NCBI GenBank assembly: GCA_032881465.1
Contig: CP126168.1
Location: forward strand, 3,535,501 to 3,599,500
DNA length: 64,000 nucleotides
Direction: 5' to 3'
From: Parvibaculaceae bacterium PLY_AMNH_Bact1
GTDB lineage: Bacteria > Pseudomonadota > Alphaproteobacteria > Parvibaculales > Parvibaculaceae
Made by a program: the position numbers and the translations under genes. Each line of letters opens with the position of its first letter. Within the stretch, counting starts at the first letter, position 1. Of this stretch, positions 1-64,000 are shown piece after piece. The notes beneath the pieces are model-generated. The model saw nothing but the letters and a program-made list of their open reading frames with translations. It searched no databases and was not told where the DNA came from.

Positions 1-1372
1 TTGTGAGACCCGTCACGTGGCTATTATTTGCGACCCGAACAGCATCGGCTTCTGCCAGGACGTGTACCGTTGCAGCTGCGCCAGGCGCAACATAGGTATC
101 CTGCACACCAGACGCGCGGCCCTCAACAAGAATACCCTGTGCGCCCCCAACGATGGATTGGTCCGCCTGCAAAATGGTTTGACCAAATGTCCCATTACCG
201 CCTTGGAGCACGATAAGACTGTTGCCGCCCGCTGCGGTCACCTGCACTTGAGCGGTGCCTGGCGTGTCCAAAAAGACAACCTGGTCTAGATCCACATTGG
301 TGTTTGGATCTTTCACGGGCTCAAGCGTCGTTGGCAAGTCCACGGATGTCACACTGGTAACGGTCGAACCGGCACGGCTGCGTGTCACAATGTCTGTGTC
401 CCGCTCCAGCGCTTCCATCATCCTTGCCGACTGCGCTGCGAGCGCCTTGTGTGAGCGGTTAGGAGAACCCAGCGGAATGCGGAGTCTCACACCAAATTCA
501 ATCTGCTCTTTGCGCACATCATCATGTTGCGCTTCCACTTCAAAGGTGAGCCGTGAACCAGGCAGACTGTCGAACACATCATTGAGCCGCCACTCACCAC
601 GTAGGCGGGGGCCCCAGATCGCTTCTGGGAAGAGTGAGTTATCAAAATAGAAGCCGCCAAGAAATATCCGGGCTTCGTGATCGAATAGATCAACGCCTTC
701 TTCAACCGGCTGGACCCAATCAAACCACTCTTCCAGTGGCGCCCGACGACCCGCTTCACCATCAACACCCCAGGCAGCAAGATCAAACCCGGCACTCGTG
801 GTCGTTACTGTTGTGGTCGTGGCACCACCGCGTGCAAAGAACAATTGCGAGCCAACGAGACTCAACGCCGGACCAGTTGATACGATTGACGATGTCGAGG
901 TGGTGGACGACGTACCAATGCTCTTCTGATCCTCAAGCGGGTAATACCCGTTCAGGCGAACATCCCAGTCCTTGGAGAGAGCTTCGACACCGCCAGCAAT
1001 TTGATGAAACGTGTTGCCATTTTCAGATGTCCGGATGTCGTACCCGCCCCAGACACCGAGGTTCCAACCGTTCGGGCGCATCTCCCGATAGCCCAGCGCG
1101 AAATTGCCTTCTTCCGAGCCACCCTCAAAAAGCTTGCCGCGGGCTTCGACAAAGAGGAGCTGATCGTCATCCTGCACGATAGGCACCCATCCAACGGCTT
1201 CTACCCGATCATTCCGATTGGAAAGCGTGCCGCCAGCCTCAACCCAGGGCTCCCAGTTTGGCTCAGCGCCAGCACCTAGACCCGCGTCGGCAAATGCCGG
1301 CCCGGTGAGCACCCCAAAACAAACTGCGAATATGGCCCATAACGCCACATGGCGGGCCAACCCCGTTAACAC
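1..1372 (-). CDS. Inverse autotransporter (intimin/invasin-type), 5' part, truncated by window edge
   Basis: The frame is open from the window edge to about 1408 on the minus strand. No in-frame ATG exists; GTG 1372 is chosen, with TTG 1408, TTG 1360 and GTG 1348 as alternatives. From GTG 1372 the protein begins with a signal peptide ending GPAFA (about residues 1-28). Next come about 280 residues of alternating aromatic/polar strands (GWNLGVWGGYD, FLGGFYFDNSLF, LRGEWRLND) typical of an outer-membrane barrel. A helix around MMEALERDTDIVTR (about residue 316) follows, where the inverse autotransporter beta domain ends in known families. After that the sequence becomes Gly/Val/Thr/Gln-rich (LIVLQGGNGTFGQ, ADQSIVGG), like a beta-helix passenger. 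The barrel-first order is the intimin/invasin topology: the passenger would be exported through the barrel to the cell surface. Passenger length and ligand are not visible. Family assignment is from recognised pattern only. Confidence 0.7.
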   Translation of the reverse strand, partial: MLTGLARHVALWAIFAVCFGVLTGPAFADAGLGAGAEPNWEPWVEAGGTLSNRNDRVEAVGWVPIVQDDDQLLFVEARGKLFEGGSEEGNFALGYREMRPNGWNLGVWGGYDIRTSENGNTFHQIAGGVEALSKDWDVRLNGYYPLEDQKSIGTSSTTSTSSIVSTGPALSLVGSQLFFARGGATTTTVTTTSAGFDLAAWGVDGEAGRRAPLEEWFDWVQPVEEGVDLFDHEARIFLGGFYFDNSLFPEAIWGPRLRGEWRLNDVFDSLPGSRLTFEVEAQHDDVRKEQIEFGVRLRIPLGSPNRSHKALAAQSARMMEALERDTDIVTRSRAGSTVTSVTSVDLPTTLEPVKDPNTNVDLDQVVFLDTPGTAQVQVTAAGGNSLIVLQGGNGTFGQTILQADQSIVGGAQGILVEGRASGVQDTYVAPGAAATVHVLAEADAVRVANNSHVTGLT

Positions 1373-1512
1373 TATCCAGAACCCCGCGAATGCACGGAAT
1401 TCTCCCAAACATCAAGAATTCCGCCATTTTCAGGGGTAAATCCTATCCGACGGGAGGGGGGCTGACGATGAAAAGTACATATTATGGTTAATTTTGATAG
1501 CAGTCTTTGGTA

Positions 1513-2229
1513 TTATGCCAATCGGTCTTTTATTCGATCTGCAAAGCCAATACCCACAGGTCCAGCAATGTGAGACGTTGGCTTGCACGCCGCTTGATGG
1601 TGAAGACAACCACCAAATTCAGAGGCGAAACTGTCCCGTGAATAGCGCTCGAGGATGGCAGAGAGGTCTGTCTTCGGCACATCTTCAAGGCGCGAACCCA
1701 GTAGATCAAGGCCTGCGCCGAAATGAACAAAGGCAAGTTCCGGCGCACATTTGTGGACCACGCCAACCGAGGAATGAAACGCAATGGCATCATGCACAAG
1801 GTCGGCTTTGTTTTCTGGCACCCCGTTATTGAGACAGAATGTTCTAGCAAGGCCTGCACCTACCCATTCAAACGACCCTGGATCGTCCTGATGAGCGTCA
1901 CTGAGACCAAGATCATGAAGAATGCACCCTAGATAGAAGAGCTCTTTATCCAGTTTCAGACCATCCCGCGCCGCCAGCAGAGCTCCAAAACAATAGGTCC
2001 GCTCTGAATGAGCAACCAGCATCGGCGAACAAAGCACTTCTGCATACCCGCGCGCCTGACGGGCCAAAGCACTATCTGGAGCCTGCCAATCCTCAGGGAC
2101 AGCATCGTGGAGGCGCTTTAGGCCCAGACGCAGGGCAAGCCTGTGGCGAGCGCCACGCAGTTCTGACATCAAAATGCGTCTGATGATTGTGGGTTTGGCC
2201 AGCCGTCCGGGATCCTGAGCAAGCGTCAT
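1513..2229 (-). CDS. HD-domain protein (predicted metal-dependent phosphohydrolase or hydratase)
   Basis: This is a 238-residue protein with an HD-superfamily metal site: His74 in HSERTY, His105-Asp106 in GCILHDLGL, and His146/His152 in the HDAIAFHS segment. HD proteins hydrolyse phosphate esters or, in the cyanamide hydratase branch that shares the HSERT start, hydrate small nitriles. The sequence alone does not give the substrate. Its ATG overlaps the stop of the upstream membrane-protein gene by 4 bases, so the two are translationally coupled. No signal peptide is seen; a cytoplasmic location is inferred. A divergent TetR gene upstream is the obvious candidate regulator of the pair. Confidence 0.8.
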   Translation of the reverse strand: MTLAQDPGRLAKPTIIRRILMSELRGARHRLALRLGLKRLHDAVPEDWQAPDSALARQARGYAEVLCSPMLVAHSERTYCFGALLAARDGLKLDKELFYLGCILHDLGLSDAHQDDPGSFEWVGAGLARTFCLNNGVPENKADLVHDAIAFHSSVGVVHKCAPELAFVHFGAGLDLLGSRLEDVPKTDLSAILERYSRDSFASEFGGCLHHQAACKPTSHIAGPVGIGFADRIKDRLA

Positions 2230-2654
2230 CGGTCCGCTCCTTCATACTTGTTGCTTGAGCTTGAGAGATAGAGCCCGATGTTGAGCGCATCTAAAGCGGG
2301 ACAAATGCCCATTGTGAGTGTCACGAAGGCGAGCCAGGCGCTATATAGATCGACCGCCCCCCGGTCCATGAGCACCTGAACGAGATAAGGGAAAAGCGGC
2401 AGCCAGACCACATGCACCAGGCTCGAGAGCCGGGTGAACGGCACCCGCTTATGGATCTGCGCCGCAACGGCGACCGACCCAACACAGCTGACCAGAATAA
2501 GAACGGCTTCGAAACGATTGATAAAAACCACGCCTCCAAGCACCATCGGTGCATTGAGCAAAGGCCCCCAGACACGCATAAACGGGGACACCCGCTGCAG
2601 ATCCTCAATCATGTTCTTTATGTCTCTGATCCACCCCATCAGCTCGGCTCCCAA
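2226..2654 (-). CDS. Small integral membrane protein, partner of the HD-domain gene
   Basis: A 142-residue protein with about four hydrophobic segments (near residues 35-50, 52-67, 82-98 and 106-130). I do not recognise a family. A second in-frame ATG six codons in (MGWIRD) could be the true start. It overlaps the downstream HD-domain gene by ATGA and is divergent from a TetR-family regulator with an 85-base gap, so the three probably form one regulated unit. It may act as a small transporter or membrane anchor for the HD enzyme; both are guesses from gene order. Confidence 0.7.
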   Translation of the reverse strand: MGAELMGWIRDIKNMIEDLQRVSPFMRVWGPLLNAPMVLGGVVFINRFEAVLILVSCVGSVAVAAQIHKRVPFTRLSSLVHVVWLPLFPYLVQVLMDRGAVDLYSAWLAFVTLTMGICPALDALNIGLYLSSSSNKYEGADR

Positions 2655-2739
2655 TTGAGGTTTATTTTTGTACTGAACCGCTTAATAATGCGCACAGCAG
2701 ATCAATGGTCAAGAATTATATGCGAAACGGTATGTAAAT

Positions 2740-3357
2740 ATGAAGTCAGGGTCCAAAAGCCCCACGAGAGGCCGTCCCCGGAAGTTCGACAAAGACGCGG
2801 CCCTCCAGCTCATTGTGAAAGTGTTCTGGGCGAAGGGATATTCAGGAACCTCCCTGGATGACCTCGCCACAGCCACGTCGCTGAGCCGCCCAAGCCTCTA
2901 TGCCGCCTATGGCAACAAGCTCTCCATGTACTTGGCAGCGCTGGAAGTATTTGGACAACGCATGGCGACAGAGGCCGTTGGCGCGCTGGCAACCGGGCAC
3001 GACCTCCATCAGGGCCTGCTAAACTTCTATGAAGCGGCCCTGGACATCTACCTCGGCAAGCAAGAGGAAATGGCACGCGGCTGTCTGGTTTTCACCACAG
3101 CGGTGACAGAAGCCACAAATGAACCCGAAATCAGAGCAATGGTGCAGGCACAGCTGACAGGCATGGATCAGGCAGTGAAAGCTCATATTGCCAAGCGCGC
3201 GCCAAATGCCGATGGCCCCGCCATAACTTCCGCCGCAGATCTGGCAACTGGCACATTGCTCAATCTCGCAACCCGCGCCCGTGCCGGAACGCCACGCTCC
3301 GTTCTGTCAGAGATCGCACGGACAACAGCAACGACCATCGAGAAGCTCATAAAGTGA
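2740..3357 (+). CDS. TetR/AcrR-family transcriptional regulator
   Basis: 205 residues. The N-terminus has a basic tail (RGRPRKFDKDAAL) and the TetR helix-turn-helix around residues 28-60 (FWAKGYSGTSLDDLATATSLSRPSLYAAYGNK), followed by a helical ligand-binding and dimer domain. Proteins of this type are repressors released by a small ligand and usually control a divergent or adjacent gene. Here that is the membrane/HD-domain pair starting at 2654. The start at 2740 has no strong ribosome site; no better upstream start fits the domain. Confidence 0.88.
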   Translation: MKSGSKSPTRGRPRKFDKDAALQLIVKVFWAKGYSGTSLDDLATATSLSRPSLYAAYGNKLSMYLAALEVFGQRMATEAVGALATGHDLHQGLLNFYEAALDIYLGKQEEMARGCLVFTTAVTEATNEPEIRAMVQAQLTGMDQAVKAHIAKRAPNADGPAITSAADLATGTLLNLATRARAGTPRSVLSEIARTTATTIEKLIK

Positions 3358-3494
3358 GCTTGTCAGAACCAGTACCGGACATTTGGGCTTGGCGGGTTGC
3401 TGTCGTGTGCTGACGGGCCCGTGTCGTGGTTAAATCAAGCGGAGTTTGGCTTTCTCGGCTTCAGCGGAAAGGTATTCCCCATGAGCTTGCAAAC

Positions 3495-3983
3495 ATGAGC
3501 ATTCAAAAAAGGCGCCTCGACAAGGGATGGACGCAGGAACAGCTTGCAGAGCATGCGGGCCTGAGCGTGCGAACCATCCAGCGTATTGAAAGTGGAAATC
3601 CAGCGACCTTGGAGTCGCTGAAATGCCTCGCTGCTGTTTTCGAAACAAGCGTGACACGCTTAACGCAGGAGCCAAAACCCATGAGCAATCTCACCCCTGA
3701 CCCGTCACAGAAAGAGGCCCACGAGCGTGACGCCATTCAATATGTGCAAAACCTCAAAGGTTTTCACATGCACTGGCTGTCTTACGTTTTGATAATGCCT
3801 GGTCTCTATGTGCTGAACATCATCATGAACCCGAACAGGTTCTGGGTCATCACCGTGGCGCTCGGTTGGAGCTGCGGCGTTCTGCTCCATGGGCTCACCA
3901 TCTTTGGCTTCTTCAAATTCTTCGGCGGCGACTGGGAGCAGCGCCAATTCAAAAAACGCATGGACGAACTGAACCGGCGTTAA
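3495..3983 (+). CDS. Membrane-anchored XRE-type helix-turn-helix protein with 2TM domain
   Basis: 162 residues from ATG 3495; an earlier GTG/ATG-type start at 3426 would add a poor-looking leader before the helix-turn-helix and is disfavoured. Residues 1-55 form a Cro/C1-type helix-turn-helix (WTQEQLAEHAGLSVRTIQRIE). After a linker come two hydrophobic helices (about residues 92-110 and 115-142) ending in a charged tail with WEQRQFKKRMDEL, as in the 2TM domain family. The expected role is a DNA-binding protein held at the inner membrane. The target is unknown. It stands alone, convergent with the nuclease-like gene at 3990. Confidence 0.82.
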   Translation: MSIQKRRLDKGWTQEQLAEHAGLSVRTIQRIESGNPATLESLKCLAAVFETSVTRLTQEPKPMSNLTPDPSQKEAHERDAIQYVQNLKGFHMHWLSYVLIMPGLYVLNIIMNPNRFWVITVALGWSCGVLLHGLTIFGFFKFFGGDWEQRQFKKRMDELNRR

Positions 3984-3989
3984 GTTCAA

Positions 3990-4967
3990 TCAGGACAAAT
4001 AGGAATCGATCAGTTCGTCCTCGATCCAGGTATCGACCTCGACCCATAAGGGTAAGTGGTCAGACAGTTGGTAGGTGAAAGCCTTTTCTGACATCTCAGG
4101 AAAGAGTTCTTTGTGAGAGTTTTTGAAGAACCGGATAATGCCGCCCCGGTCAGTGAAACGATCTTCCAGCGTCGGACTGTGAACGATCTGATCATAGACA
4201 TTCTTTTCAGACAGATTGGTGCCCTTGACCTTCAACAACCCGCCCGGCATCTGCAGGCTGTGTTTCGTCAGCGCCTTAAAAGCGGAGCTTCCACGGCTGG
4301 GAATGTTGAAGTCTCCAACGACGATAAAGTCAGTATCAACGGCCGCCCGCTCGTTACGACGTATTTCAACCCAGTCTGCAAGATGGCCAATGGCTTCCGC
4401 TCTTTTTGAAACACCGCCGCTCCAGCGGATGTGCGCGGTCATCATCACAAAGTCAAAATTGCCAGCGGTAAAGGAGGCCATATAGGGCGAACGCCACCAG
4501 TCCGGATACGCACTCTCATAAACCCCATTCTTTTTGACTTTCGGTGGATCCGCCTCTGCCGCCAGACCTGTAAACCGGACCATGCGGCTGTCATAGACAT
4601 AAGCGACCCGCTCCCGGTTGCCGGCATGGTCAACATTGTAGTCTGACAAGACAACCCGCCAATACGACCCCAGCACATCCAGCACGCGCTTGAGGTCTTG
4701 GAGATTGTCTCTGACTTCAACAAGGGAGATCACATCATATTGGTTGATGATCTCGGCGATGAGATGGATCGCAGCCTTACTGCGTTTCTTTTTCCCAAAC
4801 TCGCGGATGTTCCAGGTGCCCAGGATCAGGTTCTCATCCACACGAGAACTGGGGACCTTCGCTTCGCCGATGATTTTGCGCAGTGCCTTAATCTGAGCTG
4901 CGACATCTGCTGAGATTTTTCCGTGATGCATGGCGTCCTCATGAGCTTTCCACCATGAAAAACCCAT
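3990..4967 (-). CDS. Endonuclease/exonuclease/phosphatase-family protein
   Basis: 325 residues. Landmarks of the EEP fold (exonuclease III/DNase I/sphingomyelinase superfamily) are present: LGTWNIREFG near residue 50 (metal-binding Asn), a catalytic Glu in ISLVEVRDN, MMTAHIRW, VVGDFNIPS near residue 218 (Asp and Asn) and the terminal YQLSDHLPLW His pair. The fold cleaves phosphodiester bonds in nucleic acids or other phosphoesters. No signal peptide is seen, so a cytoplasmic nuclease is more likely than a secreted DNase. It is monocistronic and convergent with the HTH-2TM gene, with 6 bases between the stops. Confidence 0.85.
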   Translation of the reverse strand: MGFSWWKAHEDAMHHGKISADVAAQIKALRKIIGEAKVPSSRVDENLILGTWNIREFGKKKRSKAAIHLIAEIINQYDVISLVEVRDNLQDLKRVLDVLGSYWRVVLSDYNVDHAGNRERVAYVYDSRMVRFTGLAAEADPPKVKKNGVYESAYPDWWRSPYMASFTAGNFDFVMMTAHIRWSGGVSKRAEAIGHLADWVEIRRNERAAVDTDFIVVGDFNIPSRGSSAFKALTKHSLQMPGGLLKVKGTNLSEKNVYDQIVHSPTLEDRFTDRGGIIRFFKNSHKELFPEMSEKAFTYQLSDHLPLWVEVDTWIEDELIDSYLS

Positions 4968-5055
4968 TTTCCCAAATGATCAAGGCACACCACACCGTGC
5001 ATGCAGCCCTAAGCGGGACCATGAAGACGCCGGTCACACATCGAATGAGAAAAAT

Positions 5056-5130
5056 TGGAGCGGGCGATGAGATTCGAACTCACGACCCCAACCTTGGCAA
5101 GGTTGTGCTCTACCCCTGAGCTACGCCCGC
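5056..5130 (-). tRNA. tRNA-Gly (anticodon GCC), CCA encoded
   Basis: Read on the minus strand, this folds as a full cloverleaf: acceptor GCGGGCG/CGCCCGC, D-arm GCTC/GAGC, anticodon stem CAACC/GGTTG around loop TTGCCAA (anticodon GCC), T-arm GTGAG TTCGAAT CTCAT. It has the discriminator U usual for tRNA-Gly and an encoded CCA at 5058-5056. Confidence 0.97.
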
Positions 5131-5286
5131 GCTCCAGACGGAGTATATCCCCGCCGAGGGGGGTATATCGCGCATTGGTGCCGCCTTTGCAAGCCCTTAT
5201 TACGCCTAACTTTTCCAGTCGCAATTGCACGCCTCAGGACAGCTTCAGGTCTTGGCAAGCAGCGCCCTTGGTGGCATGAGAAGACG

Positions 5287-5847
5287 ATGAAGACCGACGA
5301 CCAAACAGAAAATCGAGCGCCATCTGGAAGCCCTGCCAGCAAGGAAAGCCTGCTGACCTTGCTGAAAGATCTGGGCATCGCGGCCACTACCATCGACCAC
5401 CCGCCCCTCCATGCGGTCGATGATGCCCAAGCCTGGCGAGCAGCCAACTTGGGCGTCCAGACAGGTGGTTTCTGCAAAAACCTGTTCCTCAAGGACAAAA
5501 AGGGCGTTCTTTGGCTCGTTGTTACGCTAGAGGAACGAAATATTCGCTTAAACAGCCTGCCAAAAAACCTTGGATCTGCCCGCCTCTCCTTCGCCAAACC
5601 GGAGCTTCTGTGGGAAACCTTGGGTGTCCGGCCGGGGTCCGTCACCCCGTTTGCGCTGATCAATGATGTGAACAGACACGTCCGCCTGATCCTGGATGCC
5701 CCTATGATGGAACATGACTGGCTCAACTATCATCCGTTGACCAATGAGGCGACGACCACCATTTCAAAAGGCGATTTTCTAAAATTCATCCGCCATTGCG
5801 GCCATGAACCCACTATTATCGATCTGGAAGCAGCGGCAGGCCTTTAA
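5287..5847 (+). CDS. YbaK/ProRS-associated trans-editing protein (ProX/PrdX-type)
   Basis: 186 residues with the YbaK/INS fold: TTIDHPPLHAVDDAQ, a conserved Lys in GGFCKNLFLKDKKG, the LNSLPKNLGSARLSFAKPE core and GSVTPFALIND near residue 120. Members hydrolyse Ala-tRNA-Pro or similar mischarged tRNAs, correcting errors of prolyl-tRNA synthetase in the cytoplasm. Length and the PrdX-like GSVTPFAL motif fit the free-standing alanine-editing group. The gene follows tRNA-Gly on the opposite strand and is followed by the CnoX gene after 51 bases. Confidence 0.88.
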   Translation: MKTDDQTENRAPSGSPASKESLLTLLKDLGIAATTIDHPPLHAVDDAQAWRAANLGVQTGGFCKNLFLKDKKGVLWLVVTLEERNIRLNSLPKNLGSARLSFAKPELLWETLGVRPGSVTPFALINDVNRHVRLILDAPMMEHDWLNYHPLTNEATTTISKGDFLKFIRHCGHEPTIIDLEAAAGL

Positions 5848-5898
5848 ACGGCGCCTTTCGCTCTATCTTTTTTACAGACAGAAGAATGAAGGAACCTC

Positions 5899-6819
5899 AT
5901 GTCAGATCTGGCAGGCACCCCTGATACGGCCCCCACACCTTCCGGCACGGGCGCGTACATCAAGGACACAACAACAGAAACCTTCATGACCGATGTTGTG
6001 GAAACCTCCAAGCAGGTTCCCGTGATTGTCGACTTCTGGGCGCCCTGGTGTGGGCCCTGCAAACAGCTCACCCCTGTATTGGAAAAAGTTGTGAATGCCG
6101 CGCAGGGTGCTGTTCACCTTGTGAAGATGAACATTGATGATCATCCAGAAGTTGCCCAACAGCTGCGCGTGCAATCGATCCCCGCTGTATTTGCCTTCAA
6201 GGACGGCCAACCGGTGGACGCCTTTCAAGGCGCGCTGCCCGAAAGCCAGATCAAACAATTCATTGAAAAGCTGGCCGGTGAAATCGGCCCATCGCCTGCA
6301 GATCAATTGACCGAAATGGGTCGTGAGACGTTCGCCCAAGGTCAGTTGCAGGAAGCAGCACAAATGTTCGCGCAAGCACTACAACAGGAAGCGGGACATA
6401 TAGGCGCCATTGCAGGCCTTGCCCTTTGCTACCTGCAAAGCGGTGATGCAGACCGCGCAAGCCAGACTCTGGAACTCGCACCGCCAGACAAAGTCAATGA
6501 TCCTGAACTCGCAAGCGTTCGCGCAGCAATCGCTCTGGACGCAAAGTCAGGCGATGTCGGCGAGACAGCAGAGTTGCGTGCAAAACTTGACGCCAACCCT
6601 AAGGATCATCAGGCACGATTTGATCTGGCGCTGGCGCTGAACGGTGCAGGTGATCGCGAAGGCGCAGTGAACGAACTCCTGGATATCATCGCCATGGATC
6701 GGGCCTGGAATGAAGAGGCGGCTCGCAAGCAGCTGCTTGAATTTTTTGACGCGTATGGCCCAACAGATGATGTAACGAAAGACGGCCGCAAGCGCCTGTC
6801 GTCCATTCTGTTTAGTTAG
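5899..6819 (+). CDS. cnoX: CnoX-type thioredoxin/TPR chaperedoxin (YbbN family)
   Basis: 306 residues: an N-terminal thioredoxin domain (about 22-125) with active site Cys51-Gly-Pro-Cys54 in FWAPWCGPCKQ, then four TPR-like helical hairpins (about 135-300). CnoX holds client proteins under oxidative stress and passes them to GroEL. E. coli CnoX has lost the redox pair; this one keeps WCGPC, as in Caulobacter-type CnoX, so it should retain disulfide reductase activity. It starts a same-strand run with LON-domain, Trm112 and DUF971 genes, an order common in alphaproteobacteria. Confidence 0.9.
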   Translation: MSDLAGTPDTAPTPSGTGAYIKDTTTETFMTDVVETSKQVPVIVDFWAPWCGPCKQLTPVLEKVVNAAQGAVHLVKMNIDDHPEVAQQLRVQSIPAVFAFKDGQPVDAFQGALPESQIKQFIEKLAGEIGPSPADQLTEMGRETFAQGQLQEAAQMFAQALQQEAGHIGAIAGLALCYLQSGDADRASQTLELAPPDKVNDPELASVRAAIALDAKSGDVGETAELRAKLDANPKDHQARFDLALALNGAGDREGAVNELLDIIAMDRAWNEEAARKQLLEFFDAYGPTDDVTKDGRKRLSSILFS

Positions 6820-6875
6820 GCATCGCCCCCAGAACCCCATGGCAGCGACGCCATCAACAAGGTGAAAAGTAAATC

Positions 6876-7556
6876 GTGAGTGGAAAGTATCTCAAAGCAA
6901 GCGATCTCCCATCGCGCATTCCTGTGTTTCCACTCACCGGCGCGCTGCTTCTGCCGCGCACCCAAGTTCCCTTGAACATCTTTGAACCACGCTATCTACA
7001 AATGGTCGAAGACGCTCTGGGTGCCGAACGCCTGATCGGCATGGTCCAACCCTTAGGTGCTGCGCCCACAAGTAATGCAGGCATCATTGACGAAAAGGTG
7101 TCGCTCCATTCTGTCGGCACTATCGGTCGTATCACGTCTTTCATGGAAACCGACGATGGTCGGTTCCTGATTACGCTCACCGGTGTCTGCCGTTTCCGCA
7201 TCCGTGAAGAACTCGACACGGTCACCCCATACCGACAGTGCTTTGTTGAAACGGAAGAGTATGAGCGAGACCTCAAAGCCGGGCTGGGTGAAGATGAAGT
7301 CTCCCGCGAGCGGCTTCTAGAGATATTGAAACAATATTTGGAGACCAATGGATTGTCCGCAGATTGGGATGCCATTAAAAATGCCTCCAACGAAAGCCTG
7401 GTCAATTCCTTGTCCGTCATTTCGCCCTACGGACCGGACGAGAAGCAGGCTTTGCTTGAAGCAAAATCACTGGAAGACCGAAATCAAATGTTGATTGCGC
7501 TGACCGAAATTGCTCTAGCGCGCGACAACACTGACGGCAGCTCGACCGTTCAATAG
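6876..7556 (+). CDS. LON peptidase substrate-binding-domain protein
   Basis: 226 residues starting at GTG 6876, 56 bases after cnoX. The sequence is the LON N-terminal domain alone (RIPVFPLTGALLLPRTQVPL, IFEPRYLQMV, GRITSFMETDDGRF, YRQCFVE). No AAA+ or protease domain follows, which is normal for this family. It is presumed to bind unfolded or client proteins. Its fixed neighbourhood with cnoX in alphaproteobacteria suggests a shared role in protein quality control; this is inference from context. Confidence 0.9.
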   Translation: MSGKYLKASDLPSRIPVFPLTGALLLPRTQVPLNIFEPRYLQMVEDALGAERLIGMVQPLGAAPTSNAGIIDEKVSLHSVGTIGRITSFMETDDGRFLITLTGVCRFRIREELDTVTPYRQCFVETEEYERDLKAGLGEDEVSRERLLEILKQYLETNGLSADWDAIKNASNESLVNSLSVISPYGPDEKQALLEAKSLEDRNQMLIALTEIALARDNTDGSSTVQ

Positions 7557-7592
7557 GTTTTATCTACCTTCTATTTCCAAAAAAGAGTTCCG

Positions 7593-7802
7593 ATGACTGA
7601 TACACAATCAACACCCCCCGCCAATATTTCCCCAGCAGTTGATCCAAAACTGCTGGAGATACTGGTTTGTCCCGTCACAAAGGCAACGCTGCATTATGAC
7701 CGCGACGCCCAGGAGCTGGTCTCTGAAGCCGCCGGTCTCGCCTATCCCATTCGTGACGGCATCCCCATTATGCTGCCGGACGAAGCCCGGCAGCTGGGAT
7801 GA
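7593..7802 (+). CDS. Trm112-family small protein (YcaR-like)
   Basis: 69 residues. The Trm112/UPF0434 signature is clear: [17 protein letters not shown], then [19 protein letters not shown] at the C-terminus. Only one Cys is kept, so the zinc-binding pairs of eukaryotic Trm112 are absent, as in many bacterial members. Trm112 proteins act as small activator subunits of methyltransferases; the bacterial partner is not known from this sequence. The stop overlaps the next start by ATGA, coupling it to the DUF971 gene. Confidence 0.92.
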
Positions 7803-8179
7803 ACCGCGACGCTGATACCCCGGATCAGGATCGGCCCTGGCCGACGGAACTGCGCCTGTCTGATAAGGGCCGCTTACTGCTCGTCTCCTTCAATGACGGA
7901 CAGACTTTCGAGCTGCGCGCAGAATATCTGCGGGTCGAGAGCCCGAGCGCCGAAGTCCAGGGCCACGGCGCGGGGCAAAAGAAAATCGTGCCCCAAAAAC
8001 AAGACGTTTCAATCACCAACATTGAACCTGTCGGCAACTATGCTGCCCGCCTCCTGTTTAACGATGGGCATGACAGCGGGCTGTTTACCTGGGATTACCT
8101 TCATGAGCTCGGGCGCGAATATGAGGGAAAATGGGCAGACTATCTGGCCAAACTCACCGAGGCCGGCCTAGCGCGCTGA
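7799..8179 (+). CDS. DUF971 protein (gamma-butyrobetaine hydroxylase-like N-terminal domain)
   Basis: 126 residues: [21 protein letters not shown], the [20 protein letters not shown] segment, and [28 protein letters not shown]. This is the compact domain found at the N-terminus of gamma-butyrobetaine hydroxylases and, alone, near iron-sulfur carrier genes. It is translationally coupled to Trm112 by a 4-base overlap and ends the cnoX run. The biochemical role is not settled by the sequence. Confidence 0.9.
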
Positions 8180-8466
8180 CCTTGACCGCGCGCCTTGCGC
8201 CTGCCGACGATAATTATCTTCGACACTGCGACAGTCTGCCACAGCGCATTTATTTACCATCTTCGTCTAGAAAACGCCGTTCATTACGCACGCGGAGACG
8301 GCGGATGAACCAATCAAAAGAGGGTTGAGGAGGCAGTGGCACTGAGTATGTGTCATGGAGGATGTCATGCGCTGAATGGCGCAAGACAAGAGTAGACATG
8401 TGCGCCAACTCACCGGTTTGCGGGTATGTTTCGGATCAATCTTTCGGGGGGACACGAAAGTGAAAT
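8180..8466. other. Intergenic stretch without recognised gene
   Basis: Between the DUF971 and PAS_5 genes I see no convincing small gene, terminator with a T-run, or tRNA. It holds the promoter and leader of the PAS_5 gene; no clear -10/-35 pair stands out. Confidence 0.5.
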
Positions 8467-9021
8467 ATGCAGGACGCACTAGACAACGACCACGCACTCA
8501 CGTCCCGGAAGGCTCAAGAATTGACCGCCTACTGGCACAAATTGGCAGAGGCAGCAGGCGGCATTCCGCCTAGGACAGCGTTTGATCCGATTGCCATCCC
8601 GTCCACGCTGCCTTCAGTCTTTCTCATTGAACGGCTTGATGCAGACACATATCGTTTCCGCTTGTTGGGGACAGATTTTGCAGAACGTGGTGTCAGCGAT
8701 TTGACTGGCACTCTCTTAAAGCGCTCTGAAGTAGCACCCGACCGAAGCCCGATTTTTTCTGTTCTCGATCGTGTTCTGGACACGCCCTGTGGTCTCCATA
8801 TTTTGGGCGTTGAACAAAGTGAACAAGGACGGCAATCGCTTGTCGAATATGTTGCGTTCCCACTGACTGATGAAGAAGGCTCGTCGCGATTTGTTGTAGG
8901 GAGTGGGTCGCCGCTCGCGACTCTTGGCTATGACGATGAAGAGACCCGATATGGGCCATTGATTGAAGTAAGAGACTTGCGGGAGATTCCGCTCTCTATC
9001 CCTGATCTGGATGCAACCTAG
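8467..9021 (+). CDS. PAS_5-family domain protein
   Basis: 184 residues, no DNA-binding or kinase domain. The PAS_5 pattern, common in alphaproteobacteria, is visible: LTAYWHKLAEAAGGIPPRTAFDP at the N-terminus, FLIERLDADTYRFRLLGTDF in the middle and YVAFPLTDEEGSSRFVVG near residue 135. Stand-alone PAS_5 proteins bind small ligands or partner proteins and the output is unknown. The stop overlaps the stop of the convergent hydroxylase gene by 4 bases. There is no neighbouring kinase or cyclase to suggest a partner. Confidence 0.85.
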   Translation: MQDALDNDHALTSRKAQELTAYWHKLAEAAGGIPPRTAFDPIAIPSTLPSVFLIERLDADTYRFRLLGTDFAERGVSDLTGTLLKRSEVAPDRSPIFSVLDRVLDTPCGLHILGVEQSEQGRQSLVEYVAFPLTDEEGSSRFVVGSGSPLATLGYDDEETRYGPLIEVRDLREIPLSIPDLDAT

Positions 9022-10268
9022 AGAGGCTCGCCTTTCATCAGACGCGGCAAATCGCCAACACCGCCGCCTGCCAGGCGCATAAAAAATCGGCGTGCTGGCC
9101 CAACCCTATTGACCAGCCCAAGGCCCATATCACGCAGCAAGCGCAACGGCGTCACATCGTTCGAGAACAGGCGGTTAAGGCCATCACAGGCCAGCGCCAG
9201 AGAGACATTGTCGAACCGCCGCCACCGCTCATACCGGTGAAGCGTGACCAACGCCCCTATGTCCAGACCCACACGCTGCGCATCGACCAGCACATCAACA
9301 AGAGCTGCCACGTCCCGAAGACCCAGATTGAGCCCCTGTCCCGCCAAGGGGTGAATGCCATGAGCCGCATCCGCTACAAGAGCAACCCGAGGGCGCACAT
9401 AGTCTCGTGCCAGCTGCAAGGAAAGCGGATAAGACCAGCGAGGACCGACCGGTTTCATCTCACCGAGATAGGGTCCAAACCGTTTTGCGCACTCAGCAGC
9501 AAAACCCTCATCATCAAGGCCGAGCAGCGCCTCAGCAAGCTCGGTCTCCTCTGTCCACACAAGTGATGAGCGATTGCCAACCATCGGCAGCACCGCGAAA
9601 GGGCCGCTTGGCAGGAAATATTCCTGCGCAACACCATCGTGAGGCAGTGCATGCTCTACCGTGGTGACAATCCCCGACTGACCGTAAGACCATCCGACCG
9701 TCTGGATGTCGGCTTGCTCTCGGATCTGCGACGCACGGCCATCAGCGCCAACCAACAAAGCACTCTCAAGAACATCACCAGATCCCAACGTCACCGACAC
9801 ATGCGAGGGAGTGACGTCAAACGAGTCAATTTTGTCTGGCGCCATAAGCGTGACGCCGTCAGAGCTTGCCAGGGCTTTACGAAGAGCGACACGGATATGC
9901 CGGTTTTCTACCATGGCCCCAAGGGGCGCATCGCCAATCTCAGAGTGATCGAAGTGTAAAAACAAAGGCGCGGCAGGTTCGCCCGGCCGGCCATCCGTCA
10001 CAACGATGTCGTTGATCGGCTGCATCTGCTCTTGCATGTGTTGCGCAACACCCAGCTTTTCCAGCATTCGCAGCGACGCATCCGCAATCGACGACACACG
10101 GCCATCAAAAGCCGGGTCCACATCGACCGCCGGATCGAGCAAATCGACAACAGCCACCTGAAACCCACTTTGTGCGAGCGCCAAGGCCAGGGGCAGGCCT
10201 GCCAGGCCACCACCGGCAATGATCACATCATACTTTTTTGCGTCCTTACTCATAAACGCAAGGTCCAT
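9018..10268 (-). CDS. UbiH/UbiF/COQ6-family FAD-dependent hydroxylase
   Basis: 416 residues. FAD-binding motifs are in place: an N-terminal dinucleotide fold (IIAGGGLAGLPLALALA), the middle DG motif (VGADGRASQIREQA) and the C-terminal GDAAHGIHPLAGQGLNLGL that contacts the flavin and is diagnostic for ubiquinone-biosynthesis hydroxylases. It should hydroxylate the aromatic ring of a ubiquinone precursor at the membrane face; which ring position cannot be told. Start ATG 10268 has a good ribosome site (GAGGT six bases upstream). It is divergent from the P450 gene. Confidence 0.92.
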   Translation of the reverse strand: MDLAFMSKDAKKYDVIIAGGGLAGLPLALALAQSGFQVAVVDLLDPAVDVDPAFDGRVSSIADASLRMLEKLGVAQHMQEQMQPINDIVVTDGRPGEPAAPLFLHFDHSEIGDAPLGAMVENRHIRVALRKALASSDGVTLMAPDKIDSFDVTPSHVSVTLGSGDVLESALLVGADGRASQIREQADIQTVGWSYGQSGIVTTVEHALPHDGVAQEYFLPSGPFAVLPMVGNRSSLVWTEETELAEALLGLDDEGFAAECAKRFGPYLGEMKPVGPRWSYPLSLQLARDYVRPRVALVADAAHGIHPLAGQGLNLGLRDVAALVDVLVDAQRVGLDIGALVTLHRYERWRRFDNVSLALACDGLNRLFSNDVTPLRLLRDMGLGLVNRVGPARRFFMRLAGGGVGDLPRLMKGEPL

Positions 10269-10396
10269 CGGATTACCTCAAAAGTCCAGTTGCTCCAGTG
10301 ACGCAGGAGCCAAACCTATTCGAGCTTGCAAGCCGAGCAGACGACCGCTAGGCTTTCATGACATTTTGTCAGTTTTGCAATCAAGAGGAGGAGCTT

Positions 10397-11638
10397 GTGG
10401 CGGAACAGCATCAAGAAGAGGCATCCCTGCCCAACGGCATTGCACTCACCGCGCTCGATGAGACCTACCGCGAGGATCTTCACAAAGTACTCGACAGGTT
10501 GAGGACCGAAGCCCCTGTCCACGAAGACACAGAGCTCGGACGGATCATTCTCACCCGCCATGATGATGTGAGGGGCCTTTTGCGCAATCGCGAATGGGGT
10601 GTCGACCCACGAAAATCCAGCGCAGATTCTTATGTACGCCTCATCACAGGGACCAACACACCGGAAGGCATAGAGAATTATCAGCCTTCTATGTTGTTTC
10701 TGGATGATCCCGATCACAAGCGCCTGCGCGCGCTGGTCAGCCAGGCCTTCAACCCGCGCGCCATTGAAAACATGCGCGCACGCACTCACGAGATTACGTC
10801 AGCGCTGCTTGATGAGATGGCCGGGCGAGACGAAATTGACTTCATCGCAGAATTTGCCGGTCCCCTGCCCACGCTTGTCATCGCAGATATGCTGGGCGTT
10901 GCCCTGGAAGATCGCAACGACTTCAAACGCTGGTCAGACGATCTCATTTTTGGCTTTGATCCCATCCGTGACGATGAAACCAACAAACGCATTGAAGCCT
11001 CAGGCGAAGCGATGCGTGCCTATTTCGACAAAACCATCGCCGCCCGGCGCGCCAATCCCAAAGACGATCTCATTTCCGATCTGGTCCGCGCCCAGGAGGC
11101 AGAAGACAGCCTGAACGATGAAGAAATCATGTCCATGTGCACGCTGCTGCTCATTGCCGGCAATGTGACAACCACCGATTTGATCGGAAATGGACTCTAT
11201 GCACTTCTCACCCATCCAGATCAGATGGAGAAACTAAAAGCTGATCCGTCTCTGATTGAAAATGCCATTGAGGAAATACTGCGCTTTGACAGCCCTGTAA
11301 CCGACAGCGCCCGCCTGCCGTTTTCAGATGAAGTCATTGATGGTTGCCCAATCAAGAAGGGGTACACCACTTACACCTCGCTTGCGGCAGCGAACCATGA
11401 TCCCAGCGTCTATCCCGAACCGCACAAGTTCGACATTGAGCGGGAAGACACACACCATCAATCCTTTGGCGGTGGCATTCATATGTGTCTTGGTGCACCA
11501 CTTGCGCGCCTGGAAGCTCAGATCGGCATGAACGCGTTCCTGGCCCGCTTCCCTAACGTGCACCTGAGCGATACCCCTGGCAAACGACGGCACTTGCCTT
11601 CTTTCCGCGGCTTTGAAACATTGCCAATCAGGCTTTGA
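10397..11638 (+). CDS. Cytochrome P450
   Basis: About 413 residues from GTG 10397, preferred over ATG 10358 because AGGAGG sits five bases before it while the earlier start would add a Cys-rich leader with no ribosome site. P450 landmarks: I-helix AGNVTTTDLIGNG, the ExxR of EEILRFDSPV, and the haem loop FGGGIHMCLGAPLAR with ligand Cys364. The I-helix has Val where many P450s have acidic Glu/Asp before Thr, which may alter proton delivery. It is a soluble bacterial class I type that needs a ferredoxin and reductase not encoded nearby. Substrate unknown. Confidence 0.95.
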   Translation: MAEQHQEEASLPNGIALTALDETYREDLHKVLDRLRTEAPVHEDTELGRIILTRHDDVRGLLRNREWGVDPRKSSADSYVRLITGTNTPEGIENYQPSMLFLDDPDHKRLRALVSQAFNPRAIENMRARTHEITSALLDEMAGRDEIDFIAEFAGPLPTLVIADMLGVALEDRNDFKRWSDDLIFGFDPIRDDETNKRIEASGEAMRAYFDKTIAARRANPKDDLISDLVRAQEAEDSLNDEEIMSMCTLLLIAGNVTTTDLIGNGLYALLTHPDQMEKLKADPSLIENAIEEILRFDSPVTDSARLPFSDEVIDGCPIKKGYTTYTSLAAANHDPSVYPEPHKFDIEREDTHHQSFGGGIHMCLGAPLARLEAQIGMNAFLARFPNVHLSDTPGKRRHLPSFRGFETLPIRL

Positions 11639-11644
11639 CAGACC

Positions 11645-11700
11645 CGTGTTTCCAGGAAAAGTGCCAAGTCAGACCTGGGGTTTTCCGTCCGGAAACGCGG
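11645..11700. repeat. Dispersed palindromic intergenic element, copy A
   Basis: Ends in inverted arms CGTGTTTCC and GGAAACGCG around an internal GGTTTTCCGTCCGG. It matches copies at 19119 and 61162 in layout (GTTT-CAG-AAAGTG-GGTTTT-CG-AAAC-CG). Lies between the P450 and amidase genes and can fold as a hairpin. Confidence 0.6.
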
Positions 11701-11726
11701 CAACAAATGAACTGGCGGACATTTGA

Positions 11727-13085
11727 ATGAGTGACGAGTGGGCGCACCAGCCTGCATTGGCGTTGGGCGCAGCAATTGAAAACGGGCGTGCGGACCCGCG
11801 CGAGATCACCGAATATTTTCTGAGCCGTATCGAGACGGAAGACAAAGATCACACCGTCTACGTTCGGGTGACGCAAGAGCGTGCCAAACGTGAAGCCTCC
11901 GAGGCAGCCGCGCGCGCAAAGGCCGGTCTGCGGCGCTCCCCCATTGACGGCGTGCCCCTGTCCTGGAAAGAGCTGTTTGATGTCGCAGGCGAACCCTCCA
12001 CCGCCTGTTCGAACCTTCTGAAAAACAATGTCGCAAAAGCCGACGCCATCTCAATCGAGCGCCTCACGCGCGCAGGCGCCGTCCTTCTTGGCAAAACGAC
12101 AATGACGGAGTTCGCCTTTTCCGGCTTGGGGCTCAATCCCATCTTTGGCACACCGGCAAATCCCCATGACCCCGAAACAGCCCGCGCGCCTGGGGGCTCT
12201 TCTTCGGGTGCCGGCGTCTCTGTCGCCAGAGGCCTTACAGCTGCAGCACTGGGCACCGACACCGGCGGGTCCGTTCGAATTCCAGCCGCGTGGAACAGTC
12301 TCGTCGGCCTCAAAACAAGTTGGGGACGCGTACCTCTAGACGGGACCGTACCGCTGTCACCCTCCCTCGACACCATTGGCCCGCTCGCACACACAGTTGC
12401 CGACGCCGCCACACTCTTCTCACTCTTAAGTGGTGCGACTGCCGACATTCACAATGTGTCGCTCAAAGATCACGCGGTTCTCGTGCCAGACAATTTGGTC
12501 TTCGACGGACTGGATGCAGGGATCGCAAAGACGATTGAGCAGGCCATACATGCCCTCGGTGCCAAAGGGTTGCGCATTGTCCACAAACCCCTGCCCGCTC
12601 TTGATGAGATCCAGACCCTTGCCTGGGAAGGCGCCAGTATCCTGATCGCAGAAGCCTACGGGCTTTGGGGTATGGAAGTGGAACGACGGCAACACGACAT
12701 GTTCACCTCAGTTGCTTCCCGCTTCATGATGGGGAAGCGTGGCTCTGCTCCCGATCTCGCAAGAGGCCTCCTGCTTCGCGACGCAATACAAAAACGCTAT
12801 GCGAAAGAGACGCAAGGCTATGACGCGGTCTTGATGCCCGCCGTTGCCATCTCGCCGCCGGAGATTGCCCCATTGCTGTCCGATGATGCGGCATACGGTC
12901 AAGCCAACAGCATGGCCCTGCGCAATACGACGCTGGGAAATCAGCTGGGGCTTTGCGCGCTGACCCTGCCCGTCGGCTCAGACGCACTGGGCCTGCCCGT
13001 TGGCTTGATGATGCAGGCGGCACCGGGCAAAGACGAACTGCTGCTCCGCCTTGGCCGGGCCATTGAGATGGCGCTCGCGAATTAG
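11727..13085 (+). CDS. Amidase-signature-family hydrolase
   Basis: 452 residues with the Ser-cisSer-Lys triad of the family: Lys81 in PLSWKELFDVAG, the cis-Ser in APGGSSSGAG (about 158-160) and nucleophile Ser182 in GTDTGGSVRIP. Such enzymes cleave amides to acid and ammonia, or are GatA subunits. No gatB/gatC is near, and the length is shorter than GatA, so a catabolic amidase is more likely. It follows the P450 gene by 88 bases that hold a palindromic repeat. It is convergent with the VOC gene (7 bases between stops). Confidence 0.92.
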   Translation: MSDEWAHQPALALGAAIENGRADPREITEYFLSRIETEDKDHTVYVRVTQERAKREASEAAARAKAGLRRSPIDGVPLSWKELFDVAGEPSTACSNLLKNNVAKADAISIERLTRAGAVLLGKTTMTEFAFSGLGLNPIFGTPANPHDPETARAPGGSSSGAGVSVARGLTAAALGTDTGGSVRIPAAWNSLVGLKTSWGRVPLDGTVPLSPSLDTIGPLAHTVADAATLFSLLSGATADIHNVSLKDHAVLVPDNLVFDGLDAGIAKTIEQAIHALGAKGLRIVHKPLPALDEIQTLAWEGASILIAEAYGLWGMEVERRQHDMFTSVASRFMMGKRGSAPDLARGLLLRDAIQKRYAKETQGYDAVLMPAVAISPPEIAPLLSDDAAYGQANSMALRNTTLGNQLGLCALTLPVGSDALGLPVGLMMQAAPGKDELLLRLGRAIEMALAN

Positions 13086-13092
13086 GGAACAG

Positions 13093-13548
13093 CTAGGCCG
13101 GCAGCAAACGGCGAACGGGTGACGTCTCCCCCCCATACATGTTTTTTTCTTCCGGCTTCTCACTTAGATACTCAACGAAATCAAATTCGAAACCCGCTGG
13201 GTCCAGGAAATAGAGGTTCTTACGGAACGGGTGGTCCCCGCCGATGATCTCTATCGGGTAACCTGCATCCCGGAGCCGCAACGCAAGGCCCTCCAAATCC
13301 TCAACGCAAAAACCAAGATGTGCGAGCCCTGGGCTATCACCAGTCAGGTCCCGATTGTCGCCCCGCGCGCCGTCATTGAGCGTGATATAGGTGTCCTCCG
13401 TTCCGACATGGACCCAATTCCGGTCCCGTCCGTACCAGCTATTCTTTCCGCTTCCCCGCACTTTCCAGTCGGGAAAAGCGGTGAGAAGAAAGTTCAGGGT
13501 CGGCTCAATCTCCGCCACACACAAGTTCACATGTTCCAATCTCACCAT
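13093..13548 (-). CDS. VOC (glyoxalase/bleomycin-resistance fold) protein
   Basis: About 151 residues from ATG 13548, which has GGAG six bases upstream; ATG 13554 would overlap that site. Two beta-alpha-beta-beta-beta halves start at MVRLEHVNLCVAEIEP and GLAHLGFCVEDLEGLA. Metal ligands are likely the first His (LEHVNL), the second (LAHLGF) and Glu of GFEFDFVEY. VOC enzymes handle electrophiles or aromatic ring cleavage; substrate unknown. The LysR gene next door is divergent and probably controls it. Confidence 0.85.
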   Translation of the reverse strand: MVRLEHVNLCVAEIEPTLNFLLTAFPDWKVRGSGKNSWYGRDRNWVHVGTEDTYITLNDGARGDNRDLTGDSPGLAHLGFCVEDLEGLALRLRDAGYPIEIIGGDHPFRKNLYFLDPAGFEFDFVEYLSEKPEEKNMYGGETSPVRRLLPA

Positions 13549-13575
13549 CGTCATCTCCTACCGCTACAAGGTGAC

Positions 13576-13637
13576 GGAGAACATAGATAGTTTCTTCTGA
13601 AGATATAATGCTTTACTTTGGAAACTCATTGTTCTCC
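13576..13637. promoter_or_regulatory. Divergent VOC/LysR control region
   Basis: Contains inverted arms GGAGAACA (13576-13583) and TGTTCTCC (13630-13637), with a consensus -10 TATAAT at 13604-13609 between them pointing toward the LysR gene. This looks like an autoregulatory LysR operator arrangement; the binding itself is inferred. Confidence 0.4.
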
Positions 13638-13656
13638 AAAAGAAGACAATCAGCAC

Positions 13657-14565
13657 ATGTTGGATCTGAACGCTGTCCCAATTTTCCTCGCAGTTGTTGA
13701 ACAGAACAGCTTTTCCGGTGCCGCCAAAGGGCTGGGCCTGAGCAAATCCGCCGTAAGCAAACGCGTGAGTGCATTAGAAGCAACGCTCGGCGTGAAACTC
13801 CTCCATCGCTCAACCCGCAAGCTCCGCCTTACCGAAGCAGGTGAGAGATATGTTGTCGCCGCAGAAGCCGCGATGCAAAGCCTTCAGGAGGCGGAAGCCG
13901 CCGCAGGTGAGCTTCAAAGCACACCTCAGGGACACCTGCGGGTCCACGCGCCCATGTCATTCGGCAGACTTCATGTAACACCACTTCTCCCGGACTTTCT
14001 GACAAAGCACCCTGCAATGCAGGTGCATTTGGAAATGAATGACACATGGGCGGACATGATTGAAGGGAACTTTGATGTTGCGATCCGCGCAGGCGCCCTG
14101 CCCGACACAACACTGATCAGCAGGAAACTATGTGACTTAAAGAGCGTCGTCTGCGCCTCACCCGACTATCTGAAGCAAAACGATGTACCGGTCGTTCCTC
14201 AAGATCTGAGCAATCACAATTGCCTCACCTCGACCCATCACATCTTGGAACGTGAATGGCATTTCAAGAAGTCAGGAAAGACACAGACCGTGAGGATCTC
14301 CGGACAGCTTTCACTCAACAATAGTGATGCACTTCGAGAGGCGCTTGTCCGCGGCTTCGGGATCGGGCGGCTACCGACCTTTATCGCAGGCAAAGATATT
14401 AGTGAAGGTCGGCTAATACCGGTCTTGTCCGACTACGAAATGCCGACCAAGCCTCTCTACGCGCTTTACCCCGACAAACATCTGCTGCCAGTAAAAGCGC
14501 GGGTCTTTCTAGACTACATCACCGAGGCCTATCGCGGCGACCGACCTTATTGGGACAAATGGTGA
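13657..14565 (+). CDS. LysR-family transcriptional regulator
   Basis: About 302 residues from ATG 13657; an in-frame TTG at 13618 would put 13 odd residues ahead of the helix-turn-helix. N-terminal winged helix: FLAVVEQNSFSGAAKGLGLSKSAVSKRV (about 8-36). The rest is a periplasmic-binding-protein-like effector domain (GHLRVHAPMSFGRLHVTPLLPDF, FDVAIRAGALPDTTLISRKL), typical of the LysR subgroup near AaeR/DsdC-like regulators with an aromatic or small-molecule inducer. It is divergent from the VOC gene, which is its likely target. Confidence 0.93.
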   Translation: MLDLNAVPIFLAVVEQNSFSGAAKGLGLSKSAVSKRVSALEATLGVKLLHRSTRKLRLTEAGERYVVAAEAAMQSLQEAEAAAGELQSTPQGHLRVHAPMSFGRLHVTPLLPDFLTKHPAMQVHLEMNDTWADMIEGNFDVAIRAGALPDTTLISRKLCDLKSVVCASPDYLKQNDVPVVPQDLSNHNCLTSTHHILEREWHFKKSGKTQTVRISGQLSLNNSDALREALVRGFGIGRLPTFIAGKDISEGRLIPVLSDYEMPTKPLYALYPDKHLLPVKARVFLDYITEAYRGDRPYWDKW

Positions 14566-14584
14566 TTGTTCAAAATGCATGGTA

Positions 14585-14620
14585 ACAAAAAACCCTGGCA
14601 CTTGCTAAAGCGCCAGGGTT
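14585..14620 (-). terminator. Rho-independent terminator of the PQQ dehydrogenase gene
   Basis: Stem AACCCTGGC/GCCAGGGTT (14591-14620). Read on the minus strand it is followed by six Ts. It sits just after the PQQ dehydrogenase stop and faces the LysR gene. Confidence 0.85.
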
Positions 14621-14641
14621 CAAAATCATCTGTAAACAGAT

Positions 14642-16894
14642 TTACTCTGTCGGCAACTGAAGCGCTCTGTCCTCAGTTGCTCGTGTGATGATGTAGGAAT
14701 AGATATCCTTTACATCCTGCTCATTGAGCAAATCACCAAAGTTCGGCATGCCGTTTGCCTCGAGCATACCTTCCCTCACGATCGCGTCGAAATGCTCACG
14801 CGTTGTTGGGTCCATGCGGCGAAGATCAGGCAGCACACCACCGCTAACCGCCAGTGCGCCATGACACAGACCACAGACGGACATGAACTGAACTTCACCA
14901 TTGCGAAGCTGCTCAGGCGTCGCTGTTACGTCCGGTTGCTCAGGGATCGTCTGATCAAGCAGTGCAAGTTCAGGAAGCTCTTCCGTCCCATTCACTTTGA
15001 ACACCAGAAGCCGCCCATCATTACCATACTTGGCCGCTGCTGATGTGCGCGCATCGCCCGACGGAAGGGCGGTGCCACCCCAGCCAGCCATCACGGCCAC
15101 ATATTGCACACCGTCAATCTCATAGGTCATTGGCGCAGCAACAATACCCGTCTGTACATTGGCGCGCCAAAGCTCTGTGCCTGTATCTGCACGATATGCA
15201 ACGAAGCGCCCATCAGCTGTCCCTTGCAACACAAGGTTTCCGGCAGTCGTCAACACACCGCCATTCAGAATAGACGGCATCTCAATCGCCCAGCGCGTTT
15301 CCCCTGTCAGCGGGTCAAAGGCTTTGAGGTACCCATGATCAATCGGCAGCTCTCCGTTCTCAGCAATCAGGCCTTTAACCACATCGAGATAGTCGGCCCA
15401 ATCCAGACCCGTATTCCACCAGTTCTCACGAACCTTGAATTCTTTGTCCTCTTTCCATTGGTTGGCGAGTGTGTAGATGCCGCCAATCTCCTGGGTAGGG
15501 ATGTAGACAAGACCCGTATCCGGATTGAACGCCATCGGGTGCCAGTTGTGACCGCCATTGGCAGATGGAAACACAAACTGCGGATCGATATTGTAACCCA
15601 CTGCTGGGTTTTCGACCGGACGCCCGGTCTCCATATCAACATGACTCGCCCAGGTAACGGTAATGTACGGATCAGCAGAGAGAAGCTCTCCGGACTCACG
15701 GTCGATCACGTAGAAGAAGCCGTTCTTCGGTGCCTGCATCAGCACCTTGCGCTCTTTCCCGTCGATCTCAAGCTCAGCTAGGACGATATGCTGTGTCGCC
15801 GTGTAGTCCCAATTGTCGCTCGGTGTCGTCTGATAATGCCACTTCAACCGACCCGTGTTCGGATCAAGGGCAAGAATGGTAGAGAGGTAAAGATTATCCC
15901 CACCGCCAGGCGACCGGATTTCCCGCGTCCACGGTGAGCCATTGCCAACGCCGACATAAAGCGTGTCGAGCTCAGCGTCATAAGCCATGGAATCCCAAGC
16001 GGTGCCGCCACCACCAATTTCCCACCAGCGACCACCTTTCCAGGTCTCGACAGCGACTTCCATTTCTGGATGTTCAAATCCATCAGCCGGGTTGCCGGGC
16101 ACAGTGTAGAAACGCCAGGCCTGTTCGCCGGTCTCCGCGTCATAAGCAGTGATGTACCCACGCACGCCAAGCTCAGCACCACCGTTCCCGATGATAACTT
16201 TTCCATTCACAATGCGTGGCGCACCCGTGATTGTGTAGGGCGGGCCCGGGATCGTATTCACTTCCCAATGCACCGAGCCATCTTCAGCGTTTAGAGAGAA
16301 CAAGCGTCCATCAAAGCTTGCGACATAGACGCGACCCTTCCAGACCGCAACGCCGCGATTGACAATGTCACAGCAACCATAGCGCGCCCATTCGCCGGGA
16401 ACTTCGGGATCAAATTCCCAAAGCTCCTCGCCAGTCTTCGCATCTAGTGCATGCACCACGCCCCAATTGCCTGTGGTGAACAGCATGCCATCAACAACGA
16501 TAGGCGTTGCTTCCAGACCGCGCACAGTGCCTGTATTGAAAGACCAGGCAAGACCAAGGTCGGCGGCGTTTTGGTCGTTGATCTGACTAAGAGGTGAGTA
16601 GCGCTGCTCTGAATAGGTCCGCCCGTGGCTCATCCAATTGCCGGGCTCACTATCTGCATTAACAATCCGCGCGCCATCAACATCTACGACCGCACGCGCA
16701 TCTTGTGTCGCTGGCGTTTCTTCAGCCGGTGCTTCAGCAACCTCGCCACCCGACACGGGCACCGCATCTGGCAGGCTTGTTGTATCGACGTCATCGCCGC
16801 CGCCCGCAAACTGCATCACCACAACAGCGGCAAGTACCACCCCAGCGCCCGCGTTCACTAGAACCGGCCACTTCTCCCGCAAAAAGTCCGACAT
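14642..16894 (-). CDS. PQQ-dependent alcohol dehydrogenase fused to cytochrome c (quinohaemoprotein)
   Basis: About 750 residues from ATG 16894, preceded by GGAGACCGC; an upstream start at 17023 would add 43 unlikely residues. Residues 9-30 are one membrane anchor rather than a cleavable signal. An eight-blade PQQ propeller follows, with the adjacent active-site cysteines Cys174-Cys175 (RYGCCDIVNRG), WEIGGGGTAWD, GVGNGSPW and the catalytic Asp in SDNWDYTATQH. A C-terminal cytochrome c domain carries C674-GLCH with Met716 as likely axial ligand. It oxidises primary alcohols or similar substrates in the periplasm and passes electrons via haem to the respiratory chain. PQQ synthesis genes are not in the window. 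Confidence 0.93.
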   Translation of the reverse strand: MSDFLREKWPVLVNAGAGVVLAAVVVMQFAGGGDDVDTTSLPDAVPVSGGEVAEAPAEETPATQDARAVVDVDGARIVNADSEPGNWMSHGRTYSEQRYSPLSQINDQNAADLGLAWSFNTGTVRGLEATPIVVDGMLFTTGNWGVVHALDAKTGEELWEFDPEVPGEWARYGCCDIVNRGVAVWKGRVYVASFDGRLFSLNAEDGSVHWEVNTIPGPPYTITGAPRIVNGKVIIGNGGAELGVRGYITAYDAETGEQAWRFYTVPGNPADGFEHPEMEVAVETWKGGRWWEIGGGGTAWDSMAYDAELDTLYVGVGNGSPWTREIRSPGGGDNLYLSTILALDPNTGRLKWHYQTTPSDNWDYTATQHIVLAELEIDGKERKVLMQAPKNGFFYVIDRESGELLSADPYITVTWASHVDMETGRPVENPAVGYNIDPQFVFPSANGGHNWHPMAFNPDTGLVYIPTQEIGGIYTLANQWKEDKEFKVRENWWNTGLDWADYLDVVKGLIAENGELPIDHGYLKAFDPLTGETRWAIEMPSILNGGVLTTAGNLVLQGTADGRFVAYRADTGTELWRANVQTGIVAAPMTYEIDGVQYVAVMAGWGGTALPSGDARTSAAAKYGNDGRLLVFKVNGTEELPELALLDQTIPEQPDVTATPEQLRNGEVQFMSVCGLCHGALAVSGGVLPDLRRMDPTTREHFDAIVREGMLEANGMPNFGDLLNEQDVKDIYSYIITRATEDRALQLPTE

Positions 16895-17660
<766 letters not shown>

Positions 17661-17670
17661 GAGAGAGCTG

Positions 17671-19008
17671 ATGACAGCCAAATTTTTCAAATTAGGGTCA
17701 GCTGCCCTTCTTGGTCTTGCGGCCATGAGTGCGCCAGCCTTTGCCGAGGAAACCATGACGTCTGGTGAATCGGCTTACATCTTTAATACCCTGCTCTTCT
17801 TGATGGCAGGTTTCATGGTCATGTTCATGGCTGCAGGCTTTGCCATGCTGGAAGCTGGCATGGTGCGCTCCAAGAACGTTGCCATCCAATGCACAAAGAA
17901 CATCTCGCTCTTCTCCATCGCCGGCATCATGTATTACCTGGTCGGCTATAACCTGATGTATGACGGCGTTGACGCGGGCTTCATCGGATCTCTGTCACTC
18001 TGGAGCCCAGACGATACAGGTGCTCTTGCAGACGTTCCTGCCTTCGGCGAAGGCGAAGGCTATGCAGCAGCATCCGACTGGTACTTCCAGATGGTGTTTG
18101 TTGCGACAGCAGCGTCCATCGTTTCAGGCACACTCGCTGAGCGCATTAAGCTCTGGCCTTTCCTGATCTTCACAGTTGTCCTCACCGGCTTCATCTACCC
18201 TATCCAGGGTGCATGGCAGTGGGGCGGCGGCTGGCTCTCAGAAATGGGCTTCTCCGACTTTGCCGGGTCCACAATCGTGCACTCAACAGGCGGTTGGGCA
18301 GCTCTTGTCGGTGCCATCATTCTTGGTAGCCGGTATGGCAAGTTCGGCGCAAACGGCGAAATCAATGTGATGCCTGGTTCATCCATGCCACTGGCAACAC
18401 TGGGTACATTTATCCTGTGGCTTGGCTGGTTCGGCTTCAATGGTGGCTCACAGCTCGCACTGGGCTCTGCCTCCAACGCCATTGATGTGTCACAGATTTT
18501 CATCAACACAAACATGGCAGCAGCAGCTGGCGTGGTTACGGCGATGGTTCTGACACAGCTTCTCTATACCAAGGTTGATCTGACGATGGCCCTGAACGGC
18601 GCGCTTGCCGGTCTCGTTTCCATCACAGCTGAGCCGCTGACACCAACACTGGGGTCAGCTGCAATGATCGGCGCTGTCGGCGGAGCCATCGTGGTTGTCG
18701 CTGTACCGCTTCTCGACAAGCTGAAGATCGACGATGTGGTTGGTGCCATCCCGGTTCACCTGTTCGCAGGCATCTGGGGCACCATGGCTGTGCCACTCAC
18801 CAACTCCGACACAAGCTTCTACGTGCAGGGCGTTGGCGTGGTCTCCATCGGCGCGTTTGTGGTGCTCGCAAGCCTTGCCTTCTGGTTGGCGCTTAAGTTC
18901 ACCATCGGACTGCGCGCAAGTCAGGAAGAAGAAGTTCTGGGTCTCGACAAAGCCGAGATTGGCCTCGAAGCCTACCCAGAGTTCGGTTCCGGATCGCAGC
19001 GCATCTAA
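17671..19008 (+). CDS. amtB: Ammonium transporter AmtB
   Basis: About 445 residues from ATG 17671, with GGAGAGAGCTG before it; an earlier in-frame start at 17608 lies inside glnK. A cleavable signal peptide ends PAFA (residue about 25), then eleven membrane spans. The twin pore histidines are seen in STIVHSTGGWAA and AIPVHLFAGIWG. It forms a trimer that conducts ammonium/ammonia. The cytoplasmic tail ends with QEEEVLGLDKAEIGLEAYPEF, the GlnK-contact region. It is co-transcribed with glnK, so expression should follow nitrogen limitation. Confidence 0.96.
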   Translation: MTAKFFKLGSAALLGLAAMSAPAFAEETMTSGESAYIFNTLLFLMAGFMVMFMAAGFAMLEAGMVRSKNVAIQCTKNISLFSIAGIMYYLVGYNLMYDGVDAGFIGSLSLWSPDDTGALADVPAFGEGEGYAAASDWYFQMVFVATAASIVSGTLAERIKLWPFLIFTVVLTGFIYPIQGAWQWGGGWLSEMGFSDFAGSTIVHSTGGWAALVGAIILGSRYGKFGANGEINVMPGSSMPLATLGTFILWLGWFGFNGGSQLALGSASNAIDVSQIFINTNMAAAAGVVTAMVLTQLLYTKVDLTMALNGALAGLVSITAEPLTPTLGSAAMIGAVGGAIVVVAVPLLDKLKIDDVVGAIPVHLFAGIWGTMAVPLTNSDTSFYVQGVGVVSIGAFVVLASLAFWLALKFTIGLRASQEEEVLGLDKAEIGLEAYPEFGSGSQRI

Positions 19009-19118
19009 CGCGCTGGGTCTGATCCAAACTGCCCAAAACTGCAAAGAGTAAATGCAGTCAGTTGGGGCCACTTGAGTATCGGTGGCCCTGACATTCCTCC
19101 CCAACTGATACGACGGGG

Positions 19119-19167
19119 AGCGTTTTCAGCAAAAGTGTCTCGGTTTTGCGGTTCGAAAACGCGACAA
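19119..19167. repeat. Dispersed palindromic intergenic element, copy C
   Basis: Inverted arms AGCGTTTTC and GAAAACGCG with AAAAGTGTC and GGTTTTGCGG between them. This closely resembles the GCGTTTTC...GAAAACGC palindrome found in hundreds of copies between genes of rhizobia. Copies A and B in this window share the layout. Confidence 0.65.
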
Positions 19168-19233
19168 GCAAACGCTCCAAACCAAAGGCGTCATCGCTGC
19201 AGCCACCAACTCCCGCAGCTTTGAGGTCTCACT

Positions 19234-19272
19234 GGGACCCAGGTCACCCCCGACTTGGGTCCCTCTTTTTTT
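19234..19272 (+). terminator. Rho-independent terminator downstream of amtB
   Basis: Stem GGGACCCAGGTC/GACTTGGGTCCC with one G-U pair and a 6-base loop, followed by a run of seven Ts at 19266-19272. It lies just before the stop of the convergent VOC gene and probably ends the glnK-amtB transcript. Confidence 0.9.
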
Positions 19273-19290
19273 GGGTGGCCGGTGGTCCGC

Positions 19291-19686
19291 TCACGCAGGC
19301 TTGTGAAACTCGATCACATTCCCGTCTGGATCACGAATGAAGAAGAACACGGCACCGCTGGGCAGCGTAACAGTCTCGGTGATCTTCATATTCAACTCAC
19401 CAAGTCGCGCCTCGACCGCTTCCTTATCCGTAACCTCCAACGCAATATGGGTGAAACCTGTGTGCTTCTCGGGTACGTCCATCAACATGTTGGGCGTGGA
19501 CGAGGGTTCGGACGCATTCAGGATGAAGTTGATATTGACCCCAGAGGGATGTTCCATGATCGCGACGGGTTCAGGACCAACAGGACCTTCAAGAAATTCA
19601 AATCCCAACTTCTCGTAAAATGCCCGCGTAACGCCAAGGTCGCGAACACGCAGTCCAACATGGTTGATGCGGGTAATTTCTTTCAT
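19291..19686 (-). CDS. VOC (glyoxalase-fold) protein, methylmalonyl-CoA epimerase/glyoxalase-like
   Basis: About 131 residues from ATG 19686, with GGAGAAGTG directly before it. The fold reads [26 protein letters not shown], then TGFTHIALEVTDKEAVEARL and a final FFFIRDPDGNVIEFHKP. His of INHVGL, His of THIALEV and Glu of IEFHKP are the likely metal ligands. The layout fits glyoxalase I-like lactoylglutathione lyases, though the substrate cannot be assigned. It is convergent with amtB. Confidence 0.88.
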   Translation of the reverse strand: MKEITRINHVGLRVRDLGVTRAFYEKLGFEFLEGPVGPEPVAIMEHPSGVNINFILNASEPSSTPNMLMDVPEKHTGFTHIALEVTDKEAVEARLGELNMKITETVTLPSGAVFFFIRDPDGNVIEFHKPA

Positions 19687-19883
19687 CACTTCTCCAATCT
19701 TTGACCATTCCCCAACCAGACAAGAAGACAAAATCAGTTGAATGGGGATACGGCATATAGAGATGGGCCAGCCCTACCGCTAGGGAACATTTGCATCTTT
19801 GTCGCATTGCTCGAACAGCACGCCATGACTATCCCTATCAGGAAGTCCTGCACTAGAGCACCTTGAAAACCGGGAGCACCTCA

Positions 19884-20342
19884 ATGCCGATTTTTCTAAA
19901 ATACGCGCTGACCGGTGTTTGGATCCTGGCACTCGTGACCGTCGCAAGCATCTGCGTCCGCTTCGCGGCCGAACAGGGCGTCTTGATTTGGGCTGCCCCA
20001 CTTGTCGCAATCATCCCGATCGCGGGCCTCGCTTTCCTGCAGCCCAAAGCAGAGCTTGTGGGCTGGGCCGTCTTCACTGTCTGGCTGGGCTCGACCTATG
20101 CCGCCCTTGGCTCAATCGAGCTGGTCGTCTTCGGCGTCATTGCAGCTCTCGCCCTCTTTGGTCTTTTCGCCTCACCCTGGCTCCTAGTGCTCGCCTGGTT
20201 TGGGCACATCGCCTGGGACTTTGCACCGCGGGAGCTGCCGCCTCTTCTCACCGACCTGCCCCATGCCTGTATCATTTTCGATGGCCTGATCGGTGCTTTT
20301 ATCGCCTGGCGCATCCTCAAAGGCCGCTGGAAAGCTGCCTAA
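19884..20342 (+). CDS. Small multi-span membrane protein of unknown function
   Basis: About 152 residues from ATG 19884, which has GGGAG 8 bases upstream; a TTG at 19863 is a weaker start. Roughly five hydrophobic segments cover nearly the whole protein, with short charged turns (QPKAE, APRELPP) and a C-terminal LKGRWK. Conserved-looking HIAWDF and HACIIFDGLIGA occur in the last third. I do not recognise the family. It stands alone between two ammonium-transporter units and could be transcribed with neither. Confidence 0.7.
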   Translation: MPIFLKYALTGVWILALVTVASICVRFAAEQGVLIWAAPLVAIIPIAGLAFLQPKAELVGWAVFTVWLGSTYAALGSIELVVFGVIAALALFGLFASPWLLVLAWFGHIAWDFAPRELPPLLTDLPHACIIFDGLIGAFIAWRILKGRWKAA

Positions 20343-20636
20343 TTATCAGGCGTTCCAAACAATCAATTCGCCTATAAAATGAGCAAAAAACTGCCTGCTT
20401 AGAAAGCGGGCAACTGCTGTCTTTTGGGCCAAGTTGCTGATTTAGAAGGCATTTCCTGATTCACCGCAAGATGGCACAGGCTTTGAGTAGCTAACCCATG
20501 AGTTAACGCGTGAGGGGGTCTTGCGCGGGCACTTTCATGTCTGCGCGATGCCGCAAAAACGGGCACCGCAGACTTCCCCGTTCTGGGGGACATGAGGCTC
20601 ACACCGAGCCGCATGGGTGGCAACGGAGGCAATCTG
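20343..20636. promoter_or_regulatory. Upstream region of the second ammonium transporter, with sigma-54-like element
   Basis: TGGCAC-N5-TTGA at 20472-20486 matches the sigma-54 -24 box exactly and the -12 box except A for C. It lies about 150 bases before the start at 20637, leaving room for a long leader. A short hairpin GCCTGCTT/AAGCGGGC is at 20392-20410. No small gene is visible in this stretch. Confidence 0.4.
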
Positions 20637-21872
20637 ATGGAAACCGCTTCAGCTGGTGGTGACGTATTTTTCTTGTTGATGGGGGCAATCCTCGTCTTCG
20701 CAATGCATGCAGGGTTTGCATTTCTTGAGGTCGGCACCGTCCGCCACAAGAGCCAGGTAAACGCGATGGTGAAAATCATCGTCGACTTTGCCGTTTCAAC
20801 CATCGCCTATTTCTTTATCGGCTACTCAGTTGCCTACGGCGTCGACTTCCTGGTAAGTGCGGCCGTGCTTCAGGGGGACGCAACAGCGGAAGGATATGAG
20901 TTCGGACCGCAGGGCATCAGCCTGGTGAAGTTCTTCTTCCTGCTCACCTTCGCCGCAGCGATCCCGGCCATTATTTCAGGTGGTATCGCCGAGCGCGCAA
21001 AATTCTGGCCACAAGCCTTTGCGACAGCCGCGATCGTCGGCCTCGTCTATCCCTTCTTTGAAGGCATTATCTGGAACGGCAACTTCGGCGTTCAGGACTG
21101 GATTGAAGCTACTTTCGGCGCACCCCTTCATGACTTCGCCGGATCTATTGTCGTGCACGCCGTTGGCGGCTGGGTCGCCCTTGGTGCGGTTCTAATGCTT
21201 GGTCATCGCAAAGGCCGCTACACCACAGACGGTCGGCTTGTTGGTTTCCCGCCTTCATCCATTCCCTGGTTGTCACTGGGTTCCTGGCTCCTTTGCATCG
21301 GCTGGTTTGGCTTCAACGTCATGTCCGCTCAGTCGTTGGAAAGCATTTCAGGCCTTGTCGCCATGAACTCTCTGCTCGCCATGGCAGGCGGCATTCTGGC
21401 CTCGCTGATCGTTGGCAAAAACGACCCGGGCTTCATTCACAACGGCGCGCTGGCCGGTCTTGTCGCAGTGTGTGCGGGATCAGACATCATGCACCCGCTG
21501 GGCTCTCTTGCGGTTGGTGCAGGCGCCGGTGCGATCTTCGTTGTCCTCTTCGACATGTGTCAGAACAAGTGGAAGATCGATGACGTTCTGGGTGTTTGGC
21601 CACTCCATGGGCTCTGTGGTGTTTGGGGCGCAGTTGCAGCGGGCATCTTCGGCACGGAAGCCCTTGGCGGCCTTGGTGGGGTCACCTTCATGGGTCAGCT
21701 CGCAGGATCCGTCATCGGTGCAAGCTATGCTTTCATCATGGGGCTTGTTGTCTACGGCATCCTCAAAGCCATCATGGGCATCAAACTCTCTGAAGAAGAG
21801 GAAGCGCTTGGCGCCGACCTGTCGATCCATAAGATCGGCGCCAACCCGGAATCAGACGTAACACCACGCTGA
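20637..21872 (+). CDS. Second ammonium transporter (Amt family)
   Basis: About 411 residues from ATG 20637, preceded by GGAGG at seven bases; the longer frame from 20592 adds a non-membrane leader. There is no signal peptide, unlike the first AmtB, and it begins at once with a membrane span. Pore histidines sit in SIVVHAVGGWVA and VWPLHGLCGVWG, and AERAKFWPQA matches the Amt signature. The tail (LSEEEEALGADLSIHKIGANPE) differs from that of AmtB, and there is no adjacent PII gene, so its partner may be GlnK in trans. Likely low-affinity or differently regulated paralogue. Confidence 0.93.
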   Translation: METASAGGDVFFLLMGAILVFAMHAGFAFLEVGTVRHKSQVNAMVKIIVDFAVSTIAYFFIGYSVAYGVDFLVSAAVLQGDATAEGYEFGPQGISLVKFFFLLTFAAAIPAIISGGIAERAKFWPQAFATAAIVGLVYPFFEGIIWNGNFGVQDWIEATFGAPLHDFAGSIVVHAVGGWVALGAVLMLGHRKGRYTTDGRLVGFPPSSIPWLSLGSWLLCIGWFGFNVMSAQSLESISGLVAMNSLLAMAGGILASLIVGKNDPGFIHNGALAGLVAVCAGSDIMHPLGSLAVGAGAGAIFVVLFDMCQNKWKIDDVLGVWPLHGLCGVWGAVAAGIFGTEALGGLGGVTFMGQLAGSVIGASYAFIMGLVVYGILKAIMGIKLSEEEEALGADLSIHKIGANPESDVTPR

Positions 21873-21934
21873 TCCCCAACAGAGCGCTTCTAGGAAGAAA
21901 CGCACCCCACCACAGGGGAGGAGATGAGGGGAGT

Positions 21935-21968
21935 GGGCACCTGATGACGATCAGGTGCCCATTTTTTT
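21935..21968 (+). terminator. Rho-independent terminator of the second ammonium transporter
   Basis: Perfect 11-bp stem GGGCACCTGAT/ATCAGGTGCCC with loop GACG, then seven Ts after one A. Confidence 0.95.
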
Positions 21969-22056
21969 GGGAATTCCTGGACAAACCGGCAAGGGTCTCC
22001 ACAGATGCCCTGGAGCGGAAACGCTGCAAAGAACGCACCCAGCACGACCAACATGG

Positions 22057-22072
22057 TTAACAAGCGGTTAAC
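22057..22072. promoter_or_regulatory. CtrA-binding box upstream of the aminotransferase-ftsK-lolA operon
   Basis: Exact match to the CtrA full site TTAA-N7-TTAAC (TTAA at 22057-22060 and TTAAC at 22068-22072). It lies 99 bases before the aminotransferase start, a plausible distance for control of the ftsK operon by the cell-cycle regulator. Confidence 0.6.
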
Positions 22073-22170
22073 AAAAGCCTTCCGAAACCTGCCCTAACCA
22101 TCTGCTTTTTAACAGGTTTTCGGACTTCCGACTCTAGACGGCACGCGGGCCTCATGGTTAAGATCAACTC

Positions 22171-23376
22171 ATGAGTGACCGATTTGCCAATATGCCCGAC
22201 GGGCCCTTCGCCCAGCTGAATACTCTTTTGGAGGGGGTCCAGCCCGGCCAGGACCCGATCATGATGAGCATTGGGGAACCGCAACATGCGTTCCCGGAGT
22301 TTGTCTCTGATGTGCTGCGCGCTCATGAAAAGGACTATGGCAAATATCCGCCGATCATTGGGACGACGCCCTTTCGCGACGCCGCCGCTGGATGGCTCGC
22401 ACGCCGGTACAATTTACCGCCAGAGGTTCTGGAGCCCGATGCCCGCATCCTGCCTGTGAACGGAACGCGCGAAGCCCTGTTCAATCTGGCGCTTGTTGCC
22501 TGCCCGACAGAGAAAGCAGGCACACAACCCGCGATCTTAATGCCGAACCCCTTCTATCAGTGCTACGCCTCTGCAGCGATCGCGGCAGGCGCAGAACCGC
22601 ATTATATCGCGGCGACAGCTGAAAACGGCTTCCTGCCGGATTTTGAATCACTGGACAGCGACCTGCTCGCCCGTACAGCGATGATTTATTTCTGCTCGCC
22701 CGCAAATCCACAAGGCACCGTCGCACCGCTGGACTATCTAAAGCGCCTCATCACGCTCGCCCGCGAACACGACATCACCCTGGTGATCGATGAATGCTAT
22801 GCCGACATTTATGACCGTGACGAACCGCCAGGCGGCTTGCAGGCCGCTCTGGGTCTTGCGGTACCAAAATCAGGCGATGTCTTCGAAAACATCATCGTCT
22901 TTCATTCCCTCTCCAAACGCTCAAACCTGCCGGGTCTGCGCACAGGTTTTTGTGCAGGCGACAAAGCGCTCATCAATCGCTTCCGCGCCTTCCGCAACAT
23001 CGCAGCGCCACAAACACCGCTGCCAGTTCTCGCCGCCGCAACCGCCTGCTGGAACGACGACGCCCACTCCGCAGAGAACCGTGCCCGCTACCAGATGAAG
23101 AATGATATTGCCGAGCGCATCATCGGGAACCGCTATGGCTTCTACCGTCCCGCTGGTGGTTTCTTCCTATGGTTGGATGTAGGTGACGGGGTCGCCGTCA
23201 CGAAACAATTGTGGGCTGACGCCGGCTTGAAGGTTTTGCCTGGCGGTTATTTGGCCCGTGACGATGCCTCCCTTCCAGATGGAAACCCAGGCGCCCGCTT
23301 CATCCGTCTGGCGCTTGTACAAGATGAAAAGACCGTTGAAGAAGCGCTCACCCGCCTCACCAATGTTTTGAGCTAG
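22171..23376 (+). CDS. Class I/II PLP aminotransferase (DapC-like)
   Basis: 401 residues. The fold I pattern is clear: [10 protein letters not shown] near residue 33, [30 protein letters not shown] near residue 175, [10 protein letters not shown], and the cofactor Lys in [17 protein letters not shown]. This group includes succinyl-diaminopimelate aminotransferase in lysine/peptidoglycan synthesis, but substrate is not fixed by the sequence. It is the first gene of a run with ftsK 10 bases later, and a CtrA box lies upstream. Confidence 0.9.
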
Positions 23377-23386
23377 GGGAAAAACC

Positions 23387-25864
23387 ATGGCCCTCGTGCG
23401 ATCCATTCCAAACCCCGTCAATTACCTGCCCATGGGCGTGCGGGTATTTTTCCGCCACCGCTTGGCAGAAGCGATTGGGCTTGTCCTGTTAGCACTTGGG
23501 GCCTTTCTAGCGCTCGCATTTGCAAGCTGGTCCGCCACCGACCCCAATTGGAACCAGGCGACCGGCGCCTCCCTTCAAAACTGGATGGGCGCAAGCGGCG
23601 CCATCACCGCGGACTTGACCTATCAATTGTTAGGCCTTGCGGGCCTTCTTATCGTTCCCCTTGCAGGCATCTGGGGGTGGCGACTGCTCACCCATACACC
23701 GGTCGATCAGCTGCGCCGACGGACACTCGTCGGGCTTCTCGCGCTCAGTGTTGTCGCTTTGTTGGCGAGCGTGCTGCCTACTACCGACAACTGGCCGCTC
23801 GCTGTTGGCTTTGGCGGTGTGATCGGCGATGCCCTTGCCTCCCTCACCGCAGGCAATCTGGGTATTCTCATTGGCGATGCGCCGGCACATGCACTCATCG
23901 GCGTGATGGCGCTCGGCCTTGCTCTCTTTCTTCTCAGCTATGCAAGCGACATTAGCATTGATCAAGTGTCTGAACTGAGGTGGCAGATGGTCGATGCCTA
24001 TTACGATTGGGCAGACTCACGAGCGGAACAACGGGCGATCAATGCCGATGCCGAACCAAGCCGCCTGCGCATCTTCTGGTATGCCGCAAGTGATCGCGCG
24101 ACGGGCTTGGTTGAGCGGTTCCGGAAAGAACCCGCCTGGGAAGACGACGAAGAAGAACTGGATGACGAACCGAAGGTCGCACCCCGCCGTCGCCTCGCCG
24201 TTGAGCGCGAAATGCTGGACGAACCGGAAGAGCCGCGACGACGCCAGCGCCGCGTGCCAGTCAAACGCTCGTCGAAGAAAGCAAAACCCAGCAAACGGGC
24301 CAAGGCTGAGCGGGAACCCATGCTGGACCTGCTACCCGCGGAAGATTTCGATCTTCCGGCCCTCTCCATCCTGAATGCGGTTGAACGCCAGGCCGCAGAC
24401 GAAAGCCTGTCCGATGAAGCCCTGCAACAAAACGCAAGGCTGCTCGAAGGCGTGCTCGACGACTTTGGCATCCGCGGCGAAATCATCAATGTGCGCCCCG
24501 GCCCGGTGGTGACGCTCTACGAACTGGAGCCAGCACCAGGCATCAAGTCTTCCCGCGTAATCGCGCTCGCTGATGATATTGCCCGCTCCATGAGTGCCGT
24601 CTCCGCCCGTGTCGCCGTTGTGCCGGGCCGCAACGCCATCGGCATTGAGCTGCCGAACGTGCGGCGTGAAATGGTGGGGCTGAAAGAAATTCTATCCTCG
24701 TCTGAATATGATGCGTCCAACTCTTCACTCCCATTGGCACTTGGTAAGAACATTGGTGGCGAACCCATCATTGCTGACCTTGCCCGCATGCCTCACTTGC
24801 TGATTGCGGGGACCACCGGGTCTGGTAAGTCCGTCGGCATCAACACCATGATCTTGTCGCTCCTTTATCGGATGCGACCCGATCAGTGCAAAATGATCAT
24901 GGTCGATCCGAAGATGCTGGAGCTTTCCATCTATGACGGCATCCCGCATCTACTGGCGCCCGTCGTCACCGATCCGAAGAAAGCCGTCGTGGCCTTGAAA
25001 TGGGTCGTCAAGGAGATGGAAGACCGCTATCGCAAAATGTCGAAAGTCGGTGTACGGAATATTGACGGATTTAACACCCGTATTGCCGAGGCCATCGAAA
25101 ACGAAGAACAGATTATTCGTACCGTACAGACCGGTTATGACCGCGATACAGGTGAGGCCATCTATGAAGATGAAGAGCTGAGCCTTGAGCGCATGCCATA
25201 CATTGTCGTCATCGTGGACGAGATGGCCGACCTCATGATGGTGGCGGGCAAGGAAATTGAGGCTGCCATCCAGCGTCTGGCGCAAATGGCACGTGCCGCA
25301 GGCATTCACATGATCACGGCGACCCAACGCCCATCGGTTGACGTCATCACAGGCACCATTAAGGCGAACTTCCCAACCCGGATTTCCTTCCAGGTCACCT
25401 CCAAAATCGACAGCCGCACCATTCTGGGGGAGCAGGGCGCGGAACAATTGCTGGGGCAGGGCGACATGCTCTACATGGCAGGTGGTGGCCGCGTTTCCCG
25501 TGTGCACGGACCGTTTGTGTCTGACAGCGAAGTCGAGAAGGTCGTGACCTTCCTCAAAAAACAAGGCACACCAGAATATCTCGATGCCGTCACGGAAGAA
25601 TCTGAGAACGACGACGTGAATGAAATCTTGGGATTGGGCCCCGCGCAATCTTCCGGTGACGATCTTTATGACCAGGCCGTGGCCATTGTCGGTCGCGACA
25701 AGCGAGCGTCCACGTCTTACATCCAGCGCAAACTGCAAATCGGCTATAACCGCGCGGCGCGCATTGTGGAACAGATGGAAGAAGAGGGCGTCATTTCCAA
25801 GCCCAACCATGCCGGCAAACGCGAGGTCTTGATCGGCGATCCGGGCGAGGGTGTGCGGTATTAG
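23387..25864 (+). CDS. ftsK: DNA translocase FtsK
   Basis: 825 residues: four to five membrane spans in the first 190, an Arg/Lys/Glu-rich linker (about 240-310), the motor with Walker [11 protein letters not shown] (about 474-483) and Walker [13 protein letters not shown] (about 605-617), then the gamma winged helix that reads KOPS sites (about 760-825, [33 protein letters not shown]). FtsK sits at the septum and pumps the chromosome termini apart. The linker is short compared with E. coli, as is usual in alphaproteobacteria. Confidence 0.97.
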
Positions 25865-25896
25865 CCCCAAATCTGGGTCATATTCCGTTCATCTCC

Positions 25897-25917
25897 GGGG
25901 CGTTTTGGCGCCCCTTT
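25897..25917 (+). terminator. Weak intrinsic terminator after ftsK
   Basis: Stem GGGGCG/CGCCCC with loop TTTTGG, then TTT followed by CATT. The short T-run suggests partial read-through into lolA, 31 bases downstream. Confidence 0.5.
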
Positions 25918-25947
25918 CATTCCTTCATTCCGCCACAAAGGCAGCCT

Positions 25948-26652
25948 ATGTTTCTCACCATGAGCGATTTTGGACGAAATAGCCGCAAGGCAGCACATGC
26001 GAGAACCCGCACTCTGGTGCTGGCAGCCATTGCAGGCGTGGCGATTTTGGCGCTAGCCCTGCTGACGCCGCTCGCAGGCGCACAGGCCGCAGCGCAAAGC
26101 GGACCGCTAAGCCCTCAGGAGCGGGCGGATATTGACCGCGTCACGGGCTATCTCAATTCCATTGAACATTTGCAGGGCGGCTTTCTGCAGGTGGGACCAG
26201 ACGGTTCCATTACAGAAGGCATGTTCTATCTCCGCCGCCCCGGCCGCCTGCGTTTTGAATATGCACCGCCGACAGAACTGGTCGTGGTGGCAGACGGCAC
26301 CTGGGTGATCGTGAAGGAAGAGGACTACACAGCCCAGCGCTATCCCATTGGCGCCACACCCCTCAATCTCTTGCTCGCCTCCGACGTGGATCTTGCCCAA
26401 TCATCGGACGTGCGCGAAGTAAAGCGCGAGCCAGGATTGCTCCGGGTGACCCTGGCGGACCCCAGTGGAGAAGCGCCGGGGGATCTCACCCTCGTCTTTG
26501 ATGAGCCGCACCTACAGCTCCGCCAATGGATCGTGCGCGACGCGCAGGGTCTTCAGACCACTATCGCACTCCGCAATATTGAAGGCGGTATCAAGGCCGA
26601 CAACGCCCTCTTCGTTGTGCGCGACGAACAACGCCCCGGGGGCAGACGATAG
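25948..26652 (+). CDS. lolA: LolA-type outer-membrane lipoprotein carrier
   Basis: 234 residues with a long charged N-terminus, then a hydrophobic signal (VLAAIAGVAILALALLTPL) cleaved near AQA. The LolA core follows: YLNSIEHLQGGFLQVGPDG, GMFYLRRPGRLRFEYAPP, and VVADGTWVIV. LolA ferries outer-membrane lipoproteins across the periplasm from LolCDE to LolB. A second start at ATG 25963 would shorten the leader by five codons. Position after ftsK is conserved in many alphaproteobacteria, where xthA usually follows; here an 8.5-kb accessory stretch separates lolA from xthA. Confidence 0.9.
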   Translation: MFLTMSDFGRNSRKAAHARTRTLVLAAIAGVAILALALLTPLAGAQAAAQSGPLSPQERADIDRVTGYLNSIEHLQGGFLQVGPDGSITEGMFYLRRPGRLRFEYAPPTELVVVADGTWVIVKEEDYTAQRYPIGATPLNLLLASDVDLAQSSDVREVKREPGLLRVTLADPSGEAPGDLTLVFDEPHLQLRQWIVRDAQGLQTTIALRNIEGGIKADNALFVVRDEQRPGGRR

Positions 26653-26661
26653 ATTACCTAA

Positions 26662-26766
26662 GGCCACGACCGTGGCCCGGCGCTCCTGCGCCGCTCCCGC
26701 GAAGCAGGTCACCTTTGGTGACCATGCGTGAGCGCAAAAGAGGCCGTTCGAGTTTTTAAACACTCG
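26662..26766. repeat. Cluster of four unrelated short hairpins
   Basis: In 105 bases: GGCCACG/CGTGGCC (26662-26677), CGGCGC/GCGCCG (26678-26693), GGTCACC/GGTGACC (26707-26723) and CGAGT/ACTCG (26749-26766). Each has a different arm sequence. It lies between lolA and the PuuD-like gene. Function unknown. Confidence 0.7.
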
Positions 26767-26826
26767 AGGCGTGCCAAATCCCTCCGCTCTTGACCAACCC
26801 CCAGGGGCCCGTGATAGCCAAGATAC

Positions 26827-27612
26827 ATGGCTAAAACGCGCAAACGTCCTATCGTTGGTATTCCCTGTGACATCAAAATGATGGGGGAGCACCCCTTCCA
26901 CGCGGTGGGGGAGAAATACATCAAAGCCATCGCGGAAGGGGCAGACTGCATACCGTTCCTGATCCCAGTGCTGCCGGACCCGCTGGACCTGGAAGAGATC
27001 TTCGACGCGGTCGACGGCATCTTCCTGACAGGCTCCTGGTCAAATGTGCACCCAAGCGAATATGGCGGCGAGCCGTCGAGGGAAGGAACCTTGCACGACC
27101 CCCAGCGCGACGCGCTGACCCTGGAGCTCATCCGCCAGACGGTCGAGCGCGCCGTGCCGCTCTTTGCCGTCTGCCGCGGCTTTCAGGAAATGAATGTGGC
27201 CTATGGCGGCACGCTGCACCCCCACATTCACGAAATTCCATCTGATGAGGGCTTTGAACCCCGCTTTGACCACCGCGAAGGCAAGGATGACCCGCTGGAG
27301 GTTCAATATGGGCCGGCCCATAAAGTAACGCTGACGCCGGACGGCAAATTCGCCGAGCTTCTGGGCACTGAGAGCATAGAAGTTAACTCTCTCCACGGGC
27401 AGGGCATTGCAAAGCCCGGCGATCTGCTGACAATTGAAGGACGTGCCTTGGACGGCACGGCGGAAGCCCTGTCTCATAAGACGGCCAAGAACTTCGCCCT
27501 TGCTGTCCAGTGGCATCCAGAGTGGAAGTTCTGGGAAAACCCGGTCTCAGAAAAACTGTTCCGGGCCTTTGGAGATGCGGTGCGAAAAACCGTGTCTGAT
27601 AACAACAACTGA
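26827..27612 (+). CDS. Gamma-glutamyl-gamma-aminobutyrate hydrolase (PuuD-like)
   Basis: 261 residues, a class I glutamine-amidotransferase fold. Nucleophile Cys116 lies in LFAVCRGFQEMNVAYGG; the His/Glu pair is in QWHPEWKFW near residue 230. VNSLHGQGI and the early IFLTGSWSNVHPSEYG fit PuuD, which frees GABA from gamma-glutamyl-GABA in polyamine breakdown. The PuuA-like synthetase follows after 11 bases, supporting this role. Confidence 0.9.
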   Translation: MAKTRKRPIVGIPCDIKMMGEHPFHAVGEKYIKAIAEGADCIPFLIPVLPDPLDLEEIFDAVDGIFLTGSWSNVHPSEYGGEPSREGTLHDPQRDALTLELIRQTVERAVPLFAVCRGFQEMNVAYGGTLHPHIHEIPSDEGFEPRFDHREGKDDPLEVQYGPAHKVTLTPDGKFAELLGTESIEVNSLHGQGIAKPGDLLTIEGRALDGTAEALSHKTAKNFALAVQWHPEWKFWENPVSEKLFRAFGDAVRKTVSDNNN

Positions 27613-27623
27613 TCAGGTGATCC

Positions 27624-29054
27624 ATGCCAGCGGCAAAAAAATCCGCAGCGAAGAAGTCAAACACCAAGAAAGCTCCGGCAAAATCTGCTGAGCCGGAACT
27701 CAACACAAAAGCACAGATAGCGAAGTGGCTGCGCGACCGCCGCGTCACGGAAGTCGAATGCATGGTGCCGGACATGTCGGGCATCGCACGCGGCAAAATT
27801 CTGCCCACGGAGAAGTTTCTGGCCGCAGTCGACAGCGACAGCCTGCGCATTCCAGAAAGTGTGTTCGGGCAGACAGTGACCGGCGACTATATTGACGAGA
27901 GCGACTACATCCAGTGGACAGAGCCTGATTGCATTCTCTCACCCGACGGAAGCACGCTGCGTATGGTGCCTTGGTATGAAGAACCCACCGCGCAAGTGAT
28001 CTGCGACGCAGAAACACGTGAAGGCAAGCCCGTTCCGATTTCGCCCCGCGCTGTCCTAAAGAATGTGCTCGCCCTTTATGAGGCGAAAGGCTGGAAGCCC
28101 ATCGTGGCGCCTGAGCTCGAATTCTATCTCGCCGCCAAGAACATCGATCCCGATAATCCGCTGGAACCCCCCATTGGGGCAAGCGGCCGTCAGGAAACCG
28201 GACGCCAGTCCTATGGCATTGATGCGGTCAATGAATTCGATCCCATCTTTGAAGACATGTACGACTATTGCGAAGCGCAAGACCTGGATATCGACACGCT
28301 CATCCATGAAGCCGGACCCGCCCAGGTGGAAATCAATTTCAACCATGGTGACCCGCTCTTACTTGCCGACCAGGCCTTCCTCTTCAAACGCACCGTGCGC
28401 CAGGCAGCCATCCGTCATGGCATCTACGCCACCTTCATGGCAAAGCCCTATGGCGGCCAGCCCGGTTCCTCCATGCATCTGCACCAATCCATTGTGGACA
28501 CGAAAACCGGAAAGAACCTGTTTGCCAACAAGAAGGGCGAAGACACCGAGCTCTTCCATGCCCACATTGCAGGCCTGCAGAAACATTTGATTTCCGCCAT
28601 GGCACTCATTGCGCCGAACGTGAATTCCTATCGCCGTTTCGTAATCTGGAACGCAGCCCCCATCAACACCCACTGGGCGGTGGAAAACCGCACCGTGGGT
28701 CTGCGTGTACCGATCTCGGAAGGCAATGCGCGCCGTATTGAAAACCGTGTCGCCGGTGCCGACGCCAATCCTTACATCGCCATCGCAGCCTCGCTCGCCT
28801 GCGGCTATCTCGGCATGGTGAACAAGCTCACCCCGTCAAAGCCCAAAGAGGGCAATGCGTATGAAAGCAAAACCCACGCGCTCCCAAAACACCTGCTTGA
28901 TGCGCTCACAAAACTCAGCGCCAATAAGGAGCTTCGGGAAGTGATGGGCGATGAGTTCATCACCGTTTTCAATGAAGTGAAAATGGTGGAGCACGACGCC
29001 TACCAGCAGGTCATCTCCGCCTGGGAACGCGAACATCTGCTGTTGAATGTGTGA
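27624..29054 (+). CDS. Glutamine-synthetase-family gamma-glutamylpolyamine synthetase (PuuA-like)
   Basis: 476 residues with a Lys/Ala-rich N-terminal extension (about 1-25) not typical of the family. Catalytic motifs of glutamine synthetase fold enzymes: VAPELEFYLAAK near residue 155, HEAGPAQVEINFNHGDPL around 235, SSMHLHQSIVD, and ENRTVGLRVPISEGNARRIENRVAGADANPY. It should ligate glutamate to putrescine or a related amine using ATP, the entry step of the Puu pathway. It is next to the PuuD-like gene, with the SpuC-like aminotransferase 3.1 kb downstream. Confidence 0.9.
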   Translation: MPAAKKSAAKKSNTKKAPAKSAEPELNTKAQIAKWLRDRRVTEVECMVPDMSGIARGKILPTEKFLAAVDSDSLRIPESVFGQTVTGDYIDESDYIQWTEPDCILSPDGSTLRMVPWYEEPTAQVICDAETREGKPVPISPRAVLKNVLALYEAKGWKPIVAPELEFYLAAKNIDPDNPLEPPIGASGRQETGRQSYGIDAVNEFDPIFEDMYDYCEAQDLDIDTLIHEAGPAQVEINFNHGDPLLLADQAFLFKRTVRQAAIRHGIYATFMAKPYGGQPGSSMHLHQSIVDTKTGKNLFANKKGEDTELFHAHIAGLQKHLISAMALIAPNVNSYRRFVIWNAAPINTHWAVENRTVGLRVPISEGNARRIENRVAGADANPYIAIAASLACGYLGMVNKLTPSKPKEGNAYESKTHALPKHLLDALTKLSANKELREVMGDEFITVFNEVKMVEHDAYQQVISAWEREHLLLNV

Positions 29055-29095
29055 GGCCCAGCCCTCCTTCACGCAGGCGCGCATCCAAACAAATA

Positions 29096-29265
29096 CGTCA
29101 TGCCCGGACTTGTTCCGGGCATCCAGGGTGAGAAGACTCAACCAATCGGCAGACGCAGACAGCAGAAGAATTCACACGCCCGTCGTCTATCAAGCTGTCA
29201 CTTCAACAAACATTCGCCTCCTGCATTTGTCGCTCCTGGATTACCGGGACAAGCCCGGTAATGAC
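29096..29265. repeat. Composite REP element R1
   Basis: 170 bases bounded by inverted CGTCAT ends. The left hairpin is GCCCGGA/TCCGGGC, the right TTACCGGG/CCCGGTAA, joined by about 120 bases that share AATCGGCAGACGCAG and TCACACGCCCG with R2. Lies between the PuuA-like gene and the hypothetical gene at 29308. Confidence 0.8.
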
Positions 29266-29307
29266 GCTTCTATTTTGATCTACTGCAGCAGACACACGCA
29301 TCTAACC

Positions 29308-29610
29308 TCACCCCACAATCCGCTCATAAACCTCAAGCCAATAGCGAGCACGGGGCCGATGCATCAACCGCTCCGATGAAAGCGCCCGCAAAAGCGCCTC
29401 CTGTCCCGCATGAACGCCATGCAAACGACGAAGAAAATCAACGGCACGGTCAGGGTTCACATAAGTAAGCGCATTCTCCAACCGTAAGTTGGGATCGTCA
29501 TAATGCATGCGCGTATGCGGCGGCAGAAAAGCGAGCTTCTCAAACTCATCCTCGTCTCCGCCATGGGGGTCATCGCCACCGTTCTTTTTAGGATCATCAT
29601 CTTGGGTCAT
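29308..29610 (-). CDS. Conserved-looking hypothetical protein, acidic N-terminus
   Basis: 100 residues. The first third is Asp/Gly-rich (KKNGGDDPHGGDEDEFEKL), the rest a compact helical segment with Arg pairs (YVNPDRAVDFLRRLHGVHAGQEALLRALSSERLM). No family is recognised and no signal peptide is seen. Codon use resembles the neighbours. It lies between repeat element R1 and the palindromic stretch at 29640, on the strand opposite its neighbours, so it may be part of the accessory region rather than the polyamine operon. Confidence 0.55.
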   Translation of the reverse strand: MTQDDDPKKNGGDDPHGGDEDEFEKLAFLPPHTRMHYDDPNLRLENALTYVNPDRAVDFLRRLHGVHAGQEALLRALSSERLMHRPRARYWLEVYERIVG

Positions 29611-29705
29611 GTCCAGCCCTCATGTCTCGTTAGAGAAGGGGCGGGTTGACTGCATCAAATGCAGCCGGATGTTGAGAAACCCCCTCGAGACGAGGAGCAC
29701 GATCA

Positions 29706-29841
29706 CCTTTAGGCGTGAACCCTGGACATACGTAACCGTCATCCGGCCACGTATGTCTCATTAGGTAAAACCTAAAGGCGCGTAACCGTATGTCTCGATG
29801 GTTTGGGGTTCTCATGCCCCACGGCAGGAATTTGCCTGCCG
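29706..29841. repeat. Nested and competing inverted repeats
   Basis: Outer arms CCTTTAGG (29706-29713) and CCTAAAGG (29771-29778) enclose inner arms GACATACG (29725-29732) and CGTATGTC (29750-29757). A second CGTATGTC at 29787-29794 could pair with the same inner left arm instead. CGTAACCGT is also present twice. A separate hairpin CGGCAGG/CCTGCCG lies at 29822-29841. No gene is visible here. Confidence 0.7.
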
Positions 29842-29977
29842 CAAAATCACCTTACCAGAATCGGGCGTTTAAGGGGAGGGGCTTTAGTCACTGTCACCCC
29901 CCAAATAGAAGCTGTCATTGCCGGATTTGTTCCACCGCTGTCCGGCTTAGATCAGAAGCCCCCTATCCAATTAAAAG

Positions 29978-30150
29978 CTGTCACCACCCGACTTGTTCGG
30001 GTGGTCCAGGGTGAGGGCGCTCAAACAATCGGCAGACGCAGGCGCCAGGAGAAGTCACACACCCGCCTTCTCTCAAGCAGCATCTGCGACAATAATTTGA
30101 TATCGGCATTTGTCGCCCCTGGATTGCCCGAATAAATCGGGCAATGACAG
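29978..30150. repeat. Composite REP element R2
   Basis: 173 bases with exact inverted ends CTGTCA/TGACAG. The left hairpin is CCACCCGA/TCGGGTGG, the right TTGCCCGA/TCGGGCAA. Its right part is in direct orientation with, and nearly identical to, that of R3 across the TPR gene. Confidence 0.85.
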
Positions 30151-30199
30151 ATGGTGTTTTGCCTTCCCACCAAAACAACCATCTCGCTATAGTGAATGG

Positions 30200-31702
30200 A
30201 TGGAATGGTTCGACACAGCAAAAACTTGGCTTACGGACAACGCTGTTTGGCTCAGCCCATTGGCGGTCCTGCTCGGCTTAATCGCAGAGTACATCTGGAA
30301 ACCCATCAGAACACTGTGGGACAAGCTATTTGGCAAAAACGAACCAACATCCGACCACCCGGTGAGTGTTGCCATCGAAGCCAATCCGCAAAACACCGTC
30401 ACCAATGCGCCGACTATCACCGTAAACCCTGAGATAACAGTTCACGGTAACTCAGGTGATACGGCGGCACTCGCTGACCGACTGATAAATCTCTCTGCGG
30501 AAAATGCGAATTTGAAACGAGACAATGAGAATCTAGGACAAGAAAAGGAATCTCTTGAACGCACCATAACTGACCTCAAGAGCCGTCAAGGACCAGGTGC
30601 TGCAGAAGCACTTGAACATCTAAGGAAAGGAGACACTGAACAAGCCAAGAAGCTCTATCGTGAGATCGGCAAATCTAAAGAAAGCGAAAGTACAACCGCG
30701 AACAAAGAAGCCGCAGAGGCCTACGTCAACCTAGGCGCCATTGCCTTCCTCAACGATACAGAAGAAGCCTTCACCGCCTACGCCAAGGCAACCGAACTCG
30801 ACCCCGGTAATGCAACCGCCTGGAACCAGCTAGGGCATCTACAACGGAGAAAGGGCCTGCTCGACGCTGCAGAGAAGAGCTACAGCCGCGTGCTCTCGCT
30901 CGGCAACCAAACCCACAACAAAGAGTTGGAAGCCGTAGCCCTCGGCAATTTGGGGAACATCGCAGTGACACGCGGTGACCTGGACAAAGCCGAAGACTTC
31001 CAGACCCGTGCCCTCGCCCTCAACGAAGAACTGGGTCGCAAGGAAGGCATGGCCATCACCCTCGGGAATTTGGGCATCATCACCCAGACACGCGGGGACC
31101 TGGACAAGGCGGAAGGCTTGTACACCCGGTCTCTCGCCCTAGAAGAAGAGCTGGGCCGCAAGGAAGGCATGGCCAGCGACCTCGGGAATTTGGGGACCAT
31201 CGCCCAGACACGCGGGGACCTGGACAAGGCGGAAGGCTTGTACACCCGGTCTCTCGCCCTAGAAGAAGAGCTGGGCCGCAAGGAAGGCATGGCCAGCGAC
31301 CTCACCAATTTGGGAAACATCGCCCAGACACGCGGGGACCTGAACAAGGCGGAAGGCTTGTACAACCGCTCCTTCGCCCTCGAGGAAGCGCTGGGCCGCA
31401 AGGAAGGCATGGCGAGCGACCTCGGCAATTTGGGAAACATCGCCCTAGCCCGAGGCGAGCTGGAAAAGGCGGAAGGCTTGTACAACCGCTCCTTCGCCCT
31501 CGAGGAAGCGCTAGGGCGCAAAGAGGGCATGGCCACCGCGTATAGCAATCTGGGTATTATAGCTGAGAAACTCGGTGAGCCAAATAAGGCATACAAACTT
31601 TGGAACAGAGCACGCTCACTCTTTGAACAAACTGGGATGCCGCATATGGTCCAAAAACTCCAGGGCTGGATCGACGGTCTTGATGATAAGAACGGTGATT
31701 AA
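30200..31702 (+). CDS. Membrane-anchored coiled-coil TPR protein with near-identical tandem repeats
   Basis: About 500 residues from ATG 30200; an upstream in-frame ATG at 30110 lies inside repeat R2 and is rejected. Residues 10-35 form a membrane anchor (AVWLSPLAVLLGLIAEYIW), then a short Thr/Asn/Pro stretch, a coiled coil (about 95-135) and TPRs. Five 40-residue TPRs (about 255-455) read GDLDKAEGLYTRSLALEEELG; units 2 and 3 differ at about six of 120 bases. TPR arrays bind protein partners; the target is unknown. Direct copies of composite REP elements flank the gene. Confidence 0.85.
   Translation: MEWFDTAKTWLTDNAVWLSPLAVLLGLIAEYIWKPIRTLWDKLFGKNEPTSDHPVSVAIEANPQNTVTNAPTITVNPEITVHGNSGDTAALADRLINLSAENANLKRDNENLGQEKESLERTITDLKSRQGPGAAEALEHLRKGDTEQAKKLYREIGKSKESESTTANKEAAEAYVNLGAIAFLNDTEEAFTAYAKATELDPGNATAWNQLGHLQRRKGLLDAAEKSYSRVLSLGNQTHNKELEAVALGNLGNIAVTRGDLDKAEDFQTRALALNEELGRKEGMAITLGNLGIITQTRGDLDKAEGLYTRSLALEEELGRKEGMASDLGNLGTIAQTRGDLDKAEGLYTRSLALEEELGRKEGMASDLTNLGNIAQTRGDLNKAEGLYNRSFALEEALGRKEGMASDLGNLGNIALARGELEKAEGLYNRSFALEEALGRKEGMATAYSNLGIIAEKLGEPNKAYKLWNRARSLFEQTGMPHMVQKLQGWIDGLDDKNGD
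30961..31560 (+). repeat. Five 120-bp tandem repeats inside the TPR gene
   Basis: Units start at 30961, 31081, 31201, 31321 and 31441. Each encodes one 40-residue TPR. The middle units are over 90 percent identical in DNA, so slippage or unequal exchange could change copy number in frame. Confidence 0.9.
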
Positions 31703-31804
31703 CCTCTTAAAACTGAAATGTCATTACCCGGCCCACGGGTCTGGCTTCGCCAGCCCGACAATAGACATGTCCGAGGGTCCATGCAGCCTTTCGAAATACA
31801 AAGG

Positions 31805-31950
31805 CGTCATCCCCGGACTTGTTCCGGGGATCCAGGGTAAGGAAACGCAGACATCCGACACCACAATCTGCGGCAAAACCCACACAGCCCATAGCAACTC
31901 AACACCAACGCCTGCCGCCCCTGGATTGCCCGAATAAATCGGGCAATGAC
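31805..31950. repeat. Composite REP element R3
   Basis: Left hairpin CCCCGGA/TCCGGGG, right hairpin TTGCCCGA/TCGGGCAA as in R2. About 45 bases from 31914 on, running past the end of the element, match those from 30113 apart from small changes, giving a direct repeat 1801 bases apart that flanks the TPR gene. The preceding 31716-31760 has two further small hairpins, including CTGGC-TTC-GCCAG. No gene is visible between 31703 and 32187 otherwise. Confidence 0.85.
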
Positions 31951-32187
31951 AGATGGTGTTTGCCGTTTCTCAAAACACCCCCATTGAGCCTCATTAGATC
32001 CCGCGCTAACATTCAGATATGAGACAGGATCACAGCCATATTCCGAGCAAAACCAAGGGCGAGCTCCTGGTCCTGTGCGCGCGCATTGGATTCAATCCGT
32101 AAGCAAATCTCCCACGGCCCAACGCCGCCACCAATGTCAGTTTCATTTCATTGATTGAGGGACAGAACAGTCCCGGGAGAAAACAAA

Positions 32188-33561
32188 ATGTCTCAAGCAG
32201 CCACACTTTCAAACCAGACCAAACGCTGGCAGGAAATGGATGCCGCCCATCACCTGCATCCCTACACCACCCATCATGAGCTCGCCGCCAAGGGCGCGCG
32301 GGTCATCACCCACGCAGAAGGGGTTTATCTTTATGACTCCGAAGGCCAACGCCTGATTGATGGCATGGCGGGCCTCTGGTGCGTGAACGCGGGCTATGGT
32401 CGCAAGGAACTTGCCGAAGCGGGAGCGAAAGCGCTCACCGAACTGCCCTACTATAATAACTTCTTCCAGACGACGAACCCCTATGTGGCAGAGCTCTCTG
32501 AAAAGCTCAGCACACTGACGCCTGGGAACCTCAACCAGTTTTTCTTTGCCAATTCCGGATCAGAAGCCAATGACAGCGCGGTCAAGATGATCCGCTTCTT
32601 CTGGAACCTTAAAGGAAAGAAAACGAAGAAAACCATCATCGCCCGCAAACAGGCCTATCACGGGGTCACTATGACGGCGGCCTCGCTCTCCGGCATTCCG
32701 TCCATGCATCCGCAGGCCGACCTGCCGCTGCCGGGCTTCACCCATATCGACTATCCCTACTGGTATGGCGAAGGCGGCAACAGCGACCCCGCCGAGTTTG
32801 GCTTGAAGGTCGCGCAAGCGCTCGAAACCAAAATCCTGGAGCTGGGCGCCGACAATGTCGCCGCCTTCTTTGCTGAGCCGGTCCAGGGCGCGGGCGGTCT
32901 TGTTATCCCGCCAGACACCTACTGGCCGGAAATCCAGCGCATCTGCAAGAAGCATGACGTGCTGCTCCATGTCGACGAAGTCATTTGCGGCTTTGGCCGC
33001 ACCGGCAAATGGTTTGGTTCCGAGACCTTCAACATTGAGCCCGACAGCATGTCCATGGCCAAAGGCATGACGTCTGGCTATCAGCCGCTTTCTGCTGTCG
33101 CCGTCGGCCCGCGTATGGGCGAGACGCTCTTTAATGCAGACGAAGAATGGTCTCACGGCTTTACCTATTCCGGCCACCCGGTCGCCTGCGCCGTGGCTCT
33201 CGCCAACATTGACGTCATGGAACGCGATCACCTGGTGGAAAAAACCGGCGGGGAGATTGGCGACTATTTCCAAGGCAAGCTCAGCGAGTTGAGCAATCAT
33301 CCCATCATCGGCGAGACGCGGGGCATAGGACTCTTGGGCGCCATGGAGATTGTGAAGAACAAAGAAACCCGTGAACGCTTCGGCGATGCCGGGGGTATCT
33401 GCCGGGATCATTGTTTCGAGAACGGCCTCATCATGCGCGCCATTGGCGACACGATGGTCTTGTCACCACCGCTTTCCATCACAAAGCCGGAGATTGATGA
33501 ACTCTTCGGCTTGGCAGTGAAGGCTCTTGACCTCACAGCAGAGAGCCTCGGCGTTTCCTAA
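32188..33561 (+). CDS. Class III aminotransferase (polyamine:pyruvate type, SpuC-like)
   Basis: About 457 residues from ATG 32188, preceded by GGGAGAAAACAAA; an earlier ATG at 32155 lacks a site. Class III omega-aminotransferase pattern: YDSEGQRLIDGMAGLWCVNAGYG, FFANSGSEANDSAVKM, VDEVICGFGRTGKWFG, and cofactor Lys292 in MSMAKGMTSGYQPLSAVAV. This group accepts putrescine, cadaverine or beta-alanine with pyruvate. With the PuuA- and PuuD-like genes 3-6 kb upstream, a polyamine-catabolic role is likely, although repeats and the TPR gene intervene. Confidence 0.9.
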   Translation: MSQAATLSNQTKRWQEMDAAHHLHPYTTHHELAAKGARVITHAEGVYLYDSEGQRLIDGMAGLWCVNAGYGRKELAEAGAKALTELPYYNNFFQTTNPYVAELSEKLSTLTPGNLNQFFFANSGSEANDSAVKMIRFFWNLKGKKTKKTIIARKQAYHGVTMTAASLSGIPSMHPQADLPLPGFTHIDYPYWYGEGGNSDPAEFGLKVAQALETKILELGADNVAAFFAEPVQGAGGLVIPPDTYWPEIQRICKKHDVLLHVDEVICGFGRTGKWFGSETFNIEPDSMSMAKGMTSGYQPLSAVAVGPRMGETLFNADEEWSHGFTYSGHPVACAVALANIDVMERDHLVEKTGGEIGDYFQGKLSELSNHPIIGETRGIGLLGAMEIVKNKETRERFGDAGGICRDHCFENGLIMRAIGDTMVLSPPLSITKPEIDELFGLAVKALDLTAESLGVS

Positions 33562-33580
33562 ACCCGGCACCCGATCTGAC

Positions 33581-33636
33581 CTTGCTTGGTGATTGTCTGT
33601 CATGGTCTGCTGACCGGCAGGCAATCACCAGCACAA
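33581..33636. promoter_or_regulatory. Long stem-loop between SpuC-like and VOC genes
   Basis: The arms pair over 13 bp (TGGTGATTGTCTG with CAGGCAATCACCA, one G-U), flanked by CTTG/CAAG. No T-run follows, and the structure ends 16 bases before the VOC start, so it could affect read-through or ribosome loading as well as termination. Confidence 0.6.
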
Positions 33637-33652
33637 GAATCGGGCATCACCC

Positions 33653-34039
33653 ATGAACCTCAAAAATGTGGACCTCGGTAATTTCTCTCTGAGTCTCGCG
33701 GTCAAAGATCTCACCACCTCCCGCGCCTTTTACGAGAAGCTGGGCTTCGCGGCGATCGGCGGCGACGCAGACCAGGGCTGGCTCATCCTACAAAACCCCA
33801 GCTGCACAATCGGCCTTTTTCAGGGAATGTTTGAAAAGAACAGTCTCACCTTCAATCCCGGCTGGAACGCGAAGGGTGAGGTCCTGGAGAGCTTCACCGA
33901 TGTGCGCGATCTGCAGAAGCAACTGAAAGCAGACGGCATTGCCATCGCCAGCGAGGCGGACGAGAGCACCAAGGGCCCTGCCAGTTGCATCCTCATCGAC
34001 CCGGACGGCAACCCCATCCTGATCGATCAGCACGTTTGA
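33653..34039 (+). CDS. VOC-family protein
   Basis: 128 residues: [22 protein letters not shown] at the start, [20 protein letters not shown] in the middle and [19 protein letters not shown] at the end. The first His of classical glyoxalases is replaced by Ser/Leu and the closing Glu by Asp/Gln, so a metal site may be lost; this form is typical of the DUF-like VOC group with unknown substrates. It follows the SpuC-like gene after a strong stem-loop. Confidence 0.82.
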
Positions 34040-34242
34040 GCCCAGATTTAATTCTTAAGGTCTATATTCTTGGCAGGGTTAAGACCGCGCAACAGATCTT
34101 GCAAAAACTGGCGGTGATCCAGTGAAAACGTCGGAAACATGAAGAAAATCATAGAGTTAACGGCACGTCATCCATTTATAAACTGTTAGTGATTTTCACC
34201 AGATTGCATTGAACGCGGACGCCCTCAGTCCTATCTATAGTC

Positions 34243-34395
34243 TCAGACAGGCGGAAAACTTGAGGACCTCGTCCCCCCGAAACTCCTCGCTGTGAGTTTT
34301 CCGCCCGCCCCCGGCACCGATCTATCCCCTCTCGGTGCCAGCGCAGAGTAAGCGCATGAACGCCCCGCCAGCCCCCCCTTAGGCGGGGCGTTTTC
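34243..34395 (+). ncRNA. Candidate small RNA with three C-rich loops and intrinsic terminator
   Basis: In about 150 bases with no reading frame: hairpin 1 (GGCGGAAAACT 34250-34260 with AGTTTTCCGCC 34295-34305, plus inner GAGGA/TCCTC); hairpin 2 (GGCACCGA 34313-34320 with TCGGTGCC 34332-34339); then terminator CGCCCCGCC/GGCGGGGCG (34361-34390) with TTTT. Loops hold CCCCCC, CCCC and CCCCCCC respectively, and the linker at 34303-34312 is also C-rich. TATAGT at 34236 or TTGAAC-N17-TATCTA upstream could be the promoter. C-rich loops are the hallmark of small RNAs that pair with ribosome binding sites. No named family is recognised. Confidence 0.65.
34361..34394 (+). terminator. Intrinsic terminator of the candidate small RNA
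   Basis: Nine-pair GC-rich stem CGCCCCGCC/GGCGGGGCG, 12-base loop with seven Cs, then TTTT. A second copy of the right arm plus tail (AGGCGGGACGTTTTCATG) lies at 34428-34445 and can pair with CCCGCCT at 34403-34409, forming a tandem structure. Confidence 0.85.
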
Positions 34396-34499
34396 ATATC
34401 CCCCGCCTAGTCTTTCTGTTTTTGGGAGGCGGGACGTTTTCATGTCCACCTTCCAAGCCTCCCCTTTAGAAGATCAGCCGCCCGGGATATAAGGGGCCC

Positions 34500-35111
34500 A
34501 TGAGCATGGACTATTCAGGGGCCGAACCCCTTTCTGACGCAGAACTGGAAGAGCTGGCGCTTGAAATGCCGGCGCTGGCATTGCTGCGCGACTTTGGTCG
34601 CCAGGTCGCCGACATTCCCTGGTTTACAGAATTGGGCACCCCGCTGCGCGGCGACACCAAAACCGTGAGCCAGGCCTATCTCGACGCACTTGGCTTCCCC
34701 GATGTGCGCCCCGCCCGCATTTCCAATTGGGACGATGCGATCATTGCCGCCGAAAGCGGCGACTGGAACGGCGGAGCCTGGGAAGCAGAAGAAGGCCTGC
34801 GCGCCTCCCTCTCAACGGACCTGCTTGATGTCTTAAGCGAAGAAGCCTTTGAGATCGGCTTCACTTATGCAGCCTCTGAAGCAGAACCTGCGGTGCGCAT
34901 GGCGGCAGAGACCGCCGCCAACATCTGGGGCGTGGAAGACATGGAAATCGCCATCGCCGCGGCAGGCGCCGCCATGCAGGCTGTCCACGGCGCAGCGCTC
35001 GCCACCGCCATTGGCGCAGAGGAAGATCACCCCTTCCTCTTGCGGCTTAAACTTTTCGAACAAGGCCGCTGGCCCATCGGCGTCGCAGGCCTTACCTTCA
35101 ACATCTTCTGA
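34500..35111 (+). CDS. Hypothetical Ala/Glu-rich protein
   Basis: 203 residues, no family recognised. The N-terminal part (LSDAELEELALEMPALALLRDFGRQ) and the middle (YLDALGFPDVRPARISNWDDAIIAAES) read as a helical, soluble protein; the last third is Ala-rich (AIAAAGAAMQAVHGAALATAIG) but has acidic residues and is not clearly transmembrane. The base composition and codon use match the neighbours, so it is likely a genuine gene. It lies between the small RNA and xthA; cotranscription with xthA (69 bases away) is possible. Confidence 0.7.
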   Translation: MSMDYSGAEPLSDAELEELALEMPALALLRDFGRQVADIPWFTELGTPLRGDTKTVSQAYLDALGFPDVRPARISNWDDAIIAAESGDWNGGAWEAEEGLRASLSTDLLDVLSEEAFEIGFTYAASEAEPAVRMAAETAANIWGVEDMEIAIAAAGAAMQAVHGAALATAIGAEEDHPFLLRLKLFEQGRWPIGVAGLTFNIF

Positions 35112-35180
35112 TCACCGGTCTCTTCATTCCCAGCTTAGACTTACGATCTGTCGCACGTCATTTTCGCGAGGCTCCACCCT

Positions 35181-35999
35181 GTGCCAAAACTAAAAACACT
35201 CAAAGTCGCCACCTGGAACATCAACTCGGTGCGCCTGCGCATTGAGAGTGTCGAAAAATTCCTGAAAGAGCAGAAGCCCGACATACTCTGCCTACAGGAG
35301 ATCAAGTGCCACAATGATGTGTTTCCCGAGAAAGCTTTTAAGAAGGCAGGCTATGGACACATCGCGCTCAACGGCCAGAAGGCCTATCACGGCGTTGCAA
35401 CGGTCAGCCGCGTGCCGCTCACCAACATCGAAGCCCGCGAGTTCTGCAACAAGGGCGACGCGCGCCATGTCGCCGCCACCGTGCCTGACGCAGGCGATGT
35501 CCGCATCCACAATTACTATGTACCCGCAGGTGGCGACGAGCCTGACGTGGAAAAGAACGATAAGTTCGCCCACAAGCTCGACTTCCTGAATGAGATGGAA
35601 GCCTGGTACAAAAACCATAAGAACAAAAAGACATCAAAGATGGTGCTCGTGGGCGACCTCAACATCGCACCGTTCGAACATGATGTCTGGTCTCACAAAC
35701 AACTTCTAAAAGTAGTGAGCCACACACCGATCGAAGTGGAACATCTTGAGCGTGTCCAGAAGTCTCATTCCTGGATCGATGTCATGCGGGAATTCGTGCC
35801 TCACGAAGAGAAACTGTATTCGTGGTGGAGCTACCGCGCGAAAGACTGGAAAGCTGCCAATAAGGGCCGCCGCCTGGATCATATCTGGGTGACCCCTGCC
35901 ATGGAGGGCGCGGCGAAATCAATGGAAGTCCTGACCGATGCTCGCGGCTGGGAAAAACCGTCCGACCACGCGCCGGTCATTGCCACCTTCAAAGTCTAA
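35181..35999 (+). CDS. xthA: Exodeoxyribonuclease III
   Basis: 272 residues from GTG 35181. Signature motifs: LKVATWNINSVRLRI (metal Asn), DILCLQEIK (catalytic Glu near residue 34), NYYVPAGGD, VGDLNIAP (Asp-Asn near residue 155), RLDHIWVT and the final SDHAPVIAT His. It nicks DNA at abasic sites and trims 3' blocked ends in base excision repair. In many alphaproteobacteria it directly follows lolA; here it is separated by the polyamine/repeat region. Confidence 0.95.
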   Translation: MPKLKTLKVATWNINSVRLRIESVEKFLKEQKPDILCLQEIKCHNDVFPEKAFKKAGYGHIALNGQKAYHGVATVSRVPLTNIEAREFCNKGDARHVAATVPDAGDVRIHNYYVPAGGDEPDVEKNDKFAHKLDFLNEMEAWYKNHKNKKTSKMVLVGDLNIAPFEHDVWSHKQLLKVVSHTPIEVEHLERVQKSHSWIDVMREFVPHEEKLYSWWSYRAKDWKAANKGRRLDHIWVTPAMEGAAKSMEVLTDARGWEKPSDHAPVIATFKV

Positions 36000-36045
36000 G
36001 CCCCCAAACTAAGGCCAAGACCAAACCGCATCGCACGAGACACAT

Positions 36046-36975
36046 ATGACGTTTGACACATCGCTGACACTTTCCGGACCCCTTCGCCAGCCCCGCCAAA
36101 TGCTGGCGGAACAGGAATATGGCGGCCACACGTCGATCCATGATGACGAGATGGCGGAGAAGCTCGGCTTCCAGGCAGGCCCCATTGAGGGTCCTACCCA
36201 CTTCTCTCAGTTTGACCCACTGCTCGTTCAGATCTGGGGTCCTGAATGGTTCGAGCGCGGCTGCATCTCTTCTCACTTCAAAAACATGGTGGTGGAAGGC
36301 GAAGAAGTCCGTGCCTTTGTTGAAACGCCAAAGGGCAGCGAAACATGCATCCGAGCCTGGGCAGAAAAGGCCGACGGCACACCGGTGCTTGAAGCCACCG
36401 CGAGCTTAGGCCCCGATCACGGGGAAACACTTCTGGAGGCGCGCCGCGCCAAACTCACCCCACCCGGCAAGCTCGTCATTCTGGAAGACTTGGCTGTTGG
36501 CATGAAAGGCGCAAAAGACGAAAACGTGCGTATGGACGCCGATCAGCATATGGGCGCGCTCTACCCTTTCTCACTAAACCAGAAGCTCGCTGCCATCACG
36601 GAGAATTCTCCCTGGTATGCAGAAGCCTCCGCATCCCCCTGGGGTCGGGCCATCATTCCAACAGAGATGGTGAGCGTACTTGCAGAATATTCAAACCGCG
36701 AAGCAGCCTTCCCGACCAAAGGGCCGGCCGTCGGGCTTTTTGCCGATCTTGAAATCCGCATGCTCAACGGGCCACTCTTTGTCGGCGAGGACTATCTGCT
36801 CCGCCGCGAAGTCGCAGCCATCGCCGAAAGCAAACGCACCGAGTCCTACTGGGTCCGCACCCGTATCTTTGACAAGACCGGCGAGACACAAATCGCTGAG
36901 GTCATGCTGAACCACGCCGTCGTTAAAAACTCATACGAGAACTACGACGAGTTGCGCGCCGCCCGCGAAGCCTAA
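36046..36975 (+). CDS. MaoC/hotdog-fold-like protein
   Basis: 309 residues with two hotdog-like halves. The first has EYGGHTSIHDDEMAEKLGFQAGPIEGPTHFSQF, close to MaoC hydratase entry motifs, followed by FKNMVVEGEEVRAFVETP and a beta segment CIRAWAEKADGTPVLEATASLG. Such proteins bind or hydrate enoyl-type thioesters; the exact active-site Asp/His of MaoC is not convincingly present. It follows xthA by 46 bases and is convergent with a PaaI-type thioesterase; the region through 38.6 kb has three acyl-thioester-related genes. Confidence 0.72.
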   Translation: MTFDTSLTLSGPLRQPRQMLAEQEYGGHTSIHDDEMAEKLGFQAGPIEGPTHFSQFDPLLVQIWGPEWFERGCISSHFKNMVVEGEEVRAFVETPKGSETCIRAWAEKADGTPVLEATASLGPDHGETLLEARRAKLTPPGKLVILEDLAVGMKGAKDENVRMDADQHMGALYPFSLNQKLAAITENSPWYAEASASPWGRAIIPTEMVSVLAEYSNREAAFPTKGPAVGLFADLEIRMLNGPLFVGEDYLLRREVAAIAESKRTESYWVRTRIFDKTGETQIAEVMLNHAVVKNSYENYDELRAAREA

Positions 36976-36997
36976 ACGCCGCATGGCGGCACCCGAG

Positions 36998-37468
36998 CTA
37001 GTCCTTCTTTTTCAAAGTGACAAAAGTCGCTGTGGAAGACCCCGTCGCCAGTAAATTCCCATCGGCGTCCTTCAGTTCGCTTTCAATAAAGCCGACAGAC
37101 TTTCCGCGTTTAATCACTGTCCCGCTTGCGTAAATTCTGCCCGGCCGAGCAGGCGCCAGCATGGAGACTTTGATTTCAAGCGTCGGCGAAATCTGACCCC
37201 AGTCCAGATCAAGCCCCACCGCGAAACTCATGACATCATCCAGCATGGCAGCCACCATGCCCCCTTGAATGCCACCCCACATGTTGCAGAGCTCTTCTGA
37301 GGCACTAAATGCAACCTCAACGGTGAGTGTCTCCATATCCACATCAAGAATCTCAAGCCCCAGATACCGGCTGGCCGGCGACATGCGTTTGAAGGCCGCT
37401 TGAATATTGGGCGGCCAGCCTTTTTCTTTCGCCTGATCTAACGTGGTAACTGTCGCACTCTCACTCAT
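36998..37468 (-). CDS. PaaI-family (hotdog) thioesterase
   Basis: 156 residues. The hotdog core LGLEILDVDMETLTVEVAFSASEELCNMWGGIQGGMVAAMLDDVMSFAV has the Asn/Gly-Gly and Asp of PaaI/YdiI-type thioesterases, followed by LEIKVSMLAPARPGRIYASGTVIKRGKSVGFIESEL. These enzymes hydrolyse aryl- or acyl-CoA. It lies nine bases after the cyclic-nucleotide-binding gene on the same strand, suggesting one transcript. Its weak ribosome site and position imply coupled expression. Confidence 0.88.
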   Translation of the reverse strand: MSESATVTTLDQAKEKGWPPNIQAAFKRMSPASRYLGLEILDVDMETLTVEVAFSASEELCNMWGGIQGGMVAAMLDDVMSFAVGLDLDWGQISPTLEIKVSMLAPARPGRIYASGTVIKRGKSVGFIESELKDADGNLLATGSSTATFVTLKKKD

Positions 37469-37477
37469 TAATTTTGC

Positions 37478-38023
37478 TCACTTAGGTAATGGGTCTTGTG
37501 GTGTGGTTTTTGTCGATGGCCGTTTGCGGGCATCACGGGCAATCTTCATGGCCAGCCGCGTGTCTCGCGCCTTTGCCAATCGTCTGTCAAGATCCCGCAG
37601 GTCATTGGCAAGTGCGCTCACCTGTGCATTTGCGCTGCGCAGACACCCCGCCGCAATTTCCGGAAACTCATCGACCAGGCGCAAAAAGACCTCACGCTCC
37701 AGCTTCAGCACTTCGACAGGCTGAGCCGCCCGGATGGTCGCAGACCACCTGACGGGCTGAGTTAAGGCCTGCTCACCCACCAAACCGCCCCGATCAAGAC
37801 GCGCAGCGCTCCCCTGCCCGTCCGCGCCAGTCGCGAGCATAATCGCTTCACCTGACAGCATCAGAAAAGCGCCATCCGCATCCGCACCCTCTTCGAAAAG
37901 GGTTTCCCCAGCGTCAAACGCCAAATGCGTGCCGGTAAAAGCCAGGACCTCCAGGCGCACCGGGTCCACACCCTCAAACAGGGGGGTTGCGGCCAAAAGG
38001 GAAACTGCATCGCGTAAACTCAT
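37478..38023 (-). CDS. Stand-alone cyclic-nucleotide-binding-domain protein
   Basis: About 181 residues from ATG 38023 (an earlier start at 38047 adds eight residues). The CNB beta-roll spans about 8-125: ATPLFEGVDPVRLEVLAF, GETLFEEGADADGAFLMLSGEA, and RGGLVGEQALTQPVRWSATIRA as the phosphate-binding cassette, which lacks some classic residues for cAMP. A helical tail replaces the usual Crp winged helix, so it is not a DNA-binding regulator. Likely a sensor or regulatory subunit. The PaaI-like thioesterase follows. Confidence 0.85.
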   Translation of the reverse strand: MSLRDAVSLLAATPLFEGVDPVRLEVLAFTGTHLAFDAGETLFEEGADADGAFLMLSGEAIMLATGADGQGSAARLDRGGLVGEQALTQPVRWSATIRAAQPVEVLKLEREVFLRLVDEFPEIAAGCLRSANAQVSALANDLRDLDRRLAKARDTRLAMKIARDARKRPSTKTTPQDPLPK

Positions 38024-38157
38024 GGACAAGAAAATAGGGACTTCCACCGCTCCCGTCGAGACCCGCTGTCGACCCGACCCCTACCAGGCCCTTGGCAGGG
38101 TCGGCCAAACCCCCTAAAGAGACTGATTGTAGAATACCAAGGTCATGAGGACAGGTT

Positions 38158-38631
38158 ATGACAGAGAGCAAATTGCCAGCCGATACCTGGGATTACCCAA
38201 ACCCCTTCATTGTAACGGTCACTGTCAAACCCGACTATATCGACGACTTTCAGCATACGAATAATGTGGTCTATCTCACCTGGATGGCCAAGGTCGCCTG
38301 GGAACACTCAAAAGCGCTCGGACTTGATTTCGAGGCCTATGCGAAAATTGGTAAAGGCATGGTCGTCCGCGCCCACGAGATGGAATATCTGGGGCCATCC
38401 CACGAAGGGGAGAAAATCGACATCGCGACCTGGATTACTGGCAATGATGGTAAACTCCGCCTGCGCCGCCGCTTTCAGATGGTCAATGCCGAGACAGGAA
38501 AAATACTGCTCAGGGGTCGCTCGGACTTTGTCTGTATCGACATTAAATCCGGCAAACCCAAGCGCATGCCCCAGAGCTTTGTTGACGCCTATGCGCTCAC
38601 AGCAAATGTGCCCTCTGACCAAACGAAGTGA
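38158..38631 (+). CDS. Acyl-CoA thioesterase (YbgC/4HBT-type)
   Basis: 157 residues. The 4-hydroxybenzoyl-CoA thioesterase motif is VTVKPDYIDDFQHTNNVVYLTWMAKVAWEHS near residues 19-50, though the canonical Asp is in FQHTNN context, as in YbgC relatives. A tail of KRMPQSFVDAY follows. It hydrolyses short-chain or aromatic acyl-CoA. It is preceded by AGGACAGGTT and is divergent from the cyclic-nucleotide-binding gene. Confidence 0.85.
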   Translation: MTESKLPADTWDYPNPFIVTVTVKPDYIDDFQHTNNVVYLTWMAKVAWEHSKALGLDFEAYAKIGKGMVVRAHEMEYLGPSHEGEKIDIATWITGNDGKLRLRRRFQMVNAETGKILLRGRSDFVCIDIKSGKPKRMPQSFVDAYALTANVPSDQTK

Positions 38632-38774
38632 GCGCACCCCATGACCGAGCAGGCCGCCAAAAATGACGCGCGTCGGTTTGCCACGTTGAGAGCAGGCAAC
38701 GAAAAAGCAATATCTCTCCCGCAAACTCGTGCGCCATACTAAAGCGCTCACAGCGTGTCCAATGAGGAGAAATC

Positions 38775-38978
38775 ATGTCGGCCGATCCCGTAACCACCCC
38801 TGACCCCGATCGGGAAAAGGGGTTCCGCGCCCTCGCTTTTTTGGCAGTAGTTGTGCTGCTCTTGGTTCTTGGAACCTATTTCTTCGGCCTTGGCGCCCTG
38901 CTCATGATCGCAATCGTCGGATCATTCATCATGCTGGGCGTCCTGATCTACCTGTCAGCCCCGACACACCGGGTCTGA
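38775..38978 (+). CDS. Small two-span membrane protein
   Basis: 67 residues with a charged N-terminus (DPDREKGFR) and two hydrophobic helices (about 19-38 and 41-60). A ribosome site GAGGAG precedes the ATG by six bases, supporting expression. No family is recognised. It stands alone after the thioesterase gene and is convergent with the response regulator. Confidence 0.7.
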   Translation: MSADPVTTPDPDREKGFRALAFLAVVVLLLVLGTYFFGLGALLMIAIVGSFIMLGVLIYLSAPTHRV

Positions 38979-38997
38979 CAGGTCTACATTTGGCGCT

Positions 38998-39684
38998 TTA
39001 CGGAACGAGCTTGTAACCGCCGGCTTCCGTTACCAAAAGCTCGGCGTTGGATGGATCGCGCTCAATCTTTTGGCGCAACCGGTAGATATGAGTTTCCAGC
39101 GTGTGGGTCGTCACGCCGGAATTATAGCCCCAGACCTCGTGTAACAGCACATCACGGCCCACAGTCTTGACGCCGGTACGATAAAGAAACTTGAGAATCG
39201 CTGTTTCTTTTTCTGTGAGGCGCACTTTCTTGTCCCCATCATCAACCAGCATTTTCGCAGATGGTTTGAACGTATACGGACCAATTTTGAACACAGCATC
39301 TTCACTCTGTTCATGTTGGCGAAGGTGCGCGCGGATACGAGCCAGCAGCACCCCAAAGCGGAATGGCTTAGTGACATAGTCATTGGCGCCCGCTTCAAGA
39401 CCAAGGATCGTGTCGCTGTCACTATCAGCGCCTGTTAGCATGATCACCGGCGCTTTAAGGCCGCCCTTGCGCATCAAACGGCATGCTTCGCGCCCATCCA
39501 TGTCGGGAAGTCCTACATCAAGCAGAACAATATCAACGTGATTGCCACGTACATGCTCAATACCTTCGGCAGCGCAGGTCGTCGCACTACAGGTGAATTC
39601 TTCATGCAATGCCAATTGCTCCACGAGGGAGTCACGCAGCGCATCATCATCATCAACAATCAGAATTTTTTTGATCGTGCTCAT
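38998..39684 (-). CDS. OmpR-type response regulator (CenR-like)
   Basis: About 228 residues from ATG 39684. Receiver domain: acidic cluster IVDDDDALRDSL, phospho-acceptor Asp in VLLDVGLPDMDG (about residue 54), MLTGADSD and YVTKPF. Winged helix: VRLTEKETAILKFL, VGRDVLLHEVWGYN, ETHIYRLRQKIE. The LVEQLALHEEF start resembles CenR, the envelope regulator conserved in alphaproteobacteria near xthA and L,D-transpeptidase-type genes. No sensor kinase lies beside it, which is also true of cenR in some genomes. CenR identity is a suggestion, not proven here. Confidence 0.9.
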   Translation of the reverse strand: MSTIKKILIVDDDDALRDSLVEQLALHEEFTCSATTCAAEGIEHVRGNHVDIVLLDVGLPDMDGREACRLMRKGGLKAPVIMLTGADSDSDTILGLEAGANDYVTKPFRFGVLLARIRAHLRQHEQSEDAVFKIGPYTFKPSAKMLVDDGDKKVRLTEKETAILKFLYRTGVKTVGRDVLLHEVWGYNSGVTTHTLETHIYRLRQKIERDPSNAELLVTEAGGYKLVP

Positions 39685-39789
39685 CTTCGGGTCAGCTCCC
39701 AGTCCTACCATCTTATCACTCGGGACAAGCGTACCCCGCCCCCTTCGTTGCTGGTCATGTAGCTGTCGTACCCCCGCTTGCCAACCACC

Positions 39790-39826
39790 TCACGGAACCC
39801 CTCACGTCCATTTGAGCGTTCCGTGA
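39790..39826. promoter_or_regulatory. Inverted repeat between the response regulator and TPR-sulfotransferase genes
   Basis: TCACGGAAC (39790-39798) pairs with GTTCCGTGA (39818-39826) around a 19-base loop. No T-run follows on either strand. It lies upstream of the regulator gene and just past the sulfotransferase stop, so it may be an operator or a weak terminator. Confidence 0.5.
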
Positions 39827-39831
39827 TCAGG

Positions 39832-41562
39832 TTAATCATACCCGAATTCACGGACAAACGGTTCCAATCGGGGCAGAATTCCGTCTAAATGCGTCTCATA
39901 GCGACGCCAACGATCCGCTGCCCGGTCATAAAGAGGCTGAGTGACCTGGCCGTAGGACGGTGTGCGGATGGACCCTCGGGCTTCTGCATGAGCCACATGA
40001 TCGCTTTGACCCTCTTCCCAGTCGAGCTCTAACAAAGACATCGCATCACTTAGCGCTGCGTTCGGTTCCGCGATAAGGTTTTCGTATCGAACCTCAGCGA
40101 CATTTAGAGACAGTAAGTCTCTGTATTGGCCCCATAGCGACATGACAGCGTCATAGAGTGCCGCACTGTCTTTGAGGGTGAGGAAGTGCGCCATCGACGC
40201 ATTCAGCTGGAAGTCCTGCATGAAACAAGAGAGCACCGCGTCCGCCGGATGGCGTAGGGCCAGGATGAATTTTGCCTCCGGAAACACCCGCGCAATCAGA
40301 CCAGCATGGATGATGTTCAGCGGCAATTTATTGATTACAGTTTTTGCCGAAGCATCGAAACCAGCTTGCTCAAGCTCGGACATGTAGAGACGACGAAGCT
40401 CATTGATCCTGACTAAAGAGAGATCAGCCAGCCCCTGAGGGTACCCACCCGAGGCTTGTATGGCGTCTCGCAAGGGCAGAAGAACGGGCAGCTCTTCAAC
40501 AACATCAATCTTGCTATGGGCATCAAGAAACTGATCAAGAAGTGTCGTGCCAGATCGCGGAAAGCCGACCAGAAAAACCGGCGCAGGAACAGGGTCGAGA
40601 TCACCTGGCTCAATCTGTGTCCAGGACCTCACCCAATCTGAGGTGAACGTCTCTTTGAGGTCGCTCACCTGCTTCATGTAGGAAGATTTGTCGATCCCAC
40701 TTTCGCTCAACTGCTGAGCTGCCGCATCATTCTGCGCGACGAAATGATCGAAGGCGTCCGCTGCTTCATTCAGGCGATCATAAACCTGCGCCAGCTCCCC
40801 ATGAATGAGGCGGCGCCCACCCGCAGGCAGTTTTGCAACCGACACCCGTTCGAGCCGATCCCGAGCCTCTTGCGCAGAGCCTTGGCGACGCTTGACGCTC
40901 GACCAGATCCGCAACGCGCCGGGCAGGTCCGGCATTTGGGAAAGAACGTTATCTGCCGCTGCAAATGCACCGTCCAGATCCCCAAGACGCTCCAATGAAT
41001 TTGCCAATCCGAGCAGCAACATGGGACCACCAGGGCGTTTCTTGAGACCAGCCAGATAGGTATCCCGCGCTACCGCAAAAGCTCCCTGCGCCAAGTGAAA
41101 TTGGCCCAGGTTGAGATATCCCTGTGGATCATCTGGCAGCAGCCGAATAACCGCCTCAAAATCCTCAATGGCGGCTTCCGCATCACCCTCCTCAGCATTA
41201 AGTGTGCCTCTGTTGAGGTATGTCCCTGCAAAGTCCGGATCGAGGCCCTCAGCTTTGTCATAGGCCGCCCGAGCTTCCTTGGATTTTCCTTGCTGCCGCA
41301 AGGCGTTTGCCAGGTTTACCCGCAAGAAAGCCTTGTCAGGCAGAACAGAAACCGCGAGCCCAATCAGCTTTTCTGCATCTTGAGGGTTGCCCGTTCTGAG
41401 ACAGATTAGGCCCATTAGATGCAAAACATCGGGATGGTTAGGAGCCTGCTTTCGCAAAGCCTCAGCAAGCTTCGCGGCATCTTGAATCTTGCCTTGATCG
41501 AAGAGCTGGAAAGCCTGGCGCAACATGTCCTGGGGTGTCGCGGCGGCGGTCTGTTGTGTCAT
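39832..41562 (-). CDS. TPR-sulfotransferase fusion protein
   Basis: About 576 residues from ATG 41562 (AGGACCTC upstream); longer starts at 41595 and 41634 add a loose leader. Residues 10-270 are TPR units (AFQLFDQGKIQDAAKLAEALRKQ, GTYLNRGTLNAEEGDAEAAIEDF). The C-terminal part is a sulfotransferase: 5'-phosphosulfate loop VFLVGFPRSGTTLLDQFLDA near residue 330, DVVEELPVLLPL, and the LRHPADAVLSCFMQ 3'-phosphate motif. It transfers sulfate from PAPS to a protein, polysaccharide or lipid. The TPR part may bind the acceptor. Confidence 0.88.
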   Translation of the reverse strand: MTQQTAAATPQDMLRQAFQLFDQGKIQDAAKLAEALRKQAPNHPDVLHLMGLICLRTGNPQDAEKLIGLAVSVLPDKAFLRVNLANALRQQGKSKEARAAYDKAEGLDPDFAGTYLNRGTLNAEEGDAEAAIEDFEAVIRLLPDDPQGYLNLGQFHLAQGAFAVARDTYLAGLKKRPGGPMLLLGLANSLERLGDLDGAFAAADNVLSQMPDLPGALRIWSSVKRRQGSAQEARDRLERVSVAKLPAGGRRLIHGELAQVYDRLNEAADAFDHFVAQNDAAAQQLSESGIDKSSYMKQVSDLKETFTSDWVRSWTQIEPGDLDPVPAPVFLVGFPRSGTTLLDQFLDAHSKIDVVEELPVLLPLRDAIQASGGYPQGLADLSLVRINELRRLYMSELEQAGFDASAKTVINKLPLNIIHAGLIARVFPEAKFILALRHPADAVLSCFMQDFQLNASMAHFLTLKDSAALYDAVMSLWGQYRDLLSLNVAEVRYENLIAEPNAALSDAMSLLELDWEEGQSDHVAHAEARGSIRTPSYGQVTQPLYDRAADRWRRYETHLDGILPRLEPFVREFGYD

Positions 41563-41804
41563 GAGGTCCTGAAACGTGAGGGGGTTTTGCCGCATGGTGC
41601 CGGCAGAGCAAATATTTGTCGCAGTTTGCCACAAGCAGCCTCAAAATCCCAACCGGCGGATACTGCCCTTCCTGCACCCTCAATCTCGGTAATTTCTGCC
41701 CACCTCGATAAGCGCCAGCGCCCTAACCAACTGAAAATAATGAACATTTTCTCGGTCTGAGACTTGCACAGGAAGACGCAAGATCAATCGGAGTGCGCAC
41801 AATC

Positions 41805-42542
41805 ATGGACGCCATCGCTGCTGAGCTACCGCTCTACCTCCAAATGAGCCGCTACACCAAAGGGTCGAAGGCCGTGATGGAGATGCGGACAGAGCGCTAT
41901 CTGACAGATCACGCGTCAGCCTCAGCACAATCAGGTTCGAATGACGATAATCTGATTACCGGATCACTCCAGACCGAGGGGAGCGGAAACGAGCCCCAAG
42001 CAGACACCAGCGATGATGGGTTTTCCTTCGATGATTTCCTGGACATGATCAACCCGCTGCAACACCTTCCCGTCATTTCAACTCTGTATCGAGAGATGAC
42101 CGGAGACGAGATGGAACCTGCCGCGCGCATTGTCGGCGGCGCTATCTATGGGGGGCCAATTGGTGCAGGCATCTCAGTCGCGGAAGCCGTTATCGAACAG
42201 GTGACCGGCGATGATCTGGGCGGGCATGTGATGTCAATGTTTCAAAGTTCAGATACACCGCCGACAATGACAGCAGCGACATCCCGCGACAGCACCCAAC
42301 CAACAACGCCGGCCACCCCAGTCGCTGCCGACACGCTCAACGCGCAGGCCAACGCTCCCTTGCCAAGCCTCAGCGCCGAAGCCTTTAACGCACTGCTCAC
42401 CGCCCCCGATGAGAGGGCACCCCGCGCGCCGACAAGACAGCACGCGACGATAGAGAATGAACAAAACGGTGTCGCGGCCGCCATGGCCCTGGCATTGGAT
42501 CAGTATGATGTACTGAAGCATATCGACGACCCAACCTACTAG
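41805..42542 (+). CDS. Hypothetical protein, possible secreted or envelope factor
   Basis: About 245 residues from ATG 41805. No recognised domain. A short hydrophobic/glycine segment (ARIVGGAIYGGPIGAGISVAEAVIEQ, about residues 108-133) could insert in a membrane. The C-terminal third is Pro/Thr/Ala-rich and low complexity (TTPATPVAADTLNAQANAPLP). No classical signal peptide. It is divergent from the TPR-sulfotransferase and precedes the L,D-transpeptidase by 53 bases, perhaps in the same transcript. Confidence 0.65.
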   Translation: MDAIAAELPLYLQMSRYTKGSKAVMEMRTERYLTDHASASAQSGSNDDNLITGSLQTEGSGNEPQADTSDDGFSFDDFLDMINPLQHLPVISTLYREMTGDEMEPAARIVGGAIYGGPIGAGISVAEAVIEQVTGDDLGGHVMSMFQSSDTPPTMTAATSRDSTQPTTPATPVAADTLNAQANAPLPSLSAEAFNALLTAPDERAPRAPTRQHATIENEQNGVAAAMALALDQYDVLKHIDDPTY

Positions 42543-42595
42543 CAGTTGCCTGGCGTACGCTTGTAGCGCCCGGCTTTCCTTTTTAGGCTCACATC

Positions 42596-43129
42596 ATGAA
42601 GATCTTTGTGCGCGGCAAACCGGGCGCCTCAACCGGAACCCTGACTTTTAACGGGGAGACCCTGCCCTGCGCCTTGGGACGCAGCGGGATTATATCCATT
42701 GAGCAAAAGAAAGAGGGAGACGGTGCAACACCAGCAGGCAGCTGGCCCCTGCGTCGCGTTCTCTATCGTCCAGACCGGCTAAGCGACCCCGAAACCAATC
42801 TCGTCACCAAACCCATCACCCACGCAGATGGCTGGTGCGACGACCCAACAGATCCACACTACAATGAACCAATAGAGCTGCCTTATGCCGCCAGCGCTGA
42901 AAGCCTCTGGCGAGAGGACGAGCTCTACAATATCTGTGTAGTCCTGGGTCACAATGACGACCCAGTTGTGCCTCACAAGGGAAGTGCCATTTTCTTCCAT
43001 GTGGCAAAAGAAAAGGACGGGGAACTTTGTGCAACAGAGGGGTGCGTTGCGCTACCTCAACACGAAATAGTCCGTGTCCTGATGAACTGTGGCCAAGATA
43101 CAGTCGTGGAAATTGAGCTCGACGACTGA
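42596..43129 (+). CDS. L,D-transpeptidase-family (YkuD-fold) protein
   Basis: 177 residues with the YkuD catalytic core: ALGRSGIISIEQKKEGDGATPAG near residue 32, GHNDDPVVPHKGSAIFFHVA and the Cys loop TEGCVALPQHEIVRVL near residue 150. The His and Cys of the dyad are present. It lacks a signal peptide, so either it is exported by an unseen route or it acts in the cytoplasm on peptides, as suggested for short YkuD relatives. It is convergent with the yggS-like gene with one base between stops. Confidence 0.88.
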   Translation: MKIFVRGKPGASTGTLTFNGETLPCALGRSGIISIEQKKEGDGATPAGSWPLRRVLYRPDRLSDPETNLVTKPITHADGWCDDPTDPHYNEPIELPYAASAESLWREDELYNICVVLGHNDDPVVPHKGSAIFFHVAKEKDGELCATEGCVALPQHEIVRVLMNCGQDTVVEIELDD

Positions 43130-43130
43130 A

Positions 43131-43814
43131 CTAGGTTGGCGTCCGCGCCCCAAAAATGGCACTCCCAACCCGCACATGGGTCGCCCCAAATTCAATCGCT
43201 GTTTCAAAGTCGCTGCTCATGCCCATGCTGAGCAAAGAGAGACCGTTTCGGACAGCTATTTTTTCGAGCAATGCAAAATGAAGAGCCGGCTCCTCGTCCA
43301 CAGGCGGAATACACATGAGGCCCACAACAGGCAAGCCCAGCTCATCGCGACAATGCGCGATAAACGCGTCAGCCTCTTGCGGCAAGATCCCCGCCTTTTG
43401 AGGTTCAGCGCCCGTATTCACCTGAACAAACAGATCTGGCAGCGTGTGGCCCTTGTCGCGTTCTACTACCAAAGCCCGAGCGAGTTTCTCCCGGTCCAGC
43501 GTTTCAATTACATCAAAAAGAGAAACAGCCTCGCCGACTTTATTGCTTTGCAGCGGGCCGATAAGATGCAGCTCAACCTTCGCATATTGCTCAAGCAAGT
43601 CAGGCCATTTTCCATGAGCTTCCTGAACACGGTTTTCGCCAAAGACGCGCTGTCCAGCGTCGAGTACAGATCGGATATCGTCTGCCGGAAACGTCTTGGA
43701 GACTGCGACCAACGTCACGGCACCGGCGGCACGACCAGCTTGCTTCTCAGCTTCTGCAATTGTCTGTTGGACCGAGGCCAGGCGCTCGGCAGTAACGGCT
43801 TCAATATTGGACAT
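43131..43814 (-). CDS. YggS/PROSC-family PLP-binding protein
   Basis: About 227 residues from ATG 43814. Cofactor Lys in VTLVAVSKTFPADDIRSVLDAGQRVFGENRVQEA (near residue 35), HLIGPLQSNK, VNTGAEPQKAGI and GLSLLSMGMSSDFETAIEFGATHVRVGSAIFG form the single-barrel PLP fold. These proteins keep PLP homeostasis and affect amino-acid metabolism rather than catalysing a known reaction. The start is 29 bases from the ThiE start, so the two promoters must overlap. Confidence 0.93.
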   Translation of the reverse strand: MSNIEAVTAERLASVQQTIAEAEKQAGRAAGAVTLVAVSKTFPADDIRSVLDAGQRVFGENRVQEAHGKWPDLLEQYAKVELHLIGPLQSNKVGEAVSLFDVIETLDREKLARALVVERDKGHTLPDLFVQVNTGAEPQKAGILPQEADAFIAHCRDELGLPVVGLMCIPPVDEEPALHFALLEKIAVRNGLSLLSMGMSSDFETAIEFGATHVRVGSAIFGARTPT

Positions 43815-43843
43815 GGGGCGCAGACTATGCGCGGACATCGGCC

Positions 43844-44413
43844 ATGACAAGCGGGCACACCCTACTTCCTAATCGGTTTGTGCTGACGGATACTGCGCGA
43901 GGAGGTGATCCATTTGAGCAGTTGAAAACCTTGAGCGCAGCCGATGCGTTGATCTTAAGGCATTATGAGCTGCCCAAGCCAGACCGCCTGTCGCTTGCAC
44001 TCTGTCTTCGAGAAGCAACCAGGGCAAGGAAGGTTCGCCTTCTCATAGCCGGTGACTATGGGCTGGCGAGCTGCGTCGGGGCCGACGGCTTGCACCTGCC
44101 CTCCTGGATGACGAAGCGCGGAGATGTTTGGAGCCACCGCCAGAAGGCCGGTTGGATCATTACTGCGGCAGCCCACGATGAGCCAGAGCTTAGAGCCGCG
44201 TCGCGGGCGGGCGCAGATGCTGCGCTGGTCTCGCCGGTTTTCCCCACGGGGAGTCATCCCGGCACACAAACACTTGGCGTGATCAGGCTTGCGCGCCTGA
44301 CAGCCACTGCCAGGATACCCATCTATGCTTTGGGGGGTGTTACTGCTTTGTCTCTAAAACGATTGAGGAATATCCCCAAACTGTCGGGCTGGGCATCAGT
44401 CTCTGCGCCCTAG
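43844..44413 (+). CDS. Thiamine-phosphate synthase-family protein (ThiE/TenI-like)
   Basis: 189 residues. Motifs of the barrel: CVGADGLHLPSW near residue 78, AAHDEPELRAASRAGADAALVSPVFPTGSHPG near residue 102, and the IYALGGVTAL phosphate loop near 160. It is shorter than typical ThiE (about 210), and the early pyrophosphate-binding region (usually QLRxK) reads ILRHYELPK, so the usual substrate-site lysine may be missing. It could be a TenI-like or reduced enzyme. It is divergent from YggS with only 29 bases between starts. Confidence 0.78.
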   Translation: MTSGHTLLPNRFVLTDTARGGDPFEQLKTLSAADALILRHYELPKPDRLSLALCLREATRARKVRLLIAGDYGLASCVGADGLHLPSWMTKRGDVWSHRQKAGWIITAAAHDEPELRAASRAGADAALVSPVFPTGSHPGTQTLGVIRLARLTATARIPIYALGGVTALSLKRLRNIPKLSGWASVSAP

Positions 44414-45249
44414 TAGCCTTCAGGAATGTAATTGAATCGTTCCATCTGCTCCCGATGGTCGGAGATGATCTGTTTGATCTGGTCATCGCTAAGCGCGTCA
44501 CGCCATTGCTCTGTTTTGCCCTCCCGAAAGAAGGATTGGGCAAACTCAGACTTCTCCTTAAAGCCCTTCTGCTCCTCCTGGCGTTTAAGCGCCTTGAATG
44601 AAGAGTTGCGGATGGCACGCTCAAGGCGTTCCTTCTTGACCTTCAGTCCCAGGAAACCTGCAACCTCCTTAAAGAACTTGCGCGGTTTGGCTTGCAGGTC
44701 CTCGTAACGGACGACCAAGAGTTGCGGATTTGGCTGGCCGGTCCAGCTCTTTACATGGGTGGACCATGACGAATGAAATTCTGGTACGTGCGTGCTCCCG
44801 GCTTCCGTCAATGCACCTTCATTCGCCATCCGGCGGATTGTGCCATCTATGTCATCCCCGAAATGATGCGTCATCGACAACACAATATCGAGCGGATTGC
44901 GGACAACGTAAATGCCGCCGACAGTGACATCCATATTGTGCAGCGGCACCCCGTGCCACTCGCCCAGAAAATTGTGGGTTTTCACAAAGACAGAGTCAGG
45001 GAAATAGTGTGTGTAGTCGTCCTGAACTTTAGGACGCAATTTCGCGAGCGTTTCGTGATCGATCTGATCAACAGGTGTTGCTGTGTATTTGCGATACTGG
45101 CCTGACGAAGATTCCCCAATGCAAAAATGGTCCAGCTCATTGATGTCCACCGGTTCGGCCGAGTTACGTAACAAATTATGCAGGTACGATCTCATCCACG
45201 TGTTGCCGGACTTTGGATAGGACGCGAGCCAGATAATGCCGCCCATCAA
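44410..45249 (-). CDS. Sulfotransferase-family protein
   Basis: 279 residues. The PAPS-binding loop is IWLASYPKSGNTWMRSYLHNLL near residue 5, and VVRNPLDIVLSMTHHFGDD near residue 135 is the 3'-phosphate motif; LLVVRYEDLQAKPRKFFKEVAGFLG completes the fold. It is cytoplasmic or membrane-associated and would sulfate a sugar, steroid or other acceptor. Its acceptor is not predictable. It overlaps the ThiE stop by four bases and lies downstream of the porin gene on the same strand, beyond a strong terminator. Confidence 0.88.
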   Translation of the reverse strand: MMGGIIWLASYPKSGNTWMRSYLHNLLRNSAEPVDINELDHFCIGESSSGQYRKYTATPVDQIDHETLAKLRPKVQDDYTHYFPDSVFVKTHNFLGEWHGVPLHNMDVTVGGIYVVRNPLDIVLSMTHHFGDDIDGTIRRMANEGALTEAGSTHVPEFHSSWSTHVKSWTGQPNPQLLVVRYEDLQAKPRKFFKEVAGFLGLKVKKERLERAIRNSSFKALKRQEEQKGFKEKSEFAQSFFREGKTEQWRDALSDDQIKQIISDHREQMERFNYIPEGY

Positions 45250-45324
45250 GGGCCCTCCATGGGACTTATCAAGAAACAGGGGATGGGCTTTTTAGCACAA
45301 AGCACCCCGGAACCAAAAGACAGA

Positions 45325-45358
45325 CAAAAAAAGAGAGCGGGCCGAAACCCGCTCTCTC
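45325..45358 (-). terminator. Rho-independent terminator of the porin gene
   Basis: Stem AGAGAGCGGG/CCCGCTCTCT around TTTCGG-like loop, followed on the minus strand by at least seven Ts. Strong terminator, as expected for an abundant outer-membrane protein. Confidence 0.95.
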
Positions 45359-45380
45359 AAACTGTAAGTTCGGAAATTTC

Positions 45381-46520
45381 TTAGAAAGAAATTGCCAGAA
45401 CAACACCGGCAGATGTGCTGTCGACAGATGTCGCGCCCGCACCAGCCTGGTCTTCGATGAACTGAACGTCCAGACCGAGGTCAACACCAGCGCCGAGCGA
45501 GTAACCGCCACCGACCTGGATGAACTCATTGGAACCAATGTCGGTACCAATTGTGTTCTCTGCTTCAGATTCGAAGTAAGCAGCACCAACTGTCCAAGGG
45601 CCTGTGCCATAAGCAAGACCAACAGTCCAAGAGTCTGTCTCGTTGCCATTGGAAGCAACAGTAACTGTACGCTGCGTACCAGCTACAACATTCTCAACCT
45701 GAGTGTAAGCACCGCCGAGTGTGAAACCACCCCAGCCAAGGCTTGCACCAACGCCGCGCTCTTCAGGATCATCAGCACCAGGAATGGCTGCTTCACCTGT
45801 TACGTAGAAGACGTCTGCACCAACTGATACACCACCGAATTCGCCTGCATAGTTCAGAGCGATTTCCATAACATCTTCAGTTGAGCTGTTCTGAGCGCTT
45901 ACACCAAAGCCGTTTGCAGCTGGGTCATTGTTAGCTGTGTCTGGCGTGAATGATGCACCAAGCTGGAAGCCAGCGAGGCGAGGCGTGAAGTATGAGATCT
46001 TGTTGTCATCTTCAGCAAGCAGAGAGAAAGTCGATGTCCGTGAAGAGATCGAGCTCGCAACATTCTGAATGTTGTAGATGTTTGGTGAGTCAACACCGTT
46101 GCCTGGAACGAACCAAGGCGACGTGTAGTGCATCTTGAACGCTGCACCATCTGTTGCACCAAGCTCAAGACGACCGAAACCGCCTTCAAGATATGCATAG
46201 ACTTCAGAGAAAGTCGCATCGTCTGTTGCGGTACCACCTTCGTCATCGCTCAACTGCAGCTTGAGGTTAGCACCAGCAACAAGACCGTTGTCCAGTGTAC
46301 CTTCAGCATTGATGTCGATGTTACGAGCGACAACGGCGACTTTCGTGTCGTCATAGTCAGTCGTTACAGCAGCAACAGTTGTTGAGTCATTGTCTACGAA
46401 ATAGAAGCCCGTGATAACGGAACCACTAACCGTAACGGTGAGCGGATCGCTCGCAAGAGCCGGACCGGCTACCAGACCAGCCGAGACGAGAGCTGTCGTC
46501 CCAAGAAGTGTCTTTTTCAT
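45381..46520 (-). CDS. Outer-membrane porin
   Basis: About 379 residues from ATG 46520, preceded by GAGGAACAA. Signal peptide MKKTLLGTTALVSAGLVAGPALA. A 16-strand-like barrel follows with alternating aromatic/polar strands (VTVSGSVITGFYFVDND, FGRLELGATDGAAFKM, VSVGADVFYVTGEAAIPG) and a C-terminal Phe in GVVLAISF, which the BAM complex reads. Similar porins of marine alphaproteobacteria allow general diffusion of small solutes. Codon bias is toward high expression, and a strong terminator follows. Confidence 0.92.
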   Translation of the reverse strand: MKKTLLGTTALVSAGLVAGPALASDPLTVTVSGSVITGFYFVDNDSTTVAAVTTDYDDTKVAVVARNIDINAEGTLDNGLVAGANLKLQLSDDEGGTATDDATFSEVYAYLEGGFGRLELGATDGAAFKMHYTSPWFVPGNGVDSPNIYNIQNVASSISSRTSTFSLLAEDDNKISYFTPRLAGFQLGASFTPDTANNDPAANGFGVSAQNSSTEDVMEIALNYAGEFGGVSVGADVFYVTGEAAIPGADDPEERGVGASLGWGGFTLGGAYTQVENVVAGTQRTVTVASNGNETDSWTVGLAYGTGPWTVGAAYFESEAENTIGTDIGSNEFIQVGGGYSLGAGVDLGLDVQFIEDQAGAGATSVDSTSAGVVLAISF

Positions 46521-47131
46521 TTGTTCCTCGCAGTTCAGCAATTAGCTGTTCAAATACAAAATGTCCAAATCAACGGAACCCGCTTTCAATTGAAAGCACC
46601 ACTGCTCTGGTCCACTTCACCGCCGGGCCGACTTAAATGCCCCCCAAGCGCGTATGCCGATTAATCCCGAGTAGGGTGCCATCGTCAAGCAAAGGTAGCT
46701 CCGTTTTGCCTCAAAACTGACGCGATGTTGCGTAAACGTCACAAGTGGTTTCCATATGGTTAACAAAGTGCTACTGGCCTCCATAGGCTTGAAACCTGAA
46801 GAGAATCTGCGACGCGGCCTTCCCGACCCAATAGACATGTGACCAATCTGCACCAGGTTGATCGCCAGCGAAACACGGGAACCGCATCCAACCCTTCGTC
46901 GCGTTGCACACATCGGGGTGATGCACGCCATGGAGCCAGGAAGGTGTGATGAATTACTCAGCACTTCTGCCATAGACGCAATCACCTTTAGTCGATATAA
47001 ACGCCTGAAATCAGAGGGAAAACTTGCTCACGATCAGACTTTCGGTCACGGTGAGCAAAATAGAAGTAAGGCGGGCGCCAAAACATGGCTGCACGTGGGA
47101 AACGCCGAGAAAGCTAGAGGCCAAGTCGACG
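46521..47131. promoter_or_regulatory. Porin/DUF3576 divergent intergenic region
   Basis: About 610 bases without a gene I can support. A perfect 16-base palindrome GCTTTCAATTGAAAGC is at 46582-46597, 62 bases before the porin start, and could be the operator of a dimeric regulator. The region is less GC-rich near the porin gene. Open frames on both strands here lack family resemblance and are probably spurious. Confidence 0.5.
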
Positions 47132-47722
47132 ATGAGTTTTTCACCTTTATTTGCTGCAGGGTCAGACACGACTGCAAAGTCTGGATCAACTATTAAGTTT
47201 CTAGCGGCAATCAGCCTCGCATTTATGCTTGCCGCCTGCAGCGGCGGCAGCTCAAGCTACCCATCAAACCAGGGAAGTGGTCCGCCGGACCCAAACCCGG
47301 ACCCCAATGCCCAGCGTGAGAGCATTTTCGGTGAAGATGGTCTGGTTCTGTTTGGCGGCAACAAAAGCGAGGGGCCAAGCGGCGGTGGCGGAATTGGCGT
47401 CAACAGCTTCCTTTGGCGCGCATCCCTCGACACTGTTTCCTTTGTTCCCTTGGCTTCTGCGGATCCTTTCGGTGGCGTAATCATTACTGAATGGTACTCT
47501 GATCCAGCCTCACCGACGGAGCGCTTCAAACTCACCGTCTATATTCTGGATAAGCGGCTCCGCGCTGATGGTCTCAAAGTGTCTGTTTTCCGTCAGGAAC
47601 GAGCGGGTAACGAATGGCGTGATGCAGGAGCCAACGCCGCGACAAGCGTCCAGTTGGAAAATGCGATCCTCATGAGAGCCAGAGAACTTCGGGTCAACAC
47701 ATTGGAGGCAGATGACGGCTAA
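47132..47722 (+). CDS. DUF3576-family lipoprotein
   Basis: About 196 residues from ATG 47132. Lipoprotein signal with lipobox LAAC, acylated Cys36, followed by a Ser/Gly/Pro linker. The DUF3576 core is IGVNSFLWRASLDTVSFVPLASADPFGGVIITEWYSDPASPTERFKL. It sits just upstream of leuS, its usual place in alphaproteobacteria. A role in the cell envelope is assumed from the lipid anchor; biochemical function is unknown. Confidence 0.88.
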   Translation: MSFSPLFAAGSDTTAKSGSTIKFLAAISLAFMLAACSGGSSSYPSNQGSGPPDPNPDPNAQRESIFGEDGLVLFGGNKSEGPSGGGGIGVNSFLWRASLDTVSFVPLASADPFGGVIITEWYSDPASPTERFKLTVYILDKRLRADGLKVSVFRQERAGNEWRDAGANAATSVQLENAILMRARELRVNTLEADDG

Positions 47723-47933
47723 GTTGCCTTCCCTGCCATCCCAAACACACCGACCAGAATTCCCTCGAATGACCAGCCAGAGCCGTTTGTTCTGACCAAA
47801 GCCCGTTGTTCTGAATTGACGGCCCATGTGAGCCTTGCCCCAATTTGCATTCCGATGCAAAAGAGGCAGAGGGAGGGAGCTAAGCTTGCTGCCGACGCCC
47901 ACCTATCCAGTTTTCCTGAATTGAAGAGCTCAC

Positions 47934-50540
47934 ATGTCCGCTGATCGCTACAACGCGAAAACCACAGAAACGAAATGGCAGAAACTCTGGGAAGACTCTC
48001 AGACCTTTCACGCGCCTGATCAGCCACGGGAGGGAAGTGCCGGAAAATACTACGTCCTGGAAATGTTCCCCTACCCGTCCGGGCGCATTCATATGGGCCA
48101 TGTGCGCAACTACACCATGGGCGATGTCATCGCGCGGTTCAGGAAAGCACAAGGCTATGACGTCCTGCACCCCATGGGATGGGATGCGTTTGGCATGCCC
48201 GCGGAAAACGCCGCCATGGAGAACAATGTTCATCCAGGCGATTGGACCTACAAGAATATTGATGCGATGCGCGGCCAGCTTAAACAGATGGGCTTGGCTA
48301 TCGATTGGAGCCGGGAGTTCGCCACCTGCGACCCGAGCTATTATGCCCAAGAACAAGTGCTTTTCCTGGACATGCTGGACGCCGGTCTCGTAACCCGGAA
48401 AACAGCTCAGGTGAACTGGGATCCGGTCGATATGACGGTTCTGGCCAATGAGCAAGTCATTGACGGCCGTGGGTGGAGATCCGGCGCCCTGGTTGAGCGC
48501 CGTGAGCTAACCCAATGGTTTTTCAAGATCACTGATATGGCCGATGATCTACTGGCCGGGCTTGACGAACTGGAGCGCTGGCCAGACAAGGTCCGCATAA
48601 TGCAGCGGAACTGGATCGGACGATCCGAAGGGGCCCACGTTCAATTTCCGATTGAAGGTCGCGAGGCACCGCTGGAGGTTTTCACGACAAGGCCCGACAC
48701 TCTGTTCGGGGCGAGTTTCTGTGCCCTGTCACCCGGGCACCCGCTGACAAAAGAACTCGCAGAAACCAATAGCGATCTCACCAGCTTCGTTCGCGAATGC
48801 GAACAGCTTGGCACCAGCGAAGAAGCCATTGAAAAGGCAGAGAAGCGCGGGTTTGATACCGGGCTCAAGGCCAGGCACCCTTTCATAGAAGGTGCAACGC
48901 TGCCTGTTTATGTGGCGAACTTCGTGCTCATGGAATACGGCACAGGCGCCATTTTTGCCTGCCCCGCCCATGACCAGCGCGACCTGGATTTTGCCCGCAA
49001 ATACGACCTGCCCGTCACCACTGTCGTGGCGCCAAAAAGGTTGGAAGGTGACGATCTCGCAGCCTTTATCACCGAACAAGATGCAAGCGATGCCGCGTTT
49101 GATGGCGATGGCGTCGCCGTCAACTCCGACTTCCTGAACGGACTGGAAGTAGAGGCTGCCAAACGGGCCGCAATTGAAAAACTGGAATCACTTGGCCTCG
49201 GCGAAGGAACAGTGAATTACCGCCTGCGCGATTGGGGCATTTCGCGTCAGCGCTATTGGGGCTGCCCGATCCCGGTAGTGCACTGCGACGCCTGCGGCAC
49301 GATCCCGGTTCCTAAAGACCAACTGCCTGTTGTGTTGCCTGAGGATGTGACCTTCGACAAGCCTGGTAATCCGTTGGAACATCATGCCACCTGGAAACAT
49401 GTCCCCTGCCCGGAATGTGGCAAAGACGCGGTCCGGGAAACAGATACATTCGACACCTTTGTCGACTCGTCTTGGTATTTCGCACGCTTCACTGCACCGC
49501 GCGCAGACAGCCCAACTGTGCCAGATCTCGCAAACCATTGGCTGCCCGTTGACCAATATATAGGCGGCGTCGAACATGCCGTTCTGCATCTGCTCTATTC
49601 GCGTTTTTACGCCCGCGCCATGAAGGCAACGGAACATATGAATATCCGTGAGCCTTTCGCAGGCCTCTTTACGCAGGGCATGGTGACTCACGAGACTTAC
49701 AAAGCCACGGATGGCCGCTGGGTCGCTCCCGATGAACTCGTTTGGGATGGCGACACGCCCTACTTGGACGACGGCGGCAATCGGGCTCCCGTCAAAGTTG
49801 GCGCCATTGAAAAGATGTCGAAGTCCAAACGGAACACGGTCGACCCCTCTGCCATCATTGATCAATATGGCGCAGATACAGCCCGCTGGTTCATGCTGTC
49901 TGACAGCCCTCCAGAACGCGATGTCCAATGGACCGAGAAAGGTGTTGAAGGAGCCTGGCGCTTCACTCAGCGCCTGTGGCGGTTGATTCAGACAACACTC
50001 GACGACCTTGCACTGGTTGGCACACCCATGCCCGAACTTGATGCACCGGCGGAGGAACTTCGTCAGACGGTTCACAAAGCACTTGAGGCAATCACAGCCG
50101 ACCTTGATCAGCTGGGGTTCAACCGCGCTGTTGCCAAAATCTACGAACTCAGCAATGCGCTTGCGGCATTCAAGCCGGGAGATGAGAAAGCAGCTGAATG
50201 GGCGCGTCGCGAGGCAGTTGAAATCTTGGTTCAACTTGTCGCCCCGATGATGCCACATCTGGCGGAAGAAGCCTGGGTATCGCTCGGCCATGAAACATTG
50301 ATTGCCGACGCTCCCTGGCCGGTTGCAGAGCCATCCCTGCTCGTGGAACACTCAGTAACCGTCGCCGTTCAGGTGAACGGGAAGCGGCGGGACGAAATCA
50401 CCGTCGCTGTTGACGCAGACAAGAAGACGGTGGAAGAAACCGCCTTGGCTCAGGAGAAAGTGCAACATGCCATCGGAGACGCTACCGTCCGTAAAGTCAT
50501 TGTCGTCCCAGGCAAGATCGTTAATGTCGTTATTGGGTAG
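47934..50540 (+). CDS. leuS: Leucyl-tRNA synthetase
   Basis: 868 residues, usual length. The class I HIGH motif is HMGH in [19 protein letters not shown] near residue 45; KMSKS appears in [15 protein letters not shown] near residue 628. The editing domain (about 225-420, with [11 protein letters not shown]), zinc-like Cys pairs in HCDACGTIP and CPECGKD, and the anticodon-binding C-terminus are complete. A hairpin TTTGCAT/ATGCAAA is at 47844-47861. It overlaps the next gene by 17 bases. Confidence 0.97.
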
Positions 50541-51060
50541 ACGGCGGACACCAGCCGTCACAGGAACCCTGCTCATGAGTCTGTTGGTGAGTGCCTGTGG
50601 ATTCACCCCACTCTATGCACCTCATGGTCAAGACATCGGCATCGTGTCGACGCTTGCATCAATTGCTGTGCAAGCACCAAACGACTCGGTGAACCGTGCT
50701 TTACGGATTTCGCTTGAGGACAAGTTGCACGCCAATGGTTTAGCAGCACCACAATACACGTTGGTACTGACGTCTGCTCTCACCAAATCAGATGTTGCGC
50801 TCCAGCAGGATACCGAGGTCACTCGGTCCAACTTGACCCTAAGAACCACATTCAATCTGCAAAACCTCGAGACAGGGGAAACTGAGTACCAGGCCAAAGC
50901 ATTCGGTATTGTCGCTTACAACCGTGTAACATCAGAGTTTGCAAACATCATCGCCGAGCGGGATGCTGAGGCGCGAGTGGCGAACCAGGTGGCTCAAGAG
51001 ATCCATACGAAACTCGCCATCTACTTTGAGCGCCTAACCTCCCAACAAGGTGCATCATAG
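50524..51060 (+). CDS. lptE: LPS-assembly lipoprotein LptE
   Basis: About 178 residues from ATG 50524, 17 bases inside leuS. Lipobox LVSAC with Cys25, then [10 protein letters not shown], the family start in alphaproteobacteria. The rest has beta-rich segments ([31 protein letters not shown]) like LptE. LptE plugs the LptD barrel and helps deliver LPS to the surface. It overlaps holA's transcript; the LeuS-LptE-HolA order is standard in this class. Confidence 0.92.
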
Positions 51061-51094
51061 AGCGTCTGGAAACAGTGCAGATCAGGGCGGCGAG

Positions 51095-52147
51095 ATGAAA
51101 CTTCGAGCAGGCGATATTGATCGGTTCGTGGCGAACCCTGACCCGGCCGCACAGGTTATTCTGATTTTCGGACCGGACCAGGGCCTCGTACGCGAGCGCG
51201 CAAATCGTCTCGCCAAAACCGTTCTAGACGACCTAAGTGATCCGTTTCGCATGACTGATCTCGCCGACACGGACTTGAAACAGGACCCCGCGCGTCTGGC
51301 GGATGAAGCAGCAGCGATTTCCATGATGGGCGGACGACGCGTTGTGCGGGTGCGGCATGCCGGCGACGCCCTCACAAAAACCGTAAAGTCCTTCCTTGAA
51401 GTGCCGGCAGGCGATGCCCTCATTCTTCTGGAAGGCGGCGAACTCACGCCGCGATCAAGCCTGCGCAAAGCGCTCGAGGCTGCAAAAAATGGCGCGGCCC
51501 TGCCCTGCTATGCAGATGATGCCCGCACACTGGAGCGTGTAATTGAAGAGCGATTGCGCCAGGCGGACCTTCGCGCCGAGCCGGACGCCTTTGCCTACCT
51601 CACCAGCCATCTGGGCAGCGATCGCGGGGTGACCTTACAAGAACTCGATAAGTTGATCCTCTACATGCAATCCGAGCCCGAAGCGCAGAGCATCACGCTC
51701 GCGGATGTCACAGCCTGCGTCGGAGATACCGCTGCAACACGACTGGACGACATTGTCGATGCGGCGACCATTGGCGACTTTGGTGCACTGGATGTCGCGT
51801 TGGCAAAAGCCACCGAAGCAGACACGTCCCCTGTCGCCATCCTCATAGCCATGACACGGCATGTTCAGCAATTGCATCTCGTGCTGGGCCGCATGGAAGC
51901 AGGCAGCGATCGCGAAGCCGCTATAAAGGCTCTCCGACCTCCGGTTCATTTCAAACGTTCTGCGTCCATGAAAAGACAATGTGGTCTTTGGGATCGAAAA
52001 CGACTGGAGCGCGCCCTCAGCCTTTTGGGCGATGCTGACCGGCAATGCAAAACAACCGGCCTGCCCGACCGAGCGATATGCGCCCAGGCGTTGATGCGCG
52101 TCGCCCAGGGTGCAAGATCAGGTGCCCGTTCCGGAGGCCGGAGGTAG
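51095..52147 (+). CDS. holA: DNA polymerase III delta subunit
   Basis: About 350 residues from ATG 51095 (GGCGGCGAG upstream), starting 34 bases after lptE. N-terminal AAA-like region: QVILIFGPDQGLVRERANRLAKTVLDDLSD, then MMGGRRVVRVRHAGDALTK and DRGVTLQELDKL. Delta opens the sliding clamp within the clamp loader. The C-terminal region (LDDIVDAATIGDFGALDVALAKA) is the usual helical collar. It is convergent with parB. Confidence 0.94.
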   Translation: MKLRAGDIDRFVANPDPAAQVILIFGPDQGLVRERANRLAKTVLDDLSDPFRMTDLADTDLKQDPARLADEAAAISMMGGRRVVRVRHAGDALTKTVKSFLEVPAGDALILLEGGELTPRSSLRKALEAAKNGAALPCYADDARTLERVIEERLRQADLRAEPDAFAYLTSHLGSDRGVTLQELDKLILYMQSEPEAQSITLADVTACVGDTAATRLDDIVDAATIGDFGALDVALAKATEADTSPVAILIAMTRHVQQLHLVLGRMEAGSDREAAIKALRPPVHFKRSASMKRQCGLWDRKRLERALSLLGDADRQCKTTGLPDRAICAQALMRVAQGARSGARSGGRR

Positions 52148-52193
52148 ACCGGGGTCGTTTCGCGCTGGACGTTTGAGTCAACTGGAAGAGAAA

Positions 52194-52209
52194 CATCCGT
52201 AAACGGATG
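52194..52209 (-). terminator. Weak hairpin between holA and parB
   Basis: CATCCGT-AA-ACGGATG, followed on the minus strand by TTT. The short T-run makes it a weak terminator for parB. Confidence 0.4.
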
Positions 52210-52211
52210 AG

Positions 52212-53108
52212 CTACACTCGAGACAGGCGGCGGCAGATCTCATCAAGCTGTTCGAGCGAAGTGTAGCTGACATTCACCGTTCCGCCCTTTTCACCCTTAT
52301 GGTTGATTGAAACACTCAAGCCCAGCGCATTCGTAATGTTCTTTTCAAGCGCCACTGTGTCGGCATCTTTCAACTTTGATGACGAGCCGCTTTTAGATTT
52401 GGGTGCACTGGCTTCAGGCTTCCGGGTGAGCGCTTCGGCTTCTCGAACAGACAGGCCCTTGGCTGCAATTTCTTTGGCAAGTTTCTCCGCCTGCGGATGA
52501 CCAATCAGCGCGCGGGCATGGCCTGCGCTCAGCTCCCCGCTCGACAGCAGATCTTGAACACCAGATGGCAGACCCAGCAGCCTAAGCGTATTGGCAACAT
52601 GCGAGCGGCTCTTGCCGATCATCTTGGAAAGCTGATCCTGGGTGTAAGTGAACTGATCCACCAGACGCTGGTAGCCCGCTGCCTCTTCAATCGGATTAAG
52701 ATCGGCCCGCTGAACATTCTCGATGATCGCAATTTCGAGCGATTCATTATCGTTCAGGTCTTTAACAACAATCGGCACGTCATGGAGCTGAGCGGCCTGA
52801 GCCGCCCGCCAGCGGCGCTCACCGGCGACAATTTCAAACTCATTTTCAGCGCCGCCGGGAACAGGACGCACCATAATGGGCTGCAATATCCCCTTTTCCC
52901 GGATTGATTCCGTCAAATCATCCAGATCGCCCGCTCTAAAAATCTGACGCGGCTGGAAGGGATTGGCGCGCAGAAACTCAATTGGGACCTCTCGGACACC
53001 TTTGGGCGCCGGCGCTGTGTCATCCCCAAGCGCAACCGCAGCATCATCGCCAATCAACGCGGCAAGCCCTCGGCCCAGTCGGTTCTTTCCAGCGCTCTCA
53101 TCGACCAT
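52212..53108 (-). CDS. parB: Chromosome-partitioning protein ParB
   Basis: About 298 residues from ATG 53108 (GAGGAGACCGTC upstream). N-terminal LGRGLAALIGD contacts ParA. The CTP-binding/ParB box reads GVREVPIEFLRANPFQPRQIF, EFEIVAGERRWRAAQAA (box II), and ENVQRADLNPIEEAAGYQRL. The helix-turn-helix is SKMIGKSRSHVANTLRLLGLP. It binds the two parS sites at 54820 and 56863, loads SMC and partners ParA. A 228-base gap to parA is longer than usual. Confidence 0.96.
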   Translation of the reverse strand: MVDESAGKNRLGRGLAALIGDDAAVALGDDTAPAPKGVREVPIEFLRANPFQPRQIFRAGDLDDLTESIREKGILQPIMVRPVPGGAENEFEIVAGERRWRAAQAAQLHDVPIVVKDLNDNESLEIAIIENVQRADLNPIEEAAGYQRLVDQFTYTQDQLSKMIGKSRSHVANTLRLLGLPSGVQDLLSSGELSAGHARALIGHPQAEKLAKEIAAKGLSVREAEALTRKPEASAPKSKSGSSSKLKDADTVALEKNITNALGLSVSINHKGEKGGTVNVSYTSLEQLDEICRRLSRV

Positions 53109-53336
53109 GACGGTCTCCTCTTTTATTAACAAAACATCGTCCTGATACTGGAACCTTGTTCTGCCGGTATGTGGACCTCATGTGGCGAGTCCGCACAAAA
53201 CCTATGCTTTTTGACACTCGCGCCCAAAGTAGGGCCCGGTAGCGCCATTTGTGAATCTTTTCAAGACCTTAACGGAGCTCTTTAAGAGTCATCAGATCTG
53301 ACTCGAAAATGGCCCAGCAACTCGTTGAAACTCTTG

Positions 53337-54251
53337 TCATGCTGCCGTTTGGCTGCGCAAAACCCGTTCCCTCTGAATAAGCTCAGACGCCAGCTTCATA
53401 TAGGCCCGGCTGCCGGCGCATTGGTGGTCATAAACCAGGGCAGGCTTGCCGTAAGAAGGCGCTTCAGAAATGCGCACATTACGCGGAATCACGGTTTTAT
53501 AGACTTTGTCACCCAGATGAGACCGAACATCTTCTGCAACCTGATTGGACAAGTTGTTTCGGCGATCAAACATCGTCAGTACGATGCCCTGGATATCAAG
53601 CCGTGGATTGAGACTTGTGCGGACCCGTTCAACCGTCCGCAACAATTGGCTGAGACCTTCGAGTGCAAAAAATTCGCACTGTAATGGTACCAGAATGGAA
53701 TCGGCAGCCGTCATCGCATTAATCGTCAGAAGATTGAGTGACGGTGGACAATCAATCAGAATATAGGTGTAAGGCCGGGCATTCATCTCTTCCGGCACCC
53801 CATCCAGATCTCGGCCCGCCGCTGGCATCCGCGCCAGCGCATCCCGCAACCGGTGCGAGCGCCTCGACACGCTGGCAAGTTCCAGCTCCGCACCCAGCAA
53901 ATCCATTGTCGATGGTACCAGGTCAAGACCGGGCACTTTCGTCGGCACGATCGCCGTTTCGATAAGGGCAGCGCCGATCAGCACATCATAGGTTGAAAGC
54001 GTCCGGTCTGCCCGATCCACCCCAAGGCCCGTGCTGGCGTTTCCTTGTGGGTCCAGATCCACCACGAGGACCCGCTCTCCTACGGCCGCGAGCGCAGTCC
54101 CAAGATTGATGGCCGTTGTCGTTTTGCCAACCCCACCCTTCTGGTTTGCGAGCACCAGGACTCTGGGATGGGGCAAATCAGCAGCATCAGAAGGCGTCGA
54201 CGCGCCTGAGATAGACTCAGCTGTAGTCAAAGGAATGTCAGACACGGGCAA
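53337..54251 (-). CDS. parA: Chromosome-partitioning ATPase ParA
   Basis: 304 residues. Walker A (deviant) in VLVLANQKGGVGKTTTAINLGTALA near residue 32, VLVVDLDPQGNASTGLG, IDCPPSLNLLTINAM and IVLTMFDRRNNLSNQVAEDV. The N-terminal extension of about 28 residues is longer than minimal ParA and may bind DNA or regulate. It overlaps rsmG by 14 bases, so coupled translation is likely. It makes a gradient on the nucleoid and moves ParB-parS origins apart. Confidence 0.96.
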   Translation of the reverse strand: MPVSDIPLTTAESISGASTPSDAADLPHPRVLVLANQKGGVGKTTTAINLGTALAAVGERVLVVDLDPQGNASTGLGVDRADRTLSTYDVLIGAALIETAIVPTKVPGLDLVPSTMDLLGAELELASVSRRSHRLRDALARMPAAGRDLDGVPEEMNARPYTYILIDCPPSLNLLTINAMTAADSILVPLQCEFFALEGLSQLLRTVERVRTSLNPRLDIQGIVLTMFDRRNNLSNQVAEDVRSHLGDKVYKTVIPRNVRISEAPSYGKPALVYDHQCAGSRAYMKLASELIQRERVLRSQTAA

Positions 54252-54888
54252 GTTGCTCCACCTTTAGGACACACCCTTCTGGATCTGCCTGGCTCGGATT
54301 GGAAGTAACCCTAAATGTCCACGATTTCCGGGCCAGGGTCAATTCTTCATCCACATGTGCACCCTTAAGAAAAAACGCTGTAGTTTCCGGCCCAAAATAA
54401 GGCTCCGACCAGCCCAAAAGACGATCAAGGGGCGCGCAAGCCCGGGCAGATAGGGCGTCACAACGCCCAATCGCTCCGACCGTCTCCGGCGCTTCGATCC
54501 GCGAGGTATGAACTTTCGCAGGCGCTCCAGTTTCTCGGATCACTTCTCGCAAGAAAACCGATTTACGCTGGTCGCTTTCCACGAGATTCATCTGAAAACC
54601 GGCTCGATCACGGGCCAAAATCGCCAGAACCAAACCAGGAAACCCCGCCCCGCTGCCAAAATCTGCCCATTTCAACTGCTTTTCGGAAGACAGTTCCAGC
54701 AGTTGGGCAGAATCCCAAAAATGGCGGCGCCAAACCGCATCCAAAGTCGATTTAGAGACCAGATTGATCGAACCCTGCCACTTTCTCAGAAGAGACTCGT
54801 ATACCGAGAGTCGCTCCATTGTTTCACGTGAAACATGTGCGGCCTCGAAAAAGGATTCCGCATCAATGACTTGCAGACCTTTATCCAC
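54238..54888 (-). CDS. rsmG: 16S rRNA m7G527 methyltransferase RsmG
   Basis: 216 residues starting at GTG 54888. SAM pocket: WADFGSGAGFPGLVLAI near residue 76, MNLVESDQRKSVFLREV, and KVHTSRIEAPE. It methylates G527 of 16S rRNA. Residues HVSRET near position 18 are encoded by DNA that is a consensus parS site, so codon choice there is bound by partitioning. It sits between parA and mnmG, the conserved order of origin-proximal genes. Confidence 0.96.
   Translation of the reverse strand: MDKGLQVIDAESFFEAAHVSRETMERLSVYESLLRKWQGSINLVSKSTLDAVWRRHFWDSAQLLELSSEKQLKWADFGSGAGFPGLVLAILARDRAGFQMNLVESDQRKSVFLREVIRETGAPAKVHTSRIEAPETVGAIGRCDALSARACAPLDRLLGWSEPYFGPETTAFFLKGAHVDEELTLARKSWTFRVTSNPSQADPEGCVLKVEQLARV
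54820..54835. promoter_or_regulatory. parS site 1 inside rsmG
   Basis: Exact 16-base parS consensus TGTTTCACGTGAAACA, a perfect palindrome. It lies within the rsmG coding region, reading as HVSRET in the protein. Confidence 0.93.
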
Positions 54889-54889
54889 A
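54881..54889. promoter_or_regulatory. DnaA box at the rsmG start
   Basis: TTATCCACA, a strict DnaA box, 45 bases from parS site 1 and overlapping the rsmG GTG start. Only one full match was noticed nearby, so it is not by itself an origin. Confidence 0.5.
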
Positions 54890-54892
54890 GGA

Positions 54893-56758
54893 TCAGGCCG
54901 AACGGCGCAGATTTCCGCGCTTTACAAAGAGAAGCAGAGTTGTGATGGCGGCCGGCGTGACACCTTCCACGCGGGAAGCCTGTCCCAATGTCACCGGTTT
55001 TGCACCAGCTAGTTTCTGGCGCACTTCTTGGGAAAGTCCCGGCACAGTCTCGTAGTCCAACGCAGGTGGGATCACCAGAGCCTCATCCTTTCGAAAAGCG
55101 CGCACATCCGCAGCCTGCCGTTCCAGATAGACCGCATAAGTTGCATCAATTTCCAATTGCTCAGCAATCTCTGGCTCCAACTCACCGAGCTCAGGCCAAA
55201 CCGGCAGAACATCCACAAGATTGATCTCCGCATAGGCCAAGAGATCAAAAGCTGTTCGCCTCACCCCATCCTGATTGATCTTAAAGCCAGCTTTGGCGAG
55301 CTTCGCTGGGGTTTCGGAGAGATCCTTTGCCAGCTTATGGGCAGCGGATAGCTTTTCCTGCTTCGCGTTGAACCTAGCCCCCCTGTCATCTCCGACACAG
55401 CCCAAAGCCATGCCTAAAGATGTCAGTCTTTGATCTGCATTGTCCGCCCTAAGGCTCAAACGGAATTCCGCCCGGGACGTAAACATCCGGTACGGTTCCG
55501 AAACGCCCTTGGTCACAAGGTCATCAATCATCACCCCGATATACGCATCAGCCCGATCGAGGACAAACGGCTCACTATTCTGGACAGCGAGAGCCGCATT
55601 CAGCCCCGCCATAAGGCCCTGTGCCGCTGCCTCCTCATACCCTGTGGTGCCGTTGATCTGTCCGGCGAGATAGAGACCCTTCTGTGCCTTGGCCTCAAGA
55701 GTAGGAAGCAATTCCCGTGGATCCACATAGTCATATTCAATGGCATAGCCAGGCCGGATGATCTCAGCATCTTCAAGCCCTGGGATCGTTGCCAGGAAGG
55801 CTTTCTGAACATCCTCTGGCAGCGCCGTGGAGATCCCATTGGGGTAAACTGTGTGATCATCCAGGCCTTCTGGCTCCAGGAATATCTGGTGCGAGGGCCG
55901 CTCAGAGAACCGCACCACCTTATCCTCAACAGAAGGGCAATAGCGCGGACCCACACCATCAATACGCCCACCATAGACAGGAGACTCCTCCAGGTTCGCG
56001 CGAATAATATCGTGGGTCTCAGGTGTCGTCCGGGTGATATGACAGGAGATCTGTTTCTGCGGCACCTCCCCTGTCAGGAAAGAGAAGGGAACCGGTGGAC
56101 TATCGGCAAACTGTTCTTCAAGCACATCCCAGTCGATGGTCCGCCCATCCAATCGCGGGGGCGTCCCTGTTTTGAGCCGACCCATCTTAAGATTAAGACC
56201 ATAAAGCCTCTCAGAGAGCCCCAAGGCGGGTGCTTCGCCAACCCGTCCCGCCGGAACACGTTCGCGGCCCAGGTGAATCTCTCCATTCAGGAAGGTTCCT
56301 GTCGTCAGAATAACCTTCTGAGCTTCAAACCGACGACCATCCTCGCAAATTAGCCCCGAGACACAACCACCCTCAACGACCAGGTCAACAACGGCTCCCT
56401 CGTCAACAGAAAGGTTCTCCTGATCGGTAATGGCCTTCTGCATCGCTTCACGATAAAGCTTGCGATCACTCTGGGTGCGGGGGCCTCTCACAGCAGGCCC
56501 TTTGCGGCGGTTCAAAAGCCGGAACTGGATACCCGACGCATCGGCTACCCGCCCCATGATACCATCCAGCGCATCAATCTCCCGCACCAGATGACCTTTC
56601 CCGAGGCCACCAATCGCAGGATTACAGGACATCTCACCAACGGTCGCCCACTTATGGGTGATCAGAAGAGTGGCGGCGCCAAGACGCGCAGAAGCGGCCG
56701 CGGCTTCACAGCCGGCATGCCCCCCACCAATCACAATCACATCAAAACAATCCGTCAT
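54893..56758 (-). CDS. mnmG: tRNA cmnm5U modification enzyme MnmG (GidA)
   Basis: 621 residues. FAD fold [22 protein letters not shown] at the start; [39 protein letters not shown], and the C-terminal helical domain ([32 protein letters not shown]) that binds tRNA. With MnmE it adds carboxymethylaminomethyl to U34 of several tRNAs. It is four bases from rsmG and is separated from mnmE by parS site 2. Confidence 0.97.
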
Positions 56759-56862
56759 TCATCAGTCCGAATTCAAACACCTAAGATTGAGGCCCAACAT
56801 CTAGGCTGGTTACGGTCTCCCGTCAAAATCAATTAGCTCGCCTGTGACCATTTAGACTCAAG

Positions 56863-56878
56863 TGTTTCACGTGAAACA
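56863..56878. promoter_or_regulatory. parS site 2 between mnmG and mnmE
   Basis: Exact TGTTTCACGTGAAACA, here extended to a 20-base perfect palindrome (56861-56880). It abuts the mnmE stop codon, which begins at base 56881 on the minus strand and ends at 56879. Confidence 0.95.
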
Positions 56879-58195
56879 CTATTTCCCGATACAGAAATCC
56901 CTGAACACCACATCGAGCAACTCTTCTACATCGACACGCCCAGTTATCCGCCCCACTGCCCTCGCAGCATGCCGAAGCTCTTCTGCAACAAGGGCCGTTT
57001 CGCCTCCGACTCGAAGCAGCGTAATGGCGCCGTCCAATGCAGACGCACAGGAACTGAGCTCTCTCCGGTGCCGCGCCCGGGTAATCACCGGCTCTTCCCT
57101 CCGACCGAACATTCCCTCAATTCGCCGCTCAAGAGCTTCTTCAAACTGGCCGACACCTGCCCCGGTCTTGATCGAAACTTCAAAAACGTCGTCCGCCCTA
57201 AGAGGACTCCCACCCAGATCCACCTTATTCACCAATTTAAGGTCGTTCGCTTCTGCCGTTGCAAAGAAGTCTAAAGATGCATCCTCAGCAGACTGCATCC
57301 AAACACGCAAATCCGCTTCTTCCGCTGTCCTCCGCGCGCGCCGAATGCCTTCCTGCTCTATAGCACCGACGCCCTCTCTCAGCCCGGCTGTATCGCAAAC
57401 GGTGACAGGCAACCCTGCCATCTTCAGCCGGACCTCAACAACGTCTCGGGTTGTCCCCGCTTCGTCTGACACGATCACCGCATCGCGCCTTGCCAAAGCA
57501 TTAACAAGGCTCGACTTACCTGCATTGGCTGGCCCTACCACAGCAACAAAGATCCCATCCCGGATCCGCTCGCCTCTATGGTCTGCCAAAAACCCAGACA
57601 TTTCCTCATGGAGCGCGGTCAGCCCGGGTAGCACCGAGGCCGCTAAATCCTCCGGCAGGTCTCCATCAGCAAAATCGATATCCGCCTCAACATAGGCGAG
57701 TGACCGAACCAACTGATCCCGCCAATCATCGCAAAGGGCTCCAAAGCTTCCCTTCATTTGACGCAACGCCTGGGCTTGCTGAGCTGAGGTTTCCGCCTCG
57801 ATCAGGTCTGCGATCCCCTCAGCTGCTGAGAGATCGAACTTCCCATTCTCCACCGCCCGACGACTGAACTCTCCTGGTTCGGCAAGCCTTAACCCTGCAA
57901 TTTTTCCGAGTCCCCGTACCACAGAGTCAACCACAGCGAGTCCGCCGTGAAGATGAAGCTCCACAACGTCCTCACCGGTAAACGAGTGCGGGCCCGCAAA
58001 ATAGAGAACAAGTGCTTGGTCCAAGACATCCGTAGACTCAGGATCTTTGAGCTCACGAAGCTCGGCGAACCTCGGCAAACCTGGCCCTTTGCCAGACAGT
58101 GTTTCCAGCGCCGCTCCTGACCGCGCGCCTGAAATACGAATGACGGCAACGCCACCCCGTCCGCGGGCTGTTGCTGGGGCAAAAATCGTTTCCAA
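56879..58195 (-). CDS. mnmE: tRNA modification GTPase MnmE (TrmE)
   Basis: 438 residues. N-terminal folate-binding domain (TIFAPATARGRGGVAVIRISG), a helical middle and an inserted G domain (about 215-370): P-loop VVGPANAGKSSLVNAL, switch DEAGTTRD, GLREG. The C-terminal CIGK motif required for activity is present. It partners MnmG in wobble-U modification. The stop abuts parS site 2. The gene is upstream of mnmG and divergent from the YyaL gene across a 104-base gap. Confidence 0.97.
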   Translation of the reverse strand: METIFAPATARGRGGVAVIRISGARSGAALETLSGKGPGLPRFAELRELKDPESTDVLDQALVLYFAGPHSFTGEDVVELHLHGGLAVVDSVVRGLGKIAGLRLAEPGEFSRRAVENGKFDLSAAEGIADLIEAETSAQQAQALRQMKGSFGALCDDWRDQLVRSLAYVEADIDFADGDLPEDLAASVLPGLTALHEEMSGFLADHRGERIRDGIFVAVVGPANAGKSSLVNALARRDAVIVSDEAGTTRDVVEVRLKMAGLPVTVCDTAGLREGVGAIEQEGIRRARRTAEEADLRVWMQSAEDASLDFFATAEANDLKLVNKVDLGGSPLRADDVFEVSIKTGAGVGQFEEALERRIEGMFGRREEPVITRARHRRELSSCASALDGAITLLRVGGETALVAEELRHAARAVGRITGRVDVEELLDVVFRDFCIGK

Positions 58196-58299
58196 TCCGA
58201 ATCGACTCCTATGACCTAACCACCTAGGCCCAATTGCACCTTGTGGGCAGAAACATCCATGCTATCTCTTGAAGAGCACCTGCCTTCGAAAGACCTCAC

Positions 58300-60324
<2,025 letters not shown>

Positions 60325-60443
60325 GCGCGCCCGATCTCTAAAGAAACCCACTCGCAACGGCGTCCCGACACCGTTACGCTGTTGCCAAACCAATCCGGCA
60401 GTGTCGAACGCACGCCAATCCCATTCTCTGACAGGAGGCCCTC

Positions 60444-61142
60444 ATGAGTTCAGAAACAATCACCATCAATGGCCCTGACGGCAGCTTTTCCTGCTACCTC
60501 GCTAAGCCAGAAGGCGATGGTCCTTTCCCCGCGATTGTCGTCATTCAGGAAATTTTTGGCGTCAACGCTGTCATGCGCAACATTTGTGATGGTTTGGCAA
60601 AGCAGGGCTATCTCGCCCTCTCCCCTGATCTCTTCTGGCGTATTGAGCCGGGGATCGACATTACAGACCAATCGGAAGAAGAATGGGCCAAGGCCTTTGA
60701 ACTGTTCAACGCGTTCGATGTGGACAAAGGCATGGTGGATGTTCAAGCCACCATCGATGCAGCCCGAAAACTCCCAGGCGCAAATGGCAAAGTGGGCGCC
60801 GTCGGATATTGCCTCGGTGGTCAACTTGCTTACCTTACCGCAGCTCGAACCGACGCAGATGCCGCCGTCGGCTTCTATGGCGTCAATCTGCAAAACCTGA
60901 CCGGCGAAGCCAGCAACATATCCAAGCCACTAATGCTGCACATCGCCGGAAAAGATGAATTTGTCCCAGCCGATGCCCAGGCAGCAATCCATGCTGGCCT
61001 CGACGATCATGCGCAAGTCACGCTCCACGACTACCCCGAGCGCGACCATGCCTTCGCCCGTGTTGGTGGCGCGCATTTTGATAAGGCCGACGCAGATCTG
61101 GCCAATGGCCGCACTCTCGACTTTTTCAAAGCAAACCTCTAA
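60444..61142 (+). CDS. Dienelactone hydrolase-family protein
   Basis: 232 residues. The alpha/beta hydrolase core has the catalytic Cys in VGAVGYCLGGQLAY near residue 123, Asp in AGKDEFVPAD and His in YPERDHAFARVGG near residue 203. IVVIQEIFGVNAVMRNI near the start is the oxyanion/Glu segment of the family. Dienelactone hydrolase opens lactones in aromatic breakdown, but many relatives have other esters. It starts after GGAGG and is not in a catabolic operon. The B copy of the palindromic element follows at 61162. Confidence 0.9.
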   Translation: MSSETITINGPDGSFSCYLAKPEGDGPFPAIVVIQEIFGVNAVMRNICDGLAKQGYLALSPDLFWRIEPGIDITDQSEEEWAKAFELFNAFDVDKGMVDVQATIDAARKLPGANGKVGAVGYCLGGQLAYLTAARTDADAAVGFYGVNLQNLTGEASNISKPLMLHIAGKDEFVPADAQAAIHAGLDDHAQVTLHDYPERDHAFARVGGAHFDKADADLANGRTLDFFKANL

Positions 61143-61161
61143 CGCCCGTCATGCAACACCA

Positions 61162-61208
61162 AGTGTTTCCAGTGAACGTGCGCTGTGGTTTTACGTCCGG
61201 AAACACGC
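61162..61208. repeat. Dispersed palindromic intergenic element, copy B
   Basis: Inverted arms GTGTTTCC and GGAAACAC with GGTTTTACGTCC inside, the same layout as copies A and C. It lies between the dienelactone hydrolase and LysE genes. Confidence 0.6.
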
Positions 61209-61287
61209 CTCAAAGGACGTTCCGTATCCGAATCAAATATTTCGGCTCCCAGACTCGCCTTAAGAGAACATTGCTGAGGTCGTTGAC

Positions 61288-61902
61288 ATGAATATCGAAC
61301 TCTATATCGGCTTCATTCTCGCGACCGCACTGCTTGCCGCAATCCCTGGCCCCGTCGTCACACTTCTTGTCACGACGGGTGCCCGGTATGGAAGGCAGCC
61401 CGCCCTTATGACTCTTCTTGGCAGCACCTCTGCCCTTGCCGTCCATGTTACGATCGTCGGCTTTGGCATGTCATCATTGCTGAGTGTCATTGGCGAATGG
61501 TTTATCTGGATCAAATGGGCAGGTGCGGCATACCTCATCTGGCTCGGCATCAGCGCCTGGCGGGAGAGCTTCCTAAGCAAGAACGTTTCGGAACCGACTC
61601 GAGAACCAAGGTCATTTATACGCGGCTTCATAGTGGGTGTTACCAACCCCAAAACGCTGCTCTTCTACGCAGCATTCTTCCCACAATTCATCGACCCAGC
61701 TTTCAACACAGCCTTCCAACTCATTGTGCTGTGTCCGACCTTCGTCCTTGTGGGAGGCATCATTGATCTCATCTACGCTCTGAGTGCTTCAACAGCAGGC
61801 AAGTGGCTTATCCATCCAAAAGCAAAACGCATAACCGATCGGGTCTCTGGCACAGTCTTAATAGCCGCTGGCGCCGGCCTTGCCGCAACCCGCAAATTCT
61901 AA
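61288..61902 (+). CDS. LysE-family amino-acid exporter (RhtB-type)
   Basis: 204 residues, about six membrane spans. The family start is FILATALLAAIPGPVVTLLVTTGARYG, with WIKWAGAAYLIWLGISAWR and FIVGVTNPKTLLFYAAFFPQFID. LysE/RhtB proteins export amino acids such as threonine, homoserine or lysine through the inner membrane. The substrate is unknown. It is 38 bases upstream of the quinone oxidoreductase gene on the same strand, possibly cotranscribed. Confidence 0.92.
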   Translation: MNIELYIGFILATALLAAIPGPVVTLLVTTGARYGRQPALMTLLGSTSALAVHVTIVGFGMSSLLSVIGEWFIWIKWAGAAYLIWLGISAWRESFLSKNVSEPTREPRSFIRGFIVGVTNPKTLLFYAAFFPQFIDPAFNTAFQLIVLCPTFVLVGGIIDLIYALSASTAGKWLIHPKAKRITDRVSGTVLIAAGAGLAATRKF

Positions 61903-61940
61903 GAACAACACAACATCCCAAAAGGGGAGCAACAAATCTC

Positions 61941-62915
61941 ATGGTAAAGGCAATTCGCATTCACGAAACCGGCGGACCGGAAGTGATGAAACTGGAAGAC
62001 GTTGACTTGCCGGATCCAGGTCCCGGTCAGGCACGGGTTAAACACACCGCCATCGGGCTGAACTACATCGACACCTATCATCGCTCCGGCCTCTATCCCA
62101 TCGCCCTGCCCTCCGGTCTGGGACTTGAGGCAGCTGGCATTGTCGAAGCCGTTGGAGACGGTGTCACCAACGTCACCGTCGGAGATCGGGTCGCCTATGG
62201 TTCCGGCCCGCTTGGCGCTTATTCTGAAGCCCAGAATTGTTTCGCCGCCGGTCTGATCAAACTGCCTGATAGCATCAAAGAGGATGAAGCCGCCGCTCTA
62301 ATGATGAAGGGCCTCACCGTCCGCTATCTCTTCAAAGAAACCTATAAAGTCAAAGCTGGCGAAACCATTCTCTTTCATGCAGCCGCAGGTGGCTGTGGTC
62401 TTGTCGCCTGCCAATGGGCAAAAGAGCTTGGTGTCACCATGATCGGCACCGTGAGCTCTGAGGAAAAAGCAGAGCTCGCTCGCGCTCATGGTTGCGCCCA
62501 TGTCATCAACTACTCAACTGAGAATGTTCCCGAACGTGTCGCTGACATTACCAACGGCGCGAAAGTTCCCGTCGTTTATGACGGCGTTGGAAAAGATACG
62601 TTTGAAATGTCCCTGGATTGCCTGCAGCCCCGTGGCCTGCTCGCAAGCTTCGGCAATGCGTCTGGTCCTGTCACCGGTGTCGATCTCGGCATGCTTCAAA
62701 ACAAAGGGTCTCTTTATGTAACCCGCCCCACCATGCTGCACTATATGATGACACCCGACCAGGTCGCCGAAGCCACCGCCGACCTGTTCGATGTCGTTGC
62801 CCGCGGCGCTGTCAAAGTCGACATCAATCAGCGCTATGCCCTCGCCGATGCGGCGCAAGCTCACATTGATATTCAGGGACGCAAAACCACAGGCGCCACA
62901 ATTATCGAACCTTGA
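61941..62915 (+). CDS. NADPH:quinone oxidoreductase (zeta-crystallin-like MDR)
   Basis: About 324 residues from ATG 61941 (GGGGAGCAACAAATCTC upstream). Medium-chain dehydrogenase fold: IRIHETGGPEVMKLEDVDLPDPGPGQARVKHTAIGLNYIDTYHRSGLY, then the NADPH Rossmann AAAGGCGLVACQWAKELGVTMIGTVSSEEKAELAR. It lacks the zinc-ligand Cys/His set, as for quinone reductases (QOR). It reduces quinones or enones by one hydride. Confidence 0.93.
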   Translation: MVKAIRIHETGGPEVMKLEDVDLPDPGPGQARVKHTAIGLNYIDTYHRSGLYPIALPSGLGLEAAGIVEAVGDGVTNVTVGDRVAYGSGPLGAYSEAQNCFAAGLIKLPDSIKEDEAAALMMKGLTVRYLFKETYKVKAGETILFHAAAGGCGLVACQWAKELGVTMIGTVSSEEKAELARAHGCAHVINYSTENVPERVADITNGAKVPVVYDGVGKDTFEMSLDCLQPRGLLASFGNASGPVTGVDLGMLQNKGSLYVTRPTMLHYMMTPDQVAEATADLFDVVARGAVKVDINQRYALADAAQAHIDIQGRKTTGATIIEP

Positions 62916-62964
62916 GCGCCCATGCCCTATCACTGCATGAAGGAAATGATTGATATCCCTTGAT

Positions 62965-63025
62965 CTACCTTGGACGTTTGCGGAAGACTGGTGCCACACC
63001 GTCCGAAAACAAACGTCAAAGGTAG
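62965..63025 (+). promoter_or_regulatory. Leader hairpin covering the ribosome site of the carbonic-anhydrase-like gene
   Basis: CTACCTT (62965-62971) pairs with AAGGTAG (63019-63025); GACGTTTG (62973-62980) pairs with CAAACGTC (63010-63017); inner CGGA/TCCG and GGTG-CCA-CACC extend it. About 19 pairs with small bulges. The 3' arm AAGGTAG is the only Shine-Dalgarno-like stretch before ATG 63032. Confidence 0.7.
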
Positions 63026-63031
63026 GTCCCC

Positions 63032-63865
63032 ATGAACCGTTCTCTATCCGCTGCCGTCATTTTAGGCTCTCTCAGCTTTGGCGGCGTGGCGCTTGCTGAA
63101 AGTGACGTCACCGTAGCGCCGTCCATTGATGATGTTGAAGCTGGTATGTGTACCGGCTATGGACCGCAAACCCCGCGTGATATTGGCAGCACCCACGGTC
63201 TGAACGAACGTTTCTTTTCCTTGTCTCCACCAGCAGAGAAGATGAACCTCTGCAACATTCACACTCACACAAATGCGGAGCATAAAGGCCCGGACTTCTC
63301 AATCTATGCGGGCGATGGCGATCATGGCGGCTACCAGTGCAATGCAACCAGTGACCTAACCGAAGCAGAACTCACTGACCCGGCGGACAGCGCAGGTGCC
63401 TTCAAGGGCGTGAAGCCTGGCGACACAATTGAAGTACACTGGGTCCACACGTCTTGTGAGATTGAGCCAGGTGAAGGATTAGGGTCCTGCCTAAGTGAAA
63501 AATGCGCGAACCCGAACCTACGGGTCGAAGCACAAGCCTTCCTGGTGGTAAATGATCCCGACGCTCTCGACTTTGCGGACTTCGCCTATGGTGGAAACAT
63601 TGTGGATGGATTCCACCAAGCGCGGTCACTCCCATCAAACACCGGCGAGGCAGTTGTTTTTGGAGGATCCACCACCGGTCCCTCTTACACCCAGTCTCAA
63701 TGCTCGCCGCTTAAAGTGACGTGGAGCGTCCGACCACAATGCGCGAAACTGGATATTTCCTCGCTCAACAAATGGGCAGAAGACGGCAATGTGTTCAACG
63801 AAACCCATTCCCATGGTGTTCGTCAGCTCGTGACAGCACCAGAGCTTCTGTCACCTATTGAATAG
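63032..63865 (+). CDS. Secreted delta-class carbonic-anhydrase-like protein
   Basis: 277 residues with a signal peptide ending GGVALA (about residue 22). The core has an uncommon His cluster: NLCNIHTHTNAEHKGPDFS near residue 75 and VHWVHTSCE near 137, which would give three zinc ligands as in the delta carbonic anhydrases first known from diatoms and recorded in some bacteria. Six Cys could form disulfides (CNIHTH, CNAT, SCEIEPGEGLGSCLSEKC). It would hydrate CO2 in the periplasm. Recognition is by motif memory; no search was run. A leader hairpin precedes it. Confidence 0.7.
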   Translation: MNRSLSAAVILGSLSFGGVALAESDVTVAPSIDDVEAGMCTGYGPQTPRDIGSTHGLNERFFSLSPPAEKMNLCNIHTHTNAEHKGPDFSIYAGDGDHGGYQCNATSDLTEAELTDPADSAGAFKGVKPGDTIEVHWVHTSCEIEPGEGLGSCLSEKCANPNLRVEAQAFLVVNDPDALDFADFAYGGNIVDGFHQARSLPSNTGEAVVFGGSTTGPSYTQSQCSPLKVTWSVRPQCAKLDISSLNKWAEDGNVFNETHSHGVRQLVTAPELLSPIE

Positions 63866-63881
63866 TAAGACTGTTGGACTG

Positions 63882-64000
63882 TTATTCAGCAGCGGCGGCG
63901 GGTGAGCCCTTGTAGATGCTGGCCCGCGGCCGCTCCATGACGCGCTGAACCATCGGCTCAAAGGCCTCAAGCGGCATCGTGTCATAATCCGGATCAAACG
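63882..64000 (-). CDS. C-terminus of an unidentified protein, truncated by window edge
   Basis: Minus-strand frame open from the window edge to a TAA at 63884-63882, ending RASIYKGSPAAAAE. Only 38 residues are visible (FDPDYDTMPLEAFEPM at the start). I cannot assign a family. It is convergent with the carbonic-anhydrase-like gene, 16 bases between stops. Confidence 0.6.
   Translation of the reverse strand, partial: FDPDYDTMPLEAFEPMVQRVMERPRASIYKGSPAAAAE

Follow-up and report, generated by a model that had tools for sequence, protein, structure and literature searches.

A probable RusT-like small RNA gene with C-rich loops near xth in Parvibaculaceae, and its relatives across Alphaproteobacteria

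The window analysed here, a 64,000-nucleotide stretch of the genome of Parvibaculaceae bacterium PLY_AMNH_Bact1, contains the gap of 460 bases that an earlier note on this DNA had reported (34040-34499); it holds no ORF of at least 80 aa. Upstream of the gap lie a class-III aminotransferase gene and a glyoxalase-like gene, not lolA; downstream lie an unnamed conserved protein gene and then xth. Within the gap we delineated a small RNA gene that is single-copy in the source genome. The features of the locus are:

32185..33561, + strand: class-III aminotransferase gene (PF00202), the 5' synteny marker in the family
34208..34213, + strand: -35-like element ATTGAA, kept in the genus and upstream of the RNA in the family; putatively assigned by comparison with the consensus
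34231..34236, + strand: -10-like element CTATCT, 17 nt past the -35-like element; conserved in genus and family
34243..34395, + strand: small RNA gene (probably RusT-like, with C-rich loops); fold z-score of -7, covariance-model matches in genus, family and class, and covariation
34250..34305, + strand: hairpin H1, a long two-part stem with C6 at 34273-34278 in the apical loop
34313..34339, + strand: hairpin H2, an 8-bp stem with loop TCTATCCCCTC and C4 at 34326-34329; stem pairs compensated
34341..34355, + strand: hairpin H3 (GCGC-AGAGTAA-GCGC), between H2 and the terminator; loop not C-rich
34358..34395, + strand: hairpin H4, the intrinsic terminator, a 12-bp stem with a C7 loop (34372-34378) and a TTTTC end; the stem covaries
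34402..34433, + strand: second terminator-like inverted repeat (CCCGCCT...AGGCGGG) 3' of H4, recognised from sequence
34500..35111, + strand: unnamed conserved protein gene directly 3' of the RNA, its product without a Pfam match; synteny marker
35181..35999, + strand: xth (exodeoxyribonuclease III-like, PF03372), with orthologues adjacent in relatives; synteny marker

The predicted RNA unit comprises four hairpins over ~153 nt. It folds (34243-34395) with a minimum free energy of -70.7 kcal/mol, where shuffles average -45.9 (z -7.0), none of 200 shuffles folded as well, and the z-score was still -4.3 once the terminator had been removed. The C6, C4 and C7 runs of the + strand each fall inside a predicted hairpin loop; the earlier note had placed all three correctly, but counted three C-loop hairpins and missed H3. 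A contact between the H2 and H3 loops (CUCU/AGAG) is conceivable, within this genus only. A short ORF at the terminator (ATG AAC GCC CCG CCA GCC CCC CCT TAG) was rejected as it is not kept, with ACG for ATG in two genomes. The repeat 3' of H4, when folded alone with its flanks, prefers another pairing; a unit related to the repeat at 34402-34450 is present in a sister genome (G003, locus L010, 1383-1541) as 3.5 tandem copies of 46 bp that are 98% alike, and a duplicated terminator half lies downstream in many Parvibaculum relatives.

The alphaproteobacterial sigma70 consensus is CTTGAC-N17-CTATAT. The arrangement found 5' of the RNA, ATTGAA-N17-CTATCT (34208-34236), is close to this consensus and recurs, slightly altered, in the genus and in most family members, and we infer from it a sigma70-like promoter that would serve the RNA, with a predicted 5' end at ~34243-34245. 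Nothing at the RNA locus was picked up by a generic scan for promoters and terminators; its terminator criteria, which require 3-8 loop bases and five T among eight, missed H4 with its TTTTC end. The ~150 nt 5' of the promoter (34040-34205) are also conserved in the genus; they include a TTTATAAACTGTTAG block ahead of the -35-like element and, in most of the genomes, GCAA-N6-TTGC, and may constitute a candidate regulator site. Several Parvibaculum members carry a TTTACA...TGTAAA inverted repeat in place of that upstream block.

By blastn, the RNA is present in each of the seven genus genomes at 76-100% identity; outside the genus the search returned nothing but short chance matches. Given that blastn is blind past the genus, covariance models were needed. 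Model R1, built from the seven genus sequences, matched 33 of 40 genomes in the family at E<1e-4; model R2 matched 38 of 40 at E<=0.1, the majority far more strongly; and model R3, built from 52 diverse matches, matched 69 of the 386 class genomes sampled (E<=0.01), with one match per genome in almost every case. The covariance-model search of alphaproteobacteria that the earlier note had proposed thus yielded matches at the level of genus, family and class. No family of Rfam 15 reached its gathering score for the RNA, and no credible match was obtained in 20 wider relatives. Matches to Rfam microRNA families in locus L134 (1645-1723) were set aside as chance resemblance: they fall on a near-perfect ~79-bp palindrome near another family's RNA locus and scored on both strands.

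The stems are supported by extensive covariation. In the alignment of the 52 matches, which leans to structure as it is model-fitted, 33 of the 36 base pairs showed double-sided change and 95.2% of cells were paired; when partners were slid by 1-3 columns, paired cells fell to 39-47%. A free MAFFT/RNAalifold alignment of 28 family members gave double changes in 12 of 24 pairs. Many of the one-sided changes are from G-C to G-U on the + strand and, since these would break pairs on the other strand, the + strand is the functional one. The most conserved loop is that of H2, with CCCC in 56 and CCCCT in 54 of 60 matches; the H1 loop has at least four consecutive C in 48 of 60, and the less conserved terminator loop a C-run in 38 of 60. 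As the C-loops of H1 and H2 are kept and that of the terminator less so, these two, of the three, are likely the working parts. Compensatory stem changes alongside conserved C loops, the test that the earlier note had set for itself, were therefore found for the stems and for the fixed H1 and H2 loops; its claim that all three loops are C-rich holds for the C runs in place here, deep conservation being confined to H1 and H2.

Gene order was followed alongside the RNA. Across the family it is aminotransferase - RNA - unnamed gene - xth, and in other families ftsK - lolA - RNA - (unnamed gene) - xth. The unnamed protein family (~200 aa, C-terminal GRWPIGxxGxTFNxF) lies beside xth across several orders. 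Among 80 genomes of a named collection chosen solely for carrying the unnamed protein (Parvibaculum, Tepidicaulis, Kordiimonas, Maricaulis, Emcibacter, Parvularcula and others), ∼57 loci had an R3 match 5' of the unnamed gene on the same strand. Of the 20 distant R3 matches examined, 14 have lolA and/or xth within 3 kb and six are located elsewhere in the genome; several distant members are 111-119 nt long, with the same order of elements. The R3 matches far from lolA and xth (L254, L255, L260, L261, L265 and L266, other class members) could be relocated copies or separate C-loop sRNAs. The place of the RNA amid polyamine genes, which the earlier note had left unexplained, corresponds to a family-wide block and, in other alphaproteobacteria, to the lolA-xth slot.

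That slot is occupied in Caulobacter crescentus by RusT (CCNA_R0199), a 118-nt RNA between lolA and xth that is stand-alone on Northern blots (PMC11005374). RusT has four stem-loops by probing, the last being the terminator and SL3 being bound by Hfq, and a conserved sequence in its second loop (nt 45-57, including C53) pairs with TonB-receptor and ompW mRNAs (PMC11005374). It represses TonB receptors, is induced by iron starvation or zinc, and is directly repressed by NtrX under non-inducing conditions; homologues have been reported only in close Caulobacteraceae (PMC11005374). Set against this published description, the RNA studied here likewise has four stem-loops with the terminator last and a conserved second loop, and its wider family shares the lolA-xth slot. 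H2 would be the counterpart of the RusT target-recognition loop, and H3 takes the pre-terminator position of the Hfq-binding SL3. The two differ in length (∼153 nt here versus 118 nt) and in the extra unnamed gene and the aminotransferase that flank the RNA here. On position and architecture, with RusT compared by description only, the RNA is most likely the positional and structural counterpart of RusT.

Structure, covariation, loop conservation and synteny of the RNA are direct observations. Building on them, our preferred reading, which we hold to be likely overall, is that the locus encodes a ~150-nt regulatory RNA with its own promoter and intrinsic terminator, a RusT-like member of a lolA-xth-region family with anti-Shine-Dalgarno C-loops. 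That the locus is no gene at all, only a repeat or GC-rich hairpins that happen to lie together, might be suggested by the high GC content and by the duplicated terminator repeats nearby, yet this is refuted by the covariation, and loop conservation and synteny across orders also speak against it, leaving the idea with a negligible probability. The RNA could instead act in cis as a leader or attenuator of the unnamed gene and xth, with the terminator setting read-through into the operon, and in most loci it does lie on the same strand ∼100-450 nt 5' of the unnamed gene. In three loci of another family (L137, L140 and L248), however, the RNA is followed by a convergent M1 peptidase gene, which leaves it nothing to lead. 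A second terminator-like repeat follows the RNA here, conserved anti-terminator pairing was not seen, and the RusT of that slot shows on Northern blots as a free-standing RNA of 118 nt (PMC11005374); a cis leader is accordingly improbable.

A somewhat less remote alternative, though still an unlikely one, is that the lolA-xth C-loop sRNA is not homologous to RusT, position and the four stem-loops being convergent and the function different (for example, activation of the GsrN kind). The comparison with RusT by description, the difference in length, the six of 20 distant model matches that lie elsewhere in the genome, and the ability of C6 loops to activate, as in GsrN (PMC5869019), would all fit such a view; the lolA-xth position, the length of 111-119 nt in some distant members, the order of the stem-loops and the conserved second loop are, by contrast, what the RusT description contains. 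Descent from Rfam family ar7 (Smr7C/sra03, RF02342) as a divergent member was also weighed. This is the nearest Rfam family by loop, a series of hairpins whose central loop is C-rich and conserved (consensus AUcCCCCUCUCC) and resembles H2, and it gave a weak whole-length match (21.1 bits, E 0.04 in a 461-base search). That score is well below the gathering score of 60, ar7 has three hairpins, and sra03 lies between polA and SMc02851 (PMC2245857), whereas the locus here is not next to polA. In one genome (G025) the best ar7 match and the RNA are at separate places, the best relative reached 34.4 bits at another locus, and no match occurred in 20 wider members. Membership in ar7 was rejected, and we regard it as very improbable.

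Other families with comparable loops were tried and set aside. Both 6C (RF01066; 22.2 bits versus a gathering score of 47) and sX13 (RF02232; 16.4 bits versus 50) have repeated C-rich loops as here, and are known from other classes or phyla. RNAs of the Cuckoo/CcsR/NfeR1 type resemble this one in having several hairpins with anti-Shine-Dalgarno loops, although their loci differ; Cuckoo-type RNAs carry CCUCCUCCC loops, and that motif is in none of the loops here (CCUCGUCCCCCCGAAAC, UCUAUCCCCUC and AGCCCCCCCUUA), so that membership in the type that the earlier note had named as an example is not supported. EcpR1 (SmelC291) has the conserved loop UCCGCCGCAUCU and lies between divK-pleD and rpmG; loops and neighbours differ here. 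Membership in GsrN was considered and found unsupported. The C6 loop of this Caulobacter RNA binds a G-tract in the katG leader and activates katG (PMC5869019), and six tandem C in an exposed loop, pairing with G-rich mRNA leaders, constitute the likeness; GsrN differs in being sigmaT-dependent, and its blastn homologues are in Caulobacteraceae only, mostly near the general stress response locus.

For the RusT-like RNA, trans-acting pairing to G-rich ribosome-binding sites would be the likeliest mode of action. The H1 CCCCCC and H2 UCCCCUC loops would serve as exposed seeds that pair with the G-rich Shine-Dalgarno regions of several mRNAs, so blocking translation; H3 and the U-tail would form the likely Hfq site, as in RusT, making the RNA probably Hfq-dependent. 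The RusT precedent suggests a possible role in iron or envelope homeostasis, and activation is also possible, as with the GsrN C6 loop on katG. Targets were predicted over 2.06 of the 3.74 Mb of the genome, and of 228 predicted H2-loop sites in that portion, 115 lie at -10 to 0 of start codons. The gathering of H2 sites at this position is in line with the Shine-Dalgarno pairing proposed in the earlier note; reversed loops, however, gave a similar number of targets over the same 2.06 Mb, with 82 of ∼278 H2 sites at -10 to 0 and 91 more at -20 to -10. As reversed loops cluster alike, anti-Shine-Dalgarno pairing is not distinguished from composition. The top H2 candidates (pdxJ, a class-V aminotransferase read as sufS, an SNF transporter, a cold-shock protein, gcrA and a nuoF-like subunit) form no clear set. 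The sufS candidate was rejected, its site being kept in nearer relatives only; the two most divergent species of the genus lack it. With no clear set, controls that score alike and a sufS site that is not widely kept, no target is claimed. The source genome has only five TonB-receptor genes, one of which lies in the searched part, without a strong site; with so few, the RusT regulon is not simply transferable.

Many alphaproteobacterial sRNAs are known from a single genus or order. Here, RNAs from Parvibaculaceae, Maricaulis, Parvularcula and Emcibacter are brought together at a single locus by one covariance model, with RusT as the probable example already under study. The RNA is probably a real C-loop trans-acting sRNA unlisted in Rfam and part of a wider family that includes RusT; what has been a finding in Caulobacter alone would then extend to a class-wide family missing from Rfam. 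More tentatively, and with somewhat less than even confidence, we propose a core alphaproteobacterial sRNA older than several orders, kept at ftsK-lolA-xth with two separate C-rich seeds, of which RusT would be a lineage-specific form and whose ancestral job may have been to gate Shine-Dalgarno sites for envelope or metal homeostasis. The ancestral target set and the evolution of the seeds become testable. In Emcibacter-type relatives the H1 loop has changed to AUUCCUUCCUCAG and the H2 loop to UUUUCCCUCCCCCUU, which are still pyrimidine-rich and complementary to ribosome-binding sites; in four such loci (L202, L204, L196 and L197) the C6 run of H1 is lost and CCUUCCUC and CUCCCCC loops are kept, a natural experiment in seed change.
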